This document shows, piece after piece, positions 1 to 64,000 of a stretch of DNA of 64,000 nt; the first letter of the stretch is position 1; each line of letters opens with the position of its first letter. This DNA comes from Sphingobacterium sp. BN32 (lineage in GTDB: Bacteria; Bacteroidota; Bacteroidia; Sphingobacteriales; Sphingobacteriaceae): positions 2,790,001 through 2,854,000 of the forward strand of contig NZ_CP129963.1 in the NCBI RefSeq assembly GCF_030503615.1. The letters are read 5' to 3'. The position numbers and the translations under genes are program-made. Below the pieces are notes generated by a model. That model was not told the origin of the DNA. It searched no databases and saw nothing but the letters and a program-made list of their open reading frames with translations.

Positions 1-2385
1 AAAGATCTGTTGATTGATTGCCAAGGAAACTGGGGCGATCCGATCACCGGAGACTCTGCTGCCGCCCCTCGTTATATTGAGGGTAGATTATCAAAGTTTG
101 CAAACGAAGTAGTCTTCAATCCAGATACGACTGATTGGCAACTGAGTTATGATGGCCGGAATAAGGAGCCCGTAACTCTACCTGTCAAATTCCCTTTATT
201 GCTTGCCCAAGGAGCGGAAGGTATCGCGGTTGGTCTCGCTACGAAAATTATGCCGCATAACTTCAATGAATTGATTGAAGGCTCTATACAAGTTTTACGT
301 GGCGAACGTCCTTCAATTTATCCAGATTTCCCTACCGGTGGTCTAGCAGATGTTTCTGCGTACAACGAAGGTCGACGTGGTGGTAAAATACGTGTGAGAG
401 CGAAAATTGAAGAGCGTGATAAGAAAACCCTAGCCATCACAGAAATACCGTATGGAACAACTACAGGAAGTCTGATTGATAGTATCGTAACGGCGAACGA
501 AAAGGGTAAGATTAAGATTAAAAAAATTGAAGATAACACAGCCGGAACGGTTGAAATCATGGTTCATCTTGCACCTGGAATCTCTCCAGATGTAACCATA
601 GATGCACTTTACGCATTTACCGCTTGTGAGACGTCCATCTCTCCAAATACCTGTGTAATCAAGAATAATAAGCCGCTCTTTATGAGTGTCAATGATATCT
701 TGATCGAAAATACGAAGCAGACAAAAAGCCTCATAAAACAGGAATTAGAGATCTGTCTGCATGAGCTGCAAGAAAAGATATTCTTTAGCTCGCTCTTGAA
801 GATATTCATTCAAGAAGGGATGTATAAACATTCAGACTATGAGAATGCTGGAGATTTTGACACCGTTGTTACGGTTTTGAACCGCCTATTCGAACCTTTC
901 TTCCCCCAGTTCTACAGAACCATCGAGCCTGAAGATTATAAACGTTTGATCGACAAACCGATGAGCAGTATTACGCGATTCGACGTGAAGAAAGCCGACG
1001 AACAGATGAAATCGCTTGAAGATGAAATCAAAGAAGTTCGAAAGAATCTTAGAAACCTAACAGAATATACGATTGAATGGTTTGAGTATATCCGTGGCAA
1101 GTACGGGAAAGATCGCGTTCGTAAGACGGAACTGCGAGTATTCGATCGCGTAGAGGCAACACAGGTAGCACTAGCGAATGCGAAACTTTATGTCAACCGG
1201 GAAGAGGGTTTCATTGGTACCAACATGAAGAAAGATGAGCTAGTAGGCGATTGTTCTGATATCGACGACATCATCGTGTTCCGAGCAGATGGAAAATACT
1301 CTGTTGTTAAAATTCAAGATAAAGTCTTTGTTGGTAAAGACATTATCCATGTCGCGGTATTCAAAAAAGGTGATGAGCGAACAGTTTATAATGTAATATA
1401 TAAGGATGGCGGCACTGGGACAAGTTATATCAAACGATTTGCAGTGACCGGTGTTACGCGCGATAAAGATTATGATATAGGTAAGGCGACGAAGGGTTCT
1501 AAAATTCTATATTTCACAGCGAATTCTAACGGAGAAGCTGAAGTAGTAAACATTCAATTAAAGCCACATTCTAAACTTCGTAAGCTAACGTTTGATATGG
1601 ATTTCGCGGAAATCGCAATCAAGGGTAGAGCTTCTCAAGGAAATATTGTAAGCAAGTATCCAGTTAAGAAAGTGTCGTTCAAAAGTGCTGGTGTTTCTAC
1701 GCTTGCAGGTCGCAAAATCTGGTATGATGATGTGTTGAAACGACTAAATGCAGACGAAAGAGGTCGCTTTCTAGGTGAGTTCGATGGTGATGATAAGATT
1801 CTATTAACGATGAGCGACGGAAGTTATGAATTGTCTAACTTTGACCTAAGCAATCACTTCGATGACAAGATGACGCGAATGGAGAAGTTTCATCCGCAAC
1901 AGGTTTATACAGCAATCCACCAAGATAGCAAAGGAACTTATTACGTGAAACGTTTCAATTTTGATGATTTGCCTGTTGGGAAAAGAATGAAGTTTATCGG
2001 CGAAGACAGCAAGCTCATTCTACTTACTAACAACGACGAACCTTTAGTAGCTTTAGATATACTTAAAGGCAAGTCACAAACCAAAGAGCATATCGATCAA
2101 CCATTGAATGAAATCGTTGATGTAAAAGGCATGAAAGCACAAGGAAATAGGCTGTCTTTTCATACGGTCAAAAAGATCAAGTTAATGACTGACGAAAAAG
2201 ACCTTTCGACTTCTATCGATCCGATAGTAGAAGAGACATCGAATGTAGACTCAACAGAAAATCTTAATAAGTCGGCAGAGAATCCTGAAGCTACAGAAAA
2301 GAATGACGCATCGGATATTTCATTCGAAATAACTAATCCGGACGACATACAAATGGATGATTCTGGACAAATGGGATTATTCTAA
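1..2385 (+). CDS. parC: DNA topoisomerase IV subunit A (5'-truncated by window edge)
   Basis: Type IIA topoisomerase breakage-reunion subunit, which decatenates or relaxes DNA together with a ParE-type partner. The reading frame is open from base 1, so the true start lies outside the window. The visible part begins at the catalytic loop GDSAAAPRYIEGR; the tyrosine in PRY (residue 25 of the visible part) is the expected DNA-linking residue. The tower and coiled-coil region follows, then a beta-propeller-like C-terminal domain (roughly residues 400-700) with only a degenerate GyrA box (KGRASQGN), which favours topoisomerase IV over gyrase. The tail from about residue 730 is acidic and low-complexity. 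A strong hairpin follows the stop codon, so the gene probably ends its transcript. The ParC/GyrA choice is inferred from the C-terminal domain only. Confidence 0.9.
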   Translation, partial: KDLLIDCQGNWGDPITGDSAAAPRYIEGRLSKFANEVVFNPDTTDWQLSYDGRNKEPVTLPVKFPLLLAQGAEGIAVGLATKIMPHNFNELIEGSIQVLRGERPSIYPDFPTGGLADVSAYNEGRRGGKIRVRAKIEERDKKTLAITEIPYGTTTGSLIDSIVTANEKGKIKIKKIEDNTAGTVEIMVHLAPGISPDVTIDALYAFTACETSISPNTCVIKNNKPLFMSVNDILIENTKQTKSLIKQELEICLHELQEKIFFSSLLKIFIQEGMYKHSDYENAGDFDTVVTVLNRLFEPFFPQFYRTIEPEDYKRLIDKPMSSITRFDVKKADEQMKSLEDEIKEVRKNLRNLTEYTIEWFEYIRGKYGKDRVRKTELRVFDRVEATQVALANAKLYVNREEGFIGTNMKKDELVGDCSDIDDIIVFRADGKYSVVKIQDKVFVGKDIIHVAVFKKGDERTVYNVIYKDGGTGTSYIKRFAVTGVTRDKDYDIGKATKGSKILYFTANSNGEAEVVNIQLKPHSKLRKLTFDMDFAEIAIKGRASQGNIVSKYPVKKVSFKSAGVSTLAGRKIWYDDVLKRLNADERGRFLGEFDGDDKILLTMSDGSYELSNFDLSNHFDDKMTRMEKFHPQQVYTAIHQDSKGTYYVKRFNFDDLPVGKRMKFIGEDSKLILLTNNDEPLVALDILKGKSQTKEHIDQPLNEIVDVKGMKAQGNRLSFHTVKKIKLMTDEKDLSTSIDPIVEETSNVDSTENLNKSAENPEATEKNDASDISFEITNPDDIQMDDSGQMGLF

Positions 2386-2389
2386 AATT

Positions 2390-2440
2390 AATACAAACGA
2401 GCAAACTCCTTACCATATGACTGCTTTGTTCGTTTGTATT
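2390..2440 (+). terminator. Hairpin terminator after topoisomerase IV A
   Basis: A 16-bp stem (2390-2405 with 2425-2440) is interrupted only by one G-T pair and encloses a 19-nt loop. It starts 5 nt after the stop codon. The T-tract is weak, so this could also be a 3' stabilising hairpin. Confidence 0.65.
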
Positions 2441-2686
2441 ATTAAAGTTTCTACTTAAATATGTTCCAAGTAACTTAAAGACTACATTTGATACGAACGA
2501 TCAAAAAAACGAATTCTTTTATACTATTTTTGATGACAATGGGATTTATCAATGGTTTTTGTGAAATAGCAATCCGTTAGAGAATTCGATAAATTATCTT
2601 TTAGAAAAATAATACTATTCTTTCTCACGATTAGAATTAGAAAGACATAAAATATTATCTTAAGACGCTCATTTAAGTCATTGAAC

Positions 2687-3427
2687 ATGATACCTAAAAA
2701 AATACACTATTGTTGGTTTGGTAAGGGTGAAAAATCAAAACTAATTAATAAATGTATAGAATCTTGGAAAAAATTCCTTCCCGAGTATGAGATTAAAGAA
2801 TGGAACGAATCAAATTTTGACTTAGAAGAATTCAGTTATGCGAAACAAGCATATGAAAATAGAAAGTTCGCATTTGTATCTGATGTCGTGCGTTTATATG
2901 CCTTAAAAAGTGAAGGTGGAATTTACTTAGATACAGATGTCGAGTTTATTAAACCCTTAACTGAAGATATACTCTCTCAAATTGCATTTTCAGGTTTTGA
3001 GGACAATAATAACGTTACGACTGGAATAATGGGAAGTGTGAAAAATTCTCAATGGATAAGCGACCTTCTGGAAGGTTATTACCAACGTAGTTTCGTTTCT
3101 GAAAATGGCGAAATTGATACTACAACTAATGTATTTTTCACGACTGAATTGATGAAGCAAATAGATGGTTTCACTTTGAATAACACATTTCAGATCATTC
3201 CAAATTATTGCACCTTATATCCTAGCGATTATTTCTGTCCGAAAAGCTGGGAAACATTAGAGATCAATTTGACGGATAACACGTACTGTATTCATCATTT
3301 TGCAGGATCCTGGAAGCCTGAACCCGTGTATAGCTTTGGATATAAAATCGCAAATGCATTGTTAGGGAGAAGAAACGCAAAAATAGCTTTCGATAAATAT
3401 CAAAATTTTAAAAAAATATTCAGGTAA
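2687..3427 (+). CDS. Glycosyltransferase with DXD motif (GT32-like sugar transferase)
   Basis: Small cytoplasmic sugar transferase of the glycosyltransferase-sugar-binding-region type (capsule or OCH1-like). It probably adds a nucleotide-sugar residue to a surface glycan. The N-terminus MIPKKIHYCWFG is characteristic of the family. SDVVRLYAL (about 65-73) and YLDTDVEF with the metal-binding DTD at about 82-84 form the donor site. At 246 residues it is full length for the family. I take the ATG at 2687 rather than the TTG two codons upstream because it gives the conserved start. No other glycan gene lies beside it: it sits alone between the topoisomerase gene and a convergent operon. The preceding 246 nt are AT-rich with no element I can name. 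Acceptor and donor sugars cannot be told from sequence. Confidence 0.8.
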   Translation: MIPKKIHYCWFGKGEKSKLINKCIESWKKFLPEYEIKEWNESNFDLEEFSYAKQAYENRKFAFVSDVVRLYALKSEGGIYLDTDVEFIKPLTEDILSQIAFSGFEDNNNVTTGIMGSVKNSQWISDLLEGYYQRSFVSENGEIDTTTNVFFTTELMKQIDGFTLNNTFQIIPNYCTLYPSDYFCPKSWETLEINLTDNTYCIHHFAGSWKPEPVYSFGYKIANALLGRRNAKIAFDKYQNFKKIFR

Positions 3428-3520
3428 TTCATGCTGTAGGATCATAATATTTTCGCTTAGGAGCACTCTTTATTTCTCCAGCAGAAAAGCAAAAGTCCAA
3501 ACCTTTATTTAACCAAACTC

Positions 3521-4651
3521 TTATTCCCACCAGAATAATTGATTAAAGCCCGACCTCTTCGTCCACTTTAAAGATTTATAATAACGTGAATAGTTGTATT
3601 GGTGTTGATCTGGAATATAACAGGATAAACCGGAAAAGCGCTTTAACGGAAAACCCAGAAAATGACTGGTATAGATTTTAAACAGAACGACTTTGTTAAT
3701 AGCTTCCTCCAGTTTTTTAGCATTTTCAGAGCTCAAATGTCGTTGTCCGAAATCCAGGAAGTCAAAGGCTGCGATTGGCGAAGTTCGATCTAAATCCAAT
3801 CGCTGAATTCCATCGCGTCGAACCCTTTCCACATTCATCTCAGAGATCAAACTCCTTGTTGTTTCTGCTAACATTTCCAATTTTTTCATGTCAATAAGAG
3901 AAAATGTTGCCGAGCGCAAGATTCCATCCTTTTCGTTATAATATTCATATGTTGATCGAGCTACGTCCATGAGTCCCGATAGTATGTCGGGGTCAAACAA
4001 CCCATTCAAGACCTGGTGGTAGGGCATACCGGTATTGATAATCTCCGTTGGAGATGCCAACACGAACGGAGTTATATCCTTTAGTTCATATAGTACTTCT
4101 ACAGATGCCATCGAACAAGCGTCAAAAACAAGGAAGTCCAAATTTTGTGGGAGAGCAGCTCTCAGCGCTTTGATATCCATTGTCTTCCCGTCATCATCAC
4201 CAAAAGATCTCGTTTTTTGTTTCGCTGTTCCCGGCAACCAATTGGAGGCATGCGACCAAAGCACCAGTCCGTAAGACTTAGCTGGTGCAAGGTTCTGCAT
4301 ATCCTCCATCACCATTTTCATGATTGTTGGATCGGAAGAGTCATGGTCAGGATAGCTTTTCAGAACCGCACTCCTTATCTCTCTGGAATCGTCAAAACTA
4401 ATGCGATAGATGCGAGGAGATTGACCGAATATTTTTGCATACACAACTAACGAACCGTCGATGTTTCGAATGCCTTCCTCCATCTGATTGATGTTATCAT
4501 AAGCATTCGACGCAAGGTTATTATTGGCCGCCATGTAAAGCATAACAGTACGTTCAGCTAATATTTTATGTGGTTCCTTTTTACAGGAAATCAATACCGT
4601 GAACAGCAATAATGCAAAGAACCGAAACAACCAAATGTTAAATATGCGCAT
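3521..4651 (-). CDS. Clostripain-family (C11) cysteine peptidase, lipoprotein
   Basis: Predicted surface or periplasmic lipoprotein (signal peptide with lipobox VLISC, Cys23) followed by a C11 caspase-like peptidase fold. The catalytic pair is visible as LWSHAS (His134) and VFDACSMAS (Cys179), each after a hydrophobic strand as in clostripain. C11 enzymes usually cleave after Arg or Lys. A TTG at 4672 overlaps the upstream stop codon, but the ATG at 4651 gives a normal-length signal peptide, so I use that. It is the last gene of the six-gene minus-strand operon starting at 12931 and follows the EEP nuclease gene closely. Its place in a nuclease/receptor operon suggests processing of surface proteins or of nucleoprotein, but that is inference. 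Confidence 0.78.
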   Translation of the reverse strand: MRIFNIWLFRFFALLLFTVLISCKKEPHKILAERTVMLYMAANNNLASNAYDNINQMEEGIRNIDGSLVVYAKIFGQSPRIYRISFDDSREIRSAVLKSYPDHDSSDPTIMKMVMEDMQNLAPAKSYGLVLWSHASNWLPGTAKQKTRSFGDDDGKTMDIKALRAALPQNLDFLVFDACSMASVEVLYELKDITPFVLASPTEIINTGMPYHQVLNGLFDPDILSGLMDVARSTYEYYNEKDGILRSATFSLIDMKKLEMLAETTRSLISEMNVERVRRDGIQRLDLDRTSPIAAFDFLDFGQRHLSSENAKKLEEAINKVVLFKIYTSHFLGFPLKRFSGLSCYIPDQHQYNYSRYYKSLKWTKRSGFNQLFWWE

Positions 4652-4668
4652 ACTGAACAGTTTAAACG

Positions 4669-5712
4669 TCAATTTATAATTTCCTTAATTAGGTAAAGAA
4701 TAACAGGAAAATGGTCGGAGTAGCCGTTTTGAAACATATTACCTGAAAACGTCCTGAATGGATAGCCCTTATAGCGACCTTCCTTACTGATTAAAAAATC
4801 AGGATTAAAGATCTCCGACTTCCAAAACCTCAACTTCCCTCTATCTGCATTGAGCAAGGGTGATGAGATGATCAATTGATCAAACAAATTCCATTTACCC
4901 AAATATCCTAAAGTCCCTATGCCTCTTTGATAGAAGCCGTACATAGTATTGAATAGCCCGCCCTCGATTACATCCTGTTTTTTCACTCGAGCTCCCAATT
5001 CTTTCGTCAAACTCTTATCTACTGGGTCATCATTGAAATCACCCATGATGATGATCTTAGCATCTGGACTTATACGCTGCAACGAATCTACACTGGATTT
5101 TAAAATAGTGGCAGCATGCCCTCTAAGTTTCCATGAGTCTGCTGTAAACCGAGATGGCCAATGGTTCACATAGACATAGATTGTCTCTTCCGACAGTCTT
5201 CCTTTCACAAAGAGTATATCCCTAGTTACATAAGTAGCTTTTTCAGGCATCTTGAAAGGAATTGCTCTAGACTCTAACAGCTCGAACTGTCTGGCATCAT
5301 AGAGCATCGCCACATCAATCCCCCTACGATCTGGAGAATCAAAATGTACAATTTGATAGTTATTTTCACGAATCCCTGGGTCAGCAACTAGATCTTGTAA
5401 AACCCTCTTATTTTCGATTTCACATACTCCTATAAGAGCTGGTCCTGACGGACTATATTGTTTGCCTAGTTGAGATAACACATGCCCTAACCTTCGTATT
5501 TTCTTGGCATACTTTTCTTCCGTCCATTGCAATGGCCCCATGGGTGTAAATTCAGCGTCATTCCCAGACGTGTCTGCAAAGGCATCAAAAAGATTCTCCA
5601 AATTATAAAAAGCGAGAGGGAAAACTTGGAACTGCTTCTTCTGGGCAAAGGCAGAAGTTACCAGCTGGACATAAAGCAATAAAAACAGCTTGACAATAAA
5701 TAATCGCTTCAT
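4669..5712 (-). CDS. Secreted endonuclease/exonuclease/phosphatase (EEP) family protein
   Basis: Member of the DNase I-like EEP superfamily, metal-dependent phosphodiesterases. A signal peptide ends near residue 23 (SAFAQ), so the enzyme is exported. Active-site motifs are in the expected order: FYNLENLFDA (35-44), GVCEIEN with Glu98, VNHWPSR with His184, MGDFNDDP with Asp225 and Asn227, and YSDHFPV near the C-terminus. At 347 residues it is complete. Its start codon overlaps the stop of the DUF5689 gene (TGATG at 5710-5714), so the two are translationally coupled. Pairing of an EEP protein with a DUF5689 lipoprotein and a TonB receptor is, from memory, recurrent in Bacteroidota. The substrate could be DNA, RNA or a phosphoester such as a phospholipid head group; sequence alone does not decide. 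Confidence 0.85.
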   Translation of the reverse strand: MKRLFIVKLFLLLYVQLVTSAFAQKKQFQVFPLAFYNLENLFDAFADTSGNDAEFTPMGPLQWTEEKYAKKIRRLGHVLSQLGKQYSPSGPALIGVCEIENKRVLQDLVADPGIRENNYQIVHFDSPDRRGIDVAMLYDARQFELLESRAIPFKMPEKATYVTRDILFVKGRLSEETIYVYVNHWPSRFTADSWKLRGHAATILKSSVDSLQRISPDAKIIIMGDFNDDPVDKSLTKELGARVKKQDVIEGGLFNTMYGFYQRGIGTLGYLGKWNLFDQLIISSPLLNADRGKLRFWKSEIFNPDFLISKEGRYKGYPFRTFSGNMFQNGYSDHFPVILYLIKEIIN

Positions 5713-7073
5713 CAGTGAATTCTTTTACCGCTTAAGACAATAATTTCTTCTTTTTTCTCTATAGCACTCCCGCTTAGTTCAATATTATCTAATCGGAAAC
5801 CAATCTTGTTCGATTGCGAAGACGAAATGAATTCAATAATAAGATTAGAAGATTGCGGCAAGTTTTTCAATTCAATCGTATAATATTTGCCATTGTCTCC
5901 CGCCGCATTAGAAATAACTTTACTCGGAACCACCATCATATTGCCGTTTACTCGAATCTGAATTTGATCAAGATTTGCCGTAGATCCCGCATCAAATAGA
6001 TTCGCTGTCAAATCATATTTAAGATTGACAACACCCTTATTAAGGCTGTTGATGCCAGAAATCTTAATGATCGCATCCCTATTTGCCGGTAACCAGATAT
6101 GTGCGCCAGTTCCACTTGAGATGCTCCGAATATCAGCGTTTTTACTTGCATCCTCATATTTGACTGGAGCTTTCATATCGAAGTCCGTAAAATCATTAAT
6201 CTTTGGTCTGTTGCCCGAGCCGTAACGCTGGTTACCAAACGTCTCCTTAAAGAATATTGCTGAATTCGGCGCGACAGTCTCTTCTTCCGATCCGTCAAAA
6301 TCACCGATATCTGATTTCGTTCTTAAGACCAATTGCCAAGCACCATTAAAACGCCCCAATACACCAAACAATTTCCCTTTTCCTTTCGGTAATGGTTCTC
6401 GTGAGAAATCCGCGTAATTACTCGTCCGAACATCGAGAGTTTTCCCAGACGCATCTTTGATACTCTCATTTGTTGTACGATCGCCGGTAATAAACGCACT
6501 CTTTCCACCATTGACAAAGCGGATATCGTTAAATTCAACAAGCTGATGTAGATATTCTTCTGACATATCTTGAATTGCGATTTTCTTAGCCTCGACATTC
6601 TTCATGTTGGGCCAGGAATTAGCGAAGGCACGTGTTTGGAAATCGTCCCAACGAATACGGTTTGCTTGTGTGCTGGCCATTCCTAGCTGCAATTCATCGC
6701 CGTATTTTAACATAAATAAGCCTTTCAAATGCAGGAAAATCTCTTGCCCTACTTGATACGTTCCGTAGATTGCGTTCTGATCGATGCCAATATTCAATCC
6801 CGCGGTCTCATCTTGGATATAAATCTGTTTATAGATATTGCCAGATTCATCATTTCCTACGACGATACCTCTAATGATGAACTCATCCGTAACTTCCGTC
6901 GGGGCAGTAATATTCTTAAACTGTGTCTTTAGCTGTTTAATACTGATATTGTTCAGCTTTCCAGTGTATTTAGGTTCTGTTAAAGGTGGCGGAGAATAAT
7001 CACGCTCACAAGCAGCAATACACAAAGCCACTAACAGCAATAATAGGATATGTATCTTCTTCATCATTTTCAT
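5712..7073 (-). CDS. DUF5689 lipoprotein with C-terminal beta-sandwich module
   Basis: Predicted outer-membrane lipoprotein (lipobox CIAAC, Cys22). Residues about 35-260 match my recollection of the DUF5689 domain, an OB-fold-like unit (EFIIRGIVVGNDESGNIYKQ, YIQDETAGLNIGID). OB folds commonly bind nucleic acid, but I cannot show binding here. Residues about 275-440 form a separate beta-rich module (FFKETFGNQ, HIWLPANR, FRLDNIELSG) that is clearly related to the C-terminus of the fimbrillin-like protein two genes upstream. Only 3 nt separate it from the receptor gene and it overlaps the EEP gene, so the three are probably co-translated. It likely acts as the surface binding partner of the receptor, analogous to SusD in position but not in sequence. 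Confidence 0.8.
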   Translation of the reverse strand: MKMMKKIHILLLLLVALCIAACERDYSPPPLTEPKYTGKLNNISIKQLKTQFKNITAPTEVTDEFIIRGIVVGNDESGNIYKQIYIQDETAGLNIGIDQNAIYGTYQVGQEIFLHLKGLFMLKYGDELQLGMASTQANRIRWDDFQTRAFANSWPNMKNVEAKKIAIQDMSEEYLHQLVEFNDIRFVNGGKSAFITGDRTTNESIKDASGKTLDVRTSNYADFSREPLPKGKGKLFGVLGRFNGAWQLVLRTKSDIGDFDGSEEETVAPNSAIFFKETFGNQRYGSGNRPKINDFTDFDMKAPVKYEDASKNADIRSISSGTGAHIWLPANRDAIIKISGINSLNKGVVNLKYDLTANLFDAGSTANLDQIQIRVNGNMMVVPSKVISNAAGDNGKYYTIELKNLPQSSNLIIEFISSSQSNKIGFRLDNIELSGSAIEKKEEIIVLSGKRIH

Positions 7074-7076
7074 CTT

Positions 7077-9830
7077 TTAGAATCTATAACTCGTGTTCAA
7101 AAACACATTTAAACCCTGCATGTAAAAGTATCTTGGCGCGAATTGATTTGGCCACTTGGTGCTTAGTCTTCCCTGTTCAAACCCTCCAGTACGAATGCTT
7201 TTATCATTCATAAAATTGACGATAGAGAAATTAACGCTTAACGACTTTCTATTCTTCAGGTAGAGCAACTTGCCAATGGACCCATCAAAGGTAATAGCGT
7301 CCGTTAAGCGCTCTTGCGCACTTAGTTGTAGGTATGCCTTATAATTCTGTGGATCGTTAGGATTTATGTTCGCATAATTGGAAGCAATACGGCGTAGGGG
7401 TGCCGCCGACAAATACATCCTACCTGCATAATTACCGCTAATCTCGAAAAACCAAAAATCATAAAAATAACGTGCCGCCAATATTCCAGCAAACTGTGGC
7501 GTCCCTGACACATACACATTTTTTAAATACACCTTTTCCTGCACATTCACCAATTTTCCATTTTCCGAATTCATAGTCCCCATGGGATTGCCAGAATAAT
7601 AATATTCTCCCAAATTCAAAATCGCATCAATGCTCCAATGTCGGTCGGGTGTAAATGTTGCAGCGCCTTCTACGCCACGGTGTACCTTCGATACGCCCGA
7701 TAACTGGTGGAAGACAAAGGTTCGCTCCGAATCATGGTAGTATTGCGTTCGCTCAACTTGGTCGTTAAAATTTGTCTGGAAAAAACTAATTCGTCCGGCT
7801 ATTTTCGGAGTCGAGAAGATATAATTTAAATCACTTTGAAAAATTCGAGCGCTTTTCAGGTTTAATGCGGTTTGATCGGTCGACCGGGACATAATATACG
7901 CTCGGTCTGGAACGGGAGCCTCTGTGAGCAAGCCCAGATTCATCGATAGAAAATGGCGGCCGGAAAACTTGTAATTTATCCCCCCTTTTAAAGCGAAATC
8001 AAAAAACTGATGCTTCCGACCCTTACCATAAGAAGAATTGGGGAATCGTCCATTTTTCATCCTTCCGCTTCGTCGAAAATCGGTATACGAGAACTTACTT
8101 CCATAATAAAAATCAAAAGACTTTTTTTTATGCTGATTATTAAACCAGATACTCGCCGATTGGATACCGATCTCAAAGTCATATCCAAAGATGTCACCAA
8201 CATAAACCTTACGATCTGGGAATACTAAATCATTCTGCTTTCGCGTTTCGAAATCTGAATACTCTTTCTCGCGTTCGGCAAACTTGTCATAGTCCGTCAC
8301 AAAGTCTGCTCCCAAAAGATCATTAACAGTTTTATACTGAAATGAAGTCGATTTTCTAGCCTCCACTCCCGCGGTAATAGACATATTATTATCGTAAAGT
8401 TTATGAAAATTAGCGTTCATGGTACCCTCTAATAGATCAAAATGCCTACGTTCGACCATATACAGGGCTTCTCCGCCATATTTTCTCCGATGTTCCGGGT
8501 TTCTGTTCTGTGCATAGAGATCATCCCAATCAATTTGTGTGGTTCGCGAATCCCCGGAAGTCCACCTATTCGTCAAACCACTAATATCTAAGGAAGCACG
8601 CGTACTGTCCAACAGTTGGTAGGACGGTAGTTTCCGGTAATAATCAGGACGGGGATCCATCGCGTCATACCAGTTCAAGGCTGAATTGCTATAACGGCCA
8701 TAATGCAGCATCGCCCCACTGCTCAAGGAAGTTCGATCATCCACACGCCACACATGTGATAAAATTACAGTGGGATCATAAGCTTTTACAATTCTTGAAT
8801 TCCGGACTTTCCCATTTTGATAACCCCAATTCGGGTTGTAGAGATTATTCTTTGTTAGATCGTAGGCTTCCTGAAATGACGAACCTTGTTGCCCTCGGAC
8901 GACCGGTGAGCCATAGGTGACAAGAGCGATGGAATGCCTTCCTTCATCCCATTGTCTTTCGACAGAGAGCGCATAAGAGACATTTTCGTAAGACGTTCCT
9001 TCAATATATCCACGGTCGGAAAATCGTCCACCCAAAGCGCCGACAAAAGCCCAGCCCCGATCAGACATCCCTGTCGCATAGCTTAAAATACTACGCGCAT
9101 AATAATTCCTGTTTGTATAAGACAGTGTAACCCTAGCACCGGGAGCATAAGATCCTGCCCGCATATTGATATTTTCAGACCCACCAATAGATCCGAAGGT
9201 GAAAGTGCCAGCATTATTGTAATTGACCACATCACCGTTACGCGTTAGGTCATTCAATGCACCAATGGATGCGTAATTAAAAACTCGACGGTATTGGTCA
9301 TTCGCCAATACCCCATTGATAAAAGTCTGCTCGTAGATCGGGTCATAACCGCGAACACGATATCGAAATGGAGATAATTTAAAACCAACCTTATTTAGGT
9401 AAATGTCATTTGATAAAATAACGGAGGACTGAACCTCCTGATTAGAGATATCCGCTTCGCCAAGCACATCTTCATCAATCACCCCTAACAGCATTTGATA
9501 ATCCACTTTCGGTTCAGGAACAAGTTCGATTGTATCCAAGCGCAAAGTCTCGCCCTCCTGAATAATCAAGTTCATTTGAAAAGGCCGATAACCCGCCGCT
9601 CGGATGCTGAGTTGTTCCGATCCTGCATCTAAGTTGACAAACAGGAACTGTCCCTGCTCATTACTGATTGTTGATTGCTGATTATTCGTTAGGTCGATCT
9701 GTATCCCAACTAATGGTGCTTGCGTTCCGGCTTCCAAAACAACAGCACGGAGTTGTGCTTTCTCTTGAGCAATAAGTAGTATGCTGCTTTCAAAGAGAAA
9801 GAATATGATAATAAGTAGCGTTCTACACAT
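7077..9830 (-). CDS. TonB-dependent outer-membrane receptor with N-terminal carboxypeptidase-regulatory-like domain
   Basis: Outer-membrane beta-barrel transporter of about 917 residues driven by TonB. After a signal peptide (ends near SILLIAQE) comes a carboxypeptidase-regulatory-like domain (LRAVVLEAGTQAPLVGIQID). A plug domain follows (FRYRVRGYDPIYEQTFINGV), then a long barrel rich in alternating aromatic strands and ending in aromatic YRF, the usual BamA signal. It lacks the SusC plug signature (GVVLVTTK type), so it is a non-SusC receptor. I use the ATG at 9830; a TTG 18 nt upstream is also in frame. Its neighbours (two secreted nucleases, DUF5689 and fimbrillin lipoproteins) suggest import of oligonucleotides, nucleosides or phosphate-containing fragments. 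The substrate is inferred only from context. Confidence 0.85.
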   Translation of the reverse strand: MCRTLLIIIFFLFESSILLIAQEKAQLRAVVLEAGTQAPLVGIQIDLTNNQQSTISNEQGQFLFVNLDAGSEQLSIRAAGYRPFQMNLIIQEGETLRLDTIELVPEPKVDYQMLLGVIDEDVLGEADISNQEVQSSVILSNDIYLNKVGFKLSPFRYRVRGYDPIYEQTFINGVLANDQYRRVFNYASIGALNDLTRNGDVVNYNNAGTFTFGSIGGSENINMRAGSYAPGARVTLSYTNRNYYARSILSYATGMSDRGWAFVGALGGRFSDRGYIEGTSYENVSYALSVERQWDEGRHSIALVTYGSPVVRGQQGSSFQEAYDLTKNNLYNPNWGYQNGKVRNSRIVKAYDPTVILSHVWRVDDRTSLSSGAMLHYGRYSNSALNWYDAMDPRPDYYRKLPSYQLLDSTRASLDISGLTNRWTSGDSRTTQIDWDDLYAQNRNPEHRRKYGGEALYMVERRHFDLLEGTMNANFHKLYDNNMSITAGVEARKSTSFQYKTVNDLLGADFVTDYDKFAEREKEYSDFETRKQNDLVFPDRKVYVGDIFGYDFEIGIQSASIWFNNQHKKKSFDFYYGSKFSYTDFRRSGRMKNGRFPNSSYGKGRKHQFFDFALKGGINYKFSGRHFLSMNLGLLTEAPVPDRAYIMSRSTDQTALNLKSARIFQSDLNYIFSTPKIAGRISFFQTNFNDQVERTQYYHDSERTFVFHQLSGVSKVHRGVEGAATFTPDRHWSIDAILNLGEYYYSGNPMGTMNSENGKLVNVQEKVYLKNVYVSGTPQFAGILAARYFYDFWFFEISGNYAGRMYLSAAPLRRIASNYANINPNDPQNYKAYLQLSAQERLTDAITFDGSIGKLLYLKNRKSLSVNFSIVNFMNDKSIRTGGFEQGRLSTKWPNQFAPRYFYMQGLNVFLNTSYRF

Positions 9831-9913
9831 ATGCCATTTATTGAACAAATAAAAACTGAAAGAATGAGGCTAGAGAATTAGCCTCACTCATAGAATCAAA
9901 CCTGGTTTTTAAC

Positions 9914-11326
9914 CTATTTTGTTCCGAATATTTTGATGTTATCGATGCGATATCCAGTTTTATTCTCTGCAGCTTGGGCTGAAACCTCTACGGTTAAGTT
10001 TGCAGCGCTTGCAATACCATCGATTGCAACTTCACTAAACTGATTTTGCCCACCTAAAGTTCCACTTGTTGGATAGTTAACCCCATTGATTTTGATCTTC
10101 AGAGCAGAGATATCAGCATTATTTCCATTAGCAGCTTGCTCATAGGTCATTCTCAACTTCGTATAGCCCGCAGCATTGATATTTTCAATCTTCATACCCG
10201 TTGTTCTATTGGCTGGAAACCAAACGTGTGTATCCATAGTTGATGTTTGACGAATATCAGCCCAACTGTCCGTGTACAAATCACTATACTTAACCGTTTT
10301 ATTTTTGAAGTCTGTATAGGTTGCAAATCTCCCACGTGGATTTGCTCTAGGTCCTTGTTCACCAAAATCTTCTTCAAAAAACATCTGTTCAACGCCAACC
10401 GGATCGATAGGTTTAATAGGCTCCTTATCTTTATCTATAACATGTGAACTACCTGGAACGATTATCCAGTCCGTTATGGTTGTCTCACCTATCGCAACAG
10501 CTTTCGTTATTCCTGCTTCCGTACGTAGTTGAATACTGTGGCTGTACTTCATTCCAGATTCCAAAGTCATGTTAGCTGGCAACTTCCATGTAAAGGTATT
10601 TCCGCCCACCGTAAAAACAACATTTTTACTTCCATACGCGCCAGGAATCAATATCGCTTCAACTAAAGTACCAGTAGCACCTGTAGAAACTTTTGCAAGA
10701 ATATTTGCCGGACTATTCGAAGGTGAGAAACTTCCATTCGATAAATCCAATGTCGTTTGTGAGAATATATCCTGATACGCTACGGTCAATCCAGCTAAAC
10801 TCGAAACTCCTGGCCCTGCAGTAATGTTCAACTCCACTTTTGATAGCATATGCTTGAAATCAAGTTTCGCTATACCAGAATCTTTGTTATAGCCTGTCGC
10901 ATTATTAGAATATAAAAGATCGATGGCAGACTGATTGCTTTGATTCGAAATATTGACTTCAGCAATACCATTTGAAAGTTGTTCAACATATGGATAATAA
11001 GCAATAAAGTCTACTGCTCCTTCATTTGGGTAATTGATTATATCGCTTCCTGTTGCGCTGAAATTACTATTCCCACTCGTGACATACTTCTTATTTCCCG
11101 CAATTACATTGCTAAAACCTGTACCCTGCTTCATAAACACACCTATCGCATCATCCTTGTCCCAAGAATTTCCGGACACGCGAGTGGTACTATTTCCTGC
11201 TATGGTAGATGTAAATTGTACTCCATTTTCCGCCGTCTCTTCTAGATCACGGTAGGCGTCGTTCTTACACGAGCTCCCTAGCAATAAGGCCAAGAAAGCA
11301 ACGCTCAATAATTTTTTTGTATTCAT
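9914..11326 (-). CDS. Fimbrillin-like lipoprotein with C-terminal beta-sandwich module
   Basis: Lipoprotein (lipobox GSSC, Cys20) with a fimbrillin/Mfa-type N-terminal half, about residues 30-300: STTRVSGNSWDKDDAIGVFM, VDFIAYYPY, and LDFKHMLSKVEL, the conserved strand pattern of Bacteroidetes pilus proteins. The C-terminal part (about 315-470: FFEEDFGEQGPR, HVWFPANRT, YRIDNIKIFG) is not pilin but the same module as in the DUF5689 protein of this operon. The N-terminal half is related to that of the next upstream gene, which carries a nuclease instead. No minor-fimbria or anchor genes are nearby, so a true pilus role is doubtful; a surface adhesin or ligand-binding role within this operon fits better. 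Confidence 0.8.
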   Translation of the reverse strand: MNTKKLLSVAFLALLLGSSCKNDAYRDLEETAENGVQFTSTIAGNSTTRVSGNSWDKDDAIGVFMKQGTGFSNVIAGNKKYVTSGNSNFSATGSDIINYPNEGAVDFIAYYPYVEQLSNGIAEVNISNQSNQSAIDLLYSNNATGYNKDSGIAKLDFKHMLSKVELNITAGPGVSSLAGLTVAYQDIFSQTTLDLSNGSFSPSNSPANILAKVSTGATGTLVEAILIPGAYGSKNVVFTVGGNTFTWKLPANMTLESGMKYSHSIQLRTEAGITKAVAIGETTITDWIIVPGSSHVIDKDKEPIKPIDPVGVEQMFFEEDFGEQGPRANPRGRFATYTDFKNKTVKYSDLYTDSWADIRQTSTMDTHVWFPANRTTGMKIENINAAGYTKLRMTYEQAANGNNADISALKIKINGVNYPTSGTLGGQNQFSEVAIDGIASAANLTVEVSAQAAENKTGYRIDNIKIFGTK

Positions 11327-11362
11327 TGAATTAGTATTATGTGTAAAAAAAAAAGTAAAAAT

Positions 11363-12931
11363 TTATCGCCAGATTTGATTGTTTATTGTCCGTTTGATCG
11401 AGGGATCTAAGCCTGGAAAAAATGTCAAGCCGGTTAACTCCTCGAGGTCCGCCACACTTAAGCGGTGGCTCATAAAGTTATTGTCCGTGGGGAAGTATTT
11501 ATTATCCATCTTGAATCCGATGGAATAGTAATTATCCCCTCTTTTGACCGCCAAAGCCTTATAATAGTACTTCGGCCGTGCTATTCTGTTCTGCCCCCTA
11601 TCCATAACATAGTCAATGGTTTGATCTTCTTTTGTTTGTACCACAGCGCCCGTCACTACATACATCGTATCAACAGCAGCTTGAAAGGTCCAATTGCGTA
11701 TCTTCTCCTCCAAATGCATCCAAAGTCCCTGATTCAAGAAAGATTCCTGAGCAGTCATATTCGTATAATAAAAGGTCGTGGCATTTTCAGCGAAGTTCTT
11801 CGTGCGATCAGCGCTGGGGAGTTGATGCCCACGATCCACACCAGGTATACCAAAACCGCTGGAAAGGAAAGGTTGTGTATTTTGAGGAAAAAGCGGGTCA
11901 TAGCTCCAAGCATTTGTGCGCCGCTGAGATCCTATATAGTCTCGGCTCAAAGGATAAGCTACCCAATGCGCCAGTCTATTCGTTTTATCATACAACATGG
12001 AGAAGTTTCTTTTTGAACCATCCGGGGTCATACGGAATTTATACTCCAGGTTTGCGGAGGATTCAATGCGTGGAACTTCTAGATAACTGGTCTTCACCTC
12101 GGGTAGCACCTCGCCTCCACGTAACGAAAGCTCATATTGATAGCGGTTGCCCGCCAAAAGCCGCAGGTTCATTTCGCCAATATTCCAGGTATAGGTGCCG
12201 CCCTTCGCATCCTGAACAACCAATTGTGATGTTCGAGGTAATTGCTCGGGAAATAGCATCCACTCCACTGTCGTCTGTTGCTTGCTATTTTTCGAAACAT
12301 ACCCCTCAATATCCTTAAGCACATGATACAGACTAAGTTCTTTTGTTGGCAGGTGATAGGTCGCCTTCGTCGGAACCTGCTTCAAAGTTGCTTTGAAACC
12401 GGAACTTTCCGTATTGCTAAGCGTAATTTGAAGCTTAACCATTATACGCTCGAAAACCAGTGAAATAGGGCTCTGTTGAAATACATGAGCAGAATCGCTC
12501 TGTCCATGTAAAAAGTCAAGCGCAGATTGATCTTGCTGATCTTCTATATCTAATAACCGCGTAACGACTTGCCCGCGTTGAAAAGGATGAAAAGCTAAAA
12601 AACGAACCTCTTTATCTTCCGGAAATTGAAAGGATTCATTTAGGTCGGCAGGACGCAGATTCCCAGCTCTAGAAGCAATAAACTTTTTATTAAATGCCTG
12701 CGGAAGAATGCTATTGATACTAAACTGATCCGACTCATACATATAGATACTCAATGAGTCTTCAAGATCCCAAATATTTCCAGACACCCTCGTGATGTTT
12801 TCGCCCGAGATCCTCGTACTGAACAAAACAGAATTAATCTGCTTTATCTCTGTAGGAACGTTCAATTCTTTCCGACAGGATTGCGTTATAGTTAAAATTA
12901 ATATTAAACAAATGATACCTACTCTTTTCAT
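11363..12931 (-). CDS. Fimbrillin-like domain fused to DNA/RNA non-specific endonuclease (lipoprotein)
   Basis: First gene of the operon. Lipobox ITQSC (Cys19) predicts membrane anchoring. Residues about 30-275 are a fimbrillin-like domain (ENITRVSGNIWDLEDSLSIY, VRFLAFHPF) homologous to the downstream gene. Residues about 295-520 are a NUC-type (Serratia/NucA, beta-beta-alpha-metal) nuclease: the catalytic motif DRGHQLPSADR has His369, and NMTAQ (391-395) is followed by Asn400 and Glu409, the expected metal Asn and helix Glu. All key residues are present, so it should cut DNA and RNA outside the inner membrane. The 252 nt in front separate it from msrA, which ends in its own terminator, so the operon promoter should lie there. 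I found no clear TTTG/TAnnTTTG match in it. Confidence 0.85.
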   Translation of the reverse strand: MKRVGIICLILILTITQSCRKELNVPTEIKQINSVLFSTRISGENITRVSGNIWDLEDSLSIYMYESDQFSINSILPQAFNKKFIASRAGNLRPADLNESFQFPEDKEVRFLAFHPFQRGQVVTRLLDIEDQQDQSALDFLHGQSDSAHVFQQSPISLVFERIMVKLQITLSNTESSGFKATLKQVPTKATYHLPTKELSLYHVLKDIEGYVSKNSKQQTTVEWMLFPEQLPRTSQLVVQDAKGGTYTWNIGEMNLRLLAGNRYQYELSLRGGEVLPEVKTSYLEVPRIESSANLEYKFRMTPDGSKRNFSMLYDKTNRLAHWVAYPLSRDYIGSQRRTNAWSYDPLFPQNTQPFLSSGFGIPGVDRGHQLPSADRTKNFAENATTFYYTNMTAQESFLNQGLWMHLEEKIRNWTFQAAVDTMYVVTGAVVQTKEDQTIDYVMDRGQNRIARPKYYYKALAVKRGDNYYSIGFKMDNKYFPTDNNFMSHRLSVADLEELTGLTFFPGLDPSIKRTINNQIWR

Positions 12932-13163
12932 TTTTAAGCTATTCTCGTTTATAGGTCATTCATACCACCTGCTGTGTTATGAACGCTCGATACTAAATTA
13001 AAAATGAAATGATAACTATAAATATTTTATCTATTAAGTAATTGTTATTAATCAATAGTTTCGAATAGACGTTAATTAGGAAAACAAAATTGTTAGGGTA
13101 CAAAAAGAAGGGAAACGCAGAAATATTAGGTTGTATTATCTTAACCTAAACCGATGAAAAACG

Positions 13164-13192
13164 ATAAAAAAAAATCACTATTTCTAGTGATT
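13164..13192 (-). terminator. Rho-independent terminator of msrA
   Basis: On the minus strand an 8-bp stem (13185-13192 with 13173-13180) with a 4-nt loop is followed directly by a run of T residues. The msrA stop codon lies inside the hairpin. It insulates msrA from the nuclease operon downstream. Confidence 0.85.
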
Positions 13193-13699
13193 CAAACTTT
13201 TTAAGTATTTGCTGAGCTTAGGTGCGATGACGACCTGACAAAACTGATTTTGAGGGTTTTGATTGAAGTAATCATGATGATAAGCTTCTGCCTCCCAAAA
13301 CTTTGACGCTGGCTCAACCGCAGTGACAATCGGACTCTCAAAAACTTGCGCCGATTCTAATGCCGCAATAAAATCAATCGCCGCTTGCTTTTGCGCCTCA
13401 TCGTGATAGAATACGACCGAACGATATTGCGTTCCTACATCTGCGCCTTGGCGATTTAAAGTTGTAGGATCATGCGTTTTAAAAAACACTTCCAATAGCT
13501 TCTGAAAACTGATTTGAGACTCGTCAAAATCAATTTCAATCACCTCTACGTGGCCCGTCGCTCCGGAGCAAACCTGCTCATAAGTAGGATTTTCGCGCTC
13601 TCCGCCCATATAGCCCGGAAGAACGGAATTGACGCCTTCTGTATTTTGAAAGATTACTTCTGTACACCAAAAGCATCCTCCGCCGAATGTTGCTTTCAT
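13184..13699 (-). CDS. msrA: Peptide-methionine (S)-S-oxide reductase
   Basis: Repairs oxidised methionine (the S epimer of the sulfoxide) in proteins. The GGGCFWCTE motif at the N-terminus carries catalytic Cys9, and Cys12 is in the same motif. The conserved GYMGG and HVEVIEIDFDE blocks and the YHHDYFNQNPQN stretch near the C-terminus are in place. At 171 residues it is a cytosolic A-type enzyme without an MsrB fusion and without a signal peptide. It is a single-gene unit: a terminator follows, and only 43 nt separate it from the asparaginase gene upstream, so some read-through from that gene is possible. Confidence 0.95.
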   Translation of the reverse strand: MKATFGGGCFWCTEVIFQNTEGVNSVLPGYMGGERENPTYEQVCSGATGHVEVIEIDFDESQISFQKLLEVFFKTHDPTTLNRQGADVGTQYRSVVFYHDEAQKQAAIDFIAALESAQVFESPIVTAVEPASKFWEAEAYHHDYFNQNPQNQFCQVVIAPKLSKYLKSLNH

Positions 13700-13742
13700 T
13701 TCTTGTCCTTTATTTTTTCAATACAAATTTACAAAGAATTGC

Positions 13743-14804
13743 CTACTGAACTCCTTCGCTTTTGTAATGGAATTTTCCTTTTTCAATCAGATCTTGCTTA
13801 TCCACATCGCAAACGGCAAAGGTGAAACCATCTTGTAGCGCGTATGAACCATATTCACCCTGCTTATTCAATGCCAGAAAGCCCACTTGTATATCCTTAG
13901 CAATATCCGGTTTTTTCTTAACGATACGTAGCACCGCCTCCTTGCAGGCATCCTCAGGAGAATACCCCTGACGCATTAACTCAACGACCAGAAAACTACC
14001 CACTGTACGTATCACCTCCTCGCCAACACCAGTGGAAGTAGCGCCGCCAACTTCATTATCTACATATAAGCCCGCCCCAATAATCGGACTGTCGCCCACT
14101 CGACCATGCATCTTAAAAGCCATTCCACTCGTAGTGCATGCGCCTGACAAATTTCCATTTGCATCCAACGCCAACATCCCAATGGTATCATGATTATATT
14201 GATTTCCAGGCAAACGCTCTGTTGCAAAAGACTTATTTTCGATATTCATCACCGGCTCATATTTCTTCTCTTTCAGCCATTCCTTCCAAGCCTTATCAGC
14301 CTCCGGGGTCAATAAATTATCTTTCTGAAATCCACTCTCCAACGCAAATTGCATCGCCCCTTCGCCAACTAGCATGACGTGCGGCGTCTTTTCCATAACT
14401 AAGCGTGCAACGGATATAGGATGCGCGATATGCTCCATCGCAGCCACAGATCCACAATTCCCAAACTCATCCATGATACATGCATCTAATGTCACATGTC
14501 CGTCTCGATCAGGATAGCCCCCTTTTCCAACGGTATGATTTGATAAATCCGCTTCCGCAACCTTTACACCCTGTTCAACAGCATCCAAAGCACGACCATT
14601 CTTCCCCAGTACCTCCCATGCCGCTTGGTTTGCAGCAACGCCAAAATCCCAAGTCGAGATGACGATAGGCTTTCTCCCCTTCGAATTGGAGGAAGTAGGC
14701 TGCGCACATGAAACAGCGGACGCCAGCGTACCTAAACTGGCAGCACCAAGGACGCCCTGCTTGATGAATGTTCTTCTGGAATGCATAAAGTTTCTATTAT
14801 TCAT
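13743..14804 (-). CDS. N4-(beta-N-acetylglucosaminyl)-L-asparaginase (glycosylasparaginase, Ntn hydrolase)
   Basis: Exported Ntn-hydrolase that would cut the GlcNAc-Asn bond of N-glycans or a related amide. The precursor should self-cleave at NHDTIGML before Thr207, the N-terminal nucleophile of the beta chain. GRVGDSPIIGAGLYVDN (235-251) is the substrate pocket motif of the family. The N-terminus has a Tat-like twin-arginine pattern (SRRTFIKQG) and a Cys at 33, so export with possible lipidation. The frame runs open upstream to 15020, but the ATG at 14804 is the start that gives this signal peptide; the extension overlaps the divergent gene's promoter region. It is divergent from the NlpC/P60 gene, so both promoters share the 215 nt between 14805 and 15019. 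Confidence 0.88.
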   Translation of the reverse strand: MNNRNFMHSRRTFIKQGVLGAASLGTLASAVSCAQPTSSNSKGRKPIVISTWDFGVAANQAAWEVLGKNGRALDAVEQGVKVAEADLSNHTVGKGGYPDRDGHVTLDACIMDEFGNCGSVAAMEHIAHPISVARLVMEKTPHVMLVGEGAMQFALESGFQKDNLLTPEADKAWKEWLKEKKYEPVMNIENKSFATERLPGNQYNHDTIGMLALDANGNLSGACTTSGMAFKMHGRVGDSPIIGAGLYVDNEVGGATSTGVGEEVIRTVGSFLVVELMRQGYSPEDACKEAVLRIVKKKPDIAKDIQVGFLALNKQGEYGSYALQDGFTFAVCDVDKQDLIEKGKFHYKSEGVQ

Positions 14805-15019
14805 AATGGTTACTGAAACAACAAATATAGAGCTTTCAATCGAAATTAAACGTTTTAGTAAAATGTCAATTAATGCAGGAATTCTAAAATAAACTTGCAA
14901 GAAATTGCACACTTTTTTGCCAATGTTGATAAATACATAGGGAAATCCAAGGTTATAAACAGATTTATTCGCATATTTATGCACATTTACCTTAGGTTTA
15001 GAAATTTTAATAGATACCA

Positions 15020-16231
15020 ATGAACAAGAAAATTATTCATATTGTTTGTTTATCCCTGTTCGCTACGCAGTTCAGTTATGCACAAAGCGATTCCACGATT
15101 TTTAAAAAAGTACAGGCGGTCGTCGCTCAAGCAAAACAAAACTTCGCTCCTGACAAGCGGACAAAAATAGTGGCTATTACGAAAGCAGACGCCGAAAAAA
15201 ATCAATACTTTATTGAATCCACAGAAGCAGCTGCAAACAATTATATCCTTCAACAGGTAAAAGACCTAAAAGCAGAAGTAAAAATTAATAATCTGCCGGA
15301 TAGTTCAGTTGCAGACAAAACTCATGGAGTAATCAATTTATCCGTTGCGAACCTGCGCACGCAGCCAGGACATGCTTCTGAAATGGCAACACAAGCGATA
15401 TTGGGAACTCAGGTCGATATCCTTCAAAAAGATAAGGGTGAGTTTCGCGTCAGAACACCGGAGGGTTACATTTCTTGGATACCTACCTCTTCCGTGGTTC
15501 CTATGGATAAGCCTACTTTCGAAAAATGGAAAAAACAACAGAAGATTATATACACCCAAGATTTTGGAAAATCCTATTCCAAAGCTGACAATCAAAGCGT
15601 TCGCGTGTCGGACTTAGTATATGGAAACATCCTTAGCTTATTGGGTAAAGAAAAAGGATTCTACAAAGTTGCATATCCGGATAACCGTATTGCCTATATT
15701 CCGACGAACGAAGCTGTCAGCTTCGATCAATGGATATCAACAAGAAAACTAACACCGGATAATGTTTTGGAAAGCGCAAAAACGATGATGGGGCTTCCCT
15801 ACTTGTGGGGGGGTACTTCTGTAAAAGGAGTGGATTGTAGCGGATTTACAAAAACTGCATTCTATATGAACGGTGTGGTTATTCCTCGCGATGCATCTCA
15901 ACAAGTATTAGCGGGAGAAAAAGTCGACATACTGGATGCTGAAGGTCATTTTGAACCGGCAAAAGCGCTAAAAAATTTAAAACCTGCCGACTTATTATTC
16001 TTTGCGTCTGGCAAAAATAGCAACCCAAATGCTCGCGTCACACACGTCGCAATGTATATAGGCAATGGCGAATTTATTCACTCCGCAGGAACCGTTCGAA
16101 TCAATTCCATGTTGAAAGATGCTGCAAACTACGACGATTTCCAAACACGTACTGTTGTTGCTGCAAAACGCTATATCGGAGTCGACGATCCACAAATACA
16201 AACGATAAAGAACAATCCGTATTATAAATAA
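15020..16231 (+). CDS. Secreted NlpC/P60 (C40) murein endopeptidase with SH3 domains
   Basis: Peptidoglycan gamma-D-glutamyl endopeptidase. Signal peptide of about 21 residues (ends SYAQ). Two bacterial SH3-like domains (about 103-160 and 176-235) precede the catalytic NlpC/P60 domain (about 247-390). The catalytic triad is visible: Cys273 in KGVDCSGFT, His342 in RVTHVAMYIGNG and His354 in EFIHSAG. Family enzymes with this arrangement release L-Ala-gamma-D-Glu from muropeptides. The next gene, 7 nt away, encodes the epimerase that acts on exactly that dipeptide, so the pair forms a pathway unit. Confidence 0.92.
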   Translation: MNKKIIHIVCLSLFATQFSYAQSDSTIFKKVQAVVAQAKQNFAPDKRTKIVAITKADAEKNQYFIESTEAAANNYILQQVKDLKAEVKINNLPDSSVADKTHGVINLSVANLRTQPGHASEMATQAILGTQVDILQKDKGEFRVRTPEGYISWIPTSSVVPMDKPTFEKWKKQQKIIYTQDFGKSYSKADNQSVRVSDLVYGNILSLLGKEKGFYKVAYPDNRIAYIPTNEAVSFDQWISTRKLTPDNVLESAKTMMGLPYLWGGTSVKGVDCSGFTKTAFYMNGVVIPRDASQQVLAGEKVDILDAEGHFEPAKALKNLKPADLLFFASGKNSNPNARVTHVAMYIGNGEFIHSAGTVRINSMLKDAANYDDFQTRTVVAAKRYIGVDDPQIQTIKNNPYYK

Positions 16232-16238
16232 CAAACCA

Positions 16239-17288
16239 ATGAGTGCAGCTTGGCAATCAAAAAAAATGGGAAAATTCACCCTACGCTACAGACCTTACAC
16301 ATTAGAATTAAGACATGTTTTCACTGTAGCATCTTTCAGCCGTTCAACTACACCAGTTGTACTGACCGAGCTTGAATATGATGGAATAATCGGATACGGC
16401 GAGGCAAGCATGCCTCCCTATTTAGGCGAGTCACAAGAAAGCGTAATTAACTTCCTGAGCAAGCTAGATCTATCTGCTTTTTCATCACCTTTTGAAACTG
16501 CGGAAATTCTAAGCTATGTGGATCAGGTCGACAATAAAAACACAGCGGCAAAAGCCGCTCTGGACATCGCCTTGCATGATCTATTGGGAAAAATCATGCA
16601 GCAACCATTCTATAAAATCTGGGGATTAAACCCTGACCTTATTCCAGCAACATCTTATACCATAGGCATTGATACAGAGGATATGATCCGAAAGAAAGTC
16701 GAGGAAGCCCAACAGTTTAAGATATTAAAAGTAAAGCTGGGATTGGATACTGACAAGATGATTATTGACACCATTCGTTCGGTAACTGACGTGCCGCTAT
16801 GTGCCGACGTGAACCAAGGATGGAAAAATAAAGAAGAGGCCTTAGAGATGGCTAACTGGCTTCATGAACGCAATGTTGTGTTTTTGGAGCAACCCATGCC
16901 TAAAGAAATGATTGATGAGAATGCCTGGCTTACTGAGCATTCGCCAATTCCTACGATCGCAGATGAAGGCTGCCAACGTCTAGCTGATGTAACCGCATTA
17001 CAGGGGGTATATACGGGAATTAACATTAAGCTGATGAAATGCACAGGCATGCGTGAAGCAAAACAAATGGCCGAACTAGCGAGAGCATTGGACATGAAAG
17101 TCATGCTAGGCTGTATGACGGAGACGTCCTGCGCCATTTCTGCAGCGGCACAATTAGCGCCTTTAGTAGATTGGGCGGATCTTGACGGAGCATTACTTAT
17201 CGGAAATGACATATACGAGGGGATGTCTGTAGAGGATGGACTCTGCAAACTACCTGACCGACCGGGAATCGGTATTATAAAAACTTAA
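16239..17288 (+). CDS. L-Ala-D/L-Glu dipeptide epimerase (enolase superfamily)
   Basis: Converts L-Ala-D-Glu from murein into L-Ala-L-Glu for ordinary peptidases. Enolase-superfamily barrel with all acid/base and metal residues: KVK at 164-166, ADVNQGW with Asp190, FLEQPMP with Glu217, ADEG with Asp242, and the NIKLMKCTG strand (262-270) supplying the opposite lysine. The KVK pair plus ADEG and NIKLMK separate dipeptide epimerases from muconate cycloisomerases. It is cytoplasmic, 349 residues; a second possible start lies at Met10. It follows the C40 peptidase by 7 nt and precedes susC by 41 nt, so one plus-strand operon runs 15020-21978. Dipeptide preference beyond Ala-Glu cannot be read from sequence. 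Confidence 0.9.
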   Translation: MSAAWQSKKMGKFTLRYRPYTLELRHVFTVASFSRSTTPVVLTELEYDGIIGYGEASMPPYLGESQESVINFLSKLDLSAFSSPFETAEILSYVDQVDNKNTAAKAALDIALHDLLGKIMQQPFYKIWGLNPDLIPATSYTIGIDTEDMIRKKVEEAQQFKILKVKLGLDTDKMIIDTIRSVTDVPLCADVNQGWKNKEEALEMANWLHERNVVFLEQPMPKEMIDENAWLTEHSPIPTIADEGCQRLADVTALQGVYTGINIKLMKCTGMREAKQMAELARALDMKVMLGCMTETSCAISAAAQLAPLVDWADLDGALLIGNDIYEGMSVEDGLCKLPDRPGIGIIKT

Positions 17289-17329
17289 AAAAACAAAGAT
17301 TACCTAAAAACAATTTAAACACCTACATT

Positions 17330-20300
17330 ATGAAACATCAATTACTCACTTCACTGTGCGTAATGGCCTGTAGTAGCCTACAAGTCGTTAATGCACAACA
17401 GATTGCAGTAGCCGGTAAAGTTTCAGACCAAAACGGCGCTCCGATAACGGGCGTCACAGTTACTGTAAAAGGAACTTCCATTAGTACCTCTACGAACGAA
17501 AATGGTCTCTTTACTTTAAATGCGGATCACAACGCTACATTAATTATTTCTGCAATCGGTTATCAACGCCAAGAAATCCCTTTGGCGGGCAGAAAAACAA
17601 TCAACATCAATTTGAGTAGCGCCGATGAGGCTATAGACGAAGTAATTGTAGTCGCTTATGGTACGGCCAAGAAAAGTGCATTCACCGGATCAGCAACACA
17701 GGTTGACTTTGGAAAAGAAGCCGGCGATGTGCCGGCAAACTCTTTTGAACAAGCATTGGTCGGAAAGCTACCTGGTGTACAGATCAATACCACAACGGGA
17801 CAGGCGGGAGCAACATCAAGCATTCAGGTTCGTGGTATCGGATCGATGAATGCCGGGACAGAACCTTTGTATGTAGTCGACGGTATTCCGGCACATAGTG
17901 GAAACACTGGCCAAATGCAGTCCGCACTAGCAGGTACATCCAACAACATTATGGCAACCATCAACCCGAACGATATTGAATCCATTACGGTTTTAAAAGA
18001 CGCTGCGGCTTCATCACTATATGGATCGCGTGCAGCAAATGGCGTCATTTTGATTACCACCAAATCTGGAAAAGCTGGAAAACCGAAAATCGACTTCCGT
18101 ACATCTTTGGCAACCACGCCAGACTGGGCGGTAGAAAATTATAAACCGGGTAGTGTACAGGATCAAATCCAATATTTCTACCAGATTTTCCACGACTACA
18201 GAACCTCCAACGGCAAAACAGAGGCCGAGGCAAATAAATATGCTTTAGACCGCATGAATACCCGTTTTGGAATACATGGATATAGCTTTTCCAGTGAAGG
18301 CACCGGTCTATATGATAAAATCATTATTACAGGAAAGACCGACGGCGTGGAGAACAGAGATGGTAAATACTTCGACTGGAACGATGCTTTATTCCGCACA
18401 GGGAGACATCAATCCAACGATCTCTCTTTTTCGGGGGCAAACGAAAAAACAAGATATTACTCTTCGTTAAACTATACGAAAGAATTAGGGAGAGCAATTA
18501 CCAACGAGTTCGAGCGGATCAGCGGGCGGGTCAATATTACTCAAAAGCTCCACGATATCGTTGAATTTGGTGCTAACATCAATATAACACACAACAATAA
18601 AGAGGGATATAACGATACCCGAAATACGGGAACAAACTATTTCTATCTGGCGAACAACTTAATGTTCCCTTTTTATTGGCCAACCGATTATAAGACAGGA
18701 AAGGAATACAACACCCGGTATAATTCCTTAGGATACAACCCATTATTCTATGATCAACAATGGGAAAACAATTCCAAAACGTTTCGTGTAATCGCTTCGC
18801 CTTCATTAACGGTAAACATCTTGCCGGAATTAACAGGAAAGACAATCTTCTCGTATGATAATGCCGAGGTGAAAGATCATTTATACTACAGCCCGCTTCA
18901 TTATCATCCAACCTACGGAGCGACAGCAAATGGTTCTGTTTTCGAATACAGCACCAACTACCGCATTTTGGTTTCATCATCGACTTTAACCTACGACAAA
19001 AAGTTCAACAACCATAATCTAAACGCCTTGTTGGGTTTTGAAGCACAGAAAAATGAAACAGACTACCAGTATGCGGCAGGTTCAAATCTTCCAAACTCAG
19101 CCTTGCATACTGTAGCTACTGCAGGGGTAAAAGATGCTAATGCCTATTCCTGGGGACACAATATGATGTCTGTGTTCTCTAGACTGGAGTACAACTATTT
19201 AGATACCTACTACCTATCGGGATCTATCCGTCGTGATGGTTCATCGAGGGTGGGACCAAAAGATCGCTGGGCAAACTTCTGGTCTTTGTCGGGAGCGGTG
19301 AACTTGAAAAATACAGCTTTCTTAACCGATGTAGACGAGGTTAACTTCTTGAAACTAAAAGCGTCATATGGAACAAACGGAACCCTTGCAGATTCTAACT
19401 TTGGTTGGCGATCGCTTGCAGGTTTTGGTCTGAACTATATGAGCCAACCTGGAGGATCCATCAACACGATCGCCGATGAAAACTTACGTTGGGAGCAAAA
19501 CTTAAACTTCAACGTAGGAACAGAATTCGGATTGTTCAATAGCCGTCTTAACGGTTCCATCGAATATTTCTCTAGAACTTCCAAAGACCTATTACAAGCC
19601 GTAAATATTTCACTCATTACAGGTTTCTCAAGCACCTTGAGAAACATCGGTAAAATTAACAATAGTGGGGTGGAAATCGCGTTGAGCGGAGATATCATAA
19701 GAAATGATAATTTCCGTTGGTCTGCAAATGCAAACACTTCATTATTGACATCAAAAGTGAAGTCCTTATATGCAGGTCAGGATATCCTTTGGTCTGACCC
19801 GACAGGCGGTGATGCTCGTGTGCCATTTATATACCGTGAAAACGAGTCTGTCTACTCCTTTTATATCAGAGAGTGGGCGGGTGTCGATAAAACGAATGGA
19901 AAACCGGTATGGTATGTTAATGATCCTGAAAACCCAGATGGCGACTTCTTATATAACGGCCGAGGCGCGTCTAATTCAGTATCAAAAGCGAAGCAAATTA
20001 TTGCTGGAAGTCCAATTCCGAAAGCTTACGGTGGTTTTGGAACCGAACTGGAATATAAGGGTATTAGCTTAGGCATGACCTTTACCTACAAAATCGGCGG
20101 CAAGCTATATGATGCAGGTTCTAAGGATGTAGCAGAAGACGGTTACTACTGGGAGCGGATTCGTTCGGAACACGGTATCAAGGAAGTGTGGAGACCTGAC
20201 TATACGGATGCCTTGTTGCCTAAAGTAAGTGGAAATGACCCCGAAGATGGGATTACCAATTCCACTCGCCATCTTTACGATGCTTCATTCTTACGATTAA

Positions 20301-20506
20301 AACAAATTAACCTAGCTTATCGAATTCCTGCATCGATCACCGAAAAAGCAAGAATCAGTAATGCTAGAATCTTTTTCAATGGTACAAATCTATTGACCTT
20401 TTCCAAATTTAAGCTTGCGGATCCCGAAGTTAACCAGTACGGAACGCGTGGATGGGAAACCCCATTCGGGAAGACTTATTCCTTTGGTTTAGAATTTAGT
20501 TTATAA
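17330..20506 (+). CDS. SusC/RagA-family TonB-linked outer-membrane transporter
   Basis: Outer-membrane importer of 1058 residues. Signal peptide (ends VVNAQQ), carboxypeptidase-regulatory-like domain (about 25-105, VAGKVSDQNGAPITGVTV), plug (LYVVDGIP; SLYGSRAANGVILITTKSG) and a 22-strand-type barrel ending in aromatic FSLEFSL. There is no STN domain, so no sigma/anti-sigma signalling is expected. It is coupled to the SusD gene 20 nt downstream. Carried in an operon with a murein endopeptidase and a muropeptide epimerase, it probably imports peptidoglycan peptides rather than a sugar polymer. That substrate is inference from context. Confidence 0.93.
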   Translation: MKHQLLTSLCVMACSSLQVVNAQQIAVAGKVSDQNGAPITGVTVTVKGTSISTSTNENGLFTLNADHNATLIISAIGYQRQEIPLAGRKTININLSSADEAIDEVIVVAYGTAKKSAFTGSATQVDFGKEAGDVPANSFEQALVGKLPGVQINTTTGQAGATSSIQVRGIGSMNAGTEPLYVVDGIPAHSGNTGQMQSALAGTSNNIMATINPNDIESITVLKDAAASSLYGSRAANGVILITTKSGKAGKPKIDFRTSLATTPDWAVENYKPGSVQDQIQYFYQIFHDYRTSNGKTEAEANKYALDRMNTRFGIHGYSFSSEGTGLYDKIIITGKTDGVENRDGKYFDWNDALFRTGRHQSNDLSFSGANEKTRYYSSLNYTKELGRAITNEFERISGRVNITQKLHDIVEFGANINITHNNKEGYNDTRNTGTNYFYLANNLMFPFYWPTDYKTGKEYNTRYNSLGYNPLFYDQQWENNSKTFRVIASPSLTVNILPELTGKTIFSYDNAEVKDHLYYSPLHYHPTYGATANGSVFEYSTNYRILVSSSTLTYDKKFNNHNLNALLGFEAQKNETDYQYAAGSNLPNSALHTVATAGVKDANAYSWGHNMMSVFSRLEYNYLDTYYLSGSIRRDGSSRVGPKDRWANFWSLSGAVNLKNTAFLTDVDEVNFLKLKASYGTNGTLADSNFGWRSLAGFGLNYMSQPGGSINTIADENLRWEQNLNFNVGTEFGLFNSRLNGSIEYFSRTSKDLLQAVNISLITGFSSTLRNIGKINNSGVEIALSGDIIRNDNFRWSANANTSLLTSKVKSLYAGQDILWSDPTGGDARVPFIYRENESVYSFYIREWAGVDKTNGKPVWYVNDPENPDGDFLYNGRGASNSVSKAKQIIAGSPIPKAYGGFGTELEYKGISLGMTFTYKIGGKLYDAGSKDVAEDGYYWERIRSEHGIKEVWRPDYTDALLPKVSGNDPEDGITNSTRHLYDASFLRLKQINLAYRIPASITEKARISNARIFFNGTNLLTFSKFKLADPEVNQYGTRGWETPFGKTYSFGLEFSL

Positions 20507-20526
20507 CCTATCAATTATTATCAATC

Positions 20527-21978
20527 ATGAAAAAGAAATCAATATTCATCATAGCGCTTGCAAGTATATCCCTATTCTCATGCAAGGATTTTCTAGATGT
20601 AAAACCAACAAACTCCATTGACTCCGGAGAAACGATCAGCACGGTAGCAGATGCTAAGGTGATGACAAACGGCTTATTGCGTAGCTTAGTAACAACGAGT
20701 TATTACGGCCGAAACTTTATGATCTATGGAGACGCAAAAGGTGGCGATGCAACGATAGTTTCACAGGGGCGTGGCTTAGACGCGCTGTATGTATTCAATC
20801 ATACCGTGACAAACAATAACTACAGCGGCTTCTGGGCTGAGGGATACAACGCCATATTGCAGGCAAACAATATTATACAAAGTATAGATGATTTAATTGC
20901 CAATGGCTCTACTTTGGATTTCAACACTTATAAGGGGCAAGCATTGACCTTGCGTGCATTAGTTCACTTCGATTTGGTTCGCCTTTACGGTAAAACCTAT
21001 ACAGATGATCCTAATTCGTATGGTGTTCCGATCGTGACCGAAAAATTGAAACACGATGCTAGATTGCTTAGGAATTCCGTATCGGAGGTTTACAAACAAA
21101 TCTTGAAGGATTTAAAAGATGCCGAAGCCTTGTTGCCGAAAACAAAAACAAATGGCTATGTGAATTACTACGCTAATAAAGCTATACAGGCTCGTGTATA
21201 TTTGACGATGGGCGACTTTACAAATGCATTTACTGCGGCAGAAGAAATCATAAATTCCAAAGTATACACCTTATACAGTAATAGCGAGTGGGTCAATTCA
21301 TGGGCAGCTCAGTTCGGCAAGGAATCTATTTTTGAAATTGCCCTTGCTAAAGATCAAGGCGATCTAGGTTCAACCTCATTAGGGTTCTATTACCTCAAAA
21401 GTAAGCAGAACAATGCGCTGGGTAACTTCACCGCCTCAGATTATTATGTAAATCGTTTAGGCGAAGACGCTAATGACGTACGTTGGGGCGTTATGACGGA
21501 AGATGAGTTGAATAGAAAGGCTGCAGTCTACAAATATGTTGGCGGCTTAGCAATGAAAGGTGACGGGAAAGACGTCTTTACTGCAGTAAACATCAAAGTT
21601 ATTCGCTTATCAGAGGTTTATTTAATTGCGGCAGAAGCAGCCTTGAAGAAATCGGCACCTGATGCAGCAAAAGCAGCAACCTATTTAAATGAGATCCGCA
21701 AGCGCTCACCAAGTTTAGCAGCCGCAACAGCCGCAACAGTAACACAAGACATGATCTTGAACGAGAAAAGTAAAGAACTTTACGGCGAAGGACAGCGTTA
21801 TTGGGATATGATTCGTAACAACAAGACAATCACCTTCAATGATGAGCACGTAGGTGTATCGCTTCAACATCGAACGAAAACCATCGACCGCAGCTTCTAC
21901 AAAACAATTCTTCCAATTCCACAGGTTGAAATCGATGCCAACCCGGAACTTGAAAAACAACAAAATCCAGGATATTAA
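20527..21978 (+). CDS. SusD/RagB-family surface lipoprotein
   Basis: Surface lid and substrate-binding partner of the preceding SusC. Lipobox SLFSC (Cys19), then CKDFLDVKPTNS typical of SusD starts. TPR-like helices include the GQALTLRALVHFDLVRLYG block. The C-terminal RagB segment (YLNEIRKRS, LYGEGQRYWDMIR) is complete at 483 residues. A convergent hairpin follows immediately. Same substrate inference as its SusC partner. Confidence 0.92.
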   Translation: MKKKSIFIIALASISLFSCKDFLDVKPTNSIDSGETISTVADAKVMTNGLLRSLVTTSYYGRNFMIYGDAKGGDATIVSQGRGLDALYVFNHTVTNNNYSGFWAEGYNAILQANNIIQSIDDLIANGSTLDFNTYKGQALTLRALVHFDLVRLYGKTYTDDPNSYGVPIVTEKLKHDARLLRNSVSEVYKQILKDLKDAEALLPKTKTNGYVNYYANKAIQARVYLTMGDFTNAFTAAEEIINSKVYTLYSNSEWVNSWAAQFGKESIFEIALAKDQGDLGSTSLGFYYLKSKQNNALGNFTASDYYVNRLGEDANDVRWGVMTEDELNRKAAVYKYVGGLAMKGDGKDVFTAVNIKVIRLSEVYLIAAEAALKKSAPDAAKAATYLNEIRKRSPSLAAATAATVTQDMILNEKSKELYGEGQRYWDMIRNNKTITFNDEHVGVSLQHRTKTIDRSFYKTILPIPQVEIDANPELEKQQNPGY

Positions 21979-21990
21979 TCCCATATATAA

Positions 21991-22019
21991 AAAGAGCTGG
22001 CACATGCCAGCTCTCTTTA
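21991..22019. terminator. Bidirectional terminator between convergent susD and M14 genes
   Basis: Perfect 10-bp GC-rich stem (21993-22002 with 22005-22014) with a 2-nt formal loop (4 nt if the inner pair is open). It has a short T run on the plus side and five T on the minus side. It covers the stop codon of the minus-strand peptidase and serves both convergent operons. Confidence 0.85.
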
Positions 22020-23525
22020 TTGTATCCTATTCTTTAACAATCCTATATCCTTTACGGACTTTGACAAATCAATCAAATAGCCATTTAGGATGGCATATTT
22101 CAGGTTGCCTGCAGAATCGCCTATATAGAAATTAGTCGTTCCACCCAAATCAATAAATGGCGTTGCTGCAAAAGCAGTCTTGCTGAACACTTGAATTGGC
22201 AGGTTATGGAGCATGCCTTCTTCGGTTGGCAAGAGCTTCGCCACCTGCACCCCCATATATCCCTTTTTCAATAGATCATAGGCCAGTTCGGGCGTTAGTT
22301 CCGTTAATGTCGGGAGAGCTTGCGGTGCTATCTTCCCTGCTATAAATCTTAAACCGTCCGCATCCACTTCATCGTATCCATACGATTCTGGCAAGTCGCC
22401 AATATCCTCTACGCGACCCCGTACAAAATAATCTGCTCCTACGGTCGTTTCACCTCTACGAATCGCAATATCGCTCTTTAGCGGAATCGAGTCATTCCCG
22501 AAGGAAAGTCCACGGACAACGATATCATGCATCTGGCTCGCATTGAATGGAATTTCCTCATAACCCTTTGCTTCATAGTTCTCATAAGTACCTTGCGCAA
22601 TCTCCATCAAAGCATTGAGGATAATGATAAAGTTGAGTTTCCGAATCTGTTGTTTTTCCGGATCGCCTTTCAGTCCTCCAGATTCGATTAGTACAGTACT
22701 CGCTCCCCATGACTGAAAGTTATCGCCAAATCCGCGCGGAGTATAGGTATCGTCGTATTTGGCAACCGCATCAGGAACGTACTGCTGCAAAATCTTATTC
22801 ATCCCAACAATAATCTGCATTGCTCCTTCCCGCACATCATTGATTTCTCGTTCCGTATTGTAAGCCGGAGCCAACAACGAAATCGTCACTGGATTCTTGG
22901 TTTCCGGCACATTATAATAAATATTCTGATCATGAAGATTGAATCCATAACGAGGATTAAACTCCTTTGCCCGCGATTTTAACAAAGCTCCCTCTACCGT
23001 TTGACCCGCACGCGCATCTCTATTCAAGTCTATACTTTGCGCATTCCGACGTAAAAAGCGCTCTGCGCCGTCCGGATTGAGCATGGGGATAAAACGAATA
23101 TTTAGATTGTCTTGAAGCAGATTCCGAATGCTATCAAAGCCATCCCCCTTGCCTTCCAAAAAGTTGAAAATATCAAACAGCGCCATGGTCGCTGTCGGCT
23201 CATCGCCGTGCATTTGCGACCAAAGCATTACCTTCTTGTCTCCTTTGCCATAGGCAAGCTCATAAATTGCTCTACCCTCCACAGATTTTCCAATTTGCGA
23301 AATATTAAACAATCCGCTCTTACGATGCACTTGGATTAGTGAATCGACATCTTTGTGTTTAAATCGCCTGTGAAACAGAGCAGATTCCTTGAATGAGGCA
23401 TGCATGGTATTCCATTGGCTGCTATCCACCTGCATTCCCGATTTTACAGTTCGCGTTGAACTGCTGAATGGATTACTACAGGTTGTCGCGGCCAATAGAC
23501 CTAAGGAAACTAAGAATAACTTCAT
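22017..23525 (-). CDS. M14-family zinc carboxypeptidase / murein-peptide amidase candidate
   Basis: Exported metallo-carboxypeptidase. The signal sequence has a Cys at 16, but the lipobox (ATTC) is not canonical. Zinc ligands are visible in MHGDEPT (His106, Glu109) and NLHDQ (His198); NPDGAERF and SIDLNRD form the substrate carboxylate pocket; VLIESGG supplies the catalytic Glu281. After the catalytic domain (about 55-320) a C-terminal extension of about 180 residues contains beta-rich sequence I do not recognise. In E. coli the M14 enzyme MpaA is encoded next to the L-Ala-D/L-Glu epimerase, a pairing echoed here, so a role in trimming murein peptides is likely but not proven. It is the last gene of a minus-strand operon with LD-carboxypeptidase and dihydroorotase. 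Confidence 0.85.
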   Translation of the reverse strand: MKLFLVSLGLLAATTCSNPFSSSTRTVKSGMQVDSSQWNTMHASFKESALFHRRFKHKDVDSLIQVHRKSGLFNISQIGKSVEGRAIYELAYGKGDKKVMLWSQMHGDEPTATMALFDIFNFLEGKGDGFDSIRNLLQDNLNIRFIPMLNPDGAERFLRRNAQSIDLNRDARAGQTVEGALLKSRAKEFNPRYGFNLHDQNIYYNVPETKNPVTISLLAPAYNTEREINDVREGAMQIIVGMNKILQQYVPDAVAKYDDTYTPRGFGDNFQSWGASTVLIESGGLKGDPEKQQIRKLNFIIILNALMEIAQGTYENYEAKGYEEIPFNASQMHDIVVRGLSFGNDSIPLKSDIAIRRGETTVGADYFVRGRVEDIGDLPESYGYDEVDADGLRFIAGKIAPQALPTLTELTPELAYDLLKKGYMGVQVAKLLPTEEGMLHNLPIQVFSKTAFAATPFIDLGGTTNFYIGDSAGNLKYAILNGYLIDLSKSVKDIGLLKNRIQ

Positions 23526-23526
23526 A

Positions 23527-24573
23527 TTAAATCAACGCTTTTTCTAGGATTTCTATTGTTCCCTTCGTCGCATCTAAGCGAACTTTCACACCTACAGGCA
23601 ACAGGAACTGATCATCAATATGGCCAATAACCGCGCCAGTGTAAGCTGGGATATTTAACGGTTTAATAAAATCACGAAGGATTTGATCCAAGTTCAATGA
23701 ACCATAGCCTGCTGACGGTGAACAACCTGTACACTTACCGAAAACAAAACCCTTGATCTGCGAAAGGATACCCGCATTCATCAATTGACAGAACATCCGA
23801 TCCACCTTCTCGGGGCTCTCGTTGATCTCCTCTAAAAACAAGATGCTGTCTTTAAAATCCGGAAGATAAGGAGAACCGCAAAGGCCGGAAATCAATGTTA
23901 AGTTACCCCCTAAGAGCTTTCCTTCTACCACACCGGGATTAATCGTCGTTATGCGGTCCTTATATTGCACAATGTTGTCACCCTTTTTATCAGGGTTTGA
24001 AAAAGTGACCAGTTTATTGTCAATAAACTGATCGTTAAAAGTTTTGGCTACGAAGTTGCTCCAGTTCGACGTACCAACAGGACCATGGAAAGTAACCAAA
24101 CCTACTTTTGCTTGGAACGCCATGATTAATGCCGTAATATCACTGTAGCCCAATAATACTTTCGGGTTATTCGCAATAAGCTTATAATCTATTTTTGAAA
24201 GTAATCGAGATGCTCCCGCACCTCCACGTATACAAAGGATTCCGGCAACAGATTTATCGGCAAACATAGCGTGCAAATCTTCGAGTCTTTGCGCGTCGGT
24301 ACCTGCCAGGTTACCATAGCGCTCGCGAATATATTTTCCTTCCTTGACCTTGAACCCGAAATAAGTTAACACTTCTTTGGTCAAGGTGATCGCATCCTCA
24401 TCGCCTAAGGCACTAGCTGGCGTAATGATACCAATGGTATCGCCAGCTTTCAACACTTTACCTTTCAATAAAGGTTTTACCTGCGCTGCCATAGCGATGG
24501 CCTCTGAACTGCCCGCAAACGGGATGGCAGCCATCCCCAATCCTAAAGATTTTAAGAATGAACGTTTATCCAT
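23527..24573 (-). CDS. LD-carboxypeptidase, S66 family (LdcA-like)
   Basis: Serine peptidase that removes the terminal D-Ala from murein tetrapeptides. The catalytic triad fits S66: Ser144 in LGYSDITAL, Glu248/249 in LFLEEINE and His318 in VIGHIDDQFLLPVG. The strand GILCIRGGAGASRLL and the GPVGTSNW segment are typical. The N-terminus (KRSFLKSLGLGMAAIPFAG) is Tat-like with a single KR pair, so this copy is probably exported, unlike cytoplasmic E. coli LdcA. It lies 1 nt upstream of the M14 gene. Together with C40, epimerase and M14 it completes a murein-peptide set. Confidence 0.92.
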   Translation of the reverse strand: MDKRSFLKSLGLGMAAIPFAGSSEAIAMAAQVKPLLKGKVLKAGDTIGIITPASALGDEDAITLTKEVLTYFGFKVKEGKYIRERYGNLAGTDAQRLEDLHAMFADKSVAGILCIRGGAGASRLLSKIDYKLIANNPKVLLGYSDITALIMAFQAKVGLVTFHGPVGTSNWSNFVAKTFNDQFIDNKLVTFSNPDKKGDNIVQYKDRITTINPGVVEGKLLGGNLTLISGLCGSPYLPDFKDSILFLEEINESPEKVDRMFCQLMNAGILSQIKGFVFGKCTGCSPSAGYGSLNLDQILRDFIKPLNIPAYTGAVIGHIDDQFLLPVGVKVRLDATKGTIEILEKALI

Positions 24574-24575
24574 TA

Positions 24576-25910
24576 TTATCTATTAAAAAGTAAACGATGT
24601 CCTGAACCAACTTCTAAGATAGCACCATTGCTATAGGCAATATTACCTGACACCAAAGTATGCTCAATCGTAGAAGAGAAGGTATAATCCTCGAATGGCG
24701 ACCAGCCACATTTCGAAAGTATATTCGATTTATTTACCGTATAAGGTTTATTCAAGTCTACCAAAACTAAATCTGCCCAATAACCTTCACGTATAAAACC
24801 ACGTTGTTCAATCTGGAATAAGGTTGCTGTATTATGCGCTGATTTTTGAACTAATTGTTCCAAAGTCATCTTGCCTTGTTTTACTAAGTCAATCAATGCC
24901 TGTAAAGCATGCTGCACCAATGGCCCACCAGATGGCGCTTGCAAATAAGCTTGCGATTTTTCTTCGATGGTATGCGGCGCATGATCTGTTGCAATCACAT
25001 CAATATGCCCATCCAATACCGCTTTCAAAATGGCGTCGCGGTCATCGGCAGTTTTCACCGCAGGATTCCATTTAATAAAATTCCCTTTCGTTTTATAGTC
25101 GGCATCCGAAAACCAAAGATGGTGTATACAAGCTTCCGCCGTGATGCGCTTCTGCTCCAATGGAATCGCATTATCAAACAAGCCAGTTTCTTTGGCCGTT
25201 GAAATATGAAGAATATGTAATCGCGTATTATTTTTCTTGGCCAACTCCACCGCTTTGGATGAAGAAAGATAACAAGCCTCTGCCGAGCGGATCAGCGGGT
25301 GCATTTCAATCGTTACGTTGTCGCCATACTTTTCTTTATAGGCCGCTAGATTTGCTTGAATCGTCGCTTCATCTTCACAATGCGTGGCAATTAATGTGGG
25401 CGCCTGACTAAAGATTGCTTCCAGCGACTGTTCATTATCGACGAGCATATTCCCAGTAGAAGAACCCATAAATATTTTAATACCACATACATCGCGTGGA
25501 TTCGTTTTCAATACTTCATCCAGGTTATCATTTGCCGCCCCCATAAAAAACGAGTAATTGGCTAAAGAACTATCCTGTGCGATATCATACTTATCTTGCA
25601 ATAGTTTTTGTGTCAATGTATTTGGCACGGTGTTCGGCATCTCCATAAAAGAGGTCGTCCCGCCGGCAACAGCAGCGCGACTTTCCGTAAAAATATTCGC
25701 CTTATGCGTTAATCCAGGCTCGCGAAAATGAACCTGATCGTCGATCAATCCCGGAAAGAGATGCAGACCCTCCGCATTTATCTCTTTATCAGCAGAAACA
25801 TCAATCGTCCCAGCGATTTTTTCTATACGACCATTTTTAATCAATAGATCTTGCGCCTTGACCTCCCCTTCATTTACTACCTGCGCATTTTTGATAAGTA
25901 TTGTAGACAT
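24576..25910 (-). CDS. pyrC: Dihydroorotase, class I-like
   Basis: Cyclises carbamoyl-aspartate to dihydroorotate in pyrimidine synthesis. Amidohydrolase barrel of 444 residues: PGLIDDQVHFREPGLTHK near 53-70, the carbamylated lysine (Lys145) in GIKIFMGSSTG, metal His177 (ATHCED) and His235 (HILHIST), and catalytic Asp309 in VIATDHAPH. The usual HxH metal motif reads QVH (Gln59, His61). I recall the same DDQVHF variant in other Bacteroidetes dihydroorotases, so it is probably a lineage trait, not decay. It is the first gene of the minus-strand unit; the LD-carboxypeptidase gene starts 2 nt after its stop. A housekeeping gene probably drives the two peptidases by co-transcription. Confidence 0.88.
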   Translation of the reverse strand: MSTILIKNAQVVNEGEVKAQDLLIKNGRIEKIAGTIDVSADKEINAEGLHLFPGLIDDQVHFREPGLTHKANIFTESRAAVAGGTTSFMEMPNTVPNTLTQKLLQDKYDIAQDSSLANYSFFMGAANDNLDEVLKTNPRDVCGIKIFMGSSTGNMLVDNEQSLEAIFSQAPTLIATHCEDEATIQANLAAYKEKYGDNVTIEMHPLIRSAEACYLSSSKAVELAKKNNTRLHILHISTAKETGLFDNAIPLEQKRITAEACIHHLWFSDADYKTKGNFIKWNPAVKTADDRDAILKAVLDGHIDVIATDHAPHTIEEKSQAYLQAPSGGPLVQHALQALIDLVKQGKMTLEQLVQKSAHNTATLFQIEQRGFIREGYWADLVLVDLNKPYTVNKSNILSKCGWSPFEDYTFSSTIEHTLVSGNIAYSNGAILEVGSGHRLLFNR

Positions 25911-25974
25911 GTATATTTATTTTAGGATAAACAAATATACTAAATAGGAATTCCTAAAGCAGATTAATTGCGTA

Positions 25975-26226
25975 TTATGGTTCAAATGTCCCTTCCGGAA
26001 CATAAAACATTTCCAACTCTTCTTTTTTCGCCAACTTTCTACATGCGCCATGGTCCATCAGAATGATTTGATCGCTACTTTCCAAAACATTGTGGTAATC
26101 ATGATCGGAGATTAAAATGCTCTTCGAATTGCGAAAATTGAGAACCAATTTCTCGACATTTTCCTTTAATAACGGTGAAAGTCCCGTAAAAGGCTCGTCA
26201 AACATCAGCACTTCTTTCGGCCGCAG
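25975..26226 (-). pseudogene. C-terminal remnant of an ABC-transporter ATPase
   Basis: About 80 residues remain of a P-loop ABC ATPase: the Walker B region VLMFDEP, D-loop GLSP and H-loop ISDHDYHN are intact, and the protein ends in a normal stop. The Walker A, Q-loop and signature motifs are absent. The frame can be followed upstream only to about 26226 (DKPLRPKEVL); beyond that an in-frame TGA and unrelated AT-rich DNA follow. This marks a breakpoint where foreign or rearranged DNA replaced the first two thirds of the gene. A residual start at ATG 26211 is unlikely to give a working protein. Confidence 0.8.
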
Positions 26227-26400
26227 GGGTTTGTCAATTTATATCGTTTTAAAACAAATTCTGAATCAAACTCCTAGGTCTTCTGTAGATATTCCACTAT
26301 AAAGTTGATAATCACCATGTTTCAATTTTCGAATTTTACTATTTTTAACCAATAATAATATAATATCATATTATTTAATATAACCATATAACGCTTAGAG

Positions 26401-26437
26401 TAATGAATACCGAGGTTAACCTCTTGATTGGTCATTA
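26401..26437. promoter_or_regulatory. Nested palindrome upstream of LuxR-type regulator
   Basis: A perfect 12-bp palindrome GAGGTTAACCTC (26412-26423) is flanked by an outer inverted pair TAATGA (26401-26406) and TCATTA (26432-26437). It ends 27 nt before the regulator start, in otherwise AT-only DNA, so it is a candidate operator, perhaps autoregulatory. No -33/-7 promoter match is clear. Confidence 0.45.
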
Positions 26438-26464
26438 ATAATTCCCATTATAATATATTCTGCC

Positions 26465-27508
26465 ATGCTTAATAAATTCTGGAATCACATTTCCTATCGA
26501 CATGTACCCCAAGAAACTGTAAATCAACCAAGATTAATTCAACTAAAGATTATTAACCGCCTCACGCTGGGCACCTCAATAATCATTTTCTTACATGTAA
26601 TTCGCGATTACTTTTTTTTAAACTTTCCTTGGACCTGGCTAACAAGCAGCAGGATCATCCTGGCTGCATTTTTACTCTACTGTTATTTTCATTATAAGGC
26701 ACGCTTCAGGGCAATTTTCCAATTTAGCCTCTATTTTATTTTGGCGGCCTTAATATTCACGATGAGCCTCTGCTATGGAGTAGACAGCGATTTCTATCTT
26801 TTCTTTTTCCCTTATTTGGGGAGTTTCAGCTTATTATTTAATGATAAAGACAATTTCAAATACAGTATTCTCCTTTACAGCCTTACCTTTCTGATTGTTC
26901 TATCACTAAATAAATTTCAGATTGAACCTTATCACTTTAATATAGAGGAATATAGTCATGCCCAGCAGACGATCCGCATTCAGACTATTCTTGAGGTGTT
27001 GATACTCACGGGTTTTCACAGCTATTATGTATTCGAAAAAAATATGAAACTCATTTCACTTAATAACAACTACCAAAGCAGCAATAATGAAATTGTTGCA
27101 TTGAAAGCGGCAGTTGAAGATGAGAAGATTAATAAATTAGAAGAACTTCTCGAATTAGCGAAATCCTGCGACCCTGGCTTCCTCTCCTTATTCCAACATA
27201 TATTTCCAAAATTCCGCGATGCGCTGTATGAAATCAATTCAAACTTTGGCCAGGAGGACTTTCGCCTTTGCGCCTATATAAAATTAGGTTTTAACACCAA
27301 AGAAATTGCCCATTATAACCATCTATCCATACGTACGGTGCAAACGAAGAAGAGTAGATTAAGGAAGACATTTGGTGTTGCGTCAGAAAAAAACCTTTAC
27401 GTGTGGGTTTCTGAAATCGTTGACCAGGCCACTTCTACTTTTTTAAGCACGAGTGAAAGATGTAATGATGCGTCCACAAATCACTTTGAATCAATAAAAA
27501 CCATGTAA
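26465..27508 (+). CDS. Membrane-bound regulator with C-terminal LuxR-type HTH
   Basis: 347 residues. About residues 30-195 hold roughly five to six hydrophobic segments (LTLGTSIIIFLHVI, IILAAFLLYCYFHY, SLYFILAALIFTMSLCYG, FYLFFFPYLGSF, SILLYSLTFLIVLSL, ILEVLILTGFHSYYV). A charged helical linker (about 200-240) follows, then a LuxR/GerE-like helix-turn-helix (about 270-325: YIKLGFNTKEIAHYNHLSIRTVQTKKSRLRK). There is no receiver or kinase domain, so it is a one-component membrane sensor. It sits 86 nt before the small peptide and FISUMP lipoprotein genes, the natural candidate targets. The ligand is unknown. The gene starts about 240 nt past the ABC ATPase breakpoint, so it may belong to an acquired segment. 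Confidence 0.8.
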   Translation: MLNKFWNHISYRHVPQETVNQPRLIQLKIINRLTLGTSIIIFLHVIRDYFFLNFPWTWLTSSRIILAAFLLYCYFHYKARFRAIFQFSLYFILAALIFTMSLCYGVDSDFYLFFFPYLGSFSLLFNDKDNFKYSILLYSLTFLIVLSLNKFQIEPYHFNIEEYSHAQQTIRIQTILEVLILTGFHSYYVFEKNMKLISLNNNYQSSNNEIVALKAAVEDEKINKLEELLELAKSCDPGFLSLFQHIFPKFRDALYEINSNFGQEDFRLCAYIKLGFNTKEIAHYNHLSIRTVQTKKSRLRKTFGVASEKNLYVWVSEIVDQATSTFLSTSERCNDASTNHFESIKTM

Positions 27509-27624
27509 AAATTACTACAAAACGTAGTTTATACGTATCATAAATCGAACTTTTGGTGTAGCCCAACTTTCTCATTTACCCTGCTTTTCAGCATATGTTT
27601 GACGGCGTTAAACACCTGAAAAAC

Positions 27625-27777
27625 ATGAAAAAACCAAATTACCAAGGTCCGCTGATCAAGCTGGAGCTCATTGAACTAGAATGCGGAATTGCCGCCCAGT
27701 CGACAGAAGGGGTTGACATCGGAACCCCAGGCGTAGAAGATCCGCCAGAAGACATTGATGAGCAGGAGTTATTTTAA
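27625..27777 (+). CDS. Small acidic peptide (50 aa) ahead of FISUMP lipoprotein gene
   Basis: 50 residues from the ATG at 27625; an upstream in-frame ATG at 27595 would add 10. The N-terminal half is mixed (NYQGPLIKLELIELECGIAA), then a strongly acidic, Gly/Pro-containing tail (DPPEDIDEQELF). There is no signal peptide. I recall short Bacteroidota proteins with the pattern IELECGIAA just upstream of fimbrillin/FISUMP genes, but do not know a function. The single Cys before GIAA and the leader/tail asymmetry make a processed peptide conceivable, without direct evidence. It lies 21 nt before the lipoprotein gene, so they are co-transcribed. Confidence 0.6.
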   Translation: MKKPNYQGPLIKLELIELECGIAAQSTEGVDIGTPGVEDPPEDIDEQELF

Positions 27778-27798
27778 ATTAATTGAGAACAAAAAAAA

Positions 27799-29316
27799 AT
27801 GAGGAAATTGAATTTCATTAAAAAATGCATGGTTGCCAGCCTGATCGCAGGATCAGTCTTTATTCAAGGTTGCGAGAAAAGTGAATCGGCAGCAGATACG
27901 GACGGAAACACGACCGTATTAATTAAAGTAGTCGATAAAGCGAGGATTCAAGCATCGACAACACTTCCTAAGATAAAATCTTATCAGATGGAAGTTCAAA
28001 GTGATAAGAACGACGACGTTCCGATGCAGGTGACTGCAGAGTCAAGTGTTGAGGAAGGAATTACCCCGAATCAACCCAAACTTATCAGTTCAACCATCCG
28101 CTCTTCGGCGGGAGGACTAAAGGCGTCTACAAATGCTGCAAAGGGCGCAAAATATCGCATGATGATCTATTATAAGGATAGCGGTCTATTCTATAAATCG
28201 ATGATGATGAATGCTGATGAGATGGCTAAAGTGGAACTACCTAGCCATAACACTTTTAATTGGATAGCTTATACCTACAACGACGACAGTGAGTTAGAAG
28301 TACCCAGCGACTTGGATAATCCAAAAATAGAATCACTGATCGACAGACCGCTTTTGTATGCTAGTGGTGAGATCGAAGTAGAGGGAGGCCAAGCGTCGAT
28401 TGACATTCAATTTAAGTACTTACAGGCACAGGTTGTTGTAGAATTAAATTCCACACAAATGTATGGAACTGTCGTATCGGTGAAGGCTAAATTTGACAAG
28501 ACAGACTACATCAAAAACGCTACATTAAACTTAAAAACGGGGAAATTCGAAGATGTACAAAGCAGCAATATCAGTGACCTGACGTTTCATACCGATGTAG
28601 ACGGAAAAACAAAATACACATCATACTATACGATCGAACCTGAAAGATTGACAAACATGGGCGTTATCTTTTCCGAGATTCAGGTGAAGCTCGATGAGAC
28701 GGGAGAAATACGTTCAGGATTAACCAACGCAGGCGTCCCACAGCTCGTAAATTTTGAATTTGTAAATCCTGCCTCCTTTAAGACGTTGAGAGCAAGACTG
28801 ATGGTTACAGGCGGTTATTATCTTGTGCGCGGCATAAAATGGTCTCCAGGATACCTGTATATTCATTCTGACGGCAGCTACCGCTTCCGTTCTGAGCAAA
28901 AGTATCTTGGCTATTATGACTGCGATTTCTATTGGAACTGGAAGTCAACAACACCTAGAGGACGAACAGGAAGCGGCGATCCTTGCGCAAAGGTTTATCC
29001 GGAAGGCAACTGGCGACTACCTACATATGCTGAAATCAGCAAAATGGCAGGTACTTATTTGTCGAGCGGTTCTAATTTCGTCGCTTACCCCGACGAACGT
29101 ACAACAAATCGTTATATGTACTTGATGGAGCATGGAATCATGTCCGGATATTACTGCAACGCAACATGTACGGGTTATGGAAAAATTTGGTCGAGCACTC
29201 AAAAATCCAGTTGCGCAGCCTACATCTTAGAGATCGAAGCTTCATGCCGAAAAGCCTGGGTGACGCATCTTTCAACAAGCTACAGGCTTCCTGTACGCTG
29301 CGTAAGAAACAATTAA
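27799..29316 (+). CDS. Fimbrillin-like lipoprotein with C-terminal FISUMP-type domain
   Basis: 505 residues, lipobox VFIQGC (Cys25). Residues about 30-350 look like a fimbrillin/Mfa2-type beta domain (FNWIAYTYN, LIDRPLLYASGEIEV, FKYLQAQVVVEL). The C-terminal roughly 150 residues carry the FISUMP pattern known from Fibrobacter major paralogous proteins: GDPCAKVYPEGNWRLPTYAE, KIWSSTQ and YRLPVRCVRNN, with several Cys (CDFYW, YYCNATC, SSCAAY, ASCRKA) that could form disulfides. It is likely a surface-exposed adhesin or ligand-binding tip. It probably responds to the adjacent membrane LuxR-type regulator. A GC-rich hairpin ends the unit. Confidence 0.8.
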   Translation: MRKLNFIKKCMVASLIAGSVFIQGCEKSESAADTDGNTTVLIKVVDKARIQASTTLPKIKSYQMEVQSDKNDDVPMQVTAESSVEEGITPNQPKLISSTIRSSAGGLKASTNAAKGAKYRMMIYYKDSGLFYKSMMMNADEMAKVELPSHNTFNWIAYTYNDDSELEVPSDLDNPKIESLIDRPLLYASGEIEVEGGQASIDIQFKYLQAQVVVELNSTQMYGTVVSVKAKFDKTDYIKNATLNLKTGKFEDVQSSNISDLTFHTDVDGKTKYTSYYTIEPERLTNMGVIFSEIQVKLDETGEIRSGLTNAGVPQLVNFEFVNPASFKTLRARLMVTGGYYLVRGIKWSPGYLYIHSDGSYRFRSEQKYLGYYDCDFYWNWKSTTPRGRTGSGDPCAKVYPEGNWRLPTYAEISKMAGTYLSSGSNFVAYPDERTTNRYMYLMEHGIMSGYYCNATCTGYGKIWSSTQKSSCAAYILEIEASCRKAWVTHLSTSYRLPVRCVRNN

Positions 29317-29422
29317 ACGATACAGAAAAGTTAGAAAAGCTTTTTCTATATAGGTTTCAATTTATAATTGTTTTTTCAAGTTAGCTTTCCATTTACCTAT
29401 GGAAAATTGACTATTGCTTTAC

Positions 29423-29452
29423 AACGCTCCCCCTCCGGGGGAGCTGCGTTTT
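29423..29452. terminator. Bidirectional terminator between FISUMP and SGNH genes
   Basis: CTCCCCC (29427-29433) pairs with GGGGGAG (29437-29443) around a 3-nt loop, extended by AACG/CGTT outer arms, followed by TTTT on the plus strand. It lies between convergent genes. Confidence 0.8.
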
Positions 29453-29455
29453 AGG

Positions 29456-30268
29456 TTAATGATAACCTTCATAATAGGCTCCACCGCAGGTCGGTTGTTT
29501 GGGATCAAATATCGATAGTGCTTTAAATAAGGAAATCGCCATCTCTTTATGGCCTTGCCCATTTGGATGCAGTGGATCGTTCAATAGTTTCTTTGACCAT
29601 TGATGGCTATACTTTCTTTTTAATTCGCCATTCCAAATTTCCCATTGATCGACGAAAATAACCTGCTCCTTAGCAACAAGGGCCTTCATTTCAGCAACGT
29701 AATCTTTTAAATTGGCGCGCTCTGGCGCATGCGATTCAAGAATCGCTGTTGGACTGAGCAATACCGGAATAGCAGCAATTGCACGTATTTTTCGAATCAA
29801 ATTCCCTAGATTTTCTCCATACTGCTCTACAGAAATGGCCTTGTCTTTCGCCGCGTCGTTCGTGCCGATCATTAGAAAAACGACCTGTGGCTTACTATGC
29901 GCGACTCGCCAATCAAAATCGTCTAGAATATTTTTGGTTGTATTTCCGCTCACAGCAGTATTAATGATCAAATCGCGCGATCGCCCCATCTCATACCGCA
30001 CGCGTTCAAAAAATATTTCGGAGTAGGTACGCATACCATGCGTATGTTTTGCCCCTTGAGTGATACTATTTCCCGTAAATAGCCAGGTAATAGGGGTTTT
30101 GCTTTTCAGCATTTCTGCAATTGCTCGCTTATCTTTTTCGAGCGAATCACCTAACAGTTCATTGCAAACGACTTCTGGATTTCTCAACGTTAAACTAGCA
30201 GGCGTATTGCTTGCAGGATAAAGAAATAGAGAGGTGAAACAAGTTAAGAGTACATTGTTCAGGATCAT
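29456..30268 (-). CDS. Secreted SGNH/GDSL-family hydrolase
   Basis: Exported esterase-like hydrolase of 270 residues with an N-terminal hydrophobic signal. The four SGNH blocks are present: FTGNSITQG with nucleophile Ser68 (Asn replaces the Asp of GDS, a known variant), VSGNTT with Gly108, IGTNDAAKD with Asn137, and DPLHPNGQGH with Asp231 and His234. Such enzymes remove acetyl or acyl groups from sugars or lipids; the substrate is not evident. It stands alone between a shared terminator and a small lipoprotein gene, so there is no operon context. The 200 nt before it (30269-30469) hold nothing I can name. Confidence 0.85.
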   Translation of the reverse strand: MILNNVLLTCFTSLFLYPASNTPASLTLRNPEVVCNELLGDSLEKDKRAIAEMLKSKTPITWLFTGNSITQGAKHTHGMRTYSEIFFERVRYEMGRSRDLIINTAVSGNTTKNILDDFDWRVAHSKPQVVFLMIGTNDAAKDKAISVEQYGENLGNLIRKIRAIAAIPVLLSPTAILESHAPERANLKDYVAEMKALVAKEQVIFVDQWEIWNGELKRKYSHQWSKKLLNDPLHPNGQGHKEMAISLFKALSIFDPKQPTCGGAYYEGYH

Positions 30269-30469
30269 TTTAGGATTGATTTTTTGATTGAACTTAAGAT
30301 ACGATTTTTTGTTAAAGTTTCGAGCTTCTGACGAATCGCGGATTTACAAAAAAGCTATCCTTCGAATGATCAATCCTAAGATGTCCTATTTTTTCGGAAC
30401 GTGCCTGCTCCCAATGCCCATCAAGTAACTTGGGCCTAATACTCTCTCATTGGAAACTGGAAAACTTTT

Positions 30470-30823
30470 TTATAGTTTTTTTAAGGTGACCCAGTTCTTT
30501 GGTTCAATCTCAAATTTTAGAGTAGAGCCACTGACTTCAAACGGCATTTTAAAGTCTCCATCCTCAACGATTACCCCCTTATTGGTTTTCGTATCAAACG
30601 TATAGGTTCCGGTCCAGTTGTTGGGCTGATAATATCCTTGGATTTTTCCACCAGCCTCAAATGCAAGGGTAATTTTAACCGGTTCTGGAAGCCCCCCGAA
30701 TGTCCCCTTCCCTTCCCATTTGGTATCAACCAAATTGACGATTTCAATTTCATTCGAATCTTCCTTGCTACAGGAAACTAGGGTAATAGACAGCAAAAAA
30801 AAAGCATAGATTAATTTTTTCAT
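30470..30823 (-). CDS. Small lipocalin-like lipoprotein, function unknown
   Basis: 117 residues from the ATG at 30823; the open frame runs 45 nt further upstream, but MKKLIYAFFLLSITLVSC gives a proper lipoprotein signal (Cys18). The mature part has alternating short beta strands with Gly turns (TKWEGKGTFG, IQGYYQPNNWTGTYTFD, GSTLKFEIEPKNWVTL), resembling small lipocalin-like domains common in Bacteroidota. I do not recognise a specific family. Monocistronic. Confidence 0.7.
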   Translation of the reverse strand: MKKLIYAFFLLSITLVSCSKEDSNEIEIVNLVDTKWEGKGTFGGLPEPVKITLAFEAGGKIQGYYQPNNWTGTYTFDTKTNKGVIVEDGDFKMPFEVSGSTLKFEIEPKNWVTLKKL

Positions 30824-30990
30824 AGTGTGTGATTTATGTGTGTGTGATGAGAAAAAATAATCAAACACTATGCCGCTTGAAGTCTGCTTTTATCATCAGC
30901 CCTTTCACTCCCAATGAATAGCCCTTTCAGAGCGGGTCTGATACGGTTATACATTGGGTATGAAAGGGGTTTGAATTGGGTTTATGTTGT

Positions 30991-31232
30991 AGTTAGTGTT
31001 TAGTAGTTAGTATTTAGTAGTTAGTAGTTAGACCTATGTCGGGATTAGATGTTAGACAATTAGATTTTAGGCAATGTGTATCCTTGAAAAGAGAGATATA
31101 AAGATGGAAAGGATATTTCGCCATAGGTCTAACTATTAAATACTAAGTACTAAAAACTATTCCTGAACCAGGAAAGGAAGGGTTTAAGACAGCACCAAAT
31201 CTAATTTCTAAAATCTGACATCTAAAATCTAA
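30991..31232. repeat. Nested inverted TTAG-rich repeat element
   Basis: The gap 30869-31290 has no gene. Left arm 30991-31038 is a tandem of TTAGTA(G/T)-type units ending in GTTAGACCTATG. Its imperfect reverse complement sits at 31122-31160 (CATAGGTCTAAC followed by TAGTAC-type units). A second pair nests across it: TTAGATGTTAG...GATTTTAG at 31044-31070 with its reverse complement at 31199-31232. The transcript could fold into a long double hairpin, or this is a miniature palindromic dispersed element. No transposase is nearby. Confidence 0.65.
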
Positions 31233-31241
31233 CGCTTGCGC

Positions 31242-31272
31242 AAAAAAAAGAGGTCTCGAGGACCTCCTTTAT
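31242..31272 (-). terminator. Terminator of serine protease gene
   Basis: On the minus strand a GAGGTCC/GGACCTC-type stem (about 31250-31267) is followed by eight T residues (31249-31242), 20 nt past the protease stop codon. Confidence 0.85.
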
Positions 31273-31290
31273 GATGAATTTTTTTTGAAT

Positions 31291-32175
31291 TTAGTTGATT
31301 AATTCTTTCAAAGTAATCACTGGTTTTGTGCCTTTTACGACCATCTGTAAATCTCTTTGTTGGTGTGGGTTGTAATAGATGGAAGATGTTGTTGATACAG
31401 TTCCGATCAGGTTTCCTTTATTATCAACGACAGGTGCACCACTGGATCCGGCGGCATAGTCTGCTGTGATTTCCATTTCGGGGTATTTTGTGCTATTGCC
31501 TGAACGATCGCTCTTCATGTAGTTTCTAGCAACGATACCTTTTGAGAAGTAGAACAACATATTGTTTGGATTGCTTAATACAAACACATCAGCGCCTAAT
31601 TTTGCGGTATTTCCTAATCCAAATGGTTTCAATTTATCTCCTTTTGTATCCACACGTAGGATGGCTAAGTCATTTTCTTTTGAATTGGTCAGCACCTCCA
31701 TCACAGGGTAGACTTTCCCGTTCGCGGTCATAATCTGTAGCAACAATTTGTTCCCTGCCGTATCTGCATACGCTTCTACCACGTGATGATTCGTTACGAT
31801 TAAACCGTCTTCATCGATTACATAGCCTGAAGCAGCATTCACATGTGTTTTATCACATTTACCACATAAGTATGCTTCACTTACGACCACGGTTGATTCT
31901 AAAGCGCGCTCAGCGATCGCTTCGGCACTCAGTTCCTTTGTTGCTGGTTTTACGGATTGTACTTTTACTCTTTTATTCGCATTGGCTTTCAATTGTGCAA
32001 CGGCGTCTTGCGGTGTCAAGAATTTGCCATTGCCAATGTTTGCGGCTGCTTCTTTTTCCATTAAGTCGAAGTATGCTTGATTGTCATGGAAAGTATGATC
32101 GACTTTCTTTTGTTGAGCCTGCACGTTTAAAGCGAGCAACAAGGCAATAATGGATAATTTAAATTGGGCTTTCAT
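31291..32175 (-). CDS. Secreted trypsin-like serine protease (S1C-type)
   Basis: 294 residues with a clear signal peptide (ends NVQAQQ). The chymotrypsin-fold triad is visible: His131 in VTNHHVVE, Asp169 in ENDLAILRV and Ser245 in AAGSSGAPVVD. There is no PDZ domain, so it is not a full HtrA/DegP. A CxxC pair (Cys104, Cys107 in YLCGKCDKTH) precedes the first strand and could bind metal or form a disulfide. About 80 residues between signal and protease domain are Ala/Lys-rich and probably helical. Single-gene unit with its own terminator; role in envelope protein quality control or secreted proteolysis is inferred. Confidence 0.85.
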   Translation of the reverse strand: MKAQFKLSIIALLLALNVQAQQKKVDHTFHDNQAYFDLMEKEAAANIGNGKFLTPQDAVAQLKANANKRVKVQSVKPATKELSAEAIAERALESTVVVSEAYLCGKCDKTHVNAASGYVIDEDGLIVTNHHVVEAYADTAGNKLLLQIMTANGKVYPVMEVLTNSKENDLAILRVDTKGDKLKPFGLGNTAKLGADVFVLSNPNNMLFYFSKGIVARNYMKSDRSGNSTKYPEMEITADYAAGSSGAPVVDNKGNLIGTVSTTSSIYYNPHQQRDLQMVVKGTKPVITLKELIN

Positions 32176-32458
32176 TTGTTTTTAATTTGGTTTATTGTTT
32201 TTATTTATCTTTTCAATAAAGTCTTTGCGAATATATTAATAAAGGCGCGATTATATCCTCATAATTAATATAGTTTCTGTTTTGTATAGAAAATAATACA
32301 AACAATTATAATATTAGCAATAGTTTACACTCTTTATTTAATTTATTACAGCGAATTAAGAGCTTAGTTTCGAGAATGTTATAGGTTTTGGATGGCATTT
32401 TATTTTTCGTAGGCTGACTGTCTATTGCTTTGTGGTAAAATGTTTCTTTCTACTGTTG

Positions 32459-32710
32459 GAAGACTGCCTATTTTGTGCGAAGATACATTGATCAATCGTC
32501 GAAAGGTAGCCTATTTTATTGTGAGAAGACGTGCTGTTCTGATGTGGAAAGATATACTATTCTCCTGCGGAAAGACTTGCTATCTGGAACCCTTTAGCGA
32601 AAGGACTTCAATAATACAGTCCACATTAGAGTTCTACAATATATTTCTCGCATACAGTTCTACAATACTTTCCAACTATACAATCCAATGCATATTTCAC
32701 AGAATATTTC
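32459..32710. repeat. Degenerate ~22-bp repeat field that switches orientation
   Basis: The 660-nt gap 32176-32835 contains seven plus-oriented units starting with GAAGA/GAAAG at 32459, 32479, 32501, 32525, 32547, 32570 and 32599 (steps of 20-29 nt, mostly 22-24). Several continue into a CTATT...TGTG core. From about 32644 the same GAAA-start units appear on the opposite strand (TTTC at 32644, 32669, 32695 and 32707), two carrying a shared TTGTAGAACT. The field is thus roughly dyad-symmetric around 32620. A 110-codon open frame across it is a by-product. The rest of the gap (32176-32430) is AT-rich with no feature I can name apart from where the protease promoter should lie. Confidence 0.6.
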
Positions 32711-32781
32711 GATGTATGGATAATTACTACTCTTCTTATCCGTCTTATTTTTACTAATAAATTTAGTTTTAAACATTGCTT

Positions 32782-32812
32782 GTTTGCTAAATATTTTAGT
32801 ATTAATTTTGTT
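32782..32812 (+). promoter_or_regulatory. Bacteroidetes-type promoter with internal palindrome, imu operon
   Basis: TTG at 32782-32784, a 20-bp spacer and TAATTTTG at 32805-32812 fit the Bacteroidetes primary sigma consensus (-33 TTTG, -7 TAnnTTTG). Inside the spacer lies CTAAA-TAT-TTTAG (32789-32801), an inverted repeat well placed for a repressor, possibly a LexA-type SOS repressor. The gene also has a rare strong ribosome site, AGGAGG at 32829-32834. Confidence 0.5.
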
Positions 32813-32838
32813 TTGAAAGCCTTGAATAAGGAGGTATG

Positions 32839-33573
32839 ATGTTAAAAAACAGAGAAGCGTTAATCAGTCAGTTAAAGAACGATATGTTGCTTTGGCAGGG
32901 GGTAAAACCTCGGGATAGCCAAGAGGAGCGTCTTGGTTTAGGACCTATTGAGGAGGCTTTTCCCAATGGCCTTTTTCCTAAGGGCAGCATTCATGAATTT
33001 ATTAGTAGCGGTCGCGAAGAGGGGGCTAGTTCTTGTGGTTTCATGAGTGTTTTGCTGGGGAAGCTGATGAAGAGCAAAGGTGTCTGTCTGTGGATCAGCA
33101 GCTTTAAATCTTTATTTCCTATTTCGATAAAAAGCTTTGGTGTTGAACCTGAGCGTGTTGTTTTTATCTGCATGCAGAAGGAGAAAGATGTGCTTTGGGC
33201 GATGGAGGAGGCATTAAAATGCCCGGGCATTGCGGGGGTTATTGCGGAGGTTCATCAACTGGATTATACACAGACCCGTAGATTACAGCTTGCTGCAGAA
33301 AAAACGCAAGGTGTGGGTTTTATTTTACGTCATAATCCGCGCAGTTTGGCGGCGACTGCTTGCACAGCCCGTTGGCAGATTAAGCCTTTGGCGAGCGCTG
33401 CCGAGGAGGGTTTGCCGGGCATCGGTTTTCCGCGTTGGGATGTAGAATTGCTGAAGGTTCGAAATGGTAATCCCGGGCGTTGGGAAATGGAATTTTCCCA
33501 CCTAGGTCTACGTCCTGTTTTTCAAAAATCGAATACATCTATTTTATCCGGCAAAACTCAGCAGACAGGTTAA
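32839..33573 (+). CDS. imuA: ImuA-like RecA-fold protein
   Basis: First gene of the damage-induced mutagenesis cassette. About 244 residues, with a RecA-like fold pattern (LGPIEEAFPNGLFPKGSIHEF, CLWISSFKSLFPISIKSFGV, PERVVFICMQKEKDVLWAMEEAL, TQGVGFILRH) but no canonical Walker A, as in other ImuA/SulA-like proteins. ATG codons at 32836 and 32839 are adjacent; the second has better spacing to AGGAGG. It regulates or assembles the ImuB/DnaE2 translesion complex. imuB follows by 6 nt. Confidence 0.8.
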   Translation: MLKNREALISQLKNDMLLWQGVKPRDSQEERLGLGPIEEAFPNGLFPKGSIHEFISSGREEGASSCGFMSVLLGKLMKSKGVCLWISSFKSLFPISIKSFGVEPERVVFICMQKEKDVLWAMEEALKCPGIAGVIAEVHQLDYTQTRRLQLAAEKTQGVGFILRHNPRSLAATACTARWQIKPLASAAEEGLPGIGFPRWDVELLKVRNGNPGRWEMEFSHLGLRPVFQKSNTSILSGKTQQTG

Positions 33574-33579
33574 TGTATC

Positions 33580-35082
33580 ATGAAAAAAAGGTATGCTTCC
33601 ATCTGGTTCCCCTATCTGACGACAGATTGGCAAAGCAAGCGTCGCCCCGCTTTGCGAGATACTCCTTTTGTGTTTGCCCATCCGGTGCATGGGCGTATGT
33701 TGATCAGTGCGGCTAATGCTGCCGCAGAGAAGCATGCCGTGGTACAAGGGATGGTCGTGGCTGATGCGAAAGCCTTTCTCCCTTCGTTGGAGGTGCTGGA
33801 TGAGCGTATCGGTCTTCAGGAGAAATTACTGAAAGCTATCGGTCTTTGGTGCATTCGCTTCACCCCTATTGTTGCCTTAGATGAGCCTGATGGACTTATC
33901 CTAGATATCAGCGGCTGTGCGCACCTTTGGGGCGGCGAAGAAAAATACCTGCAACATATTATTTCGCGCTTTGCACAATATGGTTATCAGGCGCGCATGG
34001 CTATCGCCGACAGCATAGGAGCGGCCTGGGCCGTAACCCGCTATGGGAAGAGCAACTGTATTGTTGACAGCAATACCCAACTGGAGGCGCTATTGAACCT
34101 CCCTCCTATGGCGCTACGCCTGGAGGTGCCCATCGTAGAACGCATGTATCGTTTGGGTTTAAAAAAAATCAAAAGCTTTGCGGGGATGCCTCGTTCGGTG
34201 CTTCGGCGGCGCTTCGGCGATCATACGGTTTTACGATTAGCGCAAGCCATAGGTTCTGAGGACGAATTTATCCTTCCCCTAAAACCTGTTGCGCCCTATG
34301 AGGAGCGGCTTCCCTGCTTAGAACCTATCAATACCGACAAGGGAATTGAGATTGCTATCGAGAAACTGCTGGAGGCTCTTTGTGGGCGCTTGGCCAACGA
34401 AGGGAAGGGCATTCGGGAAGCCAGCTTGATCGGGCATCGTCTGGATGGCAAAGTGGAGCAGATCAGCATCGGCACCAGCCGTTCGACCGCCCATATACCG
34501 CATCTTTTCAAATTATTTGCGTTGAAGATCTCGCAGATTGAGCCTGCCTTAGGAATTGAGCTCTTTATTTTACAAGCCCATAAGGTAGAAGATGCAGAGG
34601 CGAATCAGGAGATTTTATGGGATACCCGCACGGGGCTGGAGGATAGCAATTTGACGGAGTTGCTGGATCGCTTGAAGAATCGGGATGCTGCTTGCGAGAT
34701 CTTTCGCTACTTCCCTGATCAGCATTATTGGCCGGAGCGCTCCATGCGTCAAGTTTCTTCCATCACAGAAAAGGCGGGCTTCGACTGGCCTTTGGATCGG
34801 CCACGTCCGACTCGGCTGTTGGCCCGCCCTGAGCGCATCCATGTTACAGCTCCTATCCCCGATTATCCGCCTATGGTTTTTCAGTACAAAGGTGTCCGCC
34901 ATCCCGTTCGAAAGGCAGATGGACCAGAACGCATTGAAAGAGAATGGTGGATCGACCCGGGGGAGCACCGGGATTACTATGCGGTAGAAGATGATCAGGG
35001 GCAGCGATATTGGCTGTACCGTTCGGGGCATTATGGGAATAAGGAGTCGGATGAGTGGTTTATACATGGATTTTTTGCATAG
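33580..35082 (+). CDS. imuB: ImuB, Y-family polymerase-like protein (catalytically inactive type)
   Basis: 500 residues with a Y-family polymerase layout: N-terminal palm/fingers (MKKRYASIWFPYLTTDW, AKAFLPSLEVLDERIG, LILDISGCAHLWGGEE), a helix-hairpin-helix-like stretch (IKSFAGMPRSVLRRRFGDH) and a little-finger region, then a C-terminal extension. The first catalytic Asp expected near residue 8 is absent (SIWFPYL), consistent with ImuB acting as adaptor between the beta clamp and DnaE2 rather than as a polymerase. It overlaps nothing, but dnaE2 starts 2 nt after its stop, so translation is coupled. Confidence 0.88.
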   Translation: MKKRYASIWFPYLTTDWQSKRRPALRDTPFVFAHPVHGRMLISAANAAAEKHAVVQGMVVADAKAFLPSLEVLDERIGLQEKLLKAIGLWCIRFTPIVALDEPDGLILDISGCAHLWGGEEKYLQHIISRFAQYGYQARMAIADSIGAAWAVTRYGKSNCIVDSNTQLEALLNLPPMALRLEVPIVERMYRLGLKKIKSFAGMPRSVLRRRFGDHTVLRLAQAIGSEDEFILPLKPVAPYEERLPCLEPINTDKGIEIAIEKLLEALCGRLANEGKGIREASLIGHRLDGKVEQISIGTSRSTAHIPHLFKLFALKISQIEPALGIELFILQAHKVEDAEANQEILWDTRTGLEDSNLTELLDRLKNRDAACEIFRYFPDQHYWPERSMRQVSSITEKAGFDWPLDRPRPTRLLARPERIHVTAPIPDYPPMVFQYKGVRHPVRKADGPERIEREWWIDPGEHRDYYAVEDDQGQRYWLYRSGHYGNKESDEWFIHGFFA

Positions 35083-35084
35083 CG

Positions 35085-38000
35085 ATGGGTTATATAGAAT
35101 TACAAGTGACCAGCAATTTCAGCTTTCTGCGCGGCGCCTCCCATCCGGATGAACTGATGGAGCAGGCTGCGCTTTTGGGCTATCAAGCTCTTGCAATCAA
35201 TGATCGTAATACTTTTGCGGGCATTGTTCGTGCACATGTTGCAGCCAAGAAACATGGCATCCGTCTGATTCCCTCCTGTCGTTTAGATTTATTGGATGGT
35301 CCTAGTCTGCTCGCTTACCCTACCGATCGAGCGTCTTATGGGCGGCTATCGACCTTATTGAGCGTGGGGAACCTGCGCGCCGAGAAAGGACAATGTCATC
35401 TGTATAGAAAAGATGTGTATGAACATGCCGAAGGGCTCAAGTTTGTGGTATTACCGCCGGAGAAGCTGGATGCAGCTTTCTGTTTGGACCTGACCTACAT
35501 GCAGGATATTCGCGATTATCGGGATAATTTAGGCTCAGATCTTTATCTCGGCATCAATAAACTGTATCGAGGAGATGATGCTAAGATGATTTTCCGCCTG
35601 CATCAATTGGCGAAAGAACTGAAAATCAAACTGGTTGCCTTGGGCGATGTCTATTATCATAGTCCTGAGCGACGGGAGCTACAGGATGTCTTGACCTGCA
35701 TACGGGAGAAATGCACAATTCACAATGCCGGTTTTAAGCTGCATGCGAATGCGGAGCGTTATTTAAAGCCTGCTGAAGAGATGGAACGTTTATTTCGGCA
35801 GTATCCGGAGGCTATTGCCCATACGGAGGAAATTGCTGAGGCTTGTCGCTTTTCGCTAGACAGCCTGGAATACGTCTATCCGGCGGAGTTGGCCCCTGAC
35901 GGACGGACGCCTCAGGAAGAGCTCGTTCGTTTAACCTGGGAGGGCGCAAGGGCTAAATTTGGAGAGGATATCCCAAAGCATATCCTCGACACCATACATA
36001 TGGAGCTGGAATTTATTGAGCGCAAGAATTATGCTTCTTATTTTCTAACGGTGCATGACTATGTTCGTTTTGCGCGTGAGCGAGGGATTCTTTGTCAGGG
36101 TCGCGGTTCGGCGGCAAACTCGACGGTTTGTTTTTGCTTAGGCATTACCTCGGTTGACCCCTCGAAGATCAAACTGCTGTTTGCCCGTTTTATGTCGGAT
36201 GCGCGGGATGAGCCACCCGATATTGATGTTGATTTTGAGCATGAGCGCCGCGAGGAGGTCATACAATATATTTACGAGAAGTATGGGCGCAATCGTGCGG
36301 CTATCGTCGCGACGGTTACCCAAGTTCGTTCGAAGGGCGCATTACGGGATGTTGCAAAAGCGATGGGCTTATCATTGGATGCCGTAGGCCGCTTGTCGGG
36401 GGTCATCAGCAGCTATTGGGATAACCATGTGGATCAGGAACGCTTAATTGAACAGGGATTTAATCCGGAGGATCCGAATCTGCAAAAGGTCTTGGCACTT
36501 GCTTATCAGTATATGGGTTTCCCTCGACAATTGGGGCAACATACGGGCGGTTTTGTGATTACGCAGGGGAATCTGCATGAGCTTTGCCCGTTGATCAATG
36601 CGCGGATGGAAGGGCGGACCAATTTGGAATGGAACAAGGACGATCTGGAGGCCTTGGGATTCCTAAAGGTGGATGTGCTTGCTCTGGGTATGCTGACCTG
36701 CGTACGCAAGGCATTTGATTTAGCGAAGCAACATTATGGGGAGGATTTTACGCTCGCCAATATCGAGCAGGACGACCCCAAAGTATATGATATGATCTGT
36801 AAAGCCGATACCTTGGGAGTCTTTCAGATTGAGAGCCGTGCGCAGATGTCTATGCTTCCTCGATTGCGGCCGCGACGGTTCTATGACTTAGTTATTGAGG
36901 TTGCTATTGTTCGTCCGGGACCTATACAGGGGGATATGGTTCATCCCTACCTGCGTCGTAGAAATGGTGAGGAGCCGGAGGAATATCCGAAGGAGGAGCT
37001 GCGGGGCGTATTAGAAAGGACAAAGGGCGTTCCTCTATTTCAGGAACAGGCGATGGAGATCGCTATTGTCGCAGCGGGATTTACGCCAGCGGAAGCGGAT
37101 GAGCTCCGTCGCAGTATGGCAACCTTTAAAGCGAAGGGCAAAGTATCTGCTTTCCACACGAAGATGATTGATGGCATGGTCAGCCGTGGATATACGCAGG
37201 AGTTTGCTGAACGGGTATTCCGACAGCTGGAGGGTTTCGGAAGTTATGGTTTTCCGGAAAGCCATGCTGCCTCCTTTGCTTTGTTGGTGTATGTATCCTC
37301 CTGGATCAAATGCCATTATCCGGATATTTTCGCAGCGTCTCTACTGAACAGCCAGCCTATGGGATTTTATCAGCCCGCACAGATTATTATTGATGCGCAG
37401 AAGCATGGCATCCAGATTCTTCCCATTGATGTTAACCTGTCCTCCTGGGACAATACCTTGGAAGGCGAAACTGGGAGTAAATGGCATGCAATCCGATTGG
37501 GATTGCGCCAGGTTAAGGGTTTACAAGCAGAGGATGCGGAGCGCTTGCTTGCCGGCCGGATAAAGCCTTATCAGTCGATCAACAGTTTAATTGACGCGGG
37601 GCTTACAGCAGCAGTATTGGAACGGCTGGCGGATGCGGATGCTTTTGGCTCCTTAGGTCTGGATCGTCGGCAAGCCTTATGGGAGATCTCGGCACTTGCC
37701 GATACCCCTATTGCGCTATTCGAGGGACAGGCCTCGGAAAGCACACAGGAAGGACAAATTGAATTGCCTTTGATGAGCCCGAGCGAACATGTCGTGCAGG
37801 ACTACGCTTCTACGTCCTTATCCATCAAGGCACATCCTGTTAGTTTTTTACGTAGGAAGTTGGATTTGCTGCATGTAGTCCCAACGGCTAAGCTGTCTGA
37901 GGTAAAGAATGATATGCCTGTCAGGGTCTGTGGCCTGATTACGGTACGACAGCGGCCCGGCACAGCAAAAGGGGTACTCTTTGTGACGATTGAGGATGAA

Positions 38001-38222
38001 ACCGGATTTGCCAACTTGGTTATTTGGGGTACTGTCTTTGAAAAATATAGACGAGAGGTGTTGCGAGCAAAGCTTTTTATGGTGTATGGAAAGGTACAGA
38101 AAGAAGGTGATGTGATTCATGTGATTGCTCAACGTTGCTTTGATGTTACGGGTCTGCTGAAGGATTTAACAGAAGATCAGCATAGCGAAGAGGCTTTTCA
38201 TAAGGGGAGGAATTTTCATTAG
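35085..38222 (+). CDS. dnaE2: Error-prone DNA polymerase III alpha subunit DnaE2
   Basis: C-family polymerase of about 1045 residues that performs translesion synthesis with ImuA/ImuB. An N-terminal PHP domain (ELQVTSNFSFLRGASHPDEL, AINDRNTFAG) precedes the polymerase core, whose metal-binding aspartates are in PPDIDVDFEHERREEVIQY. The fingers and tandem HhH region follow, then a C-terminal OB domain (VRVCGLITVRQRPGTAKGV, LFMVYGKVQKEGDVIHVIA). The length and linkage to imuAB separate it from the replicative DnaE. The start at ATG 35085 (MGYIELQV) is family-like; a longer frame to 35055 overlaps imuB. A hairpin follows. GC content across the cassette looks higher than in its neighbours. Confidence 0.92.
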   Translation: MGYIELQVTSNFSFLRGASHPDELMEQAALLGYQALAINDRNTFAGIVRAHVAAKKHGIRLIPSCRLDLLDGPSLLAYPTDRASYGRLSTLLSVGNLRAEKGQCHLYRKDVYEHAEGLKFVVLPPEKLDAAFCLDLTYMQDIRDYRDNLGSDLYLGINKLYRGDDAKMIFRLHQLAKELKIKLVALGDVYYHSPERRELQDVLTCIREKCTIHNAGFKLHANAERYLKPAEEMERLFRQYPEAIAHTEEIAEACRFSLDSLEYVYPAELAPDGRTPQEELVRLTWEGARAKFGEDIPKHILDTIHMELEFIERKNYASYFLTVHDYVRFARERGILCQGRGSAANSTVCFCLGITSVDPSKIKLLFARFMSDARDEPPDIDVDFEHERREEVIQYIYEKYGRNRAAIVATVTQVRSKGALRDVAKAMGLSLDAVGRLSGVISSYWDNHVDQERLIEQGFNPEDPNLQKVLALAYQYMGFPRQLGQHTGGFVITQGNLHELCPLINARMEGRTNLEWNKDDLEALGFLKVDVLALGMLTCVRKAFDLAKQHYGEDFTLANIEQDDPKVYDMICKADTLGVFQIESRAQMSMLPRLRPRRFYDLVIEVAIVRPGPIQGDMVHPYLRRRNGEEPEEYPKEELRGVLERTKGVPLFQEQAMEIAIVAAGFTPAEADELRRSMATFKAKGKVSAFHTKMIDGMVSRGYTQEFAERVFRQLEGFGSYGFPESHAASFALLVYVSSWIKCHYPDIFAASLLNSQPMGFYQPAQIIIDAQKHGIQILPIDVNLSSWDNTLEGETGSKWHAIRLGLRQVKGLQAEDAERLLAGRIKPYQSINSLIDAGLTAAVLERLADADAFGSLGLDRRQALWEISALADTPIALFEGQASESTQEGQIELPLMSPSEHVVQDYASTSLSIKAHPVSFLRRKLDLLHVVPTAKLSEVKNDMPVRVCGLITVRQRPGTAKGVLFVTIEDETGFANLVIWGTVFEKYRREVLRAKLFMVYGKVQKEGDVIHVIAQRCFDVTGLLKDLTEDQHSEEAFHKGRNFH

Positions 38223-38226
38223 CAAA

Positions 38227-38252
38227 AAAGCCCTAGCAAATGCTAGAGCTTT
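38227..38252. terminator. Bidirectional terminator after dnaE2
   Basis: AAAGC/GCTTT outer and CTAGCA/TGCTAG inner arms with one mismatch (32/47), loop AA. It lies between convergent dnaE2 and the fasciclin-type lipoprotein gene, with A/T runs on both sides. Confidence 0.75.
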
Positions 38253-38307
38253 CCGAAACTGAGGGTCTCTTCCAATATTTCTGTACAAAAACCTCCTACT
38301 TTTTACA

Positions 38308-39771
38308 TTACATCACCGGGATGCTTGCTATTTCGGGATATACTCCACCGATATAATCGAATACCTTTAACTGTATCTGATCGTTGCCTTCCTGATTCCG
38401 CACATACTTAATTGCTCCACTGGCAAGCTCCTGTTGGGTAAACCGAGTATACAGCTGCATCGGTAAACCATATTTTGTCAAGGTTCCATTTGCAGGAAGC
38501 ACATGCAACGAATAGATAATATTATTGTCTGAATACTGATATTGTCCTCCATCCGCCGCAAATGAGATATGTTCTTTCGTCAAAGGCGCAGCGGTTTTTC
38601 CAGCAAGTTGCAAAGGCTTTATTCCAACCAATTTCAACGCAGTCGGCATACCGCCCATCAAACTAATGAAGGCCTTAAAACCACCCTTATTAGCCTCTAT
38701 ATTTCTAATTTGAACGGATGAGGATGTCACATTTGATCCGTTGAGCAATTGCAGCCCTAAAGAAAGCTGTTTTTCCTTCGCACTGTAGACTTTCTGTATA
38801 AATCCTGTTATATCTATTCCGTTCCAATCTAAGACTAAGTTTCCATTGCTAACTTGTGCTCCAAAGGCCGGCATGTTATTCCAATTTACGGTTTTCGCCT
38901 GCCACTCATTATTGACTGCAAAAATGCCACAATTAGGGATAAAATTTGATCCATTGATTAGATTCACAAAGAAATTCAATTTCGCTGACGTAAGCTCATC
39001 CAGATAAGCAATGGGAGGCAGATCAAACTTAAATAAGGTCTGACGCAATTGCCCAGTCCTGGAAACCAGCTGGTTGATGGAAGCGTCATAGTTTGCTGTT
39101 TTATTGGCAAAATAAGTATGCGAATCTTCCTTTACCCAAATGGTATCTTTCTTAGCTAAGCTATAGTCTACATTATCAGGAATCGAGTCTGTTGGTTTTA
39201 CTTTTTTCTGTGAAATAGGAAACAGATCTACGACATGTGCCACACCATCCATGAACAAGTAATCCTGCCGAATCACTTCAATTGGCTCGGTGGCTAAGAG
39301 TGTTGAATTGTTCACTAGCATACGATACTTGTCTGCACTCGTCGCTACGCGAGAAAGGTATAAGATATTACCCGACCCTGTCGCCCCTTCAATGGTTTGA
39401 TCGATGGTTAAGTCGATGGAACGGAAAGCTCCATCCATATAAAGGTAGCTAAATAAATCGCGGACGACATTGACGGAAAGGTCGCTTATCTTAGCTACTC
39501 CAGCTTTACTCAAGACCGCCCTAATAGCATTATTTGTTGGCACGACGCGGGTTCGGCTTCCCGCAGCAATCTCATCTGTTAAACCGGCGTATCGGATGGC
39601 CTCCGCATATAAGGTTAAGGTGCTGTCTTTTCCCTGTTCGATATAATCCAACAGCTTAATGTTGCTCAATTGATCGGGGTTGGTATCCAACTCATAGTCT
39701 CTTATCAAGTCCTTACAACCTAAAGTCAGCCCTATGATCAATATTAAAATTATTGGCTTAAATATTTTCAT
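38308..39771 (-). CDS. PUL lipoprotein with fasciclin-like and DNRLRE-like domains
   Basis: Lipoprotein (Cys19 in LTLGC) of 487 residues from ATG 39771. Residues about 35-190 resemble a fasciclin/FAS1 domain (TLYAEAIRYAGLTDE, RTRVVPTNNAIRAVLS, VVRDLFSYLYMDG). Residues about 240-370 resemble a DNRLRE-type beta domain (LTSAKLNFFVNLING, EWQAKTVNWNNMPAFG). The remaining C-terminus is beta-rich. It is the last gene of the second PUL, 11 nt after susD, so probably an accessory surface glycan-binding protein. The combination is one I have not seen described; domain calls are by pattern only. Confidence 0.65.
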   Translation of the reverse strand: MKIFKPIILILIIGLTLGCKDLIRDYELDTNPDQLSNIKLLDYIEQGKDSTLTLYAEAIRYAGLTDEIAAGSRTRVVPTNNAIRAVLSKAGVAKISDLSVNVVRDLFSYLYMDGAFRSIDLTIDQTIEGATGSGNILYLSRVATSADKYRMLVNNSTLLATEPIEVIRQDYLFMDGVAHVVDLFPISQKKVKPTDSIPDNVDYSLAKKDTIWVKEDSHTYFANKTANYDASINQLVSRTGQLRQTLFKFDLPPIAYLDELTSAKLNFFVNLINGSNFIPNCGIFAVNNEWQAKTVNWNNMPAFGAQVSNGNLVLDWNGIDITGFIQKVYSAKEKQLSLGLQLLNGSNVTSSSVQIRNIEANKGGFKAFISLMGGMPTALKLVGIKPLQLAGKTAAPLTKEHISFAADGGQYQYSDNNIIYSLHVLPANGTLTKYGLPMQLYTRFTQQELASGAIKYVRNQEGNDQIQLKVFDYIGGVYPEIASIPVM

Positions 39772-39790
39772 GATTATCACTTTTTAAGCG

Positions 39791-41236
39791 TTATTTATAA
39801 TATTCATTTTGCTCAATTCCGTTACCTCTTCGAATCTCTTCAATATGTACAGGCCAAAGGATTGCTAAAGGGTTGAGGTCAATACCTACATTTTCCTTCA
39901 GCACCTCTATGGCTTTTCCACAGCGTACAAGATCGAACCATCGGTGTCCTTCATAGGATAATTCAAACTTCCGTTCCTCGAGAATGAGTTTTTTAAAGTA
40001 ATCTGTTGGATATAGTTCTCGGTTCAAATAATCTGCTTCAGGTATTTCGAAATCGGGACCACCTGCGCGTGCTCGTATTTTATTGACCAGCGCCATTGCC
40101 TTTTTCCTATCATCATCCGAATCGCCTAAATTTGCGAAGGCTTCTGCGCGCAACAGATAGATATCGGCCAGTCGCATCAACACAATATTTCGGGTGTCGA
40201 CGGTATAACTAAATCCAATAGTAAACTTGGTTGTTTTGTATAATCCGGAAGATGCTCTTTCATGTATAATCACTGCGCGCCAATCCGCGTCGTCAAAGCT
40301 ATCTGCATATTTAGGATTGGGGCGTAAGTACGGGAAATTACTGGAAAGATAACTGGATAAATATTGGTTGTCATCACCATCACCTATGCTAAAGGCGAGC
40401 TCAAAGATTGACTCTTTGGATTGGCCTTTGTTAAATATTTCAGCGTATTCTGTCGCCTGCACTCTTGCTTTAAAATCTTTATCATTGACACTGATCGCCG
40501 GACTATACAAAGCCGCAAGACTATAACTTCCATTGTTGACAATTTGCTCAGTGCGTTCGATCACCTTCTGATAATTATGCTCCCATGCATAAGCATGCGC
40601 ATCGATTGCTAATACCGCGGTTTTTGTCATTTTGGTTCGTACCGTTGAAGAACTCGGGATCAATCGGCTAGCTTCCTCCAGATCGGCATGAATCTGTTTA
40701 AAAACATTCGCTACAGGTTCGCGACGTTTTTCATCGAGATCCTCATTGGTCAAGTAGGGTTCAATTACCAAAGGCACGTCGCCCCAGATGCGCACCATAT
40801 AAAAATATGCGTAGGCACGTAAGGCATAAGCTTGCCCCATGAGATTATCAGCGACATCTTGTGTAATTTTTTGATCAGCTAATAATTCGGGGGTAAATTT
40901 CAGCAAGACATTTGCTTGTTTAACAATGAGGTAGAAATTGGACCAATTGGCAATATTCATACTATATTCAAGTCGGTTGCTAATGACTTTGTCGACATTG
41001 ACATTGAATGCATTGTTGTAAAAGACGTCTGCGCGCATCTCTCCATAGAACAGGAAGTTGAGTTGCAATGCAGCCTGCAGCCTTTCGTATCCTGCATTCA
41101 ATAATGCGTTTAGGTGGGCTTCCTCTTTCGGGAAATTTTCACCGGTCCAAGAAGTGGTCGGTTCCAGGTCCAACATACTGCAAGAGGAAGTCAGTATATG
41201 GACGCTTAATACGATGTATAAAATAATTCTTTTCAT
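39791..41236 (-). CDS. SusD/RagB-family lipoprotein of the GH88 PUL
   Basis: 481 residues, lipobox LTSSC (Cys19), then SMLDLEPTTSW. The SusD signature helices (NLMGQAYALRAYAYFYMVRIWGDVPLV) and RagB C-terminus (LILEERKFELSYEGHRWFDLVR) are intact. It pairs with the SusC gene 17 nt upstream. Binds oligosaccharide at the cell surface and feeds SusC. Confidence 0.93.
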   Translation of the reverse strand: MKRIILYIVLSVHILTSSCSMLDLEPTTSWTGENFPKEEAHLNALLNAGYERLQAALQLNFLFYGEMRADVFYNNAFNVNVDKVISNRLEYSMNIANWSNFYLIVKQANVLLKFTPELLADQKITQDVADNLMGQAYALRAYAYFYMVRIWGDVPLVIEPYLTNEDLDEKRREPVANVFKQIHADLEEASRLIPSSSTVRTKMTKTAVLAIDAHAYAWEHNYQKVIERTEQIVNNGSYSLAALYSPAISVNDKDFKARVQATEYAEIFNKGQSKESIFELAFSIGDGDDNQYLSSYLSSNFPYLRPNPKYADSFDDADWRAVIIHERASSGLYKTTKFTIGFSYTVDTRNIVLMRLADIYLLRAEAFANLGDSDDDRKKAMALVNKIRARAGGPDFEIPEADYLNRELYPTDYFKKLILEERKFELSYEGHRWFDLVRCGKAIEVLKENVGIDLNPLAILWPVHIEEIRRGNGIEQNEYYK

Positions 41237-41253
41237 CTTCTTAACATTTAAAG

Positions 41254-44200
41254 TTAGAACTGCACATTGATTCCAAAATTATAAGAGCGGCTCTTTGGGA
41301 ACGCCCCATTGTCTACCCCCTGCACCAATGGGTTGGTCGAGGTATTTACTTCAGGGTCAAATCCTGTATACTTACTCCAAGTCAGCAAATTTGTACCCGA
41401 TACATAGGCGCTCACAGAACGGACAAATGAGCCCTGGAATAATTTCGTAGGCAATGTATAGCCTAATACCACTTCCTTCAATCGAATGAATGAACCATCT
41501 TCCAAATTGAAGGTTGAGGGTCTGAAATTTTCCATCGAATCACCATAGCGGACCATCGGGAAATTCGTCACATCACCTTGTTCTCTCCAGCGGCTTAATG
41601 CATCTTGACCTAAATTTCCGGTATAGAACATCCGATTTCGCATTCGTCTCAATTCATTCATCACCTTATTGCCGTAGGACCAATAAAGCGAAAAGTTCAA
41701 GGAGATGCCTTTGTAGGCGAGTCTGTTGGTGAACCCCCCAATAAACTTTGGATTTGGATCTCCGATAATCAGGCGATCGGCATCGTCAATTATACCATTG
41801 CCGTCTACGTCAAGCCAGATCATATCGCCACCTTTGAATGGTTCTCCCGTGGCGGCTCCTTTGAGGTATTTACGTTCTGTGCCATCGGGCGCCCTGTATA
41901 CATTGCTTTCATCAGTCGCATAAACTCCTAAGGCTTGATGTGCATAGAAAATACCGATTGGCTCACCAACGCGTCCCAGCGAAAAGCCTCCGATGATCAC
42001 ATCTTCAGCACGCGGCAATTCGGTAATCTTATTTTTGTTGAATGAAAAGTTCAGGCTGGTTTCCCAGCGTACTTTTTTATTTAGATTGATGGACTCCACT
42101 AGCAATTCGACACCTTTATTTTCGATGCTTCCGAAATTGGTTGCTACGGAGGAGAAGCCTGTATAGTAATTAATCGGAAAGTCGAAAAGCAAATCCTTGC
42201 TTTCCTTGAGATAGACGTCTCCGACGAAGGACAGCCTGCCTTTGAAGAAACTCAAGTCCAAGCCAGCGTTCCATTGCGTTGTGGTTTCCCAGCCGAGATT
42301 GGCGTTGCTGAGATCATTATGATTGATGATGACATTGCCATCATATCTACTTGCTGCGGCGGAGTAGCCCCCTTGCCATGCATAATTGGAAATGCTTTGG
42401 TTTCCTGTAACACCGACACTGGCTCTAATTTTGGCGTCGTTAAGTACAGGTTTGGCAAAGTCGAAGAATTTCTCATCGGAAAAACGCCATCCGATTGATG
42501 CAGAAGGAAAGTATCCGAATCGATTATCTTTACCAAATCGCGAGGATCCATCACTTCGAAGAGTGAAAGACGCCAGGTATCGACCCGCGTAGCTATAATT
42601 CGCACGACCAAAGAAAGACAACATAATTCGCTCCCCTTCGGTGCGAGATACGGTGGTAAACTTTGATGCACTTTGGATAGGATTAATCTTCGGGTCGATG
42701 TAACCTTCGCCGTTCAAACGAATCGACTCTGAGAAATCACGTTCGATCGACATCCCCAACACAGCGCCGATCTTATGTTTTTTTAAATTCTTGTTATACG
42801 ACAATGTATTTTCATTGACGAACTTGTTGCCCTCAGTTTGGCTGAACTTACCATAGGATCGTCGTGGAGATGCTGAGTCGAATTCCTCGCCCTGAAAGCT
42901 GGATTGCTTCACCCTCGAGATATTGGTATACAGGCTCGCGCGCGCGATGAGCCCCTTCATTAATTCTGCAGACACGAATTGATTGAGCGTTAATGTTCTT
43001 TGCGCAAAGCTGATTGGAATTTTTTCAGCCATCGCCAAGGGGTTTCTCATTTCCCGTTGTCCGAGCCAACTGGTCATTTCGCCAGTTAAGGGATCGTAGG
43101 GTGCAAAGACGGGATTTGTCAATACTGCCGCCCGCAAAGCACTATAGTTGTTACTTCCTGTGGATAGAATACGCTGATAATCAACGTCAGTATAGGATAT
43201 ATTCGTTCCTCCAGTAATCTTTTTCGACAATTTATACGAGAAATTCGCTCTCCCGTTGAGCTGTTCGTATCCGGTTGCAACGACAACCGGCTGTAAATTT
43301 CTATAACCCAGCGATATGCCGTATGTGAAGTTATCGGAACTTCCTTGTAAACTTAGGTCGTTACGGGTTTGGTAGGCAGTTCTAAATATAACGTCCTGCC
43401 AATCTGTTGTCTGATTGTAGTAAGGGTGGTATGGGTTTAAAACCCAGGGTTGTGTTGCCGGCTGTCCATTGTTAGCACGCGATTCTGCATATGCTGTTCG
43501 AAATTGTTCTCCGTTCATAACATCGAGTTTTCGAGAATTGGCGACAAAGCTAGAGGTATGCCCCAGCGTTATTTTCGGTCGCATTTGTCCGAATTTATTT
43601 CCGCCTTTCGTTGTGATAATCACGACACCATTCGCTGCCCTCGATCCATATATTGCACCCGATGCAGCATCCTTCAGTACCTCAATAGACTCAATATCAT
43701 TTGGGTTTAGATTCGCCAGTGGGCTGAACGTCGCATCATCGTCGATCGAACTTATATTTCCTGATTCTACCGGAACTCCATCGATGATATATAGGGGGTC
43801 GCTTGCCCCATTGATGGAGGATGCTCCGCGGATTTTAATATTCGATCCTGCGCCGGGCTCGCCGGAAGTTGTGACGATCTGCATCCCTGGAATTTTACCC
43901 TGAAGTGCAGAGTTAATATTTGCACCGGGATTGGTCTCCATGTCTTCGGCTGATATGGAAGTGATTGCACCCGTTACGTCCCTTTTCTCTTGAGTTCCAT
44001 ATCCGATAACGACAACTTCATTTAGTGTGCTTGCCAGCTCTTGCAGCTCAACTTGCAGATCTGTCTTCCCTTGGACAGGAATCTCCTGTCTTTCTCTTCC
44101 AACAAACGTGAATACTAAAATGGCGTTCTGCGGGACATTCGACAAGGAGAACATGCCTCTATTATTCGTATTCGTCGATTTCGTTGTACCCTTGATGGTT

Positions 44201-44364
44201 ACCGAGACCCCTGATATCGGCTCTCTGCTCTTAAGGTCGATAACGGTTCCTTGGATGGTTTTGTTCTGAGCATAGCTGTTCAAGACAAAAAAGAGATTGA
44301 TGAACAAGAAAAACACACAGTGCCACCTTGTTCTTTGATGTTTGATTTTACCTGCCTTTGTCAT
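41254..44364 (-). CDS. SusC/RagA-family TonB-linked transporter of the GH88 PUL
   Basis: 1036 residues: signal peptide (ends NSYAQN), carboxypeptidase-regulatory-like domain (QGTVIDLKSREPISGVSVTI), plug (PLYIIDGVPVESG; AIYGSRAANGVVIITTKGG) and barrel ending in FGINVQF. There is no STN domain, so this pair is not itself coupled to FecR signalling. The 167 nt in front, up to the GH2 stop, show no hairpin or promoter I can name, so it may be co-transcribed with GH2. Exports nothing; imports the oligosaccharides made by the outer enzymes of this PUL. Confidence 0.93.
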   Translation of the reverse strand: MTKAGKIKHQRTRWHCVFFLFINLFFVLNSYAQNKTIQGTVIDLKSREPISGVSVTIKGTTKSTNTNNRGMFSLSNVPQNAILVFTFVGRERQEIPVQGKTDLQVELQELASTLNEVVVIGYGTQEKRDVTGAITSISAEDMETNPGANINSALQGKIPGMQIVTTSGEPGAGSNIKIRGASSINGASDPLYIIDGVPVESGNISSIDDDATFSPLANLNPNDIESIEVLKDAASGAIYGSRAANGVVIITTKGGNKFGQMRPKITLGHTSSFVANSRKLDVMNGEQFRTAYAESRANNGQPATQPWVLNPYHPYYNQTTDWQDVIFRTAYQTRNDLSLQGSSDNFTYGISLGYRNLQPVVVATGYEQLNGRANFSYKLSKKITGGTNISYTDVDYQRILSTGSNNYSALRAAVLTNPVFAPYDPLTGEMTSWLGQREMRNPLAMAEKIPISFAQRTLTLNQFVSAELMKGLIARASLYTNISRVKQSSFQGEEFDSASPRRSYGKFSQTEGNKFVNENTLSYNKNLKKHKIGAVLGMSIERDFSESIRLNGEGYIDPKINPIQSASKFTTVSRTEGERIMLSFFGRANYSYAGRYLASFTLRSDGSSRFGKDNRFGYFPSASIGWRFSDEKFFDFAKPVLNDAKIRASVGVTGNQSISNYAWQGGYSAAASRYDGNVIINHNDLSNANLGWETTTQWNAGLDLSFFKGRLSFVGDVYLKESKDLLFDFPINYYTGFSSVATNFGSIENKGVELLVESINLNKKVRWETSLNFSFNKNKITELPRAEDVIIGGFSLGRVGEPIGIFYAHQALGVYATDESNVYRAPDGTERKYLKGAATGEPFKGGDMIWLDVDGNGIIDDADRLIIGDPNPKFIGGFTNRLAYKGISLNFSLYWSYGNKVMNELRRMRNRMFYTGNLGQDALSRWREQGDVTNFPMVRYGDSMENFRPSTFNLEDGSFIRLKEVVLGYTLPTKLFQGSFVRSVSAYVSGTNLLTWSKYTGFDPEVNTSTNPLVQGVDNGAFPKSRSYNFGINVQF

Positions 44365-44531
44365 AATTATAGGGTTTATTAATTGGCAATAATTGTTATT
44401 AAACTAGTTAGATCATATTCCGCGAACCCTCCCTAGGTATAGGTTGGTTGGCGACCTCGGTTATTTTTGTGCTCCCTGTATTTCGATTTCGAAGAGCATT
44501 CACAGTTTTTTGATTCTTGCTGCGATAAGCG

Positions 44532-47489
44532 TTATGGTCTTATCTCCGTATGAATAAATGCCGTTTCCAGCACCACTAATCTGCGATCTCCACGAAAACT
44601 CACTTTTAGCGACTGTGCATTGATTGGACAGTTGACCTCTTTGGTACTGTGGGGAGGAATTTCAAGTTGTACGGTTGCAGCATTAACTTGCTTATGGATG
44701 ATAAGCGGCTTATCACTCGGATTCCAAACTTTGCTGACCGACAGATTGACCCCCGGAAGTACTCTGCACCAGAAGAAACCAATTCCCTCAGACGATTCCT
44801 TATTCAGAATTTCCGGCATCGCGCCGAAACCTCTCAAATAATAGGGTCCGAAAGGGCGTCTTCCATTGGCAACATACTGCACACCGGGTCTCGTAGCAAA
44901 TGCAACACGGACGCCGGGAGCAAATTGATCGCCTTTTTCTGTCACCGTAATTTGGTTTTTGGTTCCCTCGGGAATACGAGGTGTCGAGTTGATCATGAAA
45001 CCACTGTTAATTCCTGTTAGTATACCTTTTTCGGTTTCATAATCGCCCCAAATAATCGTATTGCTGATCAGTGGGTGTAGTTCATGCTCTTGGTCTGAAC
45101 TGTTGTACGCGAGGAGGTTTAATAGTAATCGGTCTGCCACGGGGTCTAATCCGGTCCTCCGAACTAAATCGAATCCGCCCAGGAGTACACTTCCTTGTCC
45201 GATAAACTGCTCGGCGAGCACTGTTCCTTCCAAACCCGGGCCGTAGTTGCATAGGATAGCGATGCTTTCCAATGCTTCTTTATGAACCGGCATAAATCCG
45301 TCGGTTACTGGATAAATTGCCGGAAATCCAGCCTTGTCTTCATTCCAGTTGGTATAGTCCGACCACACTTGAAAATTTTTACGTTGAATATCTCTGGTAA
45401 CCGGATGGTCCGACCTTTCGGCATTTACGTAGTATCCATTATGAGAGGGACGGACTGGCGATGGGTATGCAGGATCGTCAATATCGGGTATAGCACTCCT
45501 ATAGGGTTTCTCCAAAATGCTGTTCAGGTAAGGGAGATGAAGTGAATCTTGTCGCAAGCTAAGTACTCTCCCCCCTTCCTGTATAAAACGTTTTATTCGT
45601 GCACTGCTCGTCTTTACCATCTCATCTGCAGCATTCTCACCGATCACGAGCGCTTGGTTTTGCTCTAATTTATTGAAATTGGAAACAGTCTTATAGAGAA
45701 CGCCCAATTTCTGAAATGCTTTAGCAGAACTTCCAGAAGGATCATAAAGTGAAATTACCTTGCCAACGCTTCCGCCAGATCTTGTATAAAATTGATCTGC
45801 AATAAAAAGTTTTTGACTGTTCTTACTCCGCTCTTTACCGTCGGAATAGATGCTTCCTTCTAATGTGTAATCACCCGTACTCAAATTATCCGGAATTCTT
45901 AGACTTACTTGCTTTTTTACAGCCTTATAGTAAGGAATATTTGAAAACTGTAGGGTATCTCCCACCAGCTTACGACCAATTTTATCGACGAGATGATAAA
46001 TTAGAGTAACCTTTTTTAAATCTTCGCCATTGTTCTGATCATTGACTACATGGGCGATCGGTTGGATGGTTGAACCTGCATAAACTTGTGTTGTCCAACA
46101 TTCCCAACTCAATAAGACCGGCTGAAAAGAAAGCATGACTTGCTGTGCGGCCGGCTTGGGATTCATATCAGCAAATTCCTTGATGTTGTCCCAATTATAA
46201 AATAAAACTGTGAATGGGAAAATTCCGCTCAGTTCAGGATTAATACTGCGTAAGCGCCTAAATATTTCTACAGCATTTTTGATCGTAAAGATTTGATGTT
46301 CGCTTGCCAGCTGGGCCTGCAAGTCTTGACGTTCATGCCCTGTCCAATTCAGTTGGGAACCTGGATTTTTATGCGCTGGCGTTAGATTATAACGACCGTC
46401 AGGTCCAGTATAGTTTCCGATTGTTTCTGTAAAAGTAATCGGCTGCTGTTTTTTTGGAAAAGGAATGATTTTCTCATTATCGCGCGTATGAATGTAGGTA
46501 AATGGGGAAGCGTAATACCAACCCCAATAACGATGTAGATCACAGATATCTCCGGCTTTCCCATAGCCATAACCGGCATTGGCAATATATGCCCGGGTTT
46601 CATCCCATTCGCGTAACTTTTCATAGCTATAAGTTAAGAACTTCTCCCATTCTATGGCTCTTTTTCCAACAAAAGGTGTTTCGTTGGTCATCGCATAAAT
46701 CATCAATGAAGGGTGGTGTGCAATAGGTCCCAATTTCTGATACTTATACCAGGCTACAGCACGGTCATAGTCTGCGGGAAATCCGCCATCTGTTTCATCC
46801 CCTACTTGCTGAAAATGCTCTACGTTGGCTCCTTTTGCTGCTGAACCAGCATAGTTGCCACCGAATACCATCATCCCTAATTCGTCGCATACGTCATACC
46901 AGGTTTCATCATCCGGGATGCGGATGATATTAACATTTAAACGCTTCATAAAACTGACGTATTCTTCTGCGAATCTCCGACTTCGTTCCACATGCGAAGG
47001 GATACCCCGATTTGGTGGATTGACCGCAAATCCTCGAAGAAAGATCAACTTTCCGTTTAGGAATAAATTCCCCTCTTTCGATTCAAAAAATCGGAATCCG
47101 AGCCGTTCCCTGGCAGAAGCAACGAGCTTGTCCTTATCGAATTGTTCGAGCGTCAGTTCGTATAAATGGGGATCAGTGGGTGACCAAAGTTTGGGCTTTA
47201 GACCGTCAATTGTAAAAATTCTTACATGTTTATTATTTGGATCGACTTGATCAAGACTTATCTTTCCTTCCCAAAGCGTATGCTTATCTTTTATCCCTTT
47301 AATAGTAACCTTAAACGTATGCTTTGGCGACTGTATAAAAGCATCTCTTAGCGTTACGCGGACATAATCCAGACCTGTGAACGGGGTTAATTGCGCTTGA
47401 TCTTTCGATTGCGCTTGGGCCTTGGCAACTGAGCATAGGATGGCTAGGAAAATGATATATTTTCTTAAAAATTCACCTGTCTTTTTCAT
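44532..47489 (-). CDS. Glycoside hydrolase family 2 enzyme lacking the N-terminal jelly-roll
   Basis: 985 residues with a signal peptide (ends KAQAQS). It enters almost directly into the GH2 Ig-like domain (HTFKVTIKGIKDKHTLWEGK, PKLWSPTDPHLYELTL). The catalytic TIM barrel follows (about 135-450), with NGKLIFLRGFAVNPPNRG, acid/base Glu270 in AMTNETPF and likely nucleophile Glu355 in ITFTETIGN. The sugar-binding jelly-roll that normally precedes is missing. After the barrel comes an unusual region (about 590-830) with a class I amidotransferase-like pattern (ALVIGENAADEMV, IKRFIQEGGRVLSL, GSVLLGGFDLV). It is probably a beta-galactosidase or beta-glucuronidase acting in the periplasm. It lies 4 nt after the BNR_4 gene stop. 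Confidence 0.82.
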   Translation of the reverse strand: MKKTGEFLRKYIIFLAILCSVAKAQAQSKDQAQLTPFTGLDYVRVTLRDAFIQSPKHTFKVTIKGIKDKHTLWEGKISLDQVDPNNKHVRIFTIDGLKPKLWSPTDPHLYELTLEQFDKDKLVASARERLGFRFFESKEGNLFLNGKLIFLRGFAVNPPNRGIPSHVERSRRFAEEYVSFMKRLNVNIIRIPDDETWYDVCDELGMMVFGGNYAGSAAKGANVEHFQQVGDETDGGFPADYDRAVAWYKYQKLGPIAHHPSLMIYAMTNETPFVGKRAIEWEKFLTYSYEKLREWDETRAYIANAGYGYGKAGDICDLHRYWGWYYASPFTYIHTRDNEKIIPFPKKQQPITFTETIGNYTGPDGRYNLTPAHKNPGSQLNWTGHERQDLQAQLASEHQIFTIKNAVEIFRRLRSINPELSGIFPFTVLFYNWDNIKEFADMNPKPAAQQVMLSFQPVLLSWECWTTQVYAGSTIQPIAHVVNDQNNGEDLKKVTLIYHLVDKIGRKLVGDTLQFSNIPYYKAVKKQVSLRIPDNLSTGDYTLEGSIYSDGKERSKNSQKLFIADQFYTRSGGSVGKVISLYDPSGSSAKAFQKLGVLYKTVSNFNKLEQNQALVIGENAADEMVKTSSARIKRFIQEGGRVLSLRQDSLHLPYLNSILEKPYRSAIPDIDDPAYPSPVRPSHNGYYVNAERSDHPVTRDIQRKNFQVWSDYTNWNEDKAGFPAIYPVTDGFMPVHKEALESIAILCNYGPGLEGTVLAEQFIGQGSVLLGGFDLVRRTGLDPVADRLLLNLLAYNSSDQEHELHPLISNTIIWGDYETEKGILTGINSGFMINSTPRIPEGTKNQITVTEKGDQFAPGVRVAFATRPGVQYVANGRRPFGPYYLRGFGAMPEILNKESSEGIGFFWCRVLPGVNLSVSKVWNPSDKPLIIHKQVNAATVQLEIPPHSTKEVNCPINAQSLKVSFRGDRRLVVLETAFIHTEIRP

Positions 47490-47493
47490 AACC

Positions 47494-48831
47494 TTATCTG
47501 TTGATCATTAGATTGGTGAGGTATCTGGTATAGTGATCATATCTACCGTTCATCCACATTACAAAGGGTTTGTTTCCCGAATATTGATCCACGACATAAG
47601 GTCGCACATTACTTGATTTGGATTTGCTGGTTAATGCGGATGTCTCCCATTTGCCTTTGTTTAATCTCCATTCTTCAATTTCGAACAGCTTGCCGACCTG
47701 TCGAGCGAGGAAAACTCGGGAGGGATCATTGTGATCAAGCACTACGCCTCCGGAATAATATTCTTCAAGAATTTTTCCATCCTTTTCCGGGCTAGTAATC
47801 TGCTTTCCGGAGTTTATCAGCTTAGTATCTTTCCAAGCTTTTCCGTCCCATGCGGCGTAATGGTAGATGTGGTCATTAATAGTTGGATAGCGCGCATAGG
47901 TGACGACGGGGAACCCTTGCTTGTCCAGAGCGATATCCCAGATCCAGGATTTGACCTGATGCTGATTCGCGTCATATAGTTTATGCACTTTTGAAATATC
48001 TACCGGGCGACCATCCATCGCTGTAATAAAGCTTCCATCGGTTTGATAGAATTTATCCTTCTCAAGGTACATGTGGAACACAGAAGCAGTATCCAACTTA
48101 GGATGCCCGTTGGTAAATAGGAAATGTATTTTGGACTTATGATCGGAAACAACTTTGAGATAAGGGATTCTGTCGTACGATCCTTTGCTATCCAAAAAAG
48201 GTTTGGCATCGGTCCAGGTTTTTCCTAAATCATCACTGTAGACATAGTGTTGCTTCCAATTGGTGTATTTCGGATTTGCTGGATCTCGTTTATTTCGACT
48301 TCTAAAGAACACATATATTCTATTGTGCTCATGAGATAACATTACTGGATGTGAATAGGTAATAAGCTCATTGTTGAGGCCAAAGTTCAATTCACGTTCT
48401 TCTTCCCAGGCACTTATATCTTCGGCATACTTGCTTTTGCGGAGAAAGAATTTGCCATTATGTTCGGTGTAGAACGTCAGAATCTTGCCATCTGGCAGAA
48501 ATAAGATGGACGGCACATTATGATCATCTACTTGTAGCTTATCGTGCAGGATGAAGGTCTCTGTTTTAGCGCTGGGTAGTTCACGGGAAGAAATACGCAC
48601 ATCTCCTTTGCTGTTGATATATCCGAAATATATCTTCTCTTTTTTCCCTTTATGATAAACCGCCCTTGGGTCTGCATACCAACACCAAGTCCCATCCTCT
48701 ATGGCGACATTTGTGTTGTTTTGGCAGTACGCATTTATCGGAATCAAGCATAGAATCCCAATACAATAGAGTAAGACTCGCTGCAGTTTATGCGACATTT
48801 GAGGAGGCCGCATTATTCGTTTTTGTATCAT
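47494..48831 (-). CDS. BNR_4-type beta-propeller protein, candidate polysaccharide lyase
   Basis: 445 residues with an N-terminal signal (ends NAYCQN). The mature protein matches my recollection of the BNR_4 family: DGTWCWYADPRAVYHKGKK and GYINSKGDVRISS at the start, repeated beta-blade motifs with Asp-box-like turns (YSDDLGKTWTDAKPF), and DRIPYLKVVSDHKSKIHFLF. Such propellers occur in polysaccharide lyases and in sugar-binding proteins of uronate PULs. Since this PUL has a GH88 but no other lyase, this protein is the best candidate for the lyase step; that is inference. Several in-frame starts exist; the one at 48831 is the longest, and Met12 is an alternative. Confidence 0.72.
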   Translation of the reverse strand: MIQKRIMRPPQMSHKLQRVLLYCIGILCLIPINAYCQNNTNVAIEDGTWCWYADPRAVYHKGKKEKIYFGYINSKGDVRISSRELPSAKTETFILHDKLQVDDHNVPSILFLPDGKILTFYTEHNGKFFLRKSKYAEDISAWEEERELNFGLNNELITYSHPVMLSHEHNRIYVFFRSRNKRDPANPKYTNWKQHYVYSDDLGKTWTDAKPFLDSKGSYDRIPYLKVVSDHKSKIHFLFTNGHPKLDTASVFHMYLEKDKFYQTDGSFITAMDGRPVDISKVHKLYDANQHQVKSWIWDIALDKQGFPVVTYARYPTINDHIYHYAAWDGKAWKDTKLINSGKQITSPEKDGKILEEYYSGGVVLDHNDPSRVFLARQVGKLFEIEEWRLNKGKWETSALTSKSKSSNVRPYVVDQYSGNKPFVMWMNGRYDHYTRYLTNLMINR

Positions 48832-48891
48832 GTGTTTAGATTTAATAGGTGTTAGCTTTTGTTCGTTTTTTATTTCATGTTTCTTAAGTTA

Positions 48892-49773
48892 TTATTCATA
48901 CGCGGGCATGTTTGAGGTTAAAAATTTATCTATGGTATTGATTTCGTTTTTGGTTATATAGTTGTAAATGGCATGTCCCATATTTTTGAGGATATGTATT
49001 TCGGATTGTTGGATATTCAGTTCATTCATTTTTTTGTGCAGTGCATAAGCATAAGCGACATTAATAAGATCATCCTGTTCTCCGTGAAACGTTAGCAGCG
49101 GAGCTGCGCTCGCTCGGATATCATCGGTACTTGCCAGTCCACCCCAAAAATTAACGACACAGCGTATCGGCAATATTTTCTGCTTTGAACGATAGGTCGT
49201 ATAAAGCGCAGTCATTGCACCAGCAGAACCTCCTGATATGGCAAGTCTATTCGTATCCAAAGCATAATTTTCTGCATGATTCTTTATCCATTGCAGGGCC
49301 AATTCTGTATCTGCAGAGGCCATTTTGACGGCTGTTTCCAAACCGGTATGGAACTTCCCATCTTTGGGAAGTCCGTCCTTCATATTGGCCCCTGCAGATG
49401 CACCTTGAATCTTATTTTGCTTTAAATGGAGGTAGTAATTTATAGAGACGACCGCGTATCCTTTCGCTGCAATCTCTTTACACAGCGCCACATTGCCTTT
49501 CGCACCTTTGTCTCCTCCGGAAAAACCGCCGCCATGAATAAAAACCAAAATTGGAAGGCTTTCCATGGGCTTTGTATGCGGAAGGTAAAGATCCAGCAAT
49601 CGATCTGACGAAGTATCTTGTCCGATTCCTAGGGGTGCATCGGCGTACCTGAGGTTACGTTGAATCATGATTGTCGACGAGTCTGAAACGGATTGTGCCT
49701 GTAAGTACAAAAAAGAAGGAATGAACAGTGCGATCATGAGCATTATTCTATTTACAACGTGCTTGTATTCCAT
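48892..49773 (-). CDS. Secreted alpha/beta hydrolase (esterase-like)
   Basis: 293 residues, signal peptide (ends YLQAQS). The HGGGFSGG oxyanion motif (80-87), GGSAGAM with nucleophile Ser183, HGEQDD with Asp234 or Asp235, and MGHAIY with His267 give a full triad of the hormone-sensitive-lipase/BD-FAE-like type. Two positions are odd: the family usually has GxSxG, here SGGSAGA fits. It likely removes acetyl or feruloyl groups from the PUL substrate. Between it and GH88 lies a decayed open frame. Confidence 0.85.
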   Translation of the reverse strand: MEYKHVVNRIMLMIALFIPSFLYLQAQSVSDSSTIMIQRNLRYADAPLGIGQDTSSDRLLDLYLPHTKPMESLPILVFIHGGGFSGGDKGAKGNVALCKEIAAKGYAVVSINYYLHLKQNKIQGASAGANMKDGLPKDGKFHTGLETAVKMASADTELALQWIKNHAENYALDTNRLAISGGSAGAMTALYTTYRSKQKILPIRCVVNFWGGLASTDDIRASAAPLLTFHGEQDDLINVAYAYALHKKMNELNIQQSEIHILKNMGHAIYNYITKNEINTIDKFLTSNMPAYE

Positions 49774-49791
49774 ATTGTTGAAGTTTAGTTT

Positions 49792-49977
49792 TTAATTTGC
49801 TATAGCTTTATCGATAAATACCTGCCCTCCCTTAATTGCTGCTCTTTGTGTCCTATCTTTATTAGGAGCCTTCCAGAAATCATCATGGGGAGGTCATCCT
49901 AAAACGAGGAATTCCTGAGCGGTTCCGTTATGATTAATTAGGCCGCGTAGAATAAGTATACCTAGGACATGTTCCAT
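49792..49977 (-). pseudogene. Decayed gene fragment between GH88 and esterase genes
   Basis: Read on the minus strand from ATG 49977, the frame gives 27 residues, an in-frame TGA (49896-49894), then 33 more protein-like residues (PPHDDFWKAPNKDRTQRAA, then GGQVFIDKAIAN) to TAA at 49794-49792. The amphipathic, protein-like C-terminal run in a gap that should be non-coding suggests the tail of a deleted gene. I do not recognise the family. The ATG lies 8 nt after the GH88 stop codon. Confidence 0.5.
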
Positions 49978-49984
49978 CTTATTG

Positions 49985-51262
49985 TTAGTTTAATTTATCG
50001 ACCTTCAGTTTCTTATAACGTGAGATAGCTTCTAAGTAATAATAATCTGCATAAGACAATGGCACATCCACTTCTCGGTCCTTCGTTAGATTACCAACGC
50101 TATGTTTTAAAATGAACCCAGCATTCTCTCCAAGCGAGGCCGTGTAGGTTGGGGTGGAGAGTGCTTTGATTATAGTTTCCGCAGCCCTGAGATATTCGAC
50201 GGACTTGTCCTTCTTTACGTATTGTGCTAACTCAATTAAAGCGGAAGCCACTACCGCTGCTGCTGAGGCGTCGCGGGGGATGACCGGATATTTTGACGCA
50301 TCATATTTCCAGCTCGAAGGAAAGCCCTCCTGTCCAGCATTGAAATCCCAATATGGAATTTTGTCTTCCGGAAGTCTATCATGATTTAGAAAATAATCAG
50401 CCATTCCTTGAGCGACTTTTAAAAACCGCTTGTCCTTACTTTCTCGATAAACCATCGTGAAACCATAGATTCCCCACCCTTGTCCGCGAGACCAGGCGGA
50501 GTTATGAGCAAATCCTTGATAAGTCTGCTTGTCAAGGACTTCCCCATTTTCAGGATTATATACAACAACATGATAAGCACTGTAGTCGGGTCGGACGTGG
50601 TTTTTCATGGCCGTTTCGGCATGCTTGATAGCGATATCTTTGTATTTATTGTCTCCAGTAACCGTCGATGCGAAAAAGAGGAGTTCCAAATTCATCATAT
50701 TGTCGATGATGACAGGGAAATCCCAATAATCATCTGTCACAAATGATTTGATCCTATCCCAGGATTGAATACTCTTTACCTTTGGACTGTAGCGGCTAGC
50801 GAGTGATTTTGCAGATTCCAGGAGCACTTCTTTATACTTTACATCCTTCGTTAGTCTGTAAGCATTTCCAAAGCTACAGTACATCATGAAGCCTAAATCA
50901 TGCGTACGTTTGTTGAATTTTTGCGTGTCCAATAACTGCAATTTTACTTTTGCTTCATCAAATATTTCTTGATCACTAGACGCTTCATACAGATATAATA
51001 ACGACCCAGGATAGAAACCACTTGTCCAGTCTCTCGCCGAACTCGTAACTAATCCTTTTCCATCAGCTTCATATGATTTTGGGAAACGATTTTTGGGGAG
51101 CTTAGATTTTAATAATTTATACTGCAATATTGCGTTTTGAAAGCTGCTGTCTATGATATTTATGATTTTTCGAGCAGCATCATCGCTGGAATTAATATGT
51201 GCTACGGAACATCCCATTAATGAGAATAACAACAACGCCAACATGACATAATTGGGTTTCAT
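49985..51262 (-). CDS. Unsaturated glucuronyl hydrolase, GH88
   Basis: 425 residues, lipoprotein signal (LMGC, Cys18). GH88 hydrolyses the 4,5-unsaturated uronic acid left by polysaccharide lyases. The (alpha/alpha)6 barrel signatures are present: ARDWTSGFYPGSLLYLYE, HDLGFMM with Asp122, IIDNMMNLELL with Asp187 (the two acidic residues matching Asp88 and Asp149 of Bacillus UGL), and SAWSRGQGWGIYGFTMVYRE. It is the first enzyme gene of the second PUL. The 344 nt in front carry an overlapping double palindrome and otherwise only AT-rich DNA, so PUL transcription probably starts there. Confidence 0.9.
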   Translation of the reverse strand: MKPNYVMLALLLFSLMGCSVAHINSSDDAARKIINIIDSSFQNAILQYKLLKSKLPKNRFPKSYEADGKGLVTSSARDWTSGFYPGSLLYLYEASSDQEIFDEAKVKLQLLDTQKFNKRTHDLGFMMYCSFGNAYRLTKDVKYKEVLLESAKSLASRYSPKVKSIQSWDRIKSFVTDDYWDFPVIIDNMMNLELLFFASTVTGDNKYKDIAIKHAETAMKNHVRPDYSAYHVVVYNPENGEVLDKQTYQGFAHNSAWSRGQGWGIYGFTMVYRESKDKRFLKVAQGMADYFLNHDRLPEDKIPYWDFNAGQEGFPSSWKYDASKYPVIPRDASAAAVVASALIELAQYVKKDKSVEYLRAAETIIKALSTPTYTASLGENAGFILKHSVGNLTKDREVDVPLSYADYYYLEAISRYKKLKVDKLN

Positions 51263-51331
51263 ATTTTATTCGGTAGATTAGTGTTTATAAGTCGATTTGA
51301 TGAGCAGTTCTCCCACTACTTATGCCAAATC

Positions 51332-51351
51332 AACCGATTGGTTACGTAACC
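51332..51351. promoter_or_regulatory. Overlapping double palindrome, candidate PUL operator
   Basis: AACC-GATT-GGTT (51332-51343) and GGTT-ACGT-AACC (51340-51351) share the central GGTT, giving AACC N4 GGTT N4 AACC. It lies about 70 nt upstream of the GH88 start. The perfect 12-bp palindrome with central CG resembles LacI-family operators. The remainder of 51263-51606 shows only a T7-CG-A6 inverted repeat at 51404-51422, possibly the weak end of the sigma-factor transcript. Confidence 0.5.
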
Positions 51352-51606
51352 GAATATAAAAAATATGTTTTTACGAATACTGTAGATCTTTAAAATACGA
51401 CTTTATTTTTTTCGAAAAAATAGCGTTTTCGGCTACTTTATTAAACCTCAAACGTTTTCGATTATTTTTTAAAAAACTATGCGTTTGTAACAGCAATAAT
51501 TGTGGTATAAAATGATACTATGAAAGAATGTATAAAAGAAACGAGTAGAAAAGATTAAAAGGCTATTTTTGAGGGCATTCACCCTAGCGAGGATAGACAT
51601 TTTCGC

Positions 51607-52215
51607 CTATCCCCAAAATGTACTTATTAGGGTAATTATGCCGTACAGACTGATATCTTTCTTTTTGAAGACTAGTTTTAAAGCTGTCATTGCTTTCGAA
51701 CGAGCAAAGTATATATTATTCGCTGTTGTGCCCAATGTGCTACAGATTTCATTGGTATCCATTCCTTCAAAATAAGTCATCCGGAATACTTCTGCTTGAT
51801 TTTTTGGTAGCTTATCCAGTTCTAACATAATTTGTTCAATGAGTTCTGAATAAATGATATCTGTTAGTACATCGGACCTATTCTCAATTTTATCCCACAA
51901 CAGCTCTTCACCAAGGTCCACTGTCTTGCAAAATGCAGAACCAACATGATCGTAACATGCATTTCGAGTGATAAGAAATAGAAAGGACTTCGTAGCTTGA
52001 ACGCTGGATGCATTCGCTCGATTAAACCAAAGTTTGCAAAAAGATTCGGATACAATTTCTTCAGCTACTTCGCGGTTCTTGGTAATCCTATTTGCGAATA
52101 CAAATAATTGCTCAGCGTATTGGCTCATAAAATAACGAAGCCCCAGCTCGTCTCCGAGTTGCAACTTTTCAAGATATTGGCTATCTAAGGTAGATTTTTG
52201 GTTGAACTGTTTCAC
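51607..52215 (-). CDS. ECF-type RNA polymerase sigma factor
   Basis: 202 residues. Region 2 (LRYFMSQYAEQLFVFANRI, REVAEEIVSESFCKLW) and region 4 (LDKLPKNQAEVFRMTYFEG, MDTNEICSTLGTTANNIYF) are complete; no region 3, as expected for ECF. In most Bacteroidota PULs the sigma gene directly precedes its fecR; here fecR is about 9 kb upstream at the far end of the same strand, and the sigma gene is last in that unit, just before the GH88 PUL. It may thus serve either the STN-type SusC system upstream or the PUL downstream. The C-terminus continues about 15 hydrophobic residues past region 4. Confidence 0.9.
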   Translation of the reverse strand: MKQFNQKSTLDSQYLEKLQLGDELGLRYFMSQYAEQLFVFANRITKNREVAEEIVSESFCKLWFNRANASSVQATKSFLFLITRNACYDHVGSAFCKTVDLGEELLWDKIENRSDVLTDIIYSELIEQIMLELDKLPKNQAEVFRMTYFEGMDTNEICSTLGTTANNIYFARSKAMTALKLVFKKKDISLYGIITLISTFWG

Positions 52216-52307
52216 AATGAGCGTAAAAGTAGCTATAACAAACCTAGCAAGGTTACCTAATATCGTTATTTTTTTGTTAACTAAATATGTCCAAATTTGT
52301 TATTCCA

Positions 52308-53330
52308 TTATTTTAACATTCCATCCTTCCAAGTGAGCCGTTCACCCCAAAAAGGAATCATTGTTTTATCACATTTTACAGCAGGCAAATGCTCCATTGT
52401 TTTTGTAATTGACGCCTGTCCATGAGGGTACGGCTTATGCCTAAGCTCGATTAAATGCGTTAATACCGCATATTCGGGTTGCACCTGTCCTTCACCCGTT
52501 CCTAATAAATTATTCTCTCGTGGTTCACCCCAGCGCATCACTAACAAATTTACGGGGCCTTGGATTTTTGTAAAATTTGCTGGTGTGAACCCTGCATCTC
52601 CACAATGTAACAAAGAGAATGAGCCAGCGTCTGCTCCACAGTCAATTCGAGCCATAGATATAAACTTTGGAAACTTAGGGTTAGCGAGGTGATCGTCCAT
52701 ATCTGTACGGATAGTGATATTGCCAATTTGATAGCTCGTTGGCACCAAAGAATGATAGGCAGAGCCTGGTTTATAAAAGTTAGAAATAACAGGTTTACCG
52801 AGCTTGGTCATGGCCTCCATCAACTTAACATTTGCATGATCACCGTGGTTGTGTGTGATATAAAGAAAGTCAAGATATGGCGCAAATTGAGAAGCCAATC
52901 GATGATCTACATCAATACCGAAACAAGCTGAGGGTGTCTTTACGATAAATCCCATATTATAAAGTAGCCACACTTGCGCGGTTCCATTTTTTACCCGATT
53001 ATTTTTCACCTCATTTAGAACCTTGTCAAAGCTTTTTCTATAAGCATATAGAATAGGAACCTTTCGCTCCATAGCCATTGCATCTTCTTCGGACATCTCC
53101 AAGTAGGCCTTGAATTCCTCAGGCGGAAAACTATCAGAATATTGTTCTATGGTTTTTAGCAGGTCGATTCGCTGAGGACTTAGATCGAAGGCTGTTGTTT
53201 TCTCTAAGCTTTTCCAGGTTTTTATTGCTTTCTGGATGTCGTTTTTTTTACTATTCTCCTGAAGAACAACTTGTCCCGACGAAACGAACACAAATAGGAA
53301 CATGGAGAAAGTTATTAAAAGTCTTTTCAT
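52308..53330 (-). CDS. Secreted metallo-beta-lactamase-fold hydrolase
   Basis: 340 residues from ATG 53330, signal peptide ending near VSSGQ. The metal motif THNHGDH is intact, preceded by a strand (YLDFLYI) and followed later by CGDAGF and the HLIELRHKPYPHGQA segment. It resembles UlaG-like/beta-lactamase superfamily lactone hydrolases more than true beta-lactamases. In a SusCD operon a lactonase or phosphodiesterase role is conceivable. It precedes the sigma-factor gene by 92 nt. Confidence 0.78.
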   Translation of the reverse strand: MKRLLITFSMFLFVFVSSGQVVLQENSKKNDIQKAIKTWKSLEKTTAFDLSPQRIDLLKTIEQYSDSFPPEEFKAYLEMSEEDAMAMERKVPILYAYRKSFDKVLNEVKNNRVKNGTAQVWLLYNMGFIVKTPSACFGIDVDHRLASQFAPYLDFLYITHNHGDHANVKLMEAMTKLGKPVISNFYKPGSAYHSLVPTSYQIGNITIRTDMDDHLANPKFPKFISMARIDCGADAGSFSLLHCGDAGFTPANFTKIQGPVNLLVMRWGEPRENNLLGTGEGQVQPEYAVLTHLIELRHKPYPHGQASITKTMEHLPAVKCDKTMIPFWGERLTWKDGMLK

Positions 53331-53459
53331 ACTATACACTACGTTTTAGGTTTTCTGATTTAAATTGGCAAATGTTAAGAAACAATTATTCTTCCTTGCC
53401 AACGACAAGGAAGAATAAGGAACCTTCTATGATATCCCTTTTCAAAGGATACTCTTATT

Positions 53460-54143
53460 TTATGGAATTATTGTTTCCAAATAATTGGGCGTCATCAGGG
53501 TGTCAATATCATTTGCATTGATTAGGTATCTGGTTTTGCTTCTAACTAAACCACCTTTTTTTGCGTTGACCATCGTTAGTGTTTTAACGACAACCACTTC
53601 TTTAGTGAATTGTCCGTTAGTCTGCTCATAGCTTACTAAATTATCTACCGCGCCAACTCTGTTATCAAAGTTAATGACTAGGTTGTTTTGTGTAAAGCGG
53701 ACCACTGATGGCAATAGGGTGTTGATATAATTAGCTCCATAAACATAGCCACCTTTATTCGTCATTAATGATTTATTACCAAAGGTATCTACATTCCATG
53801 CTTCAATCAGAACATTGCCTTCAATGTCGGGCATTTGCAGCGTTGTATAGTAGCCGCCGAACTTTTTATTAAAATTGCTCTCGCTATAATCAACTTTCAG
53901 TGAATCGCGCAAACCGGCGGCGGTATTCCAGCGTAGCATAAAGAATGATTTATTTACGTCCTCTGCAGGCACCACGACCACCCCTACCTTATTAAATCCA
54001 GACTTCACGTTGATATCAGCAATACGTGCGGCATAGACTATAGGCCCATCCTTCACATACTGATTCAGTAAATCGTCTGCATTATCACAGCCGAGCTGCA
54101 GAAAAGAAAGAATCCCTCCAAGTATATATATTAACTTCTTCAT
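53460..54143 (-). CDS. DUF4998-type PUL lipoprotein
   Basis: 227 residues from ATG 54143 (lipobox LQLGC, Cys19); the open frame extends 69 nt upstream into the preceding gene but lacks a signal there. DGPIVYAARIADINVKSGFN and RWNTAAGLRDSLKVDY fit my recollection of DUF4998, a fibronectin-like surface domain linked to SusCD pairs. It follows the DUF5000-type lipoprotein gene by 28 nt. Likely a surface glycan-binding accessory protein. Confidence 0.7.
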   Translation of the reverse strand: MKKLIYILGGILSFLQLGCDNADDLLNQYVKDGPIVYAARIADINVKSGFNKVGVVVVPAEDVNKSFFMLRWNTAAGLRDSLKVDYSESNFNKKFGGYYTTLQMPDIEGNVLIEAWNVDTFGNKSLMTNKGGYVYGANYINTLLPSVVRFTQNNLVINFDNRVGAVDNLVSYEQTNGQFTKEVVVVKTLTMVNAKKGGLVRSKTRYLINANDIDTLMTPNYLETIIP

Positions 54144-54171
54144 CTTTAAAAATTTTAATCTATACATTCCT

Positions 54172-55524
54172 CTAATATGACTTAAGCACCTCTCCAAACA
54201 TCTTGAATTCATTGATCGTGTAAAATGTTTCAGTCGGTGTATAGGACTCCATCAACTGCAATCTCATATATCGGAATGATTCTGTAGGTTTTGCATTAGG
54301 ATTTACATTATCTTCAGAAATAGCGTACTCCTGTTTGTTATAAAAGTAATCGGTCTCCTCCTGCGTAATACTAGCCATATTTGCCGGCATTTTTCCTACA
54401 TACTCACCAATGAGAATCCATCCCTCCGGAAACTTCGACCAGCGTGTGCTATTCGCATCATTCGTTCCCCAAATCCTAAACCTCTTGACACTGGAACGTG
54501 CGTATAAATAACTTGCCGACGGTCTAGGGTAAATCTGTATTCTACTTAGTCGTAGATCTTGACTCAAATCGACCGTAACATAAAGGTCATGAACGTAGGT
54601 ACGCTGCGTAGGTTGTCCTTCCGGAATTTTGAAAAACTTATAGGCCAAAAAGTTATTTGCTGCCGTAACCCCATTAAACATCGTTTGAGGACCAAACGCC
54701 GCACTATGCGAAATTCCATCATTTTGAATACCGGTTACCAGGTTATATCCAAATAAGGCATAATCTTTCCCTGCGGTTCCATAGGATGGATTAAAATAGG
54801 CTAGCGGTTTCACCGTATTGTAGTCGATCAATTGCTCTTTATATGGAGTAATCAACTTAATCAACGTATCAGTCCGATTTCCCCATTTATCAGATATTAC
54901 AAATCCAAACTTCTGCTCCACATTATCGTACTGTCTGATATATGTTGTTGTATTCAATGAGTCTGCGCTATAAATTCTCTTCGAAGGATCCTCTATTAGC
55001 GTCTTTTCTCCCATCTGAATTTGATCCTCCGTCAAAACATGTATTGCAAAGGGTTGTGCTTCTTTATTTTCCCAATGTAACTTAACACCTCCAAATGCCG
55101 GAATAGCCTCCAAACTTTGACGCGCAATTTCTACCGGTGACAGCAGGGGCTTTTCACGAACCTGCGTAATATCCGATTTATTACCCCCCTCATCCACAAC
55201 CGCTAATTCAACAAAGACCTCGTCGGTTCCTGTAAAACCTTCAACAAGAATAACATGACTGTAGCGCGAAACTTTGAATTGAACTTCATTGCCCGCTTTA
55301 TTCTTATAGGATGCAATAACCTGCGAATGCTTAGGGTTTCCAGCGGGCAGACTAAAGTGAATCTCTAATGCACCTGGCTTCGAAACCACCTTGTCTACGG
55401 TCAACTTTTCAGGCTTGCCACCGCCTAAATCCAATTGTTCGATTCCTAAGTAGGAATCCATGCAAGAAAGGAGCGAAAAGCTACTTACCAAGCATAAGAA
55501 CAAGTATATTATATATCTTTTCAT
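54172..55524 (-). CDS. DUF4959/DUF5126/DUF5000-type PUL lipoprotein
   Basis: 450 residues, lipobox SLLSC (Cys21). Three beta domains in order: an Ig-like DUF4959-type unit (about 35-125, VSKPGALEIHFSLPAGNPKH), a second fibronectin-like unit (about 130-235, AIPAFGGVKLHWENKE) and a C-terminal galactose-binding-like DUF5000 unit (about 270-450, LRLSRIQIYPRPS, FRIWGTNDANSTRW, YMRLQLMES). The last is a discoidin/CBM32-type fold, so it likely binds sugar at the surface. It is 15 nt after the susD stop. Confidence 0.82.
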   Translation of the reverse strand: MKRYIIYLFLCLVSSFSLLSCMDSYLGIEQLDLGGGKPEKLTVDKVVSKPGALEIHFSLPAGNPKHSQVIASYKNKAGNEVQFKVSRYSHVILVEGFTGTDEVFVELAVVDEGGNKSDITQVREKPLLSPVEIARQSLEAIPAFGGVKLHWENKEAQPFAIHVLTEDQIQMGEKTLIEDPSKRIYSADSLNTTTYIRQYDNVEQKFGFVISDKWGNRTDTLIKLITPYKEQLIDYNTVKPLAYFNPSYGTAGKDYALFGYNLVTGIQNDGISHSAAFGPQTMFNGVTAANNFLAYKFFKIPEGQPTQRTYVHDLYVTVDLSQDLRLSRIQIYPRPSASYLYARSSVKRFRIWGTNDANSTRWSKFPEGWILIGEYVGKMPANMASITQEETDYFYNKQEYAISEDNVNPNAKPTESFRYMRLQLMESYTPTETFYTINEFKMFGEVLKSY

Positions 55525-55539
55525 CGTTTTATCAATTAA

Positions 55540-57555
55540 TTACCAGCCTGGATTTTGAACTAAGTTTCTATTTTGAAGCAAGGTGTTGGTCTCAATTGGC
55601 ATCAAATAATCTTTCATTGAAAACCTTGGTTGCACAAGTACCTTCAGCGTAAAGAAATCCTTTTTATTTTCGCCTTCTTTATTCCAGCCCATGATCGGTT
55701 TGTTGTACACTGTTTCGCCTAATAACCAACGACGGATATCATAATAGTAATGACCTTCAAAAGCCAATTCGTTGATGCGTTCCTGCTGAATGATCTTCCT
55801 TAATCCTGCCTGACTTTCAGGTTTAGATTTAAATGCTGGAGAGGCATATTTCGCCCAGCTCACGACCACACCTTCCATGCCAGAACGTTGTCGAATCTGA
55901 TCTAAATAGTGATATGCATTATTGCCTTTCGAATCGGTCTTGCCGGGACCTCCTGCTTCATTTAATGATTCGGCTAAGAGCAAATACAAATCGGCTAAAC
56001 GAATAATCGGAAAGGAATAACGTTCATAAACCAATTCGACACGTGTTGCCGTGTAAGTCGTTTTTAGATGCGTTAGCTTCTTCGCCAGATAACCAGTTAA
56101 GGGATAATAACCGTAAGTCTCTCCATATTTAAACCCACTCCCCATGTGTCTCATAAAGTTTGGAAAAGACGGATTCGACAATTGCTGCGAACGACCCTCC
56201 CAAATTCCACCATCAAATCCAACCGACGCATAAAAGCGTAAAGAACGATGGTGGTGAAGTAATGCGGTTTCTTGACCACTTTTGATGAAGTATTTTGTAT
56301 GATTATCATCGGGTAATTTCGTCGTATATCTATTCTCATACCAGCCGTTCGTTTCCCACTCCTGATCCTCTTCAATCGGAACGCCATTGGAAGAATAAAA
56401 TGATTCAACGATATTCAAGGTCGGCGAATGGCGTTGTCCAATATCGGGAGCACCGGAGCCTGCAATATTCTCCCACTCTGAATTGCTAAGCATACTTGAA
56501 AAACGTTGGAGCTGTCTTGTCGCCTCATTGGTTGCCCAGATAAGCTCCGGATTCCATGGCGAAGTCACCGCTTGTCTTAAGCTTACCATCGCCTTCGTCT
56601 CTGGACTGATATTAGTCGTATTTACGTCCGGGATGGCACCTGCGCCAGCGTCTGTTGTAATCAATAAATGGTTGCCGTCTTCCTCCGCAGAACGAACAGC
56701 CTCATCACAAGCCAACAATGCCCGCTCCCATCTTTGCTTACTATCACCGACCGGAAACAAATCTATACCTCGTTTATCTTTAAATCCTGTATAATAATTG
56801 TTGTTATTGAAAATTGGGCTAGCCGCTAGCACCAGTGTTTTTGCTTTAATGGAGCGTGCAATTGTCTTCGTGAAACGTCCATATTCCGTAGAAGGATCCA
56901 ATTCAGCGGTTGTCGGAAGCCCCTCGATAGCTTCATCCAATAGGTTAACTATATAGTCAGTGACCTTATCTACTGGTTCTCGGTGGAAATCAAGCTCATC
57001 TCCTTTCGCGGCGATAGGAATAACCTTATCGACAATGGGAATCGGCCCGTAAAGTTGGAATAGGTAGAAATTAAGGTAAGCCTTAATTGTTTTGGCCTCT
57101 GCAATCCATTTCGCGCGTTCCATCTCATCCATGTCCCTCGGACCACCATCCTCCAGGTTGATATGTTCTAAAAACACATTACAGTTACGGATTCCTTGCC
57201 AAATATTTCGGCTGGCTCCATTCTTACCATCCCAGAAATTCATATATGGACGAACGGCATTATTACCGTTAAAGAACAATAAAACAGTGTTCGGGACGTT
57301 TGCCGGATTACCACCCGGCATGTTTCTCGGGTCAGAAACCACATCTCCGCCAGCGGTCAATCCTAAGGTATTATCCGGATTAGCAACGTTGGGAAGGCCC
57401 GAGTAACAGGTAAACAAATACTTTTCCGCGTTAAAGCGATCTTTGAACGCGTCCTCCAGCACCGGTTTATCGTCTGGCAAAATATCTAGATATTTATTAC
57501 ATCCTGAGAGGGCCATGAGAAGGACACCCATTGATATAAAAATTATATGCTTCAT
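55540..57555 (-). CDS. SusD/RagB-family lipoprotein of the FecR-linked PUL
   Basis: 671 residues from ATG 57555 (lipobox ALSGC, Cys19), large for the family. NKYLDILPDDKPVLEDAF opens the mature protein; WIAEAKTIKAYLNFYLFQLYGPIPIVD and LAFEGHYYYDIRRWLLG are the SusD signatures. The extra length is in the middle (about 300-500), where SusD proteins vary around the ligand site. It is downstream of the STN-type SusC by 36 nt. Confidence 0.93.
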   Translation of the reverse strand: MKHIIFISMGVLLMALSGCNKYLDILPDDKPVLEDAFKDRFNAEKYLFTCYSGLPNVANPDNTLGLTAGGDVVSDPRNMPGGNPANVPNTVLLFFNGNNAVRPYMNFWDGKNGASRNIWQGIRNCNVFLEHINLEDGGPRDMDEMERAKWIAEAKTIKAYLNFYLFQLYGPIPIVDKVIPIAAKGDELDFHREPVDKVTDYIVNLLDEAIEGLPTTAELDPSTEYGRFTKTIARSIKAKTLVLAASPIFNNNNYYTGFKDKRGIDLFPVGDSKQRWERALLACDEAVRSAEEDGNHLLITTDAGAGAIPDVNTTNISPETKAMVSLRQAVTSPWNPELIWATNEATRQLQRFSSMLSNSEWENIAGSGAPDIGQRHSPTLNIVESFYSSNGVPIEEDQEWETNGWYENRYTTKLPDDNHTKYFIKSGQETALLHHHRSLRFYASVGFDGGIWEGRSQQLSNPSFPNFMRHMGSGFKYGETYGYYPLTGYLAKKLTHLKTTYTATRVELVYERYSFPIIRLADLYLLLAESLNEAGGPGKTDSKGNNAYHYLDQIRQRSGMEGVVVSWAKYASPAFKSKPESQAGLRKIIQQERINELAFEGHYYYDIRRWLLGETVYNKPIMGWNKEGENKKDFFTLKVLVQPRFSMKDYLMPIETNTLLQNRNLVQNPGW

Positions 57556-57591
57556 ATCTTTATGATTAATCATTAACATTTCGATTCCAGA

Positions 57592-60500
57592 TTAAAAATT
57601 AATCTGCATACCTAAATTGAATACTTTCTGCAGTGGGTAAGCCAAGCCATTTCCACGCATTTCCGGATCCCATAGTTTGAAGTCGGAAAGCGTAAATAGA
57701 TTTGTGCCGCTTGCATAAATACGAGGGCTAATACCTCGAAATTCTTTGAACTTGTAGCCCATCTCGACCGACTTCAATCGAATAAAACTTGCCGAACGCA
57801 TCCAATAATTACTGCGAACGAAATTGTTTGCATTGCCCACCGCATTACCTCCCGTTTCTGGTGACAATCTCGGCCAATGTGCGTATAAGTCTCTATTCGT
57901 TTCTGTCCATAAACTTTCTTTGATGAAGTTCAGCATCGCTCTGTTCCCTCTGCTTTCAACTCCCTTTTCCTCTATCGTCACATTGACAAATGGTGCCATT
58001 TTATTTGCATCCAAGAAGAACGAGAAACGCGAGGAGCCTTGTAGGAAAACAGAAAAATCAAAATTCTTATAACCAAATGATCCACCGATACCATACTGGA
58101 TCTCCGGATTTACAGGATAACCAATCGGCACGATATCAAAAGTATTGATCACACCATCGCCATTGATATCACGGTATTTGATATCGCCTGCCTGATAAAC
58201 TACCGAATTGCCGTTGACCATTTGCACTGGTGAGTTCATTACTTCGTTGTCATCGATAAATAGACGCTCCGCTACGTAACCCTGGGATTGACCAACTTTA
58301 CGGCCGACCACCGACTTCCATGGAGCAAAGCCTGAGTAGTCTAGCTCATCATAGACCGTGATCTTCGATGTTCCATAAGTAAAATTACCCCGAACGATAT
58401 ACCACATTCCGTTGGCCAGGGATTTGTTATAGTTTAAAGTCAAATCCAGACCTCTTCCTTTCGCTTCACCGTAGTTTGTTTTAACAGTGGAAGTTAAACC
58501 TACGACCGAAGGAATATCCTGACGCTCTTGAACAATATTCGTCCGATTTTCCAAATAAACTTCCGCGATTAAGGATAGGGCATCATTTAAGAACCCTAAT
58601 TCGACTGCTAAGTTCGTTTTATAAGAAACTTCCCATGTAATGTCGGGATTCGCATAGCGCAAAATATCGATCGTCGGTCTGGTGAATGTCGAGTTTACAT
58701 TGTTACCAAAATAACCAGCATTCGGACCGTTCAGATTGATATTCGACGTGAAGAAAAAGCGGTCGATATCATCGACAATAATGTCGTTTCCGACTAGACC
58801 GTAGGTACCCCGTAATCTGAGCTTAGAAAATGTAGGTTTTAAGCTTTCAAAAAATGGCTCGTCAGAAATTTGCCAACCCAAGCCTACCGATGGGAAGAAA
58901 CCCCAACGGAACCTAGGATCGAAACGTTCGGAACCGTTAAGTCCAAAGTTCAATTCTGCAAAATATTTATTAGCATAACCATAGGTGAATCTTCCTGCTA
59001 GTGAAACGTTACGTGAAGGTAAGGATGAGTCTAAGTTCCTTGGGCTACCATCCAATCGATCCTTGATCGATCCTACTAATAACCCGCCTAGATCGTGCGT
59101 CCCGAATCGACGATTATATAAGACCGCACCTTCGGCATAACCTCTAGCTTCCACAAACTTGTTACCTGCGGTATAATCAATATGATCCGAACCCTTCTCC
59201 GGATTTAATACAGCTAATTGATACGGATAAGCATTCGTTGGATCATATGTGCCCTTGATGTATTGATAATAGAATGGATTATAGCTACGCTGTATATTAA
59301 ACCCAGAGAATCTCGTGATACTACCGATAAAGCGTGCTTTTAAACCCGGCGTAATGGACTCTAAATTCTGATGCAGTTCCAACTGAGTCAATAACGTACT
59401 ATTTCTTACGTCCTCATAGCCTTTCATGATATCCGCATAAGGGTTGATATAGCGCGGATCTCCATTGCCGTAATCATCTCCTGAATAGTTACCAAACAAA
59501 ATACGATCAACAAATTCCGTGCTGTGGTCAGGCTGATAATACGCAGGGAATAAGACAGGATTGGCTAATAATGTCTTACCGTAAGTGTTTGCTCCCCCAC
59601 TGCCTGACTCACCAATGGGCCCTGTATAATCGTCGAAAGTCGCACTCAAGCGAACCTTCGCTTCCAGAGTTTTATGCAGAAACAAGTTCACGTTCGAACG
59701 AACAGAATATTTTTTCAGGTTGATATTCGAGTTGAATGGATTTTTCTCATCAACTTTTAGTATCCCGTTATCTTGAGAAAAAGAACCCGCTAAATAATAG
59801 GTTGCGGCATTTCCACCCCCCGTCAAGTTTATATTCGTCCGATGGTTTAAGGAATAGTCTCTGGTTAACATTTCTTTCCAATCTACCGCGGGATACACAT
59901 TGGGATTGCGATTCGGATCCTTGGTAAAATTGATCTTACTTTGTGGATAGATCAATTCGCCAAAGCGCGTCATCTGTGCGATATTGGCATACTCCATATA
60001 ACTGATCGGATCTGCTAAATCGACTTTAGTCGTCGGAGTAGAAGCCGAAGTTTCATGTCTAAAAGAAACTTTAACATTTCCTTTCTCTCCTTCTTTCGTG
60101 GTGACTAAAACGACACCATTTGCGCCACGTGCTCCGTAAAGCGCTGTCGCTGATGCATCCTTCAGGATAGAAAAACTTGCGATATCATCAGGGTTCAAAC
60201 GCGCTAAATCCCTAGATGTCATCTCAATATTATCGATCAATATTAATGGAGCGGTTAACCCACTACCAAATGAGGTGACACTACGCACAAAGAATTGTGC
60301 ATCTTCCTCCCCGGGAGCACCAGTCGATTGATAGGCTACTAAGCCCGCCATACGACCTGCTAATGCAGTCGTTAAGTTACTCGACGGTGTTTTCAAATCC
60401 CTGACATTTACCGTGGTAATCGAAGAAACAATACTTTCTTTCGCTTGTCTTCCGAACGCCACGACTACGGTCTCTTCCAACTCCCGATTATCTTTTGCGA

Positions 60501-61140
60501 GTCGAATATTGATCACCTTTGCACTACCTACCAAGATACGCTGGGTCGTATAACCCACCATAGAGAAGATTAAAGAGTCGCCCTCATTCACGGCTAATTC
60601 ATATACACCGTCTCCATCGGTACGAGTGCCGACTGCAGTTCCTTTTACAAAAACACTCACGCCGGCCATCGCTGAATCATCGATAGCATCCGTTACTTTA
60701 CCCGTCACCATGTTTTGCTGTCTGATGGGCAGCGCAGGAACTACTTCCCGAGCAGGAACCGAGCTGGCATTTTTCGAAACAACACGTGCCTGTGGCTTTA
60801 TTACGATGGTATTACCTTCCAACAACCACTCTGCGGATTTATCTTGCAGCAACTTGCGCATCGCCCCATCTATTGGCAAGTCTTTAATATCCGCATGAAT
60901 TTTCATATCAGCTAAATCTTTGCTCTTGATAAAAAATTCATAGTTGGTTTGTTGTTGAATAGTCTTCATCACCTTCAGCAATGAAATACCATCAGCCTTC
61001 AATGTCACGCTCTGCGCCATACCATCGGCCATAACGGTCGTGATATTGAGCAGTATGAGTACAACGATCCATTTCATAATTAGGGAACATCGGTTTAAAG
61101 AGGACCAGTGCTGGCCTTCCGGATTTTTTTTAAAATTCAT
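57592..61140 (-). CDS. SusC-family transporter with N-terminal STN signalling domain
   Basis: 1182 residues. After the signal peptide (ends ADGMAQ) an STN domain (about 46-115: LKADGISLLKVMKTIQQQT, DGAMRKLLQDKSAEWLLEG) talks to a FecR anti-sigma factor in the periplasm. Then a carboxypeptidase-regulatory-like domain (about 144-220), plug (SATALYGARGANGVVLVTTK) and barrel ending LGMQINF. The matching fecR lies 174 nt upstream. Substrate import is thus coupled to gene activation, as in FecA/FecR/FecI systems. Confidence 0.95.
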   Translation of the reverse strand: MNFKKNPEGQHWSSLNRCSLIMKWIVVLILLNITTVMADGMAQSVTLKADGISLLKVMKTIQQQTNYEFFIKSKDLADMKIHADIKDLPIDGAMRKLLQDKSAEWLLEGNTIVIKPQARVVSKNASSVPAREVVPALPIRQQNMVTGKVTDAIDDSAMAGVSVFVKGTAVGTRTDGDGVYELAVNEGDSLIFSMVGYTTQRILVGSAKVINIRLAKDNRELEETVVVAFGRQAKESIVSSITTVNVRDLKTPSSNLTTALAGRMAGLVAYQSTGAPGEEDAQFFVRSVTSFGSGLTAPLILIDNIEMTSRDLARLNPDDIASFSILKDASATALYGARGANGVVLVTTKEGEKGNVKVSFRHETSASTPTTKVDLADPISYMEYANIAQMTRFGELIYPQSKINFTKDPNRNPNVYPAVDWKEMLTRDYSLNHRTNINLTGGGNAATYYLAGSFSQDNGILKVDEKNPFNSNINLKKYSVRSNVNLFLHKTLEAKVRLSATFDDYTGPIGESGSGGANTYGKTLLANPVLFPAYYQPDHSTEFVDRILFGNYSGDDYGNGDPRYINPYADIMKGYEDVRNSTLLTQLELHQNLESITPGLKARFIGSITRFSGFNIQRSYNPFYYQYIKGTYDPTNAYPYQLAVLNPEKGSDHIDYTAGNKFVEARGYAEGAVLYNRRFGTHDLGGLLVGSIKDRLDGSPRNLDSSLPSRNVSLAGRFTYGYANKYFAELNFGLNGSERFDPRFRWGFFPSVGLGWQISDEPFFESLKPTFSKLRLRGTYGLVGNDIIVDDIDRFFFTSNINLNGPNAGYFGNNVNSTFTRPTIDILRYANPDITWEVSYKTNLAVELGFLNDALSLIAEVYLENRTNIVQERQDIPSVVGLTSTVKTNYGEAKGRGLDLTLNYNKSLANGMWYIVRGNFTYGTSKITVYDELDYSGFAPWKSVVGRKVGQSQGYVAERLFIDDNEVMNSPVQMVNGNSVVYQAGDIKYRDINGDGVINTFDIVPIGYPVNPEIQYGIGGSFGYKNFDFSVFLQGSSRFSFFLDANKMAPFVNVTIEEKGVESRGNRAMLNFIKESLWTETNRDLYAHWPRLSPETGGNAVGNANNFVRSNYWMRSASFIRLKSVEMGYKFKEFRGISPRIYASGTNLFTLSDFKLWDPEMRGNGLAYPLQKVFNLGMQINF

Positions 61141-61314
61141 ACATTTGTACTGATTAGATCATATTGTAATTATTAAATTCAAAATTTTCTCTTAGCCGAG
61201 AGATTGTAATGCGATAGACATCTAAAGAAATGGCGGGCAGTGTTGGAGCACTGTCCGTTTCTTTACGGTCTAAGTTTTGGTTAATCTTTCCGTTTCCTCA
61301 TACCTTATTCCTAT

Positions 61315-62508
61315 TTAGTTAAAAATTGTTAGTTTGTTTCTTTCCCCTATGCGTACGAGTTTAAACTTAATCCCGCTGCCTTCAATTATTTTTAGTACGT
61401 CCTTTAAATTCTTTCCCCTGCTGAAACTGGCGTAGAGATAGGTCTGCTTTACGCGATCCTGAATTTCAAAATCAAAATCATACCATCTGCTCAATATTTT
61501 CATGGCTTCGCGCAATTCCACTTCCTCGAAAACAAATTGATTATTCTTCCATGCAATGTATTGTCCTATATCCACCTTTTTCTTGTGTAGGCCGCGAGAA
61601 TCATTAACGCCCTGCTCACCTGCTTGTAGTGGAAGTGTGCCCCCTGCGGCGTGCAACAATACAGATCCTTCAACAAGCGTTGTCCTATTCTCATATTGCT
61701 CATCAGCATAAGCTTTCAAATTAAACTGAGTACCAGTAACTTCAACCAGCTCTCCCAAAGTTTTAATCTTAAAAGGAATCTTTTCCCCACCAACAAACTT
61801 GCTCTCCACATCAAAATATGCCTCTCCATCCAATTCTACTACACGTTCTTTCCCGCGCATTGTCAATGGATAGGTCAATTTAGAATCTGCGTTTAACCAT
61901 ACTCTAGTTCCGTCGGATAAGGTTATCTGGTATTGCCCACCTCTGGGGGTGGAAATTGTGGCATAGCTAACTTTATTCTCATCTAGATCTTGAATCAAAG
62001 TACCATCTTCATAGGCCAGCTGCTCACCCATAACTACGGCATCTTGATCCTCATTTAGTTCAATTACCCGACCATCTGCCAGGGTAATCTTTGCTTTATT
62101 TCCTCCGGGCGATAAATCGCTAATCGTCATTTCTTTGGTCTGATTGATTTGCGTTCGGTATAATAGCAAGCCGATTCCCAATACCGATATCAATAACGCC
62201 GCACATGACAAATACCATCCCCAGTTTGAATTTCTAGGGGGGAGCTCCTGGCGTTCTGCTTTCTTTATTTTTCCAAACGTCTTTTCCTCGAATTTATTCA
62301 GCCAATTGTTTTTTAAATGATCTGATTTAATGTCCAATCTCGTTTTCAGGTCGGACAACAAAAGTTCTTCATCTTCTACCTTCTTTAAGAGATCGGAATA
62401 CAAAGGGTCAGATGCCGCCCAATTCTCAAGCACGCGTAGCTCCGACTCGGTGATGGTTTCCTCCATCCGCTTCCTAATTAAAGATACTATCTCAGCGTTG
62501 CTATTCAT
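61315..62508 (-). CDS. FecR-family anti-sigma factor
   Basis: 397 residues from ATG 62508 (an in-frame start at 62544 adds 12). The cytoplasmic N-terminal segment (about 1-105) should hold the sigma factor, followed by one membrane helix (LSCAALLISVLGIGLLLY). The periplasmic FecR domain (STPRGGQYQITLSDGTRVWL) and a C-terminal DUF4974-type domain (VELREAMKILSRWYDFDFEI) contact the STN of SusC. No sigma gene is next to it; the only one in the window is at 51607-52215. Confidence 0.92.
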   Translation of the reverse strand: MNSNAEIVSLIRKRMEETITESELRVLENWAASDPLYSDLLKKVEDEELLLSDLKTRLDIKSDHLKNNWLNKFEEKTFGKIKKAERQELPPRNSNWGWYLSCAALLISVLGIGLLLYRTQINQTKEMTISDLSPGGNKAKITLADGRVIELNEDQDAVVMGEQLAYEDGTLIQDLDENKVSYATISTPRGGQYQITLSDGTRVWLNADSKLTYPLTMRGKERVVELDGEAYFDVESKFVGGEKIPFKIKTLGELVEVTGTQFNLKAYADEQYENRTTLVEGSVLLHAAGGTLPLQAGEQGVNDSRGLHKKKVDIGQYIAWKNNQFVFEEVELREAMKILSRWYDFDFEIQDRVKQTYLYASFSRGKNLKDVLKIIEGSGIKFKLVRIGERNKLTIFN

Positions 62509-62749
62509 GGTTAGTGGTATTGGCTTGTTTCTCGCGCCGATCATATCGACTGATACTAATACGAACGACTTGTGAAAACCTTAGAAAAAAAGTTAAAAAT
62601 TTTAGAACGAACTAAAATGTCACATAATTTACTATTGAAAAACCAGCATAGCATACAATTAAAGAGGGTTTTGAGGAGTTAAAAATTTTTATTCAGAACT
62701 TATTCAAATGCCAAACGTTTAATATTTATTCACACTAAAAACAATAGAA

Positions 62750-63088
62750 ATGATTAGTTCAAAATTTCAATCCTGTATAGAAGCTTGTTTAGCATGTGTA
62801 GCCACATGTAATCAATGTGCTACGGCATGTCTTAATGAAAAAGATGTAGAGCATCTTAAAAAGTGCATTCAACTTGATCTCGAATGCGCCGCAATCTGCC
62901 AAGCAGCAGCCAACGTACTGAGTTTAAATGGACAGTTTAGTGCTGAATTATGTAAACTTTGTGCCGATATCTGTAATGCGTGCGCTGAGGAATGTGAAAA
63001 GCATGCAAAAATGGGTATGGATCACTGTAAAGAATGTGCTGAAGTTTGCCGTAGATGTGCTCAGGAATGTGAGAAGATGGCAGCGTAA
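62750..63088 (+). CDS. Cysteine-rich four-helix-bundle copper-storage-type protein (Csp/DUF326)
   Basis: 112 residues with 18 Cys, mostly in CxxxC and CxxC spacings along helices (CIEACLACVATCNQC, CKLCADICNACAEEC, CKECAEVCRRCAQEC). This is the pattern of Csp-type four-helix bundles that store Cu(I) on cysteines lining the core. There is no signal peptide, so it is the cytosolic type (Csp3-like). It is a single-gene unit, divergent from fecR and followed by a strong hairpin; no copper pump or regulator is nearby. Confidence 0.88.
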   Translation: MISSKFQSCIEACLACVATCNQCATACLNEKDVEHLKKCIQLDLECAAICQAAANVLSLNGQFSAELCKLCADICNACAEECEKHAKMGMDHCKECAEVCRRCAQECEKMAA

Positions 63089-63105
63089 TAACAATTCATA
63101 TTTTG

Positions 63106-63138
63106 TACAGCAGCGCGCCTAAAAAACGCGCTGTTGTA
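63106..63138 (+). terminator. Terminator of the copper-storage gene
   Basis: A 12-bp stem (63106-63117 with 63127-63138, one G-T pair) encloses a 9-nt loop and is followed by an AT-rich stretch, 18 nt after the stop codon. Confidence 0.8.
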
Positions 63139-63305
63139 TTAATAAACTCGTTATTAATAAGTGTATCAGCTAAGCTAATATCTATAATAATAATAGATTT
63201 AATGATGTATTCAGGTTTCTATTTTGTGGGCGAGTAATAATGTATAATTGCTCCGTTGTTGAAATCTTTCAATGTTTCCTTAACCAACATTTCACAAAAT
63301 CGACG

Positions 63306-63854
63306 TTATAGGGAATTTGTTTTTGGTATTCTAAAAAGTAGAACAATTGCATAAATCTGTAAAGCCGTTTGGACAATATTAATAATACCGACAATCGGAT
63401 TCAATAATATGTTCATAATAATACCTGGAATTCCAATTAATCCTAAAATCATAAAAACTAATAAAACATATTTTATCCAGTCATCACCTCTACTTACTAA
63501 GTAGCCAAGACCAATTAACATTCCTAACGTGAGTATTGCAACTATGATTCCGAAACTATTGTTGAATATCGCAGGACTTAGAAATACATTAATTACACCT
63601 AATCCTGCTGATAAATAAATTAGATTAGCTGCTCTTTTGTGATTTGGATGGATTATTTTTTCATTTTCTTTATTCTTTTCAGATACCAAAGACATTATTC
63701 TTTGCGTTTCTAATTCAGTAAATTCTCTACCCCTTGACTTAAGAATCTCAAATGCTAATATATTTGCTTCTGGAACAAACCTATTTCCTTCTTTAATATA
63801 TTCTTCTAGCTCTTTATCAGTTTTAGCTTCTAAAACACTCTTTTTTACACTCAT
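63306..63854 (-). CDS. Small membrane protein, function unknown
   Basis: 182 residues. The N-terminal 75 are soluble, charged and helical (TDKELEEYIKEGNRFVPEA, RGREFTELETQRIMSLV). The remaining part forms about four hydrophobic helices (LIYLSAGLGVINVFL, SFGIIVAILTLGMLIGLGYLV, YVLLVFMILGLIGIPGIIM, VQTALQIYAIVLLF). I do not recognise a family. Similar small predicted membrane proteins with a charged N-terminal domain are common in Bacteroidota. No neighbour hints at function; the last 146 nt of the window hold nothing recognisable. Confidence 0.65.
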   Translation of the reverse strand: MSVKKSVLEAKTDKELEEYIKEGNRFVPEANILAFEILKSRGREFTELETQRIMSLVSEKNKENEKIIHPNHKRAANLIYLSAGLGVINVFLSPAIFNNSFGIIVAILTLGMLIGLGYLVSRGDDWIKYVLLVFMILGLIGIPGIIMNILLNPIVGIINIVQTALQIYAIVLLFRIPKTNSL

Positions 63855-64000
63855 AGATTGTTAATAATTGTCTATAACATACTGTTTAGCGAAACTAACA
63901 TACAATTATTTTACCGATCAGGATCTATTAATGTACTTCGCCTTACAAATTCAAAGACAATATAACAATCTATACTTTAACAGGTTGACACAACATTAAA

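Follow-up and report, generated by a model that had tools for sequence, protein, structure and literature searches.

A six-gene operon of Sphingobacterium sp. BN32, related to transformation genes of Riemerella anatipestifer, as a probable outer-membrane DNA-import system

How DNA passes across the outer membrane of Bacteroidota is an open question, and to our knowledge these bacteria have no recognised uptake route based on a type IV pilus and PilQ. Genetics in a single species, the duck pathogen Riemerella anatipestifer, has named two genes whose role was left unexplained. Natural transformation of R. anatipestifer ATCC 11845 is abolished when either RA0C_RS04915, which codes for a carboxypeptidase-regulatory outer-membrane protein, or RA0C_RS04920, which codes for a DUF5689 protein, is removed by unmarked deletion (Huang et al. 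2021, PMC8459023); the EEP neighbour of the pair (RS04910) was neither deleted nor discussed in that work. In the same bacterium, transformation is lowered in tonBA and tonBB mutants, although loss of tonBA leaves iron uptake unimpaired (PMC8383284), which is what DNA transport through a TonB-dependent transporter would predict. Flavobacterium johnsoniae has homologues of the pair, yet it is not transformable in the laboratory (PMC8459023). We found no published follow-up on RA0C_RS04915 and RA0C_RS04920 in the literature searched and, with the terms used, no TonB system for the nutritional use of extracellular DNA.

In this work, we have analysed an operon located in a stretch of 64,000 nucleotides of the Sphingobacterium sp. 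BN32 genome (the window). The initial annotation had described it as one run of six minus-strand genes, and this was confirmed: all six open reading frames are found where it had placed them (3521-12931), with gaps of 36, 65 and 3 bp followed by overlaps of 1 and 4 bp (Table 1). A 252-bp gap separates msrA from the first gene, and the downstream neighbour is a convergent glycosyltransferase gene. The nuclease, DUF5689, EEP and C11 families that had been assigned to these genes were recovered with Pfam, and the receptor was recognised from its predicted structure, but there are two fimbrillin-like lipoproteins and not one, as the NUC protein carries a fimbrillin-like domain at its N-terminus. 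Lipobox cysteines are visible in the sequence, as is a signal peptide on the EEP protein, and a terminator-like hairpin preceding the receptor gene could possibly attenuate expression of the distal genes. The arrangement is not due to chance, because the NUC gene is the only Endonuclease_NS gene in the whole 4.37-Mb genome and because the neighbourhood of TonB-dependent receptor, DUF5689 and EEP genes is conserved.

Table 1. Features of the six-gene operon in the window
Feature	Coordinates	Strand	Basis
Lipoprotein, fusion of a fimbrillin-like domain and a DNA/RNA non-specific endonuclease (NUC)	11363..12931	-	Pfam Mfa_like_1 5.6e-28 and Endonuclease_NS 3e-44
Fimbrillin-like lipoprotein	9914..11326	-	Pfam Mfa_like_1 9e-51
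Terminator-like hairpin between the fimbrillin and receptor genes	9862..9889	-	consensus match only
TonB-dependent transporter (receptor)	7077..9848	-	Pfam CarboxypepD_reg only; predicted structure
DUF5689 lipoprotein, predicted tandem OB fold and C-terminal adhesin-like beta domain	5712..7073	-	Pfam DUF5689 1e-65
Exported EEP nuclease/phosphatase	4669..5712	-	Pfam Exo_endo_phos_3 1.5e-110
C11 (clostripain-type) peptidase lipoprotein	3521..4672	-	Pfam Peptidase_C11 2e-43

The R. anatipestifer locus reads ComEC, a 145-aa protein, a 542-aa protein, EEP, receptor and DUF5689, which corresponds gene by gene to RS04895-RS04920 and puts ComEC at a distance of three genes from EEP. Both this locus and the window operon have a single-copy CarboxypepD_reg receptor (28% identity between the window receptor and RA0C_RS04915 over 961 aligned columns, HMM score 927 bits, one copy per genome), a DUF5689 lipoprotein directly after it (26% identity to RA0C_RS04920) and an adjacent EEP gene (33% identity to the gene at the position of RA0C_RS04910). 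They differ in that the Riemerella EEP gene is divergent and not part of the operon, and in that NUC, fimbrillin and C11 are absent there; in addition, the window form and the native form coexist in Elizabethkingia. Taken together, the coexistence of both types and the low identity of the receptors mean that their functions may have diverged. The earlier statement that no named system has this gene set holds for the six genes as a whole, but the core pair was already known genetically as transformation genes (PMC8459023).

With Pfam, CarboxypepD_reg alone was found in the receptor, with no match to a plug or barrel domain. Its structural model (pLDDT 88) is that of a complete and ordinary TonB-dependent transporter, which has a plug and is extended at the N-terminus, and its best fold matches in Foldseek are FecA, FhuA and PqqU (FecA TM 0.71 by target). 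The SusC and RagA models of NCBIfam gave no match to the receptor and no operon protein matched the SusD family in Pfam, so a SusC/SusD assignment was rejected. The polysaccharide utilisation loci of the SusC/SusD type resemble the operon in that a TonB-dependent receptor, surface lipoproteins and hydrolases share one transcription unit, but the window operon is without SusD, and its receptor falls outside the SusC models and is nearest in fold to the FecA, FhuA and PqqU transporters. The initial annotation had proposed that the receptor and the lipoproteins take the place of SusC/SusD; what stands of this is surface capture and import of nucleic acids without SusD, while the receptor is not by family an equivalent of SusC.

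The DUF5689 protein may provide the link to DNA. Its model (pLDDT 91) contains two five-stranded units in the first 250 residues, and Foldseek matched it to HIN-200 domains (IFI16, p202, p204, p205 and MNDA) and to the OB folds of telomerase Teb1 with E-values of about 1e-5, the TM scores over the whole chain being low (0.35-0.44 by target). HIN-200 domains and Teb1 are nucleic-acid-binding tandem OB folds. These matches probably align to the DUF5689 part of the protein, and the resemblance of the predicted domain to DNA-binding tandem OB folds offers a possible explanation of DNA binding at the level of the fold. Carbohydrate-binding and adhesin folds were also among the matches, and the C-terminal part of the protein is similar to gingipain adhesin domains; the C-terminal beta domain of the fimbrillin-like protein is homologous to this same region (31% over 166 aa, 2e-20).

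Both nucleases appear to be catalytically equipped. The NUC domain resembles Serratia nuclease and EndoG, catalytic residues included, and retains the DRGH motif of the Serratia enzyme together with the Asn and Glu equivalent to N119 and E127. It differs from the other members of the Serratia nuclease, EndoG and pneumococcal EndA family (PF01223) in being a lipoprotein anchored via a fimbrillin-like domain and encoded beside a putative importer. In the EEP protein, the catalytic motifs NLEN, E-x-EN, NHW, GDxND and SDH are all intact. The idea of nucleic-acid capture and import, already put forward from the gene content, is supported by our results: transformation of Riemerella depends on the homologues of the receptor and the DUF5689 protein (PMC8459023), the genes for these two stand between nucleases of two families, and the model of the DUF5689 protein is similar to tandem OB folds that bind DNA. 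It is very improbable that the operon acts on a phosphodiester or glycan polymer other than nucleic acid (e.g. teichoic acid, phospholipid head groups or ADP-ribose), with the EEP protein acting as a phosphodiesterase or phosphatase. Phosphatases do occur among EEP enzymes, and the C-terminal domain of the DUF5689 protein is similar to CBM-like and adhesin folds, but the NUC family is specific for nucleic acids, the homologues are needed for transformation with DNA, and the OB folds match those of DNA-binding proteins.

Our survey of 395 Bacteroidia genomes gave about 90 with a receptor match above 400 bits, other receptors remaining below 270 bits; the family is cleanly separated from other TonB receptors in this sample and is normally present in one copy per genome. 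The core, that is, the TonB-type receptor followed by the DUF5689 lipoprotein, with an EEP nuclease adjacent, is found in about one quarter of the sampled Bacteroidia. The receptor family is present in 231 of 251 good Flavobacteriaceae genomes (92%) and in 139 of 142 good Weeksellaceae genomes (98%), these labels being inferred from the counts per genus and from the members known by name, Riemerella and Elizabethkingia. A DUF5689 gene lies directly 3΄ of the receptor gene in all 23 Sphingobacterium carriers (with a 3-bp gap in the window) and in 59 of the 63 other Bacteroidia loci, and an EEP gene lies no more than four genes from the receptor in 23/23 and 51/63, respectively. The EEP gene is usually divergent outside Sphingobacterium, whereas it comes fifth in operons of the window type. 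This co-occurrence in the neighbourhood, which the initial annotation had named as a check, speaks in favour of its idea, and the core of receptor, DUF5689 and EEP is ancient in Bacteroidia.

Two exported nucleases might also serve to remodel extracellular DNA at the surface or in biofilms, or to destroy DNA traps, import being secondary. In the Bacteroidales, the extracellular DNase BT3563 of Bacteroides thetaiotaomicron is required for bile-dependent biofilm, as cited in PMC11078008. In related Bacteroides, the module includes EEP and a pair of NUC genes. BT3563 itself is a candidate for the EEP of this module. We nonetheless consider a remodelling role quite unlikely, as it leaves unexplained why a conserved TonB-dependent transporter stands beside DUF5689 in nearly every locus.

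The extended cassette (fimbrillin-NUC, fimbrillin, the core and usually C11) is present in 23 of 94 Sphingobacterium species, namely that of the window and 22 others, and in one carrier the contig stops before the upstream genes; Sphingobacterium tabacisoli, S. corticibacter, S. cellulitidis and S. paucimobilis are among the relatives. A NUC/fimbrillin form without C11 occurs in Dysgonomonas, Proteiniphilum, Phocaeicola, Bacteroides finegoldii and Alloprevotella, while in B. faecis and B. acidifaciens the arrangement is different, with two NUC lipoproteins surrounding this core. Elizabethkingia miricola and E. occulta carry the complete six-gene cassette in addition to their native Flavobacteriales module. 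Because the Sphingobacterium receptors group with Bacteroidales receptors in the tree, and because none of the other sampled genera of the window's family has the receptor in the 395-genome sample, the Sphingobacterium cassette was likely acquired horizontally. The NUC, fimbrillin and C11 additions would make up a mobile, degradation-oriented variant of the core, and the C11 peptidase is an accessory of the Sphingobacterium and Elizabethkingia cassette.

The presence of two Mfa_like_1 domains and a C11 peptidase could also point to a fimbria or a proteolysis-related surface assembly in which the nucleases are incidental. The Mfa-type fimbriae (type V pili) share the Mfa_like_1 domain with two operon proteins, but the operon has only two fimbrillin-like genes, one of them fused to the nuclease. 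Such an assembly is hardly credible, since in most Bacteroidia the core loci lack fimbrillin and C11, and in most cassette carriers NUC is fused to a fimbrillin domain. A plasmid-borne mobile element (PLSDB gives only four remote homologues, all typed non-mobilizable), a viral origin (viral contigs contain no relative) and a defence system (no PADLOC match) were rejected. The genome has another DUF5689 gene, which does not represent a further module of this kind: its neighbours code for a different receptor, of SusC-like type, and for a RagB-like lipoprotein, and no match to the window proteins was obtained.

Is the operon then purely the outer-membrane stage of natural transformation, in which NUC would make single strands as EndA does and the receptor would thread DNA to ComEC? 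The homologous pair is essential for this process in R. anatipestifer (PMC8459023), and the window genome codes for ComEC, for DprA and for an HHH protein with 32% identity to its relative RA0C_RS02645, given which transformation is possible in this species. However, when 20 Flavobacteriaceae without the receptor were compared with 20 small genomes with it, the receptor was not associated with DprA (11/20 versus 13/20, p=0.75) or with ComEC (10/20 versus 12/20, p=0.75). Furthermore, neither ComEC nor DprA was found in six reduced flavobacterial genomes with the receptor, whose assemblies are 78-87% complete, and EEP, receptor and DUF5689 are intact in all three of those inspected. The incompleteness of the assemblies could partly account for the missing genes and weakens this result, but does not easily explain it. 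An obligate natural-transformation module was rejected, as the core does not co-occur with ComEC and DprA in the way that it would demand. The cassette is also patchy within the genus, Elizabethkingia has its native module besides, and two hydrolytic nucleases would destroy the donor DNA, so that we find an exclusive role in transformation unlikely. The retention of the core where neither ComEC nor DprA was found argues for a role beyond transformation; on this ground, and given the lack of association, we favour a DNA importer that would have scavenging as its basic role and would be exploited by transformation.

We propose that the operon probably codes for an outer-membrane DNA-import machine, which would serve scavenging and, where ComEC and DprA exist, also transformation; the DNA ligand, the surface location and the import itself are deduced from homology, domains and predicted structures. 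The fimbrillin-NUC and fimbrillin lipoproteins would bind and cut extracellular DNA at the surface, and the DUF5689 protein, by its tandem OB and adhesin-like domains, may retain DNA, as strands or in pieces, at the entrance to the receptor, as its fold and homology suggest. DNA would then cross the outer membrane via the TonB-dependent transporter, a step for which there is genetic support in a relative, and the exported EEP nuclease may trim it. By scavenging, the cell could obtain nucleotides, nitrogen or phosphate from the products, and strands left intact may feed ComEC and DprA where these are present.

Our results place the two Riemerella genes in a module that is widespread in Bacteroidia and includes a nuclease, and they reveal a nuclease-reinforced mobile variant as well as genomes that keep the module although transformation genes were not found in them. 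As a more tentative generalisation, for which we would claim somewhat less than even chances, Bacteroidota may import DNA, for nutrition first and for transformation second, through a TonB-dependent transporter that is dedicated to it and gated by a lipoprotein with tandem OB folds, and of which a nuclease-armed version would have been traded among Bacteroidales, Sphingobacterium and Elizabethkingia. Strains of Sphingobacterium, Bacteroides and Elizabethkingia that can be cultured now allow a direct test of whether DNA is imported as food or for its genes.

The hairpin that lies within the operon (see the table) possibly reduces the expression of the operon's distal genes.

Features within and just downstream of the operon
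Feature	Window position	Location
Terminator-like hairpin	9862-9889	65-bp gap, fimbrillin gene to receptor gene
Glycosyltransferase, DXD-type (Gly_transf_sug)	2681-3427	just downstream of the operon, convergent with it

All six genes of the Sphingobacterium-type cassette are present in three Elizabethkingia genomes (G838, G850 and G822; loci L144, L146 and L147), where the receptor shows 60% identity and the cassette adjoins an mreB-like/rod gene cluster, the native EEP/receptor/DUF5689 module lying about 200 kb away. A window-type receptor (match H1, 48.6% identity) is also encoded at 19923-22610 of NZ_OY725948.1; this record is 27 kb long, is listed as a plasmid of Bacteroides finegoldii and is predicted to be non-mobilizable. 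The Bacteroides loci L217 and L209 (Bacteroides faecis and B. acidifaciens) have two differing NUC lipoproteins flanking the core module; DUF5689 and the downstream NUC of L217 are separated by a multi-domain lipoprotein with DUF6359. The three reduced flavobacterial genomes (G540, G617 and G633; L244-L246) all encode a second TonB receptor, more distantly related and scoring about 270-300 bits, which the EEP gene separates from the core module.

The genome of strain BN32 itself codes for a second DUF5689 lipoprotein (locus L028, 1276000-1295900), whose neighbours are a distinct receptor and a lipoprotein resembling RagB; thus, DUF5689 by itself is no marker of the putative DNA-import module.
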